Positions 1 through 34,436 of a stretch of DNA of 34,436 bases are shown here, in pieces. The stretch lies in the IMG/VR virus record IMGVR_UViG_3300018049_000072, positions 1-34,436 of that record; one strand, 5' to 3'. Positions within the stretch are counted from its first letter, which is position 1. The number at the start of each line of letters is the position of its first letter. Both the position numbers and the translations under genes were made by a program. The stretch is from a virus. The notes under the pieces were generated by a model. It was not told the DNA's origin. It worked only from the letters and a program-made list of their open reading frames with translations, and did no database searches.

Positions 1-1201
1 GATCCGCTGCATCTGTTAGTCGTTTGTTACCATACTTATCCAAAGCTTTTGTGTTGCCTAACAAGTACTGACCTAGGCTAGCCTCTAGCATTTCTGCGTC
101 CGCAGGGGTTTTGTTCCAAGGGCCTTTCATCATACCCCCGGCTTTTAAAAACTCTTGGGTTGCAGATTCCCACTCTTTGAAAGAATCAATACCCATCTTT
201 TCGTACATGTCTGCACGAGCCCGAGCATCTTGCACCCTCTCGTACAACTTAGGGTCTGCGCCACCACTAGCCGTGAAGTATTCTTTAAATTTCTGATTTG
301 CTTTTTGCATACCAGACTGAATCTTTGGGGCAGCACCAACGTCCAAGGTCGAACGGTCTACCGCATCTACGCCCTTCATAAACCCGCGAGAGATCGTGCC
401 GGGGGCTTTTCGTAATGCATCCGCAGTCTGCTTCGCCATCTCTGTTTGGCCCACGGCCCGTGCACCCATGCCCAAACCTTTTAAGGCAGTGTCAAACGCA
501 CCGCTGATGATACCGTCTTCCGCACCGACGCGTAGTTTGTTACGGAGCCGACGACCTGCTTCTTCCCGTCCTGTCAGACCTGTGTCTTCTTCCGTTTCTA
601 AAACGTCGGGGAAGATTTTAAAGTGATCGGACATCGTAGTGCGTCCGTCACTGGCAACCAATGTGCTGTACCCCATCGAGGCTGCGGCAGTAGAACCTGT
701 CAACCCGGCCCATGTGCTCAAAGCTTTTTGACCAGTCGCGGATGAGCCAAACTTAATAGCACTCTCGCCAAACTTAGAACGACCTGCGGTAGACATAGTC
801 TTACCCGCCTTGGCAAGTTTTGCAGCCTGTCCTGCTCGACCTAACCAACCTGCAATAGGAATAAATCCGACCCCAAATGCAACGAGGTCTTCCGTCACCT
901 GACCCGCTGTATCTAACTCTGGCTTGATTGCTTCGAACGCTTCAGTCACTGCACGAGAGGTGTTGGTGTCAAAGGCCGCATCGAGGCCAAGAGCACCGAG
1001 TTCCGCGATCCCTTGTGGCACAGACACAATACCAGAGTAGATACCCTTGCCGATGTCTTCGAAGGTGTCAGGGACAAGGCCCTGATCGCCAGAAAGGTAG
1101 GACCCTTTCTCTTCTTTTAGTACAAAGCCCTCTGGCACAGATCCCTGTGTCGATTGCTTCAGTACAAAACCTTCGGGAACTTTATTTACTTCGGTTGCCA
1201 T
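1..1201 (-). CDS. large ejection/internal virion-type protein, N-terminal part (cut by window edge)
   Basis: The frame is open from an ATG at 1201-1199 to the left edge, giving 400 codons with no stop, so the C-terminus lies outside. The start overlaps the end of the preceding gene by 16 bases. Residues 8-15 and 22-29 are an exact repeat of VPEGFVLK. The rest is Ala/Gly-rich with hydrophobic stretches (about residues 95-115, containing VAFGVGFIPIAGW) and helical segments. I recall short PxGFxL repeats at the N-termini of several large phage virion or ejected proteins, but I see no catalytic domain here. Position after the tail genes and beside two other Gly/Gln-rich proteins suggests a DNA-ejection or internal virion protein; this is inference from context. 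Confidence 0.6.
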   Translation of the reverse strand, partial: MATEVNKVPEGFVLKQSTQGSVPEGFVLKEEKGSYLSGDQGLVPDTFEDIGKGIYSGIVSVPQGIAELGALGLDAAFDTNTSRAVTEAFEAIKPELDTAGQVTEDLVAFGVGFIPIAGWLGRAGQAAKLAKAGKTMSTAGRSKFGESAIKFGSSATGQKALSTWAGLTGSTAAASMGYSTLVASDGRTTMSDHFKIFPDVLETEEDTGLTGREEAGRRLRNKLRVGAEDGIISGAFDTALKGLGMGARAVGQTEMAKQTADALRKAPGTISRGFMKGVDAVDRSTLDVGAAPKIQSGMQKANQKFKEYFTASGGADPKLYERVQDARARADMYEKMGIDSFKEWESATQEFLKAGGMMKGPWNKTPADAEMLEASLGQYLLGNTKALDKYGNKRLTDAAD

Positions 1202-2235
1202 GAGCTTCCATTCCAGACTACTACTTCACCAGTCTCTGGATTTTCAGCTTCTTGTCCAACTTTAAATCCACCTGAAGACGGAGTGTTGTTTCCTTGTGCC
1301 CCTGTGATCGCTTGACGAACACGGGTGCCGATGTTGTCACCCATAGAGGTATTCATGTTTTCCTCTACAGTGGCAGGATCTTCGTTGTTCTTAATCTTTT
1401 CTAGGTACACTTCTAGTGCAGCTTTACCTTGTTCCGTATCCAAGAACCCACCGCCTGCAGCCTCGGCAGCGGCCTCTGCTCTAGCGGACGCAGTTTTCTT
1501 GAACTCACCCAAACCAAATAAAACAGCTTGGGCAAACGCATCAGGGCCTTTGCCAATACTAGACGCGATAGCAACGTCTGCAATGCGGCGGTTGATCTCG
1601 TCGATGTCATTTACATCCTTCATACCAAAGACCGTTCTAGCAAACTCTTTCTTGTTAGCCTCTGTTGGTTTCTCACCCGCAGCCTTTAGTGTCAGGTTCG
1701 CAACTTTCTCAGGGCTATCCTGAGAGGCTGCGTTCTGCACCTCTTTAATCTTTTCGTTGGCTTTCTTTTCTACTTCAGCCTCAGAACCGTATATGCTCAA
1801 CATCCGATTTAGCGACAGACCAAAACCCGGGATCAACGCTGTCATGTCTTTGATGCTGTATGTCCCCGGAGTTGCCCCTACGTCAACAGGCCCACCTGCA
1901 AGATACCCTGTTGGTTTTCGCTGTTGTACAGGATTCTGTACAGGTCGTTGCGGCTTGGGTTGCTGTGGTCCACCTAACATATTAGGTGCGACAGTTGTCG
2001 GAGCCGGGACGTTAGGTGCCATAGGACCGGGGCCCATGGGCCGAGGTGCAGGAGGCGGGGCCAACGGATTCATCTTCTTAGGAACACCAGTTGGGCTTAC
2101 AGGCATCGCCGCCATAGGGTTAGCCGCCTGCATAAGTTCTGGAGAGGATGCCATGATCCCACCCATCTGAGCAAGTTTGTTACGAGCAGCGCGTTTCGTA
2201 GGTTGAAACAGCTTTCTATTATAGACCCCATTCAC
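1186..2235 (-). CDS. Pro/Met-rich virion protein, probable ejection-module component
   Basis: The product is 349 residues. The start is a GTG at 2235 whose GTGA overlaps the TGA of the upstream gene, with a run of G bases about 8 bases upstream as the ribosome site. Residues 22-35 (AQMGGIMASSPELM) form a motif I remember from marine phage structural proteins. Residues 40-110 are low-complexity Pro/Met/Gly linker, 150-300 are Ala/Lys-rich helices, and the C-terminus has a VVVWNGSSWQP tail typical of small beta modules. It sits in a row of three proteins with this character, so ejection or internal virion function is likely. No enzymatic motif is seen. Confidence 0.6.
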   Translation of the reverse strand: MNGVYNRKLFQPTKRAARNKLAQMGGIMASSPELMQAANPMAAMPVSPTGVPKKMNPLAPPPAPRPMGPGPMAPNVPAPTTVAPNMLGGPQQPKPQRPVQNPVQQRKPTGYLAGGPVDVGATPGTYSIKDMTALIPGFGLSLNRMLSIYGSEAEVEKKANEKIKEVQNAASQDSPEKVANLTLKAAGEKPTEANKKEFARTVFGMKDVNDIDEINRRIADVAIASSIGKGPDAFAQAVLFGLGEFKKTASARAEAAAEAAGGGFLDTEQGKAALEVYLEKIKNNEDPATVEENMNTSMGDNIGTRVRQAITGAQGNNTPSSGGFKVGQEAENPETGEVVVWNGSSWQPK

Positions 2236-3341
2236 CTGTAGTACCCCCCTTGGTTCCCGCCATAGAAACTACCTAAACCGCCTGAACTCAGGCCAAAGAT
2301 ATTACCATAACCCTGACCTGCCGACGAGATCCCTGCGTTCTGAAAGAAGTTACCCAAGGGACTAGCCTGTGGCGTAGCCGCTGCGGACAGAGATGTGCCA
2401 CTTGATGGGACACCCTTCAAGATGTCTCGCATGTATGAAAAACGAGCAAATGGTTCGTATGCTTCTTCCAACTGGCCTGCACGTACAACGTCATACTCAC
2501 GCTGCAATTGCTGTTGTTCCTGTTGACCCATGTTGAACAGTGCGTTCACATCTTTCTGACCCATGCCCTGAGTCGCCTCGCCAAGAGCACCCATGCTCTG
2601 GCCTAGCCCTTGGAACAATTGTCCCGCTTGTTGTCCACGTTTCTGTTGGTTCTCAAACGCTGACATAGCTTGGTTTTGTGCACCACTGTATGCCTGTGAA
2701 CGCAACCGGGCACCAAGGTCTGCTTTGTTTTCAATAGCCGCTTTTTCCAACTCGGCCTGCATCAAAGCACTACGTGATCCACCAAAGGCTCCCGCACCTA
2801 CAGCTTGCGCAGACTGTCCTGCTTGCGCTTGTGCTGTTTGCTCGTCGATGTCTTTATAGGCAGATTCAATAACCTCATCCACAAAGGGGTCATAATAATC
2901 TTTGTAGGTCGTCGGGTCGTATGACCCAGTTGTATCTTGTAGAGTTGTCACACCTTCCTCAAAGATTTCTTCTGAGCGATCTAAGAAAGGTTGGTACGCG
3001 CCAATACCCTCATCTGCCAAATTTAAGGCTTTAACTTGAGGGTCTGTAAAACGAATAATGTCAGGGGCAGCAACGCCACCCTCTGTAGCGATAACGGGTT
3101 CACCATACTGGTCGGTCTGGGCAAGAGAGGCATCGCTCGTATATGTACCGTCTTCCATAAGGTACATCGGGTTGCCGTCTTCGTCCGTAACAGGCTGACC
3201 AAATAAAGGAGAAAAAGCGGCAATCCCCGTAAGGTTGCCGTCTTCGTCTACCGAATAAATGTTTGCGAGAAGGTCTTTTAGAAACTTTTCCTGATACTCA
3301 GGAAGTAGCTCCATACTTTTGACAATTTGTTCCTCTGCCAT
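2232..3341 (-). CDS. Gln/Ala-rich internal virion (ejection-type) protein
   Basis: The product is 369 residues, with ATG at 3341 inside a TAATG overlap with the upstream stop and AAGGGATGG upstream as ribosome site. The first half is acidic and includes two DEDGN-type turns (residues about 32-60). Residues 165-290 are Ala/Gln-rich helix, with AGAFGGSRSALMQAELE at about 183-199. The C-terminus is Gly/Ser-rich and ends in FYGGNQGGYYR. Length, composition and position next to two similar proteins resemble the ejection-protein cluster of short-tailed phages such as P22 gp7/gp20/gp16, but I see no direct sequence match, so function is inferred from context. Confidence 0.6.
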   Translation of the reverse strand: MAEEQIVKSMELLPEYQEKFLKDLLANIYSVDEDGNLTGIAAFSPLFGQPVTDEDGNPMYLMEDGTYTSDASLAQTDQYGEPVIATEGGVAAPDIIRFTDPQVKALNLADEGIGAYQPFLDRSEEIFEEGVTTLQDTTGSYDPTTYKDYYDPFVDEVIESAYKDIDEQTAQAQAGQSAQAVGAGAFGGSRSALMQAELEKAAIENKADLGARLRSQAYSGAQNQAMSAFENQQKRGQQAGQLFQGLGQSMGALGEATQGMGQKDVNALFNMGQQEQQQLQREYDVVRAGQLEEAYEPFARFSYMRDILKGVPSSGTSLSAAATPQASPLGNFFQNAGISSAGQGYGNIFGLSSGGLGSFYGGNQGGYYR

Positions 3342-4177
3342 TATGCCATCCCTTCAAAGCGATTCATCATCTGGTACATCTTAGCTGCACCTTTCGCTCG
3401 GTTACCACCACCTGCACCACGTACAGCGTCGGCAGTCATTACAAACTCACCGTCCGAGAGCCGAGCTTCTTGAACCGGGCCACCGTTTTGATAAATCATA
3501 GCAGGTATACTATCACTTGTCCCAGAGCCGGGACCCTCGATGTAACCACCTTGTGCTCGGTAGTTCACGGTAGGTCTAGCGCGTGGTGCACGGTTAGGTG
3601 CCATGCTAGGAGTTCCGGGGGCCACGGTCCCACTGTAACTCGGTAGTCGTTCGCCTGTGTTATATTGTTGCTGCTCCCCATCGGACATTAGTTGGTCGAA
3701 CCGAGGTCCACGCTGCTCGTCTAGCATTGTACGGAACACGCCCTCTACTAGCGGATCCATGTTGCCTGTTTTAGGATTGATCATACCACCTGCGGTTAGG
3801 ATTCCAGTAAGTGCTGCGGTAGGACCACCACCAACCATGCCCATTGCCGCAGCTTGAGCCGCACGTCGTTGTCCTTCAGGAGTATTTAACATCCCCATCA
3901 GAGCACCGCCCATCTGTCTGTTAGAACCGTCGCCGCCACCTAAAGCGTTTATTGCATTAAGAGCGAGTCCGGCTTTGCCGCCCAAACCTGCGCTTAAAAG
4001 ACTGCCAACCCCTGATCGCATCGCGTCGTTCAAAGAACCACCACCAAGAAGAGTTCCAAGACCCCCTCCAAGTACTGCTCCTATGGGATTACCGCCTGTC
4101 GCAACCATACCGACCAGACTACCAAGAGAACTTAACAGGTCCCCTTGTTTTTTATCCATTTGTTTATCTTGTGACAT
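3341..4177 (-). CDS. Gly-rich internal virion protein with C-terminal SDGEFVMTADAV module
   Basis: The product is 278 residues, with ATG at 4177 preceded by GAAGGACC. Residues 10-150 are Gly/Ala/Leu/Met-rich with long hydrophobic glycine stretches (MVATGGNPIGAVLGGGLGTL), which could insert into or cross a membrane during DNA ejection. Residues 155-210 are a Pro/Arg linker. The last 70 residues hold GPGSGTSDSIPAMI, then LSDGEFVMTADAVRGAG and KMYQMMNRFEG. I know this module as the C-terminus of many marine phage tape-measure and ejection proteins. Its role is unknown; perhaps it docks the protein in the virion. Placement in the ejection cluster agrees. Confidence 0.65.
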   Translation of the reverse strand: MSQDKQMDKKQGDLLSSLGSLVGMVATGGNPIGAVLGGGLGTLLGGGSLNDAMRSGVGSLLSAGLGGKAGLALNAINALGGGDGSNRQMGGALMGMLNTPEGQRRAAQAAAMGMVGGGPTAALTGILTAGGMINPKTGNMDPLVEGVFRTMLDEQRGPRFDQLMSDGEQQQYNTGERLPSYSGTVAPGTPSMAPNRAPRARPTVNYRAQGGYIEGPGSGTSDSIPAMIYQNGGPVQEARLSDGEFVMTADAVRGAGGGNRAKGAAKMYQMMNRFEGMA

Positions 4178-4226
4178 GGTCCTTCATCCTATAACTGAAC
4201 TCACTTTAGCAGATAGCAAAGTCCTT

Positions 4227-4481
4227 TTACACTACAATTTTTAAATCACCGTCAGCCGTCTTGTAAACATCCCCTACAACTAAACCCCCTGCGACCGCCG
4301 CTGCGTTGTCTGCATATGTTGCTAGGTTTAACATACTCAGGGTAGATACAGCACTATCCCCGGGGTTGTTTTGTTGCTGCAGGTAGAACGCAAACGACTG
4401 CACCACACTGTCGAGATACTTCTTGTCATACGACATGGGAGCCTGTGGGAAGTACGGGAGGGTTAGTTTTAACGACGGCAT
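4227..4481 (-). CDS. small tail-associated protein (YADNAAAVAGGL family)
   Basis: The product is 84 residues, starting at an ATG in a TAATG overlap with the stop of the gp10-like gene and with GGGAG upstream. The C-terminal half (LATYADNAAAVAGGLVVGDVYKTADGD) matches a small module I remember as a free-standing protein or fibre C-terminus in pelagic phages. It is probably a small virion component at the tail tip or neck. No catalytic residues are evident. About 50 bases without a gene follow before the next start, and they contain only that gene's ribosome site. Confidence 0.6.
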   Translation of the reverse strand: MPSLKLTLPYFPQAPMSYDKKYLDSVVQSFAFYLQQQNNPGDSAVSTLSMLNLATYADNAAAVAGGLVVGDVYKTADGDLKIVV

Positions 4482-7168
4482 TAACGTCTCCCGCTTTCTC
4501 TAACTTCTAGTTTAGGTGTACCCAAACGCCAACCAACACCTAGTTCGTTAGACGAAACCTTAAACGTGGCACTGCGTCCCCGAAGTCTAAGATTGACGTA
4601 ATCTGTAAAACCTTCTTTACTTTCAGGAAGAACTCCATATCGAATAGGGTCTTTGTAAATATTTGATTGGTTATTAGACTTTTCATACAGCTTCTTGCCA
4701 AGTAAATCTGGCTCAAGTCCGCTTATGTTTGGCGTAGCTACATAAGTTTCAAGTCTAGCCTCCATATATGGCAGCATGTAGTCTTCTATGTAGTCGATTA
4801 TATCCTGTGAAGGTTTGTTAGTAGACCCGTAGTATTTCCAAGCGTGATAGCTTAAAAATTCAAGTCCATCTGAATAATTAACATATCCACTAAAGTTTAT
4901 ATCTCCTAATGATCTGCCGGGCATTGCTTCTGCCGTAACCCACTGCGCTTCCTCTTCGGGGTAACCAACACTAGCCGAAAGTAAAGAAAGAGCTATAACG
5001 GGTGTCCCGTCTGATTGCCGCAAAAACGGATTGTAACTGTTCAGCGCGTCAAAACCGCTACCGGGGTACTGTTCTGTAGACAAGTCTATGTTTACATACG
5101 GCGTTTCTGCGGTGGAGTCTTTGAAGGTGATATCAGGGATAAGCTTTTTAATCATCATAAACTTATCACCTTCGCCAATATCAAACGGGCTAGATTCAAT
5201 GTATGCCGAGATTGGAAGAGCAGGGCTTGTAGAACCATCATCAAACCCTTTCTCATGTTCGTATAAATGCCCGTCTGTACCTGCCGCAATTGGGAAGTTA
5301 AACAAGCCACGGTCCATCCACGCAGTGCGGTTAAGCTTACCTACTGACCAAGTTTGTTCTTGGTAGTTATAGATCACATAGCGATCAACGTCTTCATTTC
5401 GGTACGTCCCCTGACCATCAAAGTTTGCTGAAGGGTAGAACCACCATACCTCAGAATGCTCAGAATTCACACCTGCGATAACCTTTTCCGCTTGGTCAAA
5501 GTTAAAGTCGTTAAAGACGTAGTCTCGTACGGTACAAGGCATCCTTTGTACCGAACCTTGGTAGACATAGAACTCGTTAGCACCCATCCACATCACAACA
5601 TCGTCAACCGCAACGGCAGCGTTTGGTGATTGGATTGTAATCTTTTCGGAAACCGCTGACACACCAAAGATGTACGGAGGTCCAAGGAACTGCATCGTAT
5701 AGAGCGTGGTATCTGTAAAGACTAGAATCTGTTGCTTCGTTTCCACAGCCTGAACAATCTGGGAACCCAGACCCAATCGCAACTCACCCGCAGTAGTGTC
5801 GGTGCTTGTGTCCCAACGACGTAAGTTGTTGCCCGGGCTAACCTCATCTGAAGTAGAGAACCGAATAGTCAACGGGTCTTGGACCCCGGGGTCGAACTCT
5901 GGGTCACAACCGAATGCAATGATGTGTCTATCTCGGTCAGAAACCAACACTTGTTTTGCAATAGTCGGAGCACGGGTCGATCCGTCTAGGTCCGTAAGGG
6001 CCACGGCCCGAGTAGAAACATCCTCGGACGAATCCCAGTAGAAAATGGGTCCGTCACGATAATTAAGTATCAAGTCTTCCCCGAAAGTAGTGTGGTGCCA
6101 CAAACGTAGCGAAGCCTGCGCTTGTGTCTGACCCCAACCCTGAAGACCAAACGCGTTTGCGTTCCAACCGTTAAACAACTGACTGATGTTAGAGCCTACG
6201 TTAATCTGGAAAGTGGCAACTGTTTGTGTGCCTCCTCCTGTTGTTGTCGTTACCGTAGAGTTTAACGGATACAGGTCGTCATCTATCTCGCCATTAACAG
6301 TTATGTCGTTAAGGGATTTATTCGTCTGACGCAGTTGGAAAGTAAACTGGAAGTTAGACAGTTTTGTTATCTGATACTCTTGGTTCACTGCGTCTGCGGT
6401 AGCCGCATCAAACCCGCCTATAGTGGGCTCCACCCCAGTAAAGACAACAAAGTCCCCGGTAATTGCTCCGTGTTCTTTTGTGGTTGTTGCAGTGACTATT
6501 CTGCTTCCGCTTGTAACAGAGAAGGTCAGGTCATCTTGATCATCAGTCGTAATCAAATGTGAAGAACCAAGGGTCGAAGTAGCATCTACACCAGTAACGT
6601 AGAAATTAAATATGTCGTCCGCTGTTCCTATAGGAGACCCAATCTCGGTTGTTACAGCACTGATGTTTATATTCCGTACCACGGCACTGTTATCTGGCAG
6701 CGGAGTGCCGTTAGTATTACTAACAGGAGAACCTGCGGTCCCCGTAGCAGAAACACCTGTAGGCACAATAGGGCCAATGGAAACAAACGTATCACCCAAA
6801 GACGCAGACAGACCGGGAATCGCGGTCCTTGATCCGCTAAAATCTATGCGGATATCTCTAACATCACTTGTGGTAAGCGTCTTTCTAACAGGGGTGATGT
6901 CAAAAAGTGTTGTGCCTCGATCAATATAGTATTTTAGGTTTGTTCCAATTCCGATATAGCGTTCTTTTCTTAGGTCCACCCAAGAAATTAATCCTCGTGC
7001 GCGACCCAAGAATTGTTGGGAGGTGGATCTTTTTAACCATCCGGCAATCTTTTCCGGAAACCCAAACCTAAAGCGAACTTTATCCATATCGTACCAACCA
7101 CCTTCGTTGGACGAACGAGTTAGCTCTCTATTTATTCCCGGCTGAAATTTTAGAGGTATCAAAGACAT
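4481..7168 (-). CDS. P22 gp10-like tail hub / DNA-stabilization protein with a foreign domain inserted
   Basis: The product is 895 residues. ATG at 7168 overlaps the upstream TGA (TGATG), with AGGAG six bases upstream; the in-frame TTG just before it is not used. The N-terminus (PGINRELTRSSNEGGWYDMD, then VRFRFGFPEKIAGW) and the body (LVSDRDRHIIAFGC, QQILVFTDTTLYTMQFLGPP, VWWFYPS, DRYVIYNYQEQTWS) are characteristic of the gp10-like packaged-DNA stabilization family, which plugs the neck below the adaptor ring. The C-terminus (LRLRGRSATFKVSSN...WRLGTPKLEVRESGRR) is also typical. Between them, residues about 711-854 do not belong to the family as I remember it and match a segment of the adaptor protein encoded near 21 kb. 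Confidence 0.8.
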   Translation of the reverse strand: MSLIPLKFQPGINRELTRSSNEGGWYDMDKVRFRFGFPEKIAGWLKRSTSQQFLGRARGLISWVDLRKERYIGIGTNLKYYIDRGTTLFDITPVRKTLTTSDVRDIRIDFSGSRTAIPGLSASLGDTFVSIGPIVPTGVSATGTAGSPVSNTNGTPLPDNSAVVRNINISAVTTEIGSPIGTADDIFNFYVTGVDATSTLGSSHLITTDDQDDLTFSVTSGSRIVTATTTKEHGAITGDFVVFTGVEPTIGGFDAATADAVNQEYQITKLSNFQFTFQLRQTNKSLNDITVNGEIDDDLYPLNSTVTTTTGGGTQTVATFQINVGSNISQLFNGWNANAFGLQGWGQTQAQASLRLWHHTTFGEDLILNYRDGPIFYWDSSEDVSTRAVALTDLDGSTRAPTIAKQVLVSDRDRHIIAFGCDPEFDPGVQDPLTIRFSTSDEVSPGNNLRRWDTSTDTTAGELRLGLGSQIVQAVETKQQILVFTDTTLYTMQFLGPPYIFGVSAVSEKITIQSPNAAVAVDDVVMWMGANEFYVYQGSVQRMPCTVRDYVFNDFNFDQAEKVIAGVNSEHSEVWWFYPSANFDGQGTYRNEDVDRYVIYNYQEQTWSVGKLNRTAWMDRGLFNFPIAAGTDGHLYEHEKGFDDGSTSPALPISAYIESSPFDIGEGDKFMMIKKLIPDITFKDSTAETPYVNIDLSTEQYPGSGFDALNSYNPFLRQSDGTPVIALSLLSASVGYPEEEAQWVTAEAMPGRSLGDINFSGYVNYSDGLEFLSYHAWKYYGSTNKPSQDIIDYIEDYMLPYMEARLETYVATPNISGLEPDLLGKKLYEKSNNQSNIYKDPIRYGVLPESKEGFTDYVNLRLRGRSATFKVSSNELGVGWRLGTPKLEVRESGRR
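4607..5038 (-). other. inserted dockerin/EF-hand-like domain, copy A, within the gp10-like gene
   Basis: These are residues about 711-854 of the gp10-like protein. They contain a 12-residue loop D756-I-N-F-S-G-Y-V-N-Y-S-D767, which fits the dockerin calcium-loop pattern (positions 1, 3, 5, 9 and 12), followed by a helix YIEDYMLPYMEAR (about 794-805). The block separates a normal gp10-like beta region from its normal C-terminal LRLRGR strand. Copy B lies at 20800-21144 in an unrelated gene. The edges are estimated from where family-like sequence stops and resumes. Confidence 0.7.
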
Positions 7169-10100
7169 CAATCACTCCTAACGTTTCTTTTACCGTTGTG
7201 CTGCAGTAAGCCTACTCGGTCTGCGTTTGCATAGGTATACTTGTAAGCTGCCCAGTTTGCATAATCCACCCCATAAGCAAAAATGGGTCGTTTACCGCTT
7301 GGGTCTGTGTCAAAACTGAGAAGACTCACGTTGAACGACTGATTCATATAAGACCAATATAAAGTATCAAAATAGTACGTTTCAGTATCAGGAACTCGTG
7401 TATCAAAAACCACCCGCTCCAAGTTGGGTTTATCTAAATCAAATTGGAACAAAGTTCCTTCACCATAAGTTACATTATAAGGATCTTGCCGTGCCTCGAC
7501 TGAATTGACGAAAAATCTGTTTTTTGTCAGTGACCCCGTATCGTAGTAAAGAGCAGAGGGGGCTTGTATCTTAGAATCTGCAAGCCAAGAAAAATTATCT
7601 GGTTTTTGATAATAACCAAAGTTCCAAGCTTCGATGTGCGTTCCATCACGGTTATACAGGTCAAATCTTGAAACATCCCGAGAACTGATAACAATCTTAT
7701 CATCTAGAACAGGTTGAAAGTTATAAAACCCTGATTCCCAATTTTTATACAAACCCGGCTTGACGGGTTGGGGTGCTGTAAAAGTAACGTGCGGGGAAAC
7801 TGTGGGGTCACTGTATGTAACTTGATTGCCTACAAAGTCGTTGAAATCATTAAATATATAAACGCCTCCAACGGTGTCCCTATCTGGGTAGCTAGTGTAG
7901 GTCTGGACCGCAGAAATGATGATTTGTTTTTGATAAGGCATTCCATAACCCGCTTGCCCTTCTATAGAGACTTGGGTGCCAAAGCTACTTGGCCTTGGAA
8001 CAACGTTTGGAGTGTCTACTTCAAACGTAGATAGGGCATCATAATGGTTGGCTGTAACAGGACCGTATCTGTAGCCTCTAGACAGGGACAACTTGCCTAG
8101 CTTAACGCGTCCTTTCCTATTCCCAAAATTAGGAAACTGCGTGTCTCTACCGCCCGGATAATAAGGTTCCGTATACACAACATAAAGCTCAGGGTCGCGT
8201 TTCCCCCCTACATCATTATAAGTAGAATCAAAAGATTGTGTCGCTAAACACGCGCAATAAATCCCCATGCCTCCATATGTAGGATCAGGGGCATCATCTG
8301 GATCGTGAGAAACTAGTAGCGTCAAACTGTCACTATAAACGTCGTAATAGTAAATGTGTGCCTTAGAACCAAACGCGTAACTTGTATTATCACCCAGAGC
8401 AGAAATGTATAAGATAAGACCCGGATCTCCGAATTTGTCTATGTACTCAATCATTTGTACAGTGCCACCAAACTGAACGGATCCACCTGAAAGCGCAGGG
8501 TCATCAGGAGGTTGAATCTCGTGCAATAAAGCTCCGGTATCTAGATTATATAGATAAGCTCGACCCCTATTCGTGTAGGTGGGAGTTACATAACCACCTT
8601 CGTCAAAATCCCCTTTGCCTATTAGCCCGTAATTCACTCCACCCGTTTTAGCAATCGCTCTTCCTCCACTGGGATAGGCCCATGGGTACTCCTGCGCAGG
8701 TGTGGTGTACGAAGAAGGTTCATCAATAGTACGCAAAATTGTGTTGGTAGTTAAATCGACTAGGGACAATTCTATACTAGAAACATCATAATCCGTCGGA
8801 GATATAAGTGCTAGAGTGCCGTCAGGAGAAATCGCAGTCCTAGCACCGCCCCAACGGGATGTGTTTGGCTGCGGATTGCTTATATATGACTGATAGGAGT
8901 AACCTTCTTTCTGAACTAACGCAACCTCACGCTTTAAATTCTTCTTATATGAATAGGGACCGAACAAACAATTCTTGGCTATCTGCGCTTGGAAAGAGTT
9001 GTTAGTTGCGAAACTAGGTTCGTCTAAGGTGTTAGGAACCCACCTATTCCACGGTCTATGAACAATTTGTGTTATGCCGGGGTCCGACATTCGAACCATC
9101 TTTCTACCATCGTCTATGAGTTTAAAGTTCATAAGGTACATTGTTGCACCAAGGTATGAGAACCTAAAATGGCTTTGGTCATAATCTATATAGTTATAAT
9201 GAGCTTTTGTAATGTTCCATGCATACCCTGTGTTTAAACTATTCGCTCCAAAAACATTTCCGGGGTCGTTCGCTTCTGTATGGAAAAACTGATACGGAAC
9301 CTCAAAGTCAATATCTATCCAGATTTCCTGACCGTGGCCGTCTCCTGCGTTATTAGCACGACGCATTGTTGGATTAACACCAGCTATTCTAACAGGATCA
9401 TATCTAACATATTCATCAGACCCTGTTTTATTTAGTATCAACAGAGCCTTTCTACCTTGGTCGTACCAGTCAAAACCACCAAAACCCCACGCACTGATAT
9501 TACGGGTTTGGTCGTAGTAAGTGGTATTGGGTGCTCCAACAACAGGATCATTTCTTAACCAGTTAACGCTTCTATCCCACTTGTAAATTTCGCTGCCCAG
9601 TTGGCTACCACTGATTAACGAGTATTGAAAATCCATGCGCTTTCGTCTGTACGTACTTGAGTCGTGACGGAAATAGGCACTTTTTACAGTTTTGTCTTCT
9701 AAGGTAAACGGAGTTGTCTGGTAACTACCAGAATTAGAAGGTGTTAGAACCACCTCTTCATAATTAGCCATTCTGTCATAACTGTAGCTTCCACCATCGA
9801 CTACGCTGCCTTTGAAAAACTGTGAAGGTCTAACAGTGTTACTAGCTATTCTACCCTTACCAAATATACCAATTGCACGACCGTGTTCATACGTGTCGTA
9901 TAAAGTGGAATCTGCAGAGGGGTAGTGAGTAGACCGTACCCACTTTAAGGTATGGATAGGAAAGTATTGATTACCAGTGTCAGGACCTAGGTCAATGGGT
10001 TTTTCTATATAGCTGTTCCAATTCGCTGTACTAAGATCGAAGGGTGTACTGCAGGTAACCTGATACAGAGTGGCAGCGTTGTTTTCTCCCTTACACCATA

Positions 10101-12015
10101 TTAACTTAGTTCCATCTGGACTCCATAAAACAGCCGAAGTTTCTATTATTTCACTAACACGACGGTTAAGGGAGTATGTATACGGAGGCAATGTTCCGTT
10201 TACGTTCTCACTACTAAACTCCGTATAATATTTGTCTAAACCGTCTACATCTGGGTCGTTTAGCTTGTTTTTACCCTGCAATACAAGGTCACCGATACTG
10301 TACTGGTTACCATCGTCACCAATTTTTACAGGGGGAGGGGCTTTTATAGAACGTAAATAGTAGTCGTACCCCTTTTGAACATCCACAAACCCAAGAATTA
10401 CTTGAGGAATCTTCTCATGAACCTGTGGCAAATCTCCGTGTTTTAAGTACACCAAGGAAGGAGAGTGGTTATCAATCAGACCTTGAGCACCCTGAAAACC
10501 TTCTCTACTACGGGAGATACCTTTACACAGACGTTCGTCCCACATAGTGGCCCACCGCTTTTCTCGTGCAGCGGTAGTGTTACACCCGTCCAACGTTGCT
10601 GTTCCGCTTCCAGTGTCTAACGTATAGACATGACCTTTAGTCGCCAATTTATCTTGGTCAAATTGTTCTCCTCCAAGGCAAACCGTGATTTTAAGGTTGT
10701 AATTTAGGGCCTCGTAGGCAGGATCTCCTTGCCCGTTTTGGCGAACTTCTTGTTGATACCCTCGGTTTAGTCGTATCTTACCACCCACGGCTCCAATAGG
10801 TCCGTAATTAAGACCAAAGTTTCCGTTGCCTTGCCCAGTCTTCACAACTTCTCGCTGTGTTAAACTACCCCAATCAAAAGCGACTTCTGTGTCTAAACGA
10901 TAAACACACCACTCATTTGCGTGGTCGGGATCGCCGTCTACCCCACTTTCAAGTGCGAACAAATAAACGTTATACCCATTCTCTGCCCACTCGAAGGATG
11001 CAACGGAACTAGCTTGGTAAGTTCTTCCTGTAACAGCCGAAAGATCGAAATGAGTTTTACTCGAACCTAATGTGGTGCCTACACTGGCAAGTCTAGTGTA
11101 TGTTCTATCTAACCCTCCTGCAGGAACAGTAAATGATTCCCAACCTGTATCAAATCGAGTAACTGTAGGCCCATGTTGTACATCAATGTGAGCAGGAACA
11201 CTGTTAACCGTGTTCGTAACCCCCCATCGTACAAACTGAACGTCCGTTACGCGTCTATCTACACCCGAGCCGTTATAGTACCTAAAGTACTCAGGGTCTG
11301 TGTCCGTAACATCCAGTAGAAGTGTACTGCCACCAAAAGTAGCAGGAGAAGAAGGAGTGTTGGTCACAAGGTAGTTTGTGGCAATCTCTTCCGCACGGTT
11401 GCTTCCGGGGGTTCCTGCATATGTGTCTGTAGGAGCTAAGAAATTAAACCCAAGAGTATCCGCGTCGTAAATAGACTGATTATCAGAGTTTTTCACATCT
11501 GCTAAAAACGGAACGCCGTACACCATAACTCGCATAGTAGATACACCCGGGTCTGTGTCAGGATCTGTACCAGTGGTGTAGTTTGCGGCAGATACCAGAT
11601 ACCCTTGTTGGCGATGCCATCCTACGTTTGTGTTATCAAAATAACCACCGTTGTGGTTGTTGGTGTTTGGAGTCCCCGGAGTGTCCCAAGAGGAGTAGTT
11701 ACTGTACTGAATTAAAGGTGCTTTTGTAGCTACCATATCAAACACAAAACCTTGTCTGGCGTGTTTGTAGTAATCATAGCTCATACGAGGCACGTTTGCA
11801 TCGTCATCAATATCAGCGGGAATAGCTACTTTGTCTACGTTATACCCATAATATGGCGCGTAGTTGTTTATTGACCCTGTCAGCGTAGACTCATCAATAT
11901 TAAATTTTCTTTCGTCTACAAAATCAGAACCATAAGGAGTAGTCGCCGTTTCATTCTGAATCGGCGTGTTAAACAACTCAGTATTAGAAGCAAACCGTTT
12001 AGCTAAATTAGGCAT
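7168..12015 (-). CDS. giant beta-propeller-like tail/receptor-binding protein
   Basis: The product is 1615 residues. ATG at 12015 has AAGG about 7 bases upstream; the TTG just before it is rejected. It is rich in Tyr, Asp, Gly and Thr with few Lys, and has no signal peptide. Residues 640-680 hold SPDGTKLIWCKGENNAATLY followed by STPFDLSTANW, a propeller-blade pattern. Residues about 1130-1300 hold GRAYLYNLDTGALLHEI and QFGGTV, close to FG-GAP or PQQ-type blades. The long middle part is not recognised. Lying between the fibre gene and the gp10-like hub, it is probably an outward-facing tail spike or receptor-binding protein. Glycan binding or degradation is possible, but no catalytic site is recognised. 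Confidence 0.6.
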   Translation of the reverse strand: MPNLAKRFASNTELFNTPIQNETATTPYGSDFVDERKFNIDESTLTGSINNYAPYYGYNVDKVAIPADIDDDANVPRMSYDYYKHARQGFVFDMVATKAPLIQYSNYSSWDTPGTPNTNNHNGGYFDNTNVGWHRQQGYLVSAANYTTGTDPDTDPGVSTMRVMVYGVPFLADVKNSDNQSIYDADTLGFNFLAPTDTYAGTPGSNRAEEIATNYLVTNTPSSPATFGGSTLLLDVTDTDPEYFRYYNGSGVDRRVTDVQFVRWGVTNTVNSVPAHIDVQHGPTVTRFDTGWESFTVPAGGLDRTYTRLASVGTTLGSSKTHFDLSAVTGRTYQASSVASFEWAENGYNVYLFALESGVDGDPDHANEWCVYRLDTEVAFDWGSLTQREVVKTGQGNGNFGLNYGPIGAVGGKIRLNRGYQQEVRQNGQGDPAYEALNYNLKITVCLGGEQFDQDKLATKGHVYTLDTGSGTATLDGCNTTAAREKRWATMWDERLCKGISRSREGFQGAQGLIDNHSPSLVYLKHGDLPQVHEKIPQVILGFVDVQKGYDYYLRSIKAPPPVKIGDDGNQYSIGDLVLQGKNKLNDPDVDGLDKYYTEFSSENVNGTLPPYTYSLNRRVSEIIETSAVLWSPDGTKLIWCKGENNAATLYQVTCSTPFDLSTANWNSYIEKPIDLGPDTGNQYFPIHTLKWVRSTHYPSADSTLYDTYEHGRAIGIFGKGRIASNTVRPSQFFKGSVVDGGSYSYDRMANYEEVVLTPSNSGSYQTTPFTLEDKTVKSAYFRHDSSTYRRKRMDFQYSLISGSQLGSEIYKWDRSVNWLRNDPVVGAPNTTYYDQTRNISAWGFGGFDWYDQGRKALLILNKTGSDEYVRYDPVRIAGVNPTMRRANNAGDGHGQEIWIDIDFEVPYQFFHTEANDPGNVFGANSLNTGYAWNITKAHYNYIDYDQSHFRFSYLGATMYLMNFKLIDDGRKMVRMSDPGITQIVHRPWNRWVPNTLDEPSFATNNSFQAQIAKNCLFGPYSYKKNLKREVALVQKEGYSYQSYISNPQPNTSRWGGARTAISPDGTLALISPTDYDVSSIELSLVDLTTNTILRTIDEPSSYTTPAQEYPWAYPSGGRAIAKTGGVNYGLIGKGDFDEGGYVTPTYTNRGRAYLYNLDTGALLHEIQPPDDPALSGGSVQFGGTVQMIEYIDKFGDPGLILYISALGDNTSYAFGSKAHIYYYDVYSDSLTLLVSHDPDDAPDPTYGGMGIYCACLATQSFDSTYNDVGGKRDPELYVVYTEPYYPGGRDTQFPNFGNRKGRVKLGKLSLSRGYRYGPVTANHYDALSTFEVDTPNVVPRPSSFGTQVSIEGQAGYGMPYQKQIIISAVQTYTSYPDRDTVGGVYIFNDFNDFVGNQVTYSDPTVSPHVTFTAPQPVKPGLYKNWESGFYNFQPVLDDKIVISSRDVSRFDLYNRDGTHIEAWNFGYYQKPDNFSWLADSKIQAPSALYYDTGSLTKNRFFVNSVEARQDPYNVTYGEGTLFQFDLDKPNLERVVFDTRVPDTETYYFDTLYWSYMNQSFNVSLLSFDTDPSGKRPIFAYGVDYANWAAYKYTYANADRVGLLQHNGKRNVRSD

Positions 12016-12026
12016 CAAAGAACCTT

Positions 12027-13241
12027 TTAATAGAAGTTATCACCCGCCAAGAACCCGAAGATCTCAGGAACCCCGCCGCCTTGTGGAGGCACTGCTAAAA
12101 AGGTGTACATTTTTGTTTCATTAGTACTTGGGTCTGCAGGTGTGTAGCCGTTTGTCCACGTAACGTTAGTAGGCCATGTAATCGCCGGGTTAACATTCGA
12201 AGGTCTAACAATCATTGTCCATGTTTTACAGAAAGTGTCTGCCGCTTGGGGCAGGTTTGTAAAACTAACGGTCACTGCGTTTGCTGTAGGCTCGTATAGG
12301 AACACGCTACCTGCAGCAAGGTCAAAAGCTGCAGTAGTTCCATTATCTACAAATGTCTCGTCATAAGAAACTGCCGCAATATTACGGATGTTACCAATGT
12401 CTCGGTTCGCGTCTACAACGAGTGCTTTACTTGCTTCTGCCGTCCCGTCTGTCGTTACCACAACTTTATCATAATCCGAGATTGTCCCGGCGAACCCTAT
12501 AGAAGCTATAAGGGTGTCTCCTGTTTCTAATTGAAGATCGCCTGTAGCATCTGTGACAAGGACGTTATTGTCTACCTGAATGTTAGTGTTATCGTTACGC
12601 AACAAATCTAAGTTGTTGTAAAAACCCATGACATCTTGGTCTATAACAAGACCAAGGTTAAGACGAGCTCCTGATGCATCACTGGCTCCTGTACCACCGT
12701 CCGCAACGGCTAAATCAGTGATGTTTGTAATACTACCCCCACTAATCGTTGCATTGTCAGAAACAATTGTCCCGCCGTTAATCTTAACAGAATCCATTTC
12801 TAGTGTAGACGACATGTCATGAAGACTGCCGCCTGCAGCAAAAATGATTTTGGACTTGCCTGCAGCAATAGTGATCTGAGATGCAACATCATCCTGATCA
12901 AAGATCAAGTTGTGTGCCGTTGCATTTATGACTAAGTATACTTTGGTTTGTGTGAATTCTGTCGTAGCGTTGCCAGACTTAACAACAATCGTTGTGTCCG
13001 CAGAAGCGTTTGTGAATCGCAACCCTTTGTAATGACCTTTAGCATCTAGGTCTGAGGACTGAGTGATGTCGTTAGTAACCAGATTATACGTTGTACCTTC
13101 AGATGTCAGGTCAATTGTCGTATAACCGTGACCACTACGGTCTAAAGCACGTAGGTTTAAGTTGGTAACTGTACCCCACGTACCAGATTCTTCACCTGTT
13201 CCGATAAGAGCTAGTCCACCAATAGCAGAATAGGTTGTCAT
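12027..13241 (-). CDS. tail fibre protein
   Basis: The product is 404 residues. ATG at 13241 sits in a TAATG overlap with the upstream stop and has GGAGG about 9 bases upstream. Residues 12-60 (LIGTGEESGTWG...NLNLRALDRSG) form a tail-proximal start that I know from phage fibre proteins. Residues about 150-200 carry NGGTIVSDNATISGGSIT and the fibre motif VADGGTGASDASGARLNLGL. The C-terminal third is Thr/Val/Asn beta sequence ending at FGFLAGDNFY. The composition suggests a trimeric beta fibre that contacts the host surface. It is placed with the other distal tail genes. Confidence 0.75.
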   Translation of the reverse strand: MTTYSAIGGLALIGTGEESGTWGTVTNLNLRALDRSGHGYTTIDLTSEGTTYNLVTNDITQSSDLDAKGHYKGLRFTNASADTTIVVKSGNATTEFTQTKVYLVINATAHNLIFDQDDVASQITIAAGKSKIIFAAGGSLHDMSSTLEMDSVKINGGTIVSDNATISGGSITNITDLAVADGGTGASDASGARLNLGLVIDQDVMGFYNNLDLLRNDNTNIQVDNNVLVTDATGDLQLETGDTLIASIGFAGTISDYDKVVVTTDGTAEASKALVVDANRDIGNIRNIAAVSYDETFVDNGTTAAFDLAAGSVFLYEPTANAVTVSFTNLPQAADTFCKTWTMIVRPSNVNPAITWPTNVTWTNGYTPADPSTNETKMYTFLAVPPQGGGVPEIFGFLAGDNFY

Positions 13242-13663
13242 TAGTTCATTCCTCCAACATTAGTCCATGTTGTGCCGGGGGTTGGCGTTATGTTACTATA
13301 GCTTGTATCACGATTTGGATCAATTGTTGACCATGTAGTATCTACTACATCAATCAGTGCCCCCCAAACAAGAACTTGCCCGACTAAACCTACCCCCTCA
13401 ACACCTGAGATATTCAGTTCTTGTACTAACACGTCACCTACTTCAACCGTTGCAGACACACCGTTTACAACGAAGGTGTTTACTCCAAACGAAGAACTCA
13501 AAATAGCCGATGCTGTAACGCCTGTAACAAGAAGCTCGTTTACAACGACACTTCCTACACTGGTAGCAAACGCGGCAGGGGTAGGTAAATCTACGCGCAC
13601 GTTAGGAAACGGCAGGCCCTCTGTCGAAATAGCTTGTTCAGAAAATGCCGCGTTACCTAACAT
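13241..13663 (-). CDS. small beta-repeat tail protein
   Basis: The product is 140 residues. ATG at 13663 has AGGCG about 6 bases upstream. The middle consists of three imperfect beta repeats of about 25 residues, each with a VGxVxVxxLxVxGV or VNGVSATVEVGDV pattern (residues about 36-105). A Trp/Thr-rich tail follows (TTWSTIDPNRDTSYSNITPTPGTTWTNV). I remember the repeat and the xxTPxWTxV ending from small tail proteins of marine phages. It lies between the 1875-aa tail protein and the fibre gene and is likely a tail fibre or its connector. Confidence 0.6.
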   Translation of the reverse strand: MLGNAAFSEQAISTEGLPFPNVRVDLPTPAAFATSVGSVVVNELLVTGVTASAILSSSFGVNTFVVNGVSATVEVGDVLVQELNISGVEGVGLVGQVLVWGALIDVVDTTWSTIDPNRDTSYSNITPTPGTTWTNVGGMN

Positions 13664-13666
13664 GTT

Positions 13667-16600
13667 TTACGCCTGTGATTCAGACCAACTGATTCGTCCT
13701 GATGCTGTAAATGGGTTTGATGCACTAACCGTAGATGGGTCTTCGTTCAGTTGGACAACCACGGTCAAAACGTCTGGGCCGTCTGGGAAAACATTGTCTC
13801 CACCTAAGATAGCATTACCTAGTGTGGCAATCTCACCCAGTGCTTCTGTCGTCAAAACAGGGGTACGACCAGATGTTCCGGTTCCACCAGAAGCCTCAAA
13901 GTTGTATACGCTTAGACCACCTGAAATAATATCGGCACTAGAGTGCAAAATCAACTGACTCAAACTTGGGTTTGTCACACGCTGCCAAGCATTCGTGGAA
14001 AGTTGCCCGTTAAGGACCAAACGAACGGTACATGCGTGTGTAGACAACACAGACACCTGATTAAGAATCAACTGCATTCGGTTGATAATTTCACGCTCAC
14101 CTAAGAACCCCGGGGCACTTGTATCCACAGAAGGAGCCAATCGAATACTGATCAACGGCAACTCTTTAGTCACGTTAATTGATTCACCCGCAGTCCCAAG
14201 AGTGTAGGAACTAAAACTTCCAGACGTTGTTAAGGGTGGTTTATCTACGACCAACAAGGTTCTGTCTTCTCTATCAGATAGGAAGAAACCGTAATTTATA
14301 AAGGTGTCCACAGAAGGTAGATAAGGCTGATAGGGTTTTACACTCGTACTCGTAGGAAGTGCTAACGTAGTCCCGGCAGGAAGCCCCGCTCCTGACACCG
14401 CAGTCCCGGCAGAATACGAACCTAAAACTGCGTCGGGTGTTTGAACTAGAAGAGCATGTCCAATAGTCGCACGGTTATTTCCGTTGATCCTATAAACGTA
14501 TGTGTTAGTAGTCTCTACACGCGCATTTGTACTGTTCGTCGCAGCACCCGTAACGGAAACGTTGTTAGAAGATGCGTTAAAGAGGTACGCTCTGTCAGCG
14601 TCAAAACGACCATCCATAATAACCGAAGTACCCCAGTGCGCTAACGCAGGAACATATGTCGGTTGCCCAATGTTTTCAATTTCGTATCGAGCCGGAACGT
14701 TACCAGACCGCATGTACGCTTCAGTGAAGAAGTTGCCGTGCACAAAACTATGCACATATCGAACATCACCGTGTTGGTCTTTAAATCCAAAACGTACTTT
14801 ACCCGCACCGTACCAAGAATAGTCGATATACGCCATTTGGATTTTGTGGATGTCTAAATTAAACCCAGTATAACCTGTTCCATCGCAAACATCTAAATTC
14901 CACTCGTTTTGAGGTATCCGAGTGATGTTTGTTTTAGTAATCACCACTTTATTAGAGTCAACGCCGCGATAGCTAGGAGCAATGTACATCACTGAATCAC
15001 TATCTATACGTGTGACTTTGTGCGTTTGACCTTTAATAACAATAAGGTCCCCTACTACTAGCTGCGAAGAAAACTTAGTATCTACCCCTGTAACAGTACC
15101 TGACCTAAAGGTTAGATTTGCATAGCCGCTAATCTGTTGGATAGAGCTTTTTCTACAACAGTACAGAGTCTGCCCATCATACTCGAAGAATAGGCCGTTT
15201 TGATCATCAAACAACCCACAACGCAAGCTACTATTGTTCCATTCATTTACGTAGTACTCAACAAGACCTTGTGCCTGTGCATCAGATGGTGTTCCGTCTA
15301 AGGAAACAGTAAAGGTAAATGCGTCTACGACACTCTGAACTGCAAAAGACCCGTTCCACAGATTTTTTGTATTACCGTTAGGATCTACTGGAGTAGGTGC
15401 AGAGAAACCCATACCCGAGTGGTTTTCACAGTATGTGAACAAATCAGGTGCCGCACTCGCTACAGTTATCTCAATGTACGACCCCGTTGTCCCGGGCGCG
15501 TTTGTTGCGTAATTATCCGTGACCCCTGTTATATAAGCTATGCCACCTCCGTGAGTACCATCCTCTGTTATAGAGAACCGTAAGGGGTGCCCAGAATTTG
15601 AAGCGTCGGACATATCAAAACGATATGTTCTTCCTTCAAACAAGTCTAGAGAAGAAATATAGTCACCGTCTATATAAAACTTATTATTGCCTTGTGCGTC
15701 TGTCACAACGGTCACAGCATATGTTCGTGTACCAACCGTATCGTCTTGGTTTGTGGAACCTGTAACAGTTACCGCTAAGTCAGTAGACAATCGATGTGGA
15801 AAACGTGTTTTTATAGTTCCGACATTTCCGTTTCTACTAAACGTATCAATCTGAGAGGTTGGGCTAAAGTTAACCGCAAACGAAACTTGTATACCTTTAC
15901 CAGACTGATAACGGAAATACTTACGTGTTTGACGGATCATCTGACTGTCGGGGTTTGTGGGTGGAATCAATTCCACCCCACCGTCATAGGGACGGTGCAA
16001 TGCAAAACCATCAGGGCGTAACAAAAGAGTTGTTCTTTGAAGGTAGTTTACGTCAGTCTGTCCTGTCGAAGGCAGATCTTCCGTGAGTGTAATCTGACCA
16101 TCACTATTAACATAATCAATTACACGCTCAATTAATTCCCCCGCGTCATTAACGCCGTTAACCTGACAGTCTGTTCCCGCGCTAGAAATAGTAACGGTAT
16201 TTGTTCCTGCGTTAGCATCTGTCTCTGTATAATGGACGGCAAATGTTGTGGAATCTATAGACCTAGCAAAAAAGACGTTGTCTCCGTCTATCCCGGCGAT
16301 AGGAAAAGATCCCGTATCATCAGTTAAACTAAAAAAGATTGGATCTCCAGTTGTTAAGCCGTGACCCGTACTAACCACCAAGGTTGTGGAAGTAAAACCT
16401 GTTATGTCACCTGTGTTCTTGTCTTCAACTTGGTTTATGAAAAACGTGTCACCTTTGTTGAAATACGAGGTGAACGATGTTCCTTCACCTGTTAGAGTGT
16501 TACTACTGCCCGTATAGGTTATTAAACCACCACCATTAAAGGCACCAATAATAGAAGTCGGCTGTAATGTTATAGTACCTGTGACAGGAGAAGAACTTGC

Positions 16601-19294
16601 CCCCGTCTCGGACAACGGAAGAATCGTTCCCTGTACCGCATCTTCTTCAGTAGCGGCAAAAGACAAGAAATCTTTGTTTCGAACCACCGCATAGTAGGTT
16701 GTGCCACTAACCAGACCACTAAGATTTGAAACCCCTGTTTCAGTATAATCTAAACTATCCCCTGTAATAAAACCGTGATCTACAATTCGAAGTGCGTCTA
16801 ACGAAGCAACTAAGGATTTACCACCTTCAACAGTAATCGTCCTTGCGGATATCTGGTTTGGGGCATGAAAATTAAAAGACAACTGATCCGCAGACAACCC
16901 AGTGATCGCATAGTTCCCATCTGCTGCTCCGACAAAGTCCGCAGTAAGTGACTGTGTTTCTCCTGTGGGAACAGGGGCCTGTATGTCAACGATATTGTAT
17001 TTAGTAAAGGTTGCTGCTCCACTTCCTCCAACATAGAATATTAGAACTCGGTTGGTATCTGCGACAGCATCCGCAGAGGTGTAGTATAGACTAAACTCAG
17101 TACTACTTAGAACACGTAAAAAATAAACAGCCCCAATTTCAAGACCTAGAATAGGTATACTTGCAGTGGTATACCGAACTGCATCTCCTGTTGTGAATCC
17201 TGTAGTTGAAGTATTTCTAATACTGTTAGTTGGATAATATACATAAGTTGAGGAGCCTTGGTTAGGAACATCTGCTCTGACCCCTGACGCTGTAGCAGAA
17301 GGGGTTGTAGAAAGCATAAAACGGTCACTAGCCAAGTTCGCTACATAGTAAGTGGTGCCGTCAGTAAGCCCGGGGATAGTCGTCCCCCCGCCATTGGAGT
17401 ACGTAACTGCATCCCCGTTCTGTAAAGAAGTGCCTGTAATCCCAATTGTGTCTCTGTCTGAGCTAGCCGTGGTTTGTGAGAACTGGTACTCAAGATCGGC
17501 AGAACCTGCACTCCGAAAGTATATCGTACTACCCGTAACCGAAGAAATTCCTACTCGGTTATCGTCTACGACGATTACCTTGTAGCTGCCTCCGTCAGTT
17601 ATACCTAGGGGTAATATTCCTGTGAGGGCCGTTACAGTAACAACCTCCCCATTGGTGTAACCATGATTAGGTAAGTAAAAGCTAGCTTGTCTAAAAGTGT
17701 CTTGATACCTACCCAAATACCCATAGTCAGATAGATAATTTCTTTGTGATACATAACTAGAAGTAGTAGAGCCAAAAAAGAGCCTGCCATATGTGCTGTT
17801 GGAAGACCAATACTGGGCCAACCAATAGGTGGCAACACCTCGGTTAAAGTCATACATGTCATCAGACTCATTTAGGTATTGATGCCCACCATAATTGAAG
17901 CCGTTAAAGTTCATCACTTTAATTCTAACTGAAAAAGACGAACTTCCCGTTATACTAGACACGCTTTGTCTGAAGTTAAACATGTAGTAGCTTCGACCAT
18001 AGTAGTAGCTAGTTTCAAAAACTCTCCAAAAAAGAGCCTTTGTAACTCCTCCATTACTTCCGACACTTGTTAGGTTTACTCTGAAAGTGGAACTCGCATT
18101 AGGTATTGTTCTTAGCTCTATAGTCGTACTGTTGATCACATAGATGTAATACGCTCTGTATGTACTCAATCCTCCGATTGCAGTATTTGAAGCAGTGTCA
18201 GTGACGTATATCAAAGCTTGATAACTACTGTAGTCGTGCGGCGACGGAAAAATAATCCTGTCGTTTACTGTATCGATGGTAATGTCCGAAGTACCTTCTC
18301 TAAAGTAAAAAGCGTCTCGCGGATCAGGAAGCCGCATATATGGATTTACACCGCCCAAAAAGAAGTCGTCAGTTTCACCTGTAGGAGTAGCACTCACATA
18401 AGATTGTGTGACTGTAGAGACCGTTCCTGCAGAAACGTTATCGGTTGAAAATTCTAGAGTAGATTTTGCAAAAGAATTAGCTAGAGCCATCTTCGTATCT
18501 AACGTAAAGTTAGTAGGATCTACTGTATTAACAGTAAGCTCACTGGTAGGTGTTGCACCATCCGTAGTAATACCGCCTATGTTAGACAGTTTAAATTCCG
18601 TACCTGAGTAAATAGCCCCCGGGAAAACTTGGGTGAACGTGTCTTTAATACTTCTAGTTGCACTAAACACAGTTTTTGCCTTGTACAAAAACGTGTTGTC
18701 GTCAATTTTAGCGGAAACAACAAAGCCGCCATCCGCTGCTACGTCCGCTGATCCTTGAACAATCAAAGGAGAACCGCGCTGCAAACCGTGAGTTTCTTCA
18801 GTAACCACGGCCACAACATCGCTACCCGCTGTCACATCCATAGACGTGATTGTAAGTGAAAAGTCCCCTGACCGAGAAAAGAACGTCGGGATGTTAGCTG
18901 TAAGCTCTAAGGTTTCCCATTTTGTGGACTGCAAACCATATTCAAAGTCAGTGTCAATCAGGTTTTCAGGATTCGATACACGAATCTTAGAAACAGGGTC
19001 AATAAACCTGTCGTTAACGGTTATATCGGTAGAACCCTCGTCAATAAAAATCTGAAGCTGATCTGTGTCAGACATAGAGCTTGTATCATATGCGAGAGTT
19101 ACCGTTGTGGTGGTATTCTCATAATCAAACGATACGTCGCTAAAACCAAAGGCCGGATCGTTGAACTGATACACCACCACATTGTCAGTCAGGTTAGTGA
19201 TCAACTGCCAACGTTTTTGAGCATAGATATCGTTTACTGTTATCGTTCCCGCAGACGCATCAAACGTATAATCGAAAACAAGCTTCTTACCCAT
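13667..19294 (-). CDS. giant modular virion/tail protein with a cupredoxin-like domain
   Basis: The product is 1875 residues. ATG at 19294 has AGGAG six bases upstream. The N-terminal domain (1-100) is beta-rich. Residues about 540-1040 contain at least four or five diverged modules of the pattern hGhxTGDxhxY...GLxxGTxYY...FxhxxT. Residues about 1225-1300 resemble a cupredoxin (H1236, C1289, H1292, M1295). Residues about 1400-1560 (IHKIQMAYIDYSWYGAGKVRFGF, FTEAYMRSGNVPARYE) are a conserved region I remember from large structural proteins of T4-like and podovirus-like marine phages. The C-terminus is beta sequence. It is a long tail or baseplate-like surface protein; its exact role is unknown. 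Confidence 0.65.
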   Translation of the reverse strand: MGKKLVFDYTFDASAGTITVNDIYAQKRWQLITNLTDNVVVYQFNDPAFGFSDVSFDYENTTTTVTLAYDTSSMSDTDQLQIFIDEGSTDITVNDRFIDPVSKIRVSNPENLIDTDFEYGLQSTKWETLELTANIPTFFSRSGDFSLTITSMDVTAGSDVVAVVTEETHGLQRGSPLIVQGSADVAADGGFVVSAKIDDNTFLYKAKTVFSATRSIKDTFTQVFPGAIYSGTEFKLSNIGGITTDGATPTSELTVNTVDPTNFTLDTKMALANSFAKSTLEFSTDNVSAGTVSTVTQSYVSATPTGETDDFFLGGVNPYMRLPDPRDAFYFREGTSDITIDTVNDRIIFPSPHDYSSYQALIYVTDTASNTAIGGLSTYRAYYIYVINSTTIELRTIPNASSTFRVNLTSVGSNGGVTKALFWRVFETSYYYGRSYYMFNFRQSVSSITGSSSFSVRIKVMNFNGFNYGGHQYLNESDDMYDFNRGVATYWLAQYWSSNSTYGRLFFGSTTSSYVSQRNYLSDYGYLGRYQDTFRQASFYLPNHGYTNGEVVTVTALTGILPLGITDGGSYKVIVVDDNRVGISSVTGSTIYFRSAGSADLEYQFSQTTASSDRDTIGITGTSLQNGDAVTYSNGGGTTIPGLTDGTTYYVANLASDRFMLSTTPSATASGVRADVPNQGSSTYVYYPTNSIRNTSTTGFTTGDAVRYTTASIPILGLEIGAVYFLRVLSSTEFSLYYTSADAVADTNRVLIFYVGGSGAATFTKYNIVDIQAPVPTGETQSLTADFVGAADGNYAITGLSADQLSFNFHAPNQISARTITVEGGKSLVASLDALRIVDHGFITGDSLDYTETGVSNLSGLVSGTTYYAVVRNKDFLSFAATEEDAVQGTILPLSETGASSSPVTGTITLQPTSIIGAFNGGGLITYTGSSNTLTGEGTSFTSYFNKGDTFFINQVEDKNTGDITGFTSTTLVVSTGHGLTTGDPIFFSLTDDTGSFPIAGIDGDNVFFARSIDSTTFAVHYTETDANAGTNTVTISSAGTDCQVNGVNDAGELIERVIDYVNSDGQITLTEDLPSTGQTDVNYLQRTTLLLRPDGFALHRPYDGGVELIPPTNPDSQMIRQTRKYFRYQSGKGIQVSFAVNFSPTSQIDTFSRNGNVGTIKTRFPHRLSTDLAVTVTGSTNQDDTVGTRTYAVTVVTDAQGNNKFYIDGDYISSLDLFEGRTYRFDMSDASNSGHPLRFSITEDGTHGGGIAYITGVTDNYATNAPGTTGSYIEITVASAAPDLFTYCENHSGMGFSAPTPVDPNGNTKNLWNGSFAVQSVVDAFTFTVSLDGTPSDAQAQGLVEYYVNEWNNSSLRCGLFDDQNGLFFEYDGQTLYCCRKSSIQQISGYANLTFRSGTVTGVDTKFSSQLVVGDLIVIKGQTHKVTRIDSDSVMYIAPSYRGVDSNKVVITKTNITRIPQNEWNLDVCDGTGYTGFNLDIHKIQMAYIDYSWYGAGKVRFGFKDQHGDVRYVHSFVHGNFFTEAYMRSGNVPARYEIENIGQPTYVPALAHWGTSVIMDGRFDADRAYLFNASSNNVSVTGAATNSTNARVETTNTYVYRINGNNRATIGHALLVQTPDAVLGSYSAGTAVSGAGLPAGTTLALPTSTSVKPYQPYLPSVDTFINYGFFLSDREDRTLLVVDKPPLTTSGSFSSYTLGTAGESINVTKELPLISIRLAPSVDTSAPGFLGEREIINRMQLILNQVSVLSTHACTVRLVLNGQLSTNAWQRVTNPSLSQLILHSSADIISGGLSVYNFEASGGTGTSGRTPVLTTEALGEIATLGNAILGGDNVFPDGPDVLTVVVQLNEDPSTVSASNPFTASGRISWSESQA
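15400..15640 (-). other. cupredoxin-like (type 1 copper-like) domain inside the 1875-aa tail protein
   Basis: A histidine in SGHPLRF (H1236) is followed about 50 residues later by YC-E-N-H-S-G-M, that is C1289, H1292 and M1295. This His...Cys-x2-His-x2-Met order is that of blue-copper proteins, although plastocyanins usually have four rather than two residues between the last His and Met. Cyanophage and pelagic phage tail proteins carry similar HPLRFS...NHSGMG segments, as far as I recall. Copper binding is not demonstrated. Confidence 0.55.
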
Positions 19295-19303
19295 CGTATT
19301 CTC

Positions 19304-19645
19304 CTAGCCCAAGGCTATCGCTAGTGCTACTGCCTGTTGGTCTGTCACTGTTCGTGCTGCAGGAAACGTTATAAACACAACCTTGTCCCCTGCAGAAAAA
19401 TTTACTTTTGCGCCGTTGTTAGAACTGGAATAGACGGTATCTCTACGCAGTGTGTTAGTTGCAGAGTACGTCCCTAGTCCTACTTCCCATTGTGTACTGT
19501 CAGCGGTGATCGTGTAGTACGTTTCTTCGCCAACCGCCAACACATCAGAAAACGCAATAAAACTACTCTCGGCTCCGGCAAGAGTAAAATCTCCAGTACC
19601 AGTCGTTGTACTCGTTTCTTTTATCCTGTCGAAAACCTTTGGCAT
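19304..19645 (-). CDS. conserved small tail protein (DRIKETSTTTGTGDFTLAGA family)
   Basis: The product is 113 residues. Its ATG at 19645 directly follows the upstream TAA and has no clear ribosome site of its own, so translation is probably coupled. The pattern DRIKETSTTTGTGDFTLAGA...YYTITADSTQWEVGLGTY...LRRDTVYSSSN...VNFSAGDKVVFITFP is a family I know from many phage tails, usually next to fibre proteins. The whole protein is one small beta domain. It is likely a tail fibre adaptor or tail-surface protein. Binding partners cannot be told from the sequence. Confidence 0.65.
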   Translation of the reverse strand: MPKVFDRIKETSTTTGTGDFTLAGAESSFIAFSDVLAVGEETYYTITADSTQWEVGLGTYSATNTLRRDTVYSSSNNGAKVNFSAGDKVVFITFPAARTVTDQQAVALAIALG

Positions 19646-20122
19646 TTATGCGATCCGAATAATAGCGTTGTTTTGGTCTGCGTTTGGAAACACAACTTGG
19701 AACGTACCACTTGATGACGATTTATCGGCACCAAACGCCAGAATCGCAACCATTGGGTTTGTTACAGAAATGGAACCTGTATTAGGTGTGCTGTTATAGA
19801 TAAACGCACCAAACGAAGTAATTGTGGAGCTTGTCCACTCAGCGTCGTTAAAATCTGTAATCGCAGTTGTACCATCAAGAGTAGGATCAACACTGGTTAG
19901 GTTTTCTCCTGTAGAAGAATACCCCGAACCTGTGTTCTCGGCTGTTGCTGAACCCACCTCCGCGTAGTTTGCGGTGCCTGCGCCAAACGAACCTGTCGCG
20001 CCTGCCTCGTCCTTAAACAATCCAATCTTAAAAGTATCGCCTGCGGCAGCGAAGTCGTGTACACCAAATAAAAGCTCTTTTTTAAAGGAGCTACACATTG
20101 CCGTAGTCAAAGTTAAAGCCAT
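19646..20122 (-). CDS. conserved tail-associated beta protein
   Basis: The product is 158 residues. ATG at 20122 has AAGGAG seven bases upstream. Its start (SSFKKELLFGVHDFAAAGDTF then KIGLFKDEA), the middle NTGSGYSSTGENLTSVDPTLDG, and ITDFNDAEWTSSTITSFGA match a family common in marine phage tail regions. The fold looks all-beta with an N-terminal helix. It is immediately followed by the TGTGDFTLAGA-type protein, an arrangement typical of tail modules. A structural role is likely, and there are no catalytic motifs. Confidence 0.65.
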   Translation of the reverse strand: MALTLTTAMCSSFKKELLFGVHDFAAAGDTFKIGLFKDEAGATGSFGAGTANYAEVGSATAENTGSGYSSTGENLTSVDPTLDGTTAITDFNDAEWTSSTITSFGAFIYNSTPNTGSISVTNPMVAILAFGADKSSSSGTFQVVFPNADQNNAIIRIA

Positions 20123-20398
20123 TTAAAGTCTCCTTATATACTCAGCAAGTTCTGGGTAACCCGCTTCTATTATGGCATTATACACAGTTACGCGGTCATT
20201 GCGAACTGATCTTTTCATGAAGTGTGTTAACATAGATACGAGGTTTTTTCTATACGCTCGTGCCTGATCCTTAACTTCCTCTGTTGCTTCGTCCGAAATG
20301 TATAGGATCTTGTCTGCACACTGCTCTGCTAACTCTTCAGGAGTTAGGCCCCTATTATCTGTTGTGATAATCTTAAATGGGGGAGCTTCCATGTTCAT
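20123..20398 (-). CDS. conserved small protein of the neck/tail module
   Basis: The product is 91 residues from an ATG at 20398 that overlaps the stop of the upstream adaptor gene (ATGA). A second ATG two codons later is equally possible because neither has a strong ribosome site. The sequence starts with EAPPFKIITTDNRGLTPEELAE and ends VYNAIIEAGYPELAEYIRRL. I recall this pair of motifs from a small helical family in pelagic phages, always near the adaptor genes. It is mostly helical, soluble and has no Cys-rich or catalytic motif. Assembly factor or small virion protein are both possible. Confidence 0.6.
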   Translation of the reverse strand: MNMEAPPFKIITTDNRGLTPEELAEQCADKILYISDEATEEVKDQARAYRKNLVSMLTHFMKRSVRNDRVTVYNAIIEAGYPELAEYIRRL

Positions 20399-21372
20399 TG
20401 TTTCTGTCTCACTACCTTACCAACACGATACTCATCGGTGGTTTGTTTTGCCTCACCTAGCATCTTAATACCCATCAACGACTCTTGGAACCGTGACTGG
20501 TACATCTGCATAATATCAGGCTCTTCTTTCATGTATACACCCGCCTCGATCAAGGATCCATAGAGCATAGCCATCTCAGCGTTCTTACTGAGCCATGTTG
20601 TGCCGCTCTCGGCTCCGGCAGTTAAACTGATCGGACGATAGAAATAACTTAACTGACAACGGAAACTTAGACGAGGTTTGGGCGAAAGAATGAAGTTCTC
20701 TTCGTTAAACTGAGCGTAGTATTTAGGATCGCCAGTAGTATCCTCGTTTCCCTGATACTCCCGTAAAAAACTTATATCTTTAAAATCAAGATACGCTATG
20801 TCTGAATCAGGTTTTGTCGCATCATAAAAAGCTGAGTATATCTCAGGTCTAGCAGCCATATATGGCAGCATGTAATCTTCTATATATGTAATTTCATCGT
20901 CCGTAAGGCTGCTTGTTATTCCCAACACATAGTTGTTCATTTTTGTTGAGTCTGCCGCTACTACTTGAGCGTTTCCACCCACAGACCCTAACGCAATACC
21001 GGGAAACGCCTGTGTATTCTCAAATAGCTCTACAAAATCTATCGGAGTTGTCACACCCCCAGATGTCTGAAAAATAGCTTCTGCTAAGTTTGAACGGTTC
21101 TGTTCATTCCAACTAGCACCTGTCGGATATTTTGGAGCCGTTGTATAGCTAAGTGAAAACGGAGCCAAAAAGTCAGATGGAACCTCTAAGTATTCGTTCT
21201 TGCCAATTACTTGAGCAGTAGAGTTTTGACGAAACAAATCTAACTGCACGTTTTTTAGTATACGCTCTTCTGCCTGACGAATGAACAAAGGGATGTTACG
21301 AACAAACGAGGGCTCGTTGTTTTCTGTAAAATCCTGAATCGCGGTTTTTAGTTCTGCGTACGTAAAACTCAT
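20395..21372 (-). CDS. phage neck adaptor-type protein with an inserted domain
   Basis: The product is 325 residues from an ATG at 21372 that overlaps the upstream stop (ATGA). Residues 1-75 (MSFTYAELKTAIQDFTENNE, then FIRQAEERILKNVQLDLFRQ) and 192-325 (YLDFKDISFLREY, GDPKYYAQFNEENFILSPKP, then a helical C-terminus) belong to an adaptor-like family frequent in marine podoviruses and myoviruses. Normally the PSDFLAPFSL segment runs almost directly into YLxxKDxxFxREY, as I remember it. Here about 115 residues (77-191) separate them and match the insert in the gp10-like hub. It probably forms part of the neck between portal and tail. Confidence 0.7.
   Translation of the reverse strand: MSFTYAELKTAIQDFTENNEPSFVRNIPLFIRQAEERILKNVQLDLFRQNSTAQVIGKNEYLEVPSDFLAPFSLSYTTAPKYPTGASWNEQNRSNLAEAIFQTSGGVTTPIDFVELFENTQAFPGIALGSVGGNAQVVAADSTKMNNYVLGITSSLTDDEITYIEDYMLPYMAARPEIYSAFYDATKPDSDIAYLDFKDISFLREYQGNEDTTGDPKYYAQFNEENFILSPKPRLSFRCQLSYFYRPISLTAGAESGTTWLSKNAEMAMLYGSLIEAGVYMKEEPDIMQMYQSRFQESLMGIKMLGEAKQTTDEYRVGKVVRQKQ
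20800..21144 (-). other. inserted dockerin/EF-hand-like domain, copy B, within the adaptor gene
   Basis: These are residues 77-191 of the adaptor. The helix at 163-175 (YIEDYMLPYMAAR) is nearly identical to copy A (YIEDYMLPYMEAR), with a 19-nt identical DNA core at 20856-20874 versus 4762-4780. The loop S130-V-G-G-N-A-Q-V-V-A-A-D141 aligns with the calcium-type loop of copy A but has lost most acidic ligands. Upstream parts also align weakly (TTPIDFVELFEN with TPVIALSLLSAS; AFPGIALG with AMPGRSLG). Confidence 0.7.
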
Positions 21373-21671
21373 GATGCTAATACCCCTACAGTTCCAACTT
21401 GGCCTACTGATCGAGGCATTGCGTTGTTAGGTAACTCTACCAAAGGAACTCCTACGTATACCTGAATTGGTTCCACACGATCAGGTCGAGCGTCTCGTAA
21501 CGCCTGTGGATCTGGTCCTACACGAGGAGGAAATAATTGTGGGTGCTTTGGTTCATACTCATCAGGACCAACCATAGCCCCGGTCCACTCTTTTTTCATA
21601 TCGCGTAGACGATATCGAAAACCCGAGCGGTCTGAAATGCCCCATGCGTCTTTGCCACTTGCGTATGCCAT
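21369..21671 (-). CDS. conserved neck-region structural protein (AISDRSGF...EPKHPQL family)
   Basis: The product is 100 residues. ATG at 21671 has GAGGG five bases upstream and a TAATG overlap with the upstream stop. The sequence WGISDRSGFRYRLRDMKKEW and EYEPKHPQL, followed by PDPQALRDARPDRVEP, is a small family I remember from T4-like cyanophages and pelagic phages. The C-terminus is a beta/Pro segment with GTVGVL. It lies exactly between two adaptor proteins, so head-to-tail connection is the best guess. No catalytic residues are evident. Confidence 0.65.
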   Translation of the reverse strand: MAYASGKDAWGISDRSGFRYRLRDMKKEWTGAMVGPDEYEPKHPQLFPPRVGPDPQALRDARPDRVEPIQVYVGVPLVELPNNAMPRSVGQVGTVGVLAS

Positions 21672-22336
21672 TAGACCCTCAAATACGATATGCTAGGTTG
21701 CAATTTAAGTGGAGTCCGGCCCTCGTCTTCGTCTGCCGCACGTTGGAACTCTTCCTCATAAACAGATTTCAAAATCTGAATACGATCAGGGGCTCTTTTC
21801 ATAGCCATGTAGTAAGCTAGCCCTGCCACCATGCAAGGATAAAAACGGAAAGGCATGTCGGTAGTGTTTGTTAGTGTGTCCGCATCTTGAATGCGCTGAA
21901 CATAGTAGTACACCAACTGATCGGTAGAGTTTTCCGGCACCGCCCAGATATTAATTACAGGCGCAACCTGACGGTCAAAATAGAACTGACTTGGACGACC
22001 CTGTGTTGTTTTGTCAGGAAGCGTCATGTAATCGCCTCGACTGATTCGGTCTAGTTCATAGTCAGTTCCGTTTCTACGTAGAACAACTTCTAATAAATCA
22101 ACCACATCCGCAGTTAGCGTTTCTTGCGCCTGTCCCGCAGTTAAGGTAAGCACACCCTGCTTCACGGTCCACAAGTTTAAACCCCGGTTGGCCCAGTCTG
22201 CAAACATAAGATTTAATGATCGACGCGCTGTTTTAGCGTCGTAACCTGTGCGAACCTCCAAGCCACAACGCTCGTAGGCTTCTTCAATTACCTCGGCAAC
22301 GTCGAGGTTAAAGTCTCTTGAACCAGATGTCGTCAT
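21671..22336 (-). CDS. P22 gp4-like head-tail adaptor protein
   Basis: The product is 221 residues from an ATG at 22336 overlapping the upstream TGA (ATGA). The N-terminal helices (VIEEAYERCG, TARRSLNLMFADWANRG) followed by LWTVKQGVLTLTAGQ, then RPSQFYFDRQVAPVINIWAVP, and the long C-terminal helix (RFYPCMVAGLAYYMAMKRAP...YEEEFQRAADEDEGR) are typical of the gp4-like tail accessory family. These form the dodecameric ring below the portal in P22-type phages. It is slightly longer than P22 gp4 (166 residues). It is followed by the gp10-like hub further along, which fits the same neck complex. Confidence 0.75.
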   Translation of the reverse strand: MTTSGSRDFNLDVAEVIEEAYERCGLEVRTGYDAKTARRSLNLMFADWANRGLNLWTVKQGVLTLTAGQAQETLTADVVDLLEVVLRRNGTDYELDRISRGDYMTLPDKTTQGRPSQFYFDRQVAPVINIWAVPENSTDQLVYYYVQRIQDADTLTNTTDMPFRFYPCMVAGLAYYMAMKRAPDRIQILKSVYEEEFQRAADEDEGRTPLKLQPSISYLRV

Positions 22337-22524
22337 GACTCAACTTTCTTTTTCCACTCGTGGCACTCGACTGCAATAATCTCGTACCCCGGATATTTCA
22401 TCTGCAGCGATATCACACCGTTCTGCATAAAGTCTCCGACGCATTGATCTCGTGTGGGAAACGAAGGGCCTCCAACTGCAAAACACATGTTTTGCGCACA
22501 CATAAGAACAAACGCCGTAAACAT
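22333..22524 (-). CDS. small secreted Cys-containing protein, possible outer lysis component
   Basis: The ATG at 22524 lies 3-4 bases after the stop of the basic-protein gene, with an AGGAAG purine run upstream; a longer upstream frame would run through that gene and is unlikely. The product is 63 residues. Residues 1-16 (MFTAFVLMCAQNMCFA) look like a short signal peptide that could be cleaved after CFA. The mature part has two cysteines (C28, C54) that could form a disulfide. There is no good lipobox, because Leu-Met-Cys is not the usual Leu-Ala/Ser-Gly/Ala-Cys. Function is not recognised. Confidence 0.5.
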   Translation of the reverse strand: MFTAFVLMCAQNMCFAVGGPSFPTRDQCVGDFMQNGVISLQMKYPGYEIIAVECHEWKKKVES

Positions 22525-22528
22525 TACA

Positions 22529-22747
22529 TCACTTCTTCTTCCTCTTCTTAGCAGTCTTTGCAGCTTGCTTGAAGTTTTTTGCCGATGGGGCACCTTTGCT
22601 TCCCGGCTTTCTCATCTTCTCACCACTCCCCGCTTTGATACGTTTCCGTTTAGCGTGAATATTAGCGTATAATCCGGGCCTCTTTGCCACTTTACTTCTC
22701 CGTCCAGTTGATGTCTGTCGTGCCTGTTGGCTTCTTGAGATCGCCAT
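22529..22747 (-). CDS. small highly basic conserved phage protein (GSGEKMRKPGSKGAP family)
   Basis: The product is 72 residues. ATG at 22747 has AAGGTT six bases upstream and lies inside the preceding gene, overlapping it by 56 bases. More than a third of residues are Lys or Arg. The stretch GLYANIHAKRKRIKAGSGEK followed by MRKPGSKGAP is one of the most recognisable small motifs in marine phages, and the C-terminus is a Lys/Ala helix. The charge suggests DNA or RNA binding, or an internal head protein. Its role is not established as far as I know. Confidence 0.65.
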   Translation of the reverse strand: MAISRSQQARQTSTGRRSKVAKRPGLYANIHAKRKRIKAGSGEKMRKPGSKGAPSAKNFKQAAKTAKKRKKK

Positions 22748-22976
22748 AGCTAACCTTCTGTATATTTTCCATCAGCACTTTCAACATCTCGTGATTTTGT
22801 GAGACCATGTCGTTCGTGTGTTTCATTTCAACTTCCATTATAGCAGTTCTTTTGTCTAAATCCACTAAAGTAGTTGTTGTCCAATCCACCCACTTTTGAA
22901 TCACCATTCCATAACTAGCAACAACGCCTACTACTATCATAGTTGCTAATGTAAAAACGATGTGCTTCTGCTCCAT
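22692..22976 (-). CDS. single-pass membrane protein with coiled coil (spanin-like or holin-like)
   Basis: I place the start at ATG 22976, three bases after the stop of the upstream gene. A much longer in-frame ORF runs upstream but only reads through that gene in the wrong frame. The product is 94 residues with a hydrophobic segment at 5-27 (HIVFTLATMIVVGVVASYGM) and then a heptad-like helix at about 38-75. The C-terminus is polar. An N-terminal membrane anchor followed by a coiled coil resembles inner spanins such as Rz, though a holin-like or membrane-anchored virion role is possible. The ribosome site is weak, suggesting coupling. Confidence 0.5.
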   Translation of the reverse strand: MEQKHIVFTLATMIVVGVVASYGMVIQKWVDWTTTTLVDLDKRTAIMEVEMKHTNDMVSQNHEMLKVLMENIQKVSYGDLKKPTGTTDINWTEK

Positions 22977-22977
22977 T

Positions 22978-23232
22978 TTAACAGTTCCATCTCTTACGTG
23001 CTGCTTTACCGCGTTCGCCAGTCCATCCACGGCTACGCGCACAGAAAGATTTCTTACGAGCCTTGTCTTTTTTCGACTTTGGGTTTGGTGCAGGAGCTTT
23101 AAGATTTGATCCCGTTTGACGGTTGTACTTGGCTCGACCTTTGGCAGTGAGTCCCGCTCCCTGCTTAACTGATCGTTTCTCGCCACGACCCACAGATAAC
23201 TTAACACTTTTCTTTTTCTTTCTTTCTGCCAT
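22978..23232 (-). CDS. small basic conserved phage protein (LTAKGRAKYNRQTGSNLKAP family)
   Basis: The product is 84 residues. ATG at 23232 shares a base with the upstream TAA (TAATG) and has AAGGACC upstream. It is extremely Lys/Arg-rich. The motif GLTAKGRAKYNRQTGSNLKA and the ending KKSFCARSRGWTGERGKAAR then KRWNC are familiar from marine phages and cyanophages. The two cysteines, one near position 68 and one terminal, and many Arg/Lys residues suggest nucleic-acid or metal binding, but the function is unknown. It is followed directly by the membrane/coiled-coil gene. Confidence 0.65.
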   Translation of the reverse strand: MAERKKKKSVKLSVGRGEKRSVKQGAGLTAKGRAKYNRQTGSNLKAPAPNPKSKKDKARKKSFCARSRGWTGERGKAARKRWNC

Positions 23233-23972
23233 TACATCGGTCCTTGCTCTTTAATCAAAAAGCCATCTCCAAAGATCCCTACATCTGCCGTTTGACCAGA
23301 CATCTTGGCTTGAAACTCAATAGTTGATTTTTCTGAAACCTTAAAGGGAAGCGTTCGTGCGATATCCATTCGAGACACAAAGCTAGTTTGTGCCACATCA
23401 AAAACCCGCCCGTCAGAAAACGTGACTTGGTTTCTAAAGGTCATGATCTTAGTGTCATTGTTTGCCGTCGCGGTAAATGCATCAATCCGTCCAAGATAGA
23501 ACGAGTAACCCGCAGGTACTGTAAACACCGCAGCCTGATTCCTACCGCGACCTGCAATGATTTTTGCATAAACTACTGAGTTAACCTCTGCCGTAATGTC
23601 TCCATCAGCGTTACCTTCTACCAAAAGTAAATCATTTATACGGAAAAAGTTTTGTTGTGTTTGCGCACCCGCAGTTCCATTTAAAGCAACTACTTCACGT
23701 ATTTCGTTGTAGTCGCCGTCAACACCCACGATTAAAACTTGCGGTCCTTCCGCGTCATCCTCGCTAGTGCTTATTATATCCAACTTTTGCTCTGCGCTAA
23801 GAAACGGCAATGCCGTGTTGTTTTCCCAAGGTGTACGAAATGTTGTACCGATTGCAGGGTTTGTTCCAAACAAATTGCGAATAGAATGGCCCGGAATCTG
23901 CCCCCGGGCCACCTGTAGTTCGAAAGGCTCAGATGTGCCGACCTGAGATATAGACCGTAGATCGTGAACCAT
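23232..23972 (-). CDS. conserved virion structural protein
   Basis: The product is 246 residues. ATG at 23972 has AAGGAG five bases upstream. It begins VHDLRSISQVGTSEPFELQV, continues GQIPGHSIRNLFGTNP, and then has alternating beta segments with a WENNTALPFLS turn and a C-terminal AKMSGQTADVGIFGDGFLI. I know this start from structural proteins near the capsid gene of pelagic phages. There is no transmembrane segment or catalytic motif. A head surface, fibre or neck protein is likely from position; the exact role is unknown. Confidence 0.6.
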   Translation of the reverse strand: MVHDLRSISQVGTSEPFELQVARGQIPGHSIRNLFGTNPAIGTTFRTPWENNTALPFLSAEQKLDIISTSEDDAEGPQVLIVGVDGDYNEIREVVALNGTAGAQTQQNFFRINDLLLVEGNADGDITAEVNSVVYAKIIAGRGRNQAAVFTVPAGYSFYLGRIDAFTATANNDTKIMTFRNQVTFSDGRVFDVAQTSFVSRMDIARTLPFKVSEKSTIEFQAKMSGQTADVGIFGDGFLIKEQGPM

Positions 23973-23981
23973 GACGACTCC

Positions 23982-24263
23982 TTACGATAAGATGACCGTC
24001 AATTCGTTACTCGCACCTGTAAACGCAGAAACGTAAACCCCTTCAGAGGCAATGATGCCGTCATCAGGAATGTTCATAACATGATGCCCAGTAGGAAATT
24101 TTTGCGTAAGAAGTGTTTCACCACTTGCGCTACCGTTCTTTAACGTGAACTCTCCTGCCGCTGCACCGTAAATTACGATCTGACGTAAACGAGAACGAGA
24201 AGGACCAACAATCCCTGCGGATGTGCCCTGCGCCCAGTTATACGCTTTTACGGGACCTGCCAT
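23982..24263 (-). CDS. small beta-rich virion protein
   Basis: The product is 93 residues. ATG at 24263 has AAGGATG upstream, overlapping the end of the preceding gene. It is a single beta domain (SRLRQIVIYGAAAGEFTLKN, LLTQKFPTGHHVMNIPDDGI, and VYVSAFTGASNELTVIL). The size and beta pattern fit a small head decoration or capsid-surface protein, and it lies between capsid and neck genes. I remember this sequence type from pelagic phages without a known function. There is no Cys and no signal peptide. Confidence 0.55.
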   Translation of the reverse strand: MAGPVKAYNWAQGTSAGIVGPSRSRLRQIVIYGAAAGEFTLKNGSASGETLLTQKFPTGHHVMNIPDDGIIASEGVYVSAFTGASNELTVILS

Positions 24264-24265
24264 TG

Positions 24266-24457
24266 TTACTCATCCTTCTTTTTACGAGGACGCTTAACAA
24301 CTTTCTTCACCGTCTCCCACGCTTCGTTTACGTCTGGAGTCGATGGGTCATCTGCCTTGAGCGTACCATCTGAGTTTCTAGCGCGTTTCTTCTCGGTTTT
24401 TACTCCGATTCCACGACGCGCTAGTTCTTCTTCACTAGGAGGTTTAAACCTACTCAT
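24266..24457 (-). CDS. small charged hypothetical protein
   Basis: The product is 63 residues. ATG at 24457 has GGAGAG six bases upstream. It is very rich in Lys, Arg, Glu and Asp, with PPSEEELARRGIGVKTEKKR near the start and a KKVVKRPRKKKDE basic tail. No fold or motif is recognised, and it may be largely disordered. It fits the operon spacing between two small structural genes. It could be an assembly factor or nucleic-acid-binding virion protein, but nothing in the sequence decides this. Confidence 0.5.
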   Translation of the reverse strand: MSRFKPPSEEELARRGIGVKTEKKRARNSDGTLKADDPSTPDVNEAWETVKKVVKRPRKKKDE

Positions 24458-24469
24458 CGGTTACTCTCC

Positions 24470-24694
24470 TTATGCGCCTGCGATTGTTGCGCCTGTGTCT
24501 GAACGCTTCCAATCTGTGCCGTTAGAAAACGCTAGGATAGCAGAACCCGCCGCGCCGTCAGAAACGTACACAAGTGTTCCCGCCCCTGCGTCTGAAGCAG
24601 ATGGTGCAGTTGCTACAGTATATGTTGGAACTTTGATGTCGCCAACAAAACCGTTAGTCGAGGTCACTGGACCTGAAAATGTAGTTGAAGCCAT
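24470..24694 (-). CDS. small virion protein (GTLVYVSDGAAGSAILAFSNG module)
   Basis: The product is 74 residues. ATG at 24694 has AAAGGG seven bases upstream. The sequence TSTNGFVGDI and GAGTLVYVSDGAAGSAILAF, then NGTDWKRSDTGATIA, is a beta module that I also remember at the ends of phage fibre or decoration proteins. It is the first minus-strand gene after the capsid gene once the plus-strand HNH cassette is passed. It is likely a small surface-exposed head or fibre-tip protein; its function is not established. Confidence 0.55.
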   Translation of the reverse strand: MASTTFSGPVTSTNGFVGDIKVPTYTVATAPSASDAGAGTLVYVSDGAAGSAILAFSNGTDWKRSDTGATIAGA

Positions 24695-24799
24695 TGTATT
24701 ACCCTTTGCATAAGGATTCGCTTTACAGTCTATGCAACGTCAGGAGGGCCTGTACCTGTCTGCAAAGCTAGTGATGCCCTGCCCTAAGAATACCTAAGT

Positions 24800-24827
24800 T
24801 TGCCAAAAATGCAATCTATGTTATGGT
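24800..24827 (+). promoter_or_regulatory. possible sigma70-like promoter for the HNH cassette
   Basis: TTGCCA at 24800-24805 and TATGGT at 24822-24827 are separated by 16 bases and lie about 30 bases upstream of the HNH start codon. The -10 element matches consensus at only four of six positions. It is the best candidate in the gap and would let the plus-strand cassette be transcribed independently of the late operon. Weak evidence. Confidence 0.25.
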
Positions 24828-24856
24828 TCCTGCAGCCAACACAAGGAGATTCTCCG

Positions 24857-25219
24857 ATGCCGCATAAGGATCCGGAGAAGCGTAAGCAGTATAGTAAAGA
24901 ATACGGAGCCGAATGGTATCAACGGAACCGTGAGAAAACTCTTGCGCGGACACGTAAAAGAAAACAAGAAAAACGAAAAGAGTGGAAAGCATTCAAGGCA
25001 GGGTTATCCTGCCTTTTTTGTGGAATTCAACATGAAGCCGTGATCGAATTTCATCACCCTGATGGTTCTGACAGTTACGACACAAAAGTACACAATTTTG
25101 TACAAGCAGGACAGTGGAAACGAGCATATAAAGAAGTGGAAAAATGTATCCCCTTGTGCTCTAACTGTCATCGCATTCTACACCATAACGAAAGGCTAGG
25201 GGAAAATGATGCTCAATGA
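24857..25219 (+). CDS. HNH endonuclease, probably a free-standing mobile nuclease
   Basis: The product is 120 residues. The start is ATG at 24857, with AGGAG eight bases upstream. The frame is open further left only through a TTG at 24800 that lacks support. Residues 1-48 are a basic helix (PHKDPEKRKQYSKEYG) seen in small phage HNH proteins. Residues 52-109 form the zinc-bound HNH fold: C52-x2-C55, H66-H67, C101-x2-C104-H105 and H109 (in CSNCHRILHH). It is one of only two plus-strand genes in a minus-strand operon. It overlaps the next gene by 14 bases. It likely cleaves DNA as a homing-type or exclusion nuclease; the target is unknown. Confidence 0.8.
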   Translation: MPHKDPEKRKQYSKEYGAEWYQRNREKTLARTRKRKQEKRKEWKAFKAGLSCLFCGIQHEAVIEFHHPDGSDSYDTKVHNFVQAGQWKRAYKEVEKCIPLCSNCHRILHHNERLGENDAQ

Positions 25220-25430
25220 AGAACAAATAAAAAACTGGGAACATTTCAAAATCGCAGACAAAATCTGTGAACGTGCACGTCGGGGCCTACCACAGGATCG
25301 TTGGATGCGTGGTGATCAAGAGATGTTCGCTATGGTGAAAGCTTATATGGACCTAGTGAGTGCTATGAAAAGTATGCACGACGATATGATAAACAAAGGT
25401 CTCGAATCGATGGGAATAGGGGAAGACTAG
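25206..25430 (+). CDS. small helical hypothetical protein coupled to the HNH gene
   Basis: The product is 74 residues from ATG 25206, or 73 from the adjacent ATG at 25209, which is better spaced from AGGGGAAA. It starts inside the end of the HNH gene and so is translated from the same message. The protein is helical, with FKIADKICERARRGLPQDRW near residues 15-34, and is Met-rich at the C-terminus (DLVSAMKSMHDDMINKG). I do not recognise a family. Possible roles include a partner or regulator of the nuclease, or an unrelated cargo gene. A hairpin terminator follows directly. Confidence 0.6.
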   Translation: MMLNEEQIKNWEHFKIADKICERARRGLPQDRWMRGDQEMFAMVKAYMDLVSAMKSMHDDMINKGLESMGIGED

Positions 25431-25449
25431 CTCCCCCTATCCTATTTTT
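25413..25449 (+). terminator. rho-independent-type terminator of the plus-strand cassette
   Basis: Bases 25416-25422 (ATAGGGG) pair with 25434-25440 (CCCCTAT), with two more G-C pairs outside a one-base bulge. The stem is followed within a few bases by TTTTT at 25445-25449. The hairpin overlaps the end of the 25206-25430 gene and abuts the capsid gene stop. On the minus strand the same hairpin has no T-run after it, so capsid-side transcripts may read on. Confidence 0.55.
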
Positions 25450-26359
25450 ATGCGCCCGGTGAACCGAACACTGCGCGTGGGTCGCTGTAGCCAAAGCTAT
25501 AACGCTCACGAGCTTTATAACGCATGTTACCAGTGTCGAAGTCGGCTTCCATGCCTGTTGACATTGGTGTGCGCTCGAAGTGGATGAATCCACGAGGTGC
25601 GTCAGTTAGGATAAAGAACGCATCTGGGTCCGTTAGGAAGTCGTTAACGGCATAACCGTTAGGCAACATACCCATTGAACGAATTGCGTTTGTATCGTTA
25701 TCCGCTGTACCTACACGCAAGTTAGAAACCATCAAACGCTCTGCAACGAATTGCAATTGACGTGGGATGATCAACTTTGTGCCGCGTAGAGCAACTTTTA
25801 GACCACGCTCATCAACAAAACCTGCGATATTGATCAAAGCATCTTCTAGAGATGTTTCGTTCAAATCGGCAGCTACTGTTGGTTCGTTGGCAAATGTGCC
25901 ACCTGATGTCAGTGGGTGATCAGTTGCACAAAGTGCTTTACCGTCGCCACCCGCTGAAGCACCGCCTGTAAAGGCGTTGTTAAGAACCGCAGCGGCCTTA
26001 ACTTGCTTGGTGTGTGCCATAGAACGAGCCAACGCACGAGTATAACGCGAACCAAGACGATCATAAAGATTGTCTTCGACTGCTTCCTCTGTAATAGAGA
26101 ACGCAAGTGCGATAGTCTCGTGGTTGTAACGAGCAGTGTATGCTTCGTTAGCGTCGTCATAGTTAATTGCAGAACCTTCCGATTTGGTAGGTGCCGCACC
26201 GAACCCTGATAACATAACCTCTTCCTCAAATGCACGATCTGAAGATTCAGTTGTGTAGATCTCGGCATGTTGGTTTTCGTACCGGGAGTACTCCATACCA
26301 AACAAGGCGTTAAGACCGGGTTCCAACTCTTTCGCTAGTTGTGCGCGAGAGATAGCCAT
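25448..26359 (-). CDS. major capsid protein (HK97-fold type)
   Basis: The product is 303 residues. ATG at 26359 has AGGAG eight bases upstream. The N-terminus is helical (AISRAQLAKELEPGLNALFG). The body shows a capsid layout I recognise from Mu gpT-like and marine phage coat proteins: FEEEVMLSGFGAAPTKSEGS, a long helix with EEAVEDNLYDRLGSRYTRAL, then GDGKALCATDHPLTSGG, TKLIIPRQLQFVAERL, and a C-terminal RYKARERYSFGYSDPRAVFG. No N-terminal propeptide is obvious. It follows scaffold and accessory head genes in the usual order. It is expected to be the most abundant virion protein. Confidence 0.8.
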   Translation of the reverse strand: MAISRAQLAKELEPGLNALFGMEYSRYENQHAEIYTTESSDRAFEEEVMLSGFGAAPTKSEGSAINYDDANEAYTARYNHETIALAFSITEEAVEDNLYDRLGSRYTRALARSMAHTKQVKAAAVLNNAFTGGASAGGDGKALCATDHPLTSGGTFANEPTVAADLNETSLEDALINIAGFVDERGLKVALRGTKLIIPRQLQFVAERLMVSNLRVGTADNDTNAIRSMGMLPNGYAVNDFLTDPDAFFILTDAPRGFIHFERTPMSTGMEADFDTGNMRYKARERYSFGYSDPRAVFGSPGA

Positions 26360-26371
26360 TAGTCAGTCTCC

Positions 26372-27010
26372 TTATGCCAAGCCTAGGTTGGACACTGTAC
26401 CCGCTGCAACTGCACCGTTAGATGCGTTGAAGTGGTTGTTCAACCGTACGATTAGTGGAATGCCTGCCGCAGTGTAGTCCGCATTTTCAGCATCGTCTTG
26501 GATACCGATAATACGCATCTGCAATGTTGCGGTGGCTGCGATTGTGCTGACAGCTAGTTTGCCTGATGAGATACCTGTAGCTGTTACGCCTGCATCTGCG
26601 TCTGCAAAGTTAGCATTTGCGAACACATGACCACGAGCAGTTGCTTCATTTGTCAACGAAGCGTCTGACGCAATCACGAATGTTTGCATTGGGTTGTCAT
26701 ACACGTATGCAATGACGGGATGGTTAGAATCCGCGCCAGAGCCGGGCCAATGATTTGACCATACCATTTCACCAGTAGTGGACGAAACGTACTTACAGCC
26801 CCAGAAAACACCTAATACACCTACTGTGCCACCTGCCGCTGCGCCAACAATGTCAATAAAGCCAGTTGCAAGCGGAATAACAGGAGAACCTTGGTAGATC
26901 GCGTTAGTGTTTCCAGAAGCAATACGATACTCGGTCGCACCAGTGGTGTTCGCGCCCTGTCCTTGGACGCCAATCGGACGTAGTCCGAATGCACCGTTAG
27001 TGTTTGCCAT
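26372..27010 (-). CDS. accessory head protein, likely capsid decoration or cement
   Basis: The product is 212 residues. ATG at 27010 has AAGGA eight bases upstream. The start MANTNGAFGLRPIGVQGQGA belongs to a family commonly found directly beside the coat gene in pelagic phages. The protein is Ala/Gly/Thr-rich beta sequence with few charged residues (WSNHWPGSGADSNHPVIAYV; LQMRIIGIQDDAENADYTAAG). No membrane segment or catalytic motif is seen. Its position between scaffold and coat supports a capsid-stabilizing or decorating role; this is inference. Confidence 0.6.
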   Translation of the reverse strand: MANTNGAFGLRPIGVQGQGANTTGATEYRIASGNTNAIYQGSPVIPLATGFIDIVGAAAGGTVGVLGVFWGCKYVSSTTGEMVWSNHWPGSGADSNHPVIAYVYDNPMQTFVIASDASLTNEATARGHVFANANFADADAGVTATGISSGKLAVSTIAATATLQMRIIGIQDDAENADYTAAGIPLIVRLNNHFNASNGAVAAGTVSNLGLA

Positions 27011-27027
27011 CGTAGCAATCCTTTAAA

Positions 27028-27486
27028 TTAATCAGCGTCTCGTCTTGAGCCGCCGAAAGTTACACGACTACGCCTATCGTTAGAGATAGGCATTGAAGGA
27101 TGTTGTTCCTTCATCAAGTCCTGATCCACAGCTAACATCTGTTCGCGGGTACGGCCCCCGTAATACTCGTTTCTTTCAGCGGCTGTTTCTTCAGGTATAC
27201 GGCACAACATCAGACCACCTTGACCGATAACCCCTTGATACTTGCCATCATCGATGACTGGAGTTTCGTAATCTGGATACTCATCAGCACGGACGGGTTC
27301 CCATCCTTCACGTAGCTTAGAATGGACATTCATTTTGTCCTCTTCACCACGCATTGCTACTCGAATCCAACGATGCACGTACCCATCAGGTGCGGGTGGT
27401 GCAGCAAGGTGACTGGGCGGTGCCCATGGTTTTCTGCGCGTTTCAGTTTCGCGGGTTGCGCTTGCGCGCGGTTTTCTATCTGCCAT
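27028..27486 (-). CDS. conserved small head-region protein
   Basis: The product is 152 residues. ATG at 27486 uses an AAGGA that overlaps the scaffold stop codon, so the two are translationally coupled. The N-terminus is basic and Pro-rich (ASATRETETRRKPWAPPSHL), followed by GYVHRWIRVAMRGEEDKMNV, HSKLREGWEPVRADEYPD and GLMLCRIPEE. I recall this order of motifs from marine phages between scaffold and coat genes. The basic tail has RRSRVTFGGSRRD. It may be a head assembly factor or internal protein; its function is unknown. Confidence 0.55.
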   Translation of the reverse strand: MADRKPRASATRETETRRKPWAPPSHLAAPPAPDGYVHRWIRVAMRGEEDKMNVHSKLREGWEPVRADEYPDYETPVIDDGKYQGVIGQGGLMLCRIPEETAAERNEYYGGRTREQMLAVDQDLMKEQHPSMPISNDRRSRVTFGGSRRDAD

Positions 27487-27489
27487 CTT

Positions 27490-28365
27490 TTAATCCTTCA
27501 CGTACTTAGCGTATTCTTCAAGAGGTACGCCTAGTTTTTTCGCAATAGCTACTTGTGAATGCGTCAACTTGACAGACCTGCGCCCCTGTTTGTTACTGCG
27601 GGATGCGGAGGAACTAGCAGAAGCGACCTGACTCCCTCCACCCGATTTTTTAGCCGTTTGGAACTTGTGTGGAAACTCCTTCCGAATACGGCTATCAACC
27701 TCAGTATAATACTCGTCGGTGTTTGGGTCAAATCCTTCTTCATCGACAAGCTGTTGGTGGATCGCAAATGCCGCAGTCGTCATGACTCGGTCACTTCCAA
27801 ACCACTCGTTCTTTTCTGCCCAAGTCTGAGCCTTTGGGTCAGGCGTAGGCATCTGTTGTTGCTGTGGTTGCGGTTGTGGTGCAACTTGAGGTTCCGCTTG
27901 TTGCGGCCTCTGAGCCTCACGTTCCGCACGAGCCTTTGCACTATTATAACGCTGAGTCTCAACAGCAATATTAGACAAAGCCTGTTGGGCCTCGATCATT
28001 CTATCTGCATCGCCAGACTCATACGCCTCTTTATAGGCTCGTTTAGCTGCTTCCGTTTGAGACTGCAAACGTGTCCCATACTCAGAGAGGTAACCTGTGT
28101 CTAGAGCCTGCATACGAGACTTCAGCTTATTGTTCTCTTCTATAAGCTGTTGAGACAAACGAACTGCTTCCGCTTTATCCCGCTCTTCTTGGCGATACTT
28201 CTCTGTAAGCTTTTTAATCCGATTCTGAACCCCTTTACTATAGGAGTCCAACTCATCAGAGGCTTGCTCAGAAGCTTCTACCGCTTCCTCAACTGGAGCC
28301 TCTTCAGTTTCTTCAACGACGATACTCTCTTCGTTTTCAACTGCGTCTTCTCTTTCTTCTGACAT
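27490..28365 (-). CDS. capsid scaffolding protein
   Basis: I choose ATG 28365 (291 residues) because AAGGA, overlapping the GroES stop, lies seven bases upstream; an ATG ten codons earlier lacks such a site. Residues 1-40 are very acidic (EEREDAVENEESIVVEETEE). Residues 45-150 are a long coiled coil (RIKKLTEKYRQEERDKAEAV), 160-185 are a Pro/Gln linker, and the C-terminus is basic with RRSVKLTHSQVAIAKKLGVP. Acidic N-terminus, helical middle and basic coat-binding tail are the standard layout for phage scaffolds. Position before the coat gene agrees. Confidence 0.75.
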   Translation of the reverse strand: MSEEREDAVENEESIVVEETEEAPVEEAVEASEQASDELDSYSKGVQNRIKKLTEKYRQEERDKAEAVRLSQQLIEENNKLKSRMQALDTGYLSEYGTRLQSQTEAAKRAYKEAYESGDADRMIEAQQALSNIAVETQRYNSAKARAEREAQRPQQAEPQVAPQPQPQQQQMPTPDPKAQTWAEKNEWFGSDRVMTTAAFAIHQQLVDEEGFDPNTDEYYTEVDSRIRKEFPHKFQTAKKSGGGSQVASASSSASRSNKQGRRSVKLTHSQVAIAKKLGVPLEEYAKYVKD

Positions 28366-28375
28366 ACCCTGTTCC

Positions 28376-28864
28376 TTAAACGTGTTTAATGTCATCAGGC
28401 TCTAACAAGGTTGCAATAACCTCGTCGTCATTAATGATGCGGACCTCCCCGCCATCAATCTTAAAACGCGACCCTGAATATCGACCAATACATACCCATT
28501 GGCCCTCTTCGCACCACGGCTCTGGATTAGGACCAAATTTGTCCGGATCCTTATAAGCCAACGGTCCAAGCTTCATAACGTATGCAACAACTGTCGCTAC
28601 GCTCTCACGTTCCCGAACCTCGTCGGGAATGTACAGTCCACTCGCTGTCTTAGCTTTGCCTTGATACGGCATAACTAAAACCCGCCAACCTGTAGGCTGC
28701 GGGAGACGTTCGAGTAAAGGTTTGTCTAGAAGAGATGGGTCTAAGACCCGTTCTTTAGCGTCAACATATGCGCCTTCTAAAGAAGAAGAGTCTGTCTGAG
28801 ACTCCTGTCGTTCTTTATTCATTTTCTGCGCAACGTGGTCAGGAAGATATAACGTCTTCGACAT
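28376..28864 (-). CDS. groES: phage GroES-like co-chaperonin
   Basis: The product is 162 residues, overlapping the upstream gene by 26 bases. Residues about 57-155 form a Cpn10 domain: PTGWRVLVMPYQGKAKTASG is the first strand plus mobile loop (KAKTASGLYIPDEV, compare the host KSAGGIVL type), followed by ATVVAYVMKLGP, WCEEGQWVCIGRYSGSRFKI and the terminal INDDEVIATLL. An extra 56-residue N-terminal arm and a DPDKFGPNPEPW insertion make it longer than the usual 95 residues. It probably caps the host GroEL to fold phage proteins, as T4 gp31 does for its coat protein. It lies one gene before the scaffold. Confidence 0.8.
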   Translation of the reverse strand: MSKTLYLPDHVAQKMNKERQESQTDSSSLEGAYVDAKERVLDPSLLDKPLLERLPQPTGWRVLVMPYQGKAKTASGLYIPDEVRERESVATVVAYVMKLGPLAYKDPDKFGPNPEPWCEEGQWVCIGRYSGSRFKIDGGEVRIINDDEVIATLLEPDDIKHV

Positions 28865-29051
28865 CGTCTACGGTTCCATTCAGCAGGGCCTTAATTTCGT
28901 CTTTTGCAAACGAGAGACCCCGTATCTCGCCTACTGACATTTTATACTGCTCCCAGTCCTTTACAGCACCGTGAGAAAGAGCTTCAGAGATATCCTCCTG
29001 ACGCTCTTCTATCTTTTTATACAAGTGTCGAGCTAAGTCAACAAGATCCAT
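28839..29051 (-). CDS. small helical conserved protein
   Basis: The product is 70 residues from an ATG that shares its first base with the upstream TAA (TAATG). It is a mainly helical protein: DLVDLARHLYKKIEERQEDI, then SHGAVKDWEQYKMSVGEIRG and LSFAKDEIKALL. I recall this family from pelagic phages between portal and GroES or scaffold genes. It ends in an acidic DDVEDV. It could be a head-assembly factor or small internal head protein. There is no motif that defines function. Confidence 0.6.
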   Translation of the reverse strand: MDLVDLARHLYKKIEERQEDISEALSHGAVKDWEQYKMSVGEIRGLSFAKDEIKALLNGTVDDVEDVISS

Positions 29052-29386
29052 TACAGGTTGTCCTTATACTCTTCTTGCCACATATCACAGGTGTTCTCGC
29101 CCTTACACACAAATTTTAGAGCCGCACAGTATCCCATAGACTCATCGCCAATGCACTTTTGCATGTCTTCTGAGGTGTCGTAGAAAGCACAGGACGCACA
29201 ACACTCATCATTGCGGAATGCTACCGACTCGTTGCATGGTCTGTAGTTGTGCTCTTCAATCGCAACTTCCCGAAGTTCGTCATTGATAGACTCGTCATCA
29301 CAGCACAGAGGGCAAATATTCTCTTCATCCTCTACGCCGTGTCCTCCCTCTATGTCAGGGAGGATAGATATCATAATATTAACCAT
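29051..29386 (-). CDS. Cys-rich putative metal-binding protein
   Basis: ATG 29386 sits in a TAATG overlap with GGGAAG eight bases before it. The product is 111 residues with eleven cysteines: C25-x2-C28-C29, C51, C62-C63-x2-C66, C78, C87, C94 and C100. The second half (CCASCAFYD, GYCAALKFVC, NTCDMW) resembles a Cys-cluster pattern seen in marine phages that could hold an iron-sulfur cluster or zinc. Acidic residues are abundant. It is in the block between lysis and head genes. Structural and regulatory roles are both possible, and the metal is unknown. Confidence 0.55.
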   Translation of the reverse strand: MVNIMISILPDIEGGHGVEDEENICPLCCDDESINDELREVAIEEHNYRPCNESVAFRNDECCASCAFYDTSEDMQKCIGDESMGYCAALKFVCKGENTCDMWQEEYKDNL

Positions 29387-29730
29387 TAGTAGCACTTCCC
29401 ACGTTTAGGGTTCACACGAACGTCACCGCCACGGTAGAAACCTTCAACGCCTCGACCTTTTAAAATGTCTGCACGACTAACCTCTCCATCACCATTTAGG
29501 TCAGGAAACACTTTACCACCATCTTTAAATCGTGCTATCTCGCTGCGAGGTTTTCGTTTCATTGTATTATTACGACCTTTCAAAGTATTGTACTTTGATG
29601 TCGGATTTTTCTTAGGGTCAGACATGGCTTCAGAAAGCGCGTCCTCTATAGCCTTTTCTGTATCTTTTGAGATCCCAGAAAAAACCTTTCCCCCCTCTTT
29701 GTATCCTTTTTTAGAACCGCAACCTGCCAT
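29386..29730 (-). CDS. small EF-hand/dockerin-loop protein
   Basis: The product is 114 residues. ATG at 29730 has GGAGG upstream. It begins MAGCGSKKGYKEGGKVFSG and repeats the KxGGKVF motif at about residues 69-75 (KDGGKVFPDL). The loop D77-L-N-G-D-G-E-V-S-R-A-D88 is a textbook EF-hand/dockerin calcium loop followed by ILKGRG. The C-terminus is basic (VRVNPKRGKCY). Calcium binding is likely from the loop, but the partner is unknown. It sits just after the endolysin gene, so either a virion or lysis-linked role is possible. Confidence 0.6.
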   Translation of the reverse strand: MAGCGSKKGYKEGGKVFSGISKDTEKAIEDALSEAMSDPKKNPTSKYNTLKGRNNTMKRKPRSEIARFKDGGKVFPDLNGDGEVSRADILKGRGVEGFYRGGDVRVNPKRGKCY

Positions 29731-29739
29731 GAGGGCCTC

Positions 29740-30192
29740 CTATACTACAAGTTCAAAATGTGGGGCGTCGATAAATGGACGGCGACCCTGACCCCGACGT
29801 GTGTCGATATAATCATTCATAGCAGATTCCATGTCTCCGTTCCACTGTGCAATGTTTGGAACAGTCCATGCAGCACCCCACTTGATCGGCACATCACAGG
29901 CTCTCGCACCTTCTGCCATCGCATCTGCGATTTCATCATACAAATTCAACTCCCAACGGCCTCCATCTACATAGGCCATTAAATCTACTGCTAGCCCATC
30001 GATGTGTTTTGATTTCATCGTCTGACTTGCACCCTTGGCAACAAGTGCTTTCTGCTCTTCAATTGTACGTAGCCCACAAATCACCGAGAAGTCCTGCTTC
30101 GACACGCCAATAGCATATTTAACAACAGCGACCATGCGCTCATCTACGCCCTCTAGTTTAGCTAGACTACGTTTTCCTAATTTATAACTCAT
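29740..30192 (-). CDS. endolysin, M15-type L-alanyl-D-glutamate peptidase
   Basis: ATG 30192 overlaps the holin-like stop (ATGA) with GAGGG eight bases upstream; the longer frame to 30255 is rejected. The product is 150 residues with the zinc peptidase signature SKHIDGLAVDL (H63, D70) and DAPHFEL (H145), plus VICGLRTIEEQKAL, typical of T5/A500-type phage endolysins. It cuts the stem peptide of peptidoglycan. No signal peptide is present, so it needs a holin for release, and two holin-like genes precede it. Confidence 0.85.
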   Translation of the reverse strand: MSYKLGKRSLAKLEGVDERMVAVVKYAIGVSKQDFSVICGLRTIEEQKALVAKGASQTMKSKHIDGLAVDLMAYVDGGRWELNLYDEIADAMAEGARACDVPIKWGAAWTVPNIAQWNGDMESAMNDYIDTRRGQGRRPFIDAPHFELVV

Positions 30193-30533
30193 TTCTTCAA
30201 CCCTCTCATAGTTCTTATGCCAAACGAGGCGGCAATGGACGCATACATCCCCCACTGTACCCAGAGGGGGGTAGTCTCAAGGTTGGCAAATCCAACTGCC
30301 ATAGTGTCTTGCAAGCTAGGCACGAAGTTAGCAACAAGGATAACCACAAAAACAATAGTCCAGAGCTCGTCTTTCCATGAGTTCTGAGCAGAACGTATAG
30401 CTTCAATCTCCCAGTCAATTTCACCAGTAGCCTGTTTAAGCTTGATCTCTGCATTTGCTTTTTGTACCGCCGTTTTTCCGTCAACCCACGCAGTCGCTAG
30501 TCCACCAAGACTCCCTATAATCTGACCAATCAT
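30189..30533 (-). CDS. holin-like membrane protein
   Basis: ATG 30533 (114 residues) overlaps the stop of a micro-ORF (ATGA) and has GGGAG nine bases upstream. The amphipathic N-terminus (MIGQIIGSLGGLATAWVDGK), a charged helix (about 22-55), then two hydrophobic segments at about 57-73 and 88-105 and a basic tail (RTMRGLKK) resemble the GTA/3TM-type holin family. Directly coupled to the endolysin gene, it probably forms the membrane lesion that releases the enzyme. Two rather than three clear membrane segments are visible. Confidence 0.65.
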   Translation of the reverse strand: MIGQIIGSLGGLATAWVDGKTAVQKANAEIKLKQATGEIDWEIEAIRSAQNSWKDELWTIVFVVILVANFVPSLQDTMAVGFANLETTPLWVQWGMYASIAASFGIRTMRGLKK

Positions 30534-30628
30534 ACCATCACACTCCCGTATAATGTCATCTCTACACCGAGTACCCACTCAAGTGCTTTAACCACCAAAA
30601 ACGTCAGAAAGTCTTCAGCGGTTGTCAT
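30530..30628 (-). CDS. 32-residue hydrophobic micro-protein between two holin-like genes
   Basis: ATG at 30628 lies inside the end of the preceding membrane gene and has AGGA about 7 bases upstream. The frame ends at a TGA that overlaps the next start (ATGA). The product (MTTAEDFLTFLVVKALEWVL then GVEMTLYGSVMV) is amphipathic and hydrophobic and could associate with the membrane. Its overlaps on both sides and its own ribosome site suggest real translation. It might be a holin modulator, or only a translational coupler. No homolog is recalled. Confidence 0.5.
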   Translation of the reverse strand: MTTAEDFLTFLVVKALEWVLGVEMTLYGSVMV

Positions 30629-30884
30629 AACTCTCTTCCTTACTAACCGTCACAGACCGAGGTGTGTGAGTCACCGTAGTCTTAGACTCCTTGCCCATCC
30701 AAATGCCGAAGCACCCTGTTAAGGCCCCCATACAAACAGATACAAGGCCACTCTGTTGTATAGTAGGATCCGGTAAACTCATATACCAATGGACAGATTG
30801 GTACGTTAGTATTGTCACCGCCAACATCATAAGCCGAGGCAGTATTTTAAGGTCGTCTATATACCTTGCCGTTATCTCTACCAT
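30615..30884 (-). CDS. two-span membrane protein, holin-like
   Basis: I use ATG 30884 (89 residues); the TTG four codons earlier is the alternative. Two hydrophobic segments lie at about 16-35 (PRLMMLAVTILTYQSVHWYM) and 47-63 (LVSVCMGALTGCFGIWM), with a polar C-terminal tail. The sequence EITARYIDDLKILPRLMM is familiar to me from marine phage holin-type genes. Class II holins have this layout. It lies two genes before the endolysin. Whether this protein or the 30189-30533 product acts as the holin cannot be decided from sequence. Confidence 0.6.
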   Translation of the reverse strand: MVEITARYIDDLKILPRLMMLAVTILTYQSVHWYMSLPDPTIQQSGLVSVCMGALTGCFGIWMGKESKTTVTHTPRSVTVSKEESYDNR

Positions 30885-30963
30885 AGTGATCCGCAATCCT
30901 TTTGTTCGAGGTGATTATAACCACTTTTCCGTCTTTGTCCAAAACTACGTATTTTCTTACCAC
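30847..30963 (-). CDS. possible 38-residue GTG-start small protein
   Basis: This frame starts at GTG 30963, overlapping the upstream gene end by seven bases, and runs to TAA at 30847 inside the next gene. The product (VVRKYVVLDKDGKVVIITSN followed by KRIADHYGRDNGKVYRRP) reads like a real small protein: a beta pair with DKDGK turn, then a short basic helix. It fills the only gap of this block. The ribosome site is poor because GGGAAG lies directly against the start. I cannot tell whether it is expressed. Confidence 0.35.
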   Translation of the reverse strand: MVRKYVVLDKDGKVVIITSNKRIADHYGRDNGKVYRRP

Positions 30964-31424
30964 CTTCCCATATAGACACCCAAATAGTAGATACCTAAAA
31001 CAATAGCCGTAACCGCAAGAACTATTCCTGTGGCTATCTGCAGCTTCTCCATTTTTTCTGCATGTGCTGCCTCCGCAGCCTTACGAGCAGCCTGACGCTG
31101 TTTACGCGCCTCATTCTGCCACGAAATCCACCTATCCCATTGGCCAGGTGCCCCATACAAACGGATATGTGATTCGAGCTCACGGCGTTTTTCTCTAATA
31201 GATTCAAGGGCTTGGAACTCTTCCCAATCCCCTTCTTCACCGCCTGTAATCGCTGTTAATGGACTGTTCTTCTTTTTCTGTACGGCTTGTTTTATGTCTT
31301 CTTCTGCCGTAAGAAATTTTCCAACTGCGCCAATAAGACCTGCAGTCTCTTTGCCATTCCCAAGAGCAGTCTTGATGACCGAATAAGCGGCATTCGCAGC
31401 CGCAATGCTCTCAAGTATAGCCAT
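30957..31424 (-). CDS. membrane-anchored helical protein of the portal-lysis block
   Basis: The product is 155 residues. ATG at 31424 has AAGG seven bases upstream, touching the previous stop. Residues 1-40 are helical and hydrophobic (ESIAAANAAYSVIKTALGNG), about 80-125 are a charged coiled coil (EKRRELESHIRLYG, RKQRQAARKAAEAAHAEKME), and 131-152 form one membrane span (IATGIVLAVTAIVLGIYYLG). I recall similar proteins beside the lysis genes of cyanophages and pelagiphages. Function is unknown; a virion internal protein or a lysis accessory are both possible. Confidence 0.55.
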   Translation of the reverse strand: MAILESIAAANAAYSVIKTALGNGKETAGLIGAVGKFLTAEEDIKQAVQKKKNSPLTAITGGEEGDWEEFQALESIREKRRELESHIRLYGAPGQWDRWISWQNEARKQRQAARKAAEAAHAEKMEKLQIATGIVLAVTAIVLGIYYLGVYMGRW

Positions 31425-31433
31425 ATCATCACC

Positions 31434-31817
31434 TTATCGAAGCCCACCCAGTCCTACTGGCTGTGCCTGTTGAGTAGTTTGCTGCCCTAACAAACCTAAA
31501 ATACCCGGAGCCCCTTGACCGAAGCCCGGTGGAAATGGTTTAGGCATAGGATTCCCTACACCCGGCAAACCGGGGAAGCCGCCTCCGGGCTGAAAAGGAA
31601 AACGAGGCCCTTGTCTATTAAACTCTACGTCTGGAAAAGTTGTTCGTGTTAAATCCTCTACCTGTTGAACGTACGGTTGAACCGTGTCCTGTTGGTAATC
31701 TTGGTTGATGTGACTTAGCAGGGGCTGTAAAAAACCCATTATCCCACCACCTCCCATGCCCGGAAAGTTTGGTCTAATCGTCAACCCATTAGGACGTGGC
31801 ATCATATTAGGGGTCAT
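31434..31817 (-). CDS. Pro/Gly-rich small protein following the portal
   Basis: The product is 127 residues. ATG at 31817 overlaps the portal stop (ATGA), with GGAGG upstream. The N- and C-terminal parts are Pro/Gly/Phe/Met-rich (GLTIRPNFPGMGGGGIMGFL; FPFQPGGGFPGLPGVGNPMP), with a short helical middle (HINQDYQQDTVQPYVQQVED). It has low complexity and probably little fixed fold. It may be an internal head or portal-associated protein because it is coupled to the portal gene. No family is recognised beyond that composition. Confidence 0.5.
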   Translation of the reverse strand: MTPNMMPRPNGLTIRPNFPGMGGGGIMGFLQPLLSHINQDYQQDTVQPYVQQVEDLTRTTFPDVEFNRQGPRFPFQPGGGFPGLPGVGNPMPKPFPPGFGQGAPGILGLLGQQTTQQAQPVGLGGLR

Positions 31818-34291
31818 CCTGCATTCCTCCGTGCCGCACTCTCTCTTTGTACATCAATTCGCTCCCGATTGGTAGCGTCTCGTTGCGCGGCTATGTCTTC
31901 TTGGCTCTCGATTCGTGCCGCATCCGTTGCTGCACGTTGTTGTAAATTCTGTAGCTGCACCATCAATTGAGCCTGATCCTCTTGTGCCTTACGCTGCAAA
32001 TCTTGCTGTTTGATGTTTAGTTCCTGCATACGAATTTGAACTAGCGGATCTGCCATCGGATCCTGACCCTGCGGCATCAAATCCGGTAGAATCTCTGCCA
32101 TGATCTTTTCCATCTGCATAGAAACAAGTTTTTCTAATTGAGCAGGATCCTGCATGTCTTGCTGCACTTTTTGTATTTGTTGCTGCGCTGCCATCGGGTC
32201 TATCGCTCCACTCTGCGCTGCCAACTCTGCTTGTCCAATAATCTGGTCAATCTCTGCCATGACCATGATACGAGCTTTCTGGGAAATGTGTTCCATAATG
32301 TGCGCGTAGAAAATACCCATGATCTGTGGTGAAGTCATAACAAGAGGTGTCTTCATGAACGCCAAGTGCAAACGAATATGCACCTCATGTTCCTGATCAG
32401 GGAACGTATTTAAGTTTTCACCCATCAACGCACGAGCGTTCTCAATTGCGGGGTCCATAGGCTGCGGCTGTGGAGGTGGTGGTAGCACCTCATCAATATT
32501 CTGAACCTCTAACGCTTGGTACATACGACGGTATGCAGCATGTAGATTATGCATCTCAGGGTTAGATTGCGCCAACTGCAACTGAGTCTGTGCTAGAGTA
32601 ACACGTTGCGCCATAGAGAAGATGTTAGGGTCACTAACAGGCAAAACATCAACACGTTCGTCAAAGTCTTGCGCCATAATCATACGGTTGCCGCCTTGGA
32701 CATCGTATGGATACTCTTGAGGCAGGTTGTCACGGAAAATTCGCGCTAGAATGCGGAATTCCTGCTTCTGTGAGTAGTGTAGGCGTTTGTGGATCGCGGA
32801 CATGACTTTCATGCCACGCTCTAGGAGAGCCACAGTGGTCCCTACAGGAGCCTGACCGTTGTTATCGGCAGTCTGTTGGTCAGCAATAGAAACAAAGCGT
32901 CTACCGCCCTCTATAAGGGCTCCTAGAAGCTGTGAGAGGGTCGCAGACGGCTCTTTGTATGGAAGCGGTTGAATCGCATCTCGTATGTTGCCCCCCGGAG
33001 CATCTATGTCCCGCCACTCACCCGGTTGTAAAGGTTCATCGTCATTACGGACCCTTACGCCCCTAGCCTTGAATCCTGCCGGGAGGTTGGCAAGAGTTCC
33101 TGCATCGATCAGTTGTCGGAGAATACTCGTTGCCGCACGACCAAGGCCACCAATCATGTGAATTAGACCAAAACCGTAGAAACCAAGACCCGGCATAAAC
33201 TTGTAATGCACAAAGTACTGCATCTTACGAGCTAGGTCAGTGTTCTCTTCGAAGTTGCGTCTAATAGACAGAATCTCCCCCGATCCTTCGTCAATACTGA
33301 CGATATACGGAAGAGCAATACCTGTAGGCTCACCATTAGGGGCCATGTCCTCAAAACCCTCTAGGTCGAGGTCAACATGCATCTCTAAAACTGTGTAGAT
33401 GTCATCGGTGTACGTTTTTGACGTACCCTGCAACTCGTCTACTTTATCACGAACAGGATCATCATCCTCATCTGTAGCACTTAACTCAACATCGCGATAA
33501 AAGCCCGAGACCTGCATTTTTCGGACTTCATTAGCATCCATCCGCAGTACATGGGTGACTCTAGAGGCAGTCTGTAAGTCAGATGCTGCATATGGAACAA
33601 CCAAGTCTTCTGCAGGGACAAATTGGGACACGGCTCGTTGTTTGGTCTCATCGAAGTACACCTTCTTAAAACAAGATCCCGACAACGGTAAATAGAACAA
33701 CAACTGATCCATATCAGGGTCGAACTCTTCCATCACCTCTGTGATCTGGTAGTTCATAAACTGTTTGACCCGCATCGCCTGATCTTCACGCGCTTGGTCT
33801 TGCAGCCCAATAACCTGTGTCTTAACAGGCCCACCTGACGGTAGTAGCTCTTTGTATGCCTGTGCTTGGAACTGTGTCGCACTTTCCGCAATCAGCGGAT
33901 GTGTGACTCCAGACGCACCTTCAAACGGTCTAGTGCGTTCCTCATACTTGACACCAAGCTGATCAAGACCTTTAGTATAAGTTTCTTCCCACTCACCACG
34001 AGAGTCCAAATCTTCTTCGTAAGAAGCTCGAAGCTCTGTCGAAATTTCTCCAAGATAACCTTCATCTAAATACTCCGCTAAGTTAGCATTGTGATCTATT
34101 TGTTGTGGTTGCTGCTCTTCCATAAAAGCTTCTGCCAAAGCCTGCACTAACGCACCGCCCTGCCCATCATCAATAACTTCTGCCCCGCCTGCAAAATCTT
34201 CAGGTACTGGCACAGACACATCTACCGATGCTTCTGTGGGCAACATGTCTTCAGGTGTGATTCCTGAATCTACAATAGGTGGCAACGCCAT
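31814..34291 (-). CDS. portal protein (P22-like type)
   Basis: The product is 825 residues. ATG at 34291 shares a base with the terminase TAA (TAATG). Residues 60-200 (EERTRPFEGASGVTHPLIAE, FQAQAYKELLPSGGPV, AMRVKQFMNYQITEV) and 200-560 (SCFKKVYFDETKQRAV, YKFMPGLGFYGFGLIHMIGG, ATSILRQLIDAGTLANLPAG, ALIEGGRRFVSIADQQTADN) are typical of large podovirus portals. The last 140 residues are Gln/Met-rich helix, matching the long barrel of P22 portal (P22 gp1 is 725). It forms the dodecameric DNA gate at one capsid vertex and is the docking site for terminase and gp4-like adaptor. Confidence 0.85.
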   Translation of the reverse strand: MALPPIVDSGITPEDMLPTEASVDVSVPVPEDFAGGAEVIDDGQGGALVQALAEAFMEEQQPQQIDHNANLAEYLDEGYLGEISTELRASYEEDLDSRGEWEETYTKGLDQLGVKYEERTRPFEGASGVTHPLIAESATQFQAQAYKELLPSGGPVKTQVIGLQDQAREDQAMRVKQFMNYQITEVMEEFDPDMDQLLFYLPLSGSCFKKVYFDETKQRAVSQFVPAEDLVVPYAASDLQTASRVTHVLRMDANEVRKMQVSGFYRDVELSATDEDDDPVRDKVDELQGTSKTYTDDIYTVLEMHVDLDLEGFEDMAPNGEPTGIALPYIVSIDEGSGEILSIRRNFEENTDLARKMQYFVHYKFMPGLGFYGFGLIHMIGGLGRAATSILRQLIDAGTLANLPAGFKARGVRVRNDDEPLQPGEWRDIDAPGGNIRDAIQPLPYKEPSATLSQLLGALIEGGRRFVSIADQQTADNNGQAPVGTTVALLERGMKVMSAIHKRLHYSQKQEFRILARIFRDNLPQEYPYDVQGGNRMIMAQDFDERVDVLPVSDPNIFSMAQRVTLAQTQLQLAQSNPEMHNLHAAYRRMYQALEVQNIDEVLPPPPQPQPMDPAIENARALMGENLNTFPDQEHEVHIRLHLAFMKTPLVMTSPQIMGIFYAHIMEHISQKARIMVMAEIDQIIGQAELAAQSGAIDPMAAQQQIQKVQQDMQDPAQLEKLVSMQMEKIMAEILPDLMPQGQDPMADPLVQIRMQELNIKQQDLQRKAQEDQAQLMVQLQNLQQRAATDAARIESQEDIAAQRDATNRERIDVQRESAARRNAG

Positions 34292-34436
34292 TAGTAATAC
34301 TCCCGTTTAGGACGGTATGTTAAGTCTTCGTCTTCCATCTCGTTATGAAGGGATATAAACCCTCCCTGCCGAAAACGCATCAGTGCTAGCGTCATACTAT
34401 CACAAAAGTCGTCATGATCGCCATTTGGAAATGATA
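34291..34436 (-). CDS. terL: terminase large subunit, C-terminal end (cut by window edge)
   Basis: The last 47 codons before the portal gene read SFPNGDHDDFCDSMTLALMR in frame, then a polar tail ending KREYY and TAA. The H-D-D-x3-D-S pattern is the final conserved part of the RNase H-like nuclease domain of TerL, which cuts concatemeric DNA during packaging. The rest of the gene, with its ATPase domain, lies beyond the right edge. The stop overlaps the portal ATG by one base, the classic terminase-portal coupling. Confidence 0.8.
   Translation of the reverse strand, partial: SFPNGDHDDFCDSMTLALMRFRQGGFISLHNEMEDEDLTYRPKREYY

Follow-up and report, generated by a model that had tools for sequence, protein, structure and literature searches.

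Two tail proteins of an uncultured virus, which are otherwise unrelated, contain a similar internal segment. The locus raises the question of whether this segment is a mobile DNA element inserted in frame into both genes or a protein domain that has come to reside in both products, and what it might do in the virion. The DNA analysed, termed the window below, is the whole of a 34,436-base IMG/VR virus record, from a marine, apparently short-tailed (podovirus-like) phage. The initial annotation proposed a homologous dockerin-like domain in the two proteins and suggested an in-frame mobile coding module as one possible source. The observation has been confirmed; the interpretation is partly supported.

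Two tail proteins and their inserts

The first host protein is a podovirus nozzle, or tail hub. Its residues 4-711 match phrog_3287 (E 7e-66), and its profile matches the sequences of solved nozzle/hub chains, namely 9nwi_Y (E 2e-26) and the Vibrio phage VP1 nozzle 8zkk_O (E 8e-14). The second is an SU10-type adaptor by both profile and fold; its predicted structure aligns with the SU10 adaptor 7z47 with Z 15.8 and rmsd 3.9 over 198 residues. The model, which is good outside the insert, matches the adaptors of Pa223, SU10, cyanophage A4 and VP1 with Z 15-16, and Sf6 chains align over only about 100 residues. Adaptor genes (L003-L008) and a hub gene (L040) that are 100% identical to those of the window are present on separate IMG/VR contigs.

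A second protein of the SU10 adaptor family is encoded at 21674-22336, adjoining the adaptor gene at 20398-21372, and the same pair is found in many relatives. Either of the two may be the fibre-bearing ring or the ring on the portal. Family phrog_28581 matches hub residues 216-280 (about 6332-6526) as well as a small protein at 21372-21671, upstream of the adaptor, and this region is perhaps a second domain common to tail proteins. The small protein encoded at 29389-29730 has an EF-hand-like loop, FPDLNGDGEVSRADILKGRG, and relatives in L192, L074 and L081.

Alignment with homologues sets the edges of both inserts (Table 1). In other hubs the same loop has 10-42 amino acids. Adaptor homologues are about 215 amino acids long with a short hairpin at the insert site, versus 325 amino acids in the window. 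An insert of at least 25 amino acids is absent in 130 of 139 adaptors, and no module was found in hubs outside this phage's own records; the homologues thus do not always carry the segments, as they would if these belonged to an ancestral fold. The proposal of a dockerin-like internal domain common to two unrelated tail proteins, with no counterpart in most homologues, therefore stands.

Table 1. Coordinates of the host genes, inserts and module features in the window
Feature	Positions	Strand	Basis or remark
Host protein 1, nozzle/tail hub (phrog_3287)	4484..7171	-	896 aa
Hub insert, 150 aa, residues 705-854	4610..5059	-	gap in aligned homologues
Dockerin-like module, hub copy, residues 730-812	4736..4984	-	module HMMs
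Calcium-type F-hand loop DINFSGYVNYSD, hub residues 757-768	4868..4903	-	aligned to loops of all other copies
Second helix DIIDYIEDYMLPYMEAR instead of second F-hand, hub copy	4754..4804	-	conserved YIxxxMxxYM; helix predicted with low confidence
Host protein 2, SU10-type tail adaptor	20398..21372	-	325 aa; PF24175 E 1e-16
Adaptor insert, 112 aa, residues 78-189	20806..21141	-	in the fibre-dock beta domain, flanked by strands 68-77 and 192-197
Dockerin-like module, adaptor copy, residues 102-181	20830..21069	-	module HMMs, alignment
Degenerate loop SVGGNAQVVAAD, adaptor copy	20950..20985	-	calcium ligands largely lost, by alignment
Candidate partner, 1616-aa ORF adjoining the hub	7171..12018	-	position, inference only

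The module is about 85 amino acids long, and only two copies are found in this genome. The adaptor copy begins with QTSGGVTTP, which resembles the RTSGNLSTP edge of copies in other phages. In a BLASTP comparison of the pair, 27 of 65 residues are identical (E 6e-9). The best block, DIIDYIEDYMLPYMEARLETYVA against DEITYIEDYMLPYMAARPEIYSA, has 17 of 23 identical residues when recounted from the printed sequence, and the alignment of the flanking segments AMPGRSLG and AFPGIALG, also noted initially, was reproduced. The overall identity of the two copies is 36%, and this low value is all that would speak for a chance resemblance between two unrelated inserts. That reading is refuted. Apart from the pair E value, an HMM built from the foreign copies alone places the window hub at the top (E 1.4e-9) and the window adaptor next (3.6e-6), with the following window ORF at 0.4; since it ranks exactly these two proteins on top, the resemblance goes beyond chance.

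Relation to dockerins and to palindromic elements

The hub loop was originally said to fit the dockerin calcium loop. It does, and the dockerin type I pattern D-x-[ND]-x-[DNS]-G-x-x-[NST]-x-x-D is kept in 10 of the 11 module copies that were compared. Within the window, however, the fit is confined to the hub copy, as the equivalent stretch of the adaptor copy has lost the pattern. Dockerins are the best PDB sequence matches (E 1.5e-6) of a profile made from three L252 copies and the window hub copy, and dockerins or dockerin-bearing cellulosome proteins make up the top 13 of its 22 PDB matches. The likeness to type I dockerins of cellulosomes (PF00404) lies in the first half of the module, an LGD[IVL][ND]xxGxVNxxD loop followed by a helix. 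Dockerins have two tandem F-hand repeats, whereas all 11 module copies have a single F-hand, with a conserved YIxxxMxxYM helix in place of the second. The Pfam Dockerin_1 model gives no match to the hub copy and only 13-16 bits for foreign copies, against a cut-off of 22.9. The module also differs in being located inside virion proteins, and no cohesin family was recognised among the 17 window proteins scanned against Pfam, which does not prove that a cohesin is absent. Judged by its sequence, the module is half-dockerin-like, and a dockerin proper is excluded by the single F-hand and the sub-cut-off Pfam score. Structure prediction is of low confidence here, with pLDDT 42 for the module alone and 37-60 within the adaptor; the second part of both copies is predicted, likewise with low confidence, to form helices. 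A structure comparison with the adaptor model, in which the insert is barely modelled, listed adaptors and no dockerin.

Rickettsia palindromic elements are in-frame coding modules found in unrelated genes, with palindromic ends and near-identical copies. The phage module is similar in that it lies in frame in unrelated genes, but it differs in having no shared palindromic ends, an old divergence and two copies only. A recent insertion of a comparable mobile element into both genes would be favoured by two features of the DNA. One is the 19-nt identity between 4762-4780 and 20856-20874, which is present as first described but carries less weight than was implied, as it mostly follows a conserved peptide. 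Codons are shared at 13 of 25 identical residues, where 9.3 are expected (P 0.09), and recent transfer as the source of the match was rejected on the codon usage of these residues. Around the match, a single local run is more identical than expected (P 0.007), perhaps by chance or through gene conversion at this spot. The other feature is a perfect 12-nt inverted repeat, 4613-4624/4977-4988, which flanks the hub module plus its tail and is seen in 11 of 4000 shuffles. One more inverted repeat of this size occurs elsewhere in the genome. The window adaptor copy has no inverted repeat of at least 9 nt with arms more than 100 bases apart, and around eight foreign copies there is none of at least 10 nt; the repeat at the hub module is probably a coincidence. 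Over the module, the hub and adaptor DNA sequences are 55% identical and synonymous sites are near saturation. Because of this divergence, and because comparable repeats are missing at the other copies, a recently mobile DNA element is very improbable and largely refuted. What remains of the original suggestion is mobility at the level of the domain, across proteins.

Spread of the module among tail proteins

Sequence searches with the two window copies alone detected the module in this phage's own records only. A DNA pattern of the dockerin F-hand, run on viral contigs, yielded 49 loci, L252, L264, L268 and L282 among them, and the HMM search for relatives in other phages, as advised at the outset, revealed L296, L297 and L298 as further members in uncultured phages. 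Loci L252, L264, L268, L282 and L296 encode SU10-type adaptors with a related module at the same hairpin as in the window adaptor; in the first four it lies directly before a conserved FVEFKD (YLDFKD in the window). L252 has, in addition, a second, fibre-adjacent protein with two more copies. The final scan added a fibre-adjacent protein of L297 with two copies, a divergent adaptor of L298 (PF24175 E 2e-10, phrog_10775 E 9e-66) with the module in a different loop, and a small neck protein of L296, phrog_28581, with the module as a C-terminal extension. Being found in a hub, in SU10-type adaptors of two lineages and the divergent L298 adaptor, in a phrog_28581 protein and in a fibre-adjacent protein, the module is a promiscuous accessory virion domain. 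It resembles in this respect the Ig-like domains of tailed phages, which are accessory domains spread across unrelated virion proteins. According to a survey as cited in PMC7602432, 25% of tailed phages have Ig-like domains, which are located in tail fibres and in baseplate, tail, head and decoration proteins. The module differs in being mostly helical and F-hand-based instead of a beta-sandwich, and its members so far come from uncultured phages only.

Several other sequences were set apart from this family. The adaptor of L154 (3122-4120), first thought to be a carrier, has about 104 amino acids inserted at the same hairpin, but these form a beta-rich domain unrelated to the module, and in other phages an unrelated beta-rich insert occupies another adaptor loop; adaptor loops thus appear to accept domains of different kinds. 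L257/L289 and L281, whose dockerin-like F-hands are looser, were left out; the proteins concerned are a baseplate wedge-like one and a tail fibre that bears an S74 chaperone. No credible match was obtained by tblastn of the phage collection with four module variants and the looser L257 segment, and a weak match there to the S-CAM7 tail sheath was read as chance. A PF00404 scan of 50 viral records gave just small EF-like stretches below the cut-off. Scans of genome contigs gave none at first and later a single match in a Clostridia MAG, 35 residues long, which covers the generic F-hand.

In a tree of 11 module copies, based on about 100 columns, the window hub and window adaptor copies are sisters (UFBoot 97), and the AU test rejects (p 0.005) a tree in which the window adaptor copy is forced to join those of the other adaptors. 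As these two copies pair and descent with the adaptor is rejected, the module appears to change host proteins. When the shared YIEDYMLPYM block is removed, the signal is weaker (UFBoot 86, AU p 0.057), and for this reason gene conversion between the window copies may have contributed. When 143 adaptor cores are placed in one tree, adaptors of the L252 type cluster with L223, L297 and L151, all of which have no insert, and the common ancestor of the L252-type and window adaptors spans 66 of the 143 tips, nearly all of them likewise with no insert. This distribution argues for separate gains at the same hairpin. With few copies and about 100 columns, the simplest reading of the trees would be separate gains at one hairpin together with movement of the module between proteins. 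That the segments form a domain family, that they are inserts and that they have been placed repeatedly is considered very probable.

A possible role at the fibre dock

In the predicted model, the adaptor insert lies between two strands of a beta domain (Table 1). This beta domain is the fibre dock in the T7 and SU10 papers, and P22/Sf6 adaptors do not have it; the site of the adaptor module, as modelled, is the hairpin of the fibre-dock domain. In SU10, the adaptor provides a fibre dock and the nozzle has a platform that contacts the adaptor (PMC9509320). In T7, the fibre is seated between an adaptor dock and a nozzle dock. From domain order, the hub module near the C-terminus is probably situated at the adaptor-facing platform. 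The core of the window adaptor is of the same family as the SU10, T7 and KP32 adaptors, with the insert in the dock domain, but in those adaptors and in the T7 and SU10 nozzles the fibres are bound by loops of the docks themselves. No report of a dockerin-like module in adaptors or nozzles was found in the open-licence papers searched.

It is hypothesized that the module is a promiscuous accessory virion domain that is swapped among tail proteins and that docks or braces at the groove between adaptor and nozzle (probability roughly 0.5). The two segments are copies of one domain of about 85 amino acids, consisting of a dockerin-type F-hand (loop plus helix) and then the YIxxxMxxYM helix. Gain into tolerant loops, for instance by illegitimate recombination, would swap it between tail proteins over evolutionary time. 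The module would fold independently and would bind calcium where the ligands are kept. It might then dock or brace around the groove that separates the fibre dock of the adaptor from the nozzle platform, the place at which T7-like phages seat their fibres, and there either retain a fibre or spike or join the adaptor to the hub. For the docking role itself the chances appear even. The window adaptor copy, whose calcium ligands are largely lost, counts against this explanation. So does the second SU10-adaptor-family protein of the genome, since either of the two may form the fibre-bearing ring.

The module could instead be generic surface decoration that binds glycans of the host surface or adds bulk or stability, with no role specific to fibres, as many phage Ig-like domains do. 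This is a possible but less probable alternative. It would account for a module that turns up in several virion proteins unrelated to one another, a small neck protein and fibre-adjacent proteins among them, and copies outside fibre-dock sites (the small L296 protein and the tandem copies of L252/L297) fit it as well; this adaptor domain also has beta-rich insertions of a different kind in relatives, and Ig-like domains, as presented in PMC7602432, offer a precedent. The adaptor copies, however, occupy loops of the fibre dock, protein-protein binding is known for dockerin F-hands and no glycan-binding family was recognised. A direct pairing of the two modules, forming a clamp across the adaptor-hub joint and holding no fibre, is doubtful. 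The window copies are mutual closest relatives with YIEDYMLPYM unchanged in both and locally identical codons, and the hub platform and adaptor adjoin in T7 and SU10; yet 6 hub copies would have to match 12 adaptor copies, and in other phages the carriers of the module are the adaptor and proteins other than the hub.

If the module docks at the groove as hypothesized, a possible partner is the 1616-aa protein encoded next to the hub. At the position of its ORF, relatives encode fibre-like proteins of varied sequence, about 30 of which have an N-terminal region in common, and searches of IMG/VR and the phage collection gave no relatives of this protein beyond the records of the phage itself. 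A more speculative and rather unlikely extension is that in marine podovirus-like phages the half-dockerin module is an exchangeable connector in the facing adaptor and nozzle parts and in neck and fibre proteins, and that it recruits a fibre or spike specific to the lineage, for which the 1616-aa protein is a candidate in this phage. If true, such phages could take on a new receptor-binding protein with their core docks unchanged. As regards its spread, this helical calcium-loop module parallels the Ig-like domains of phage tails: it moves among unrelated ring proteins and has entered fibre-dock loops repeatedly. The module provides a lead on the settings other than cellulosomes in which dockerin-like half-domains operate, and a testable one on how short-tailed phages may change what hangs on their tails.
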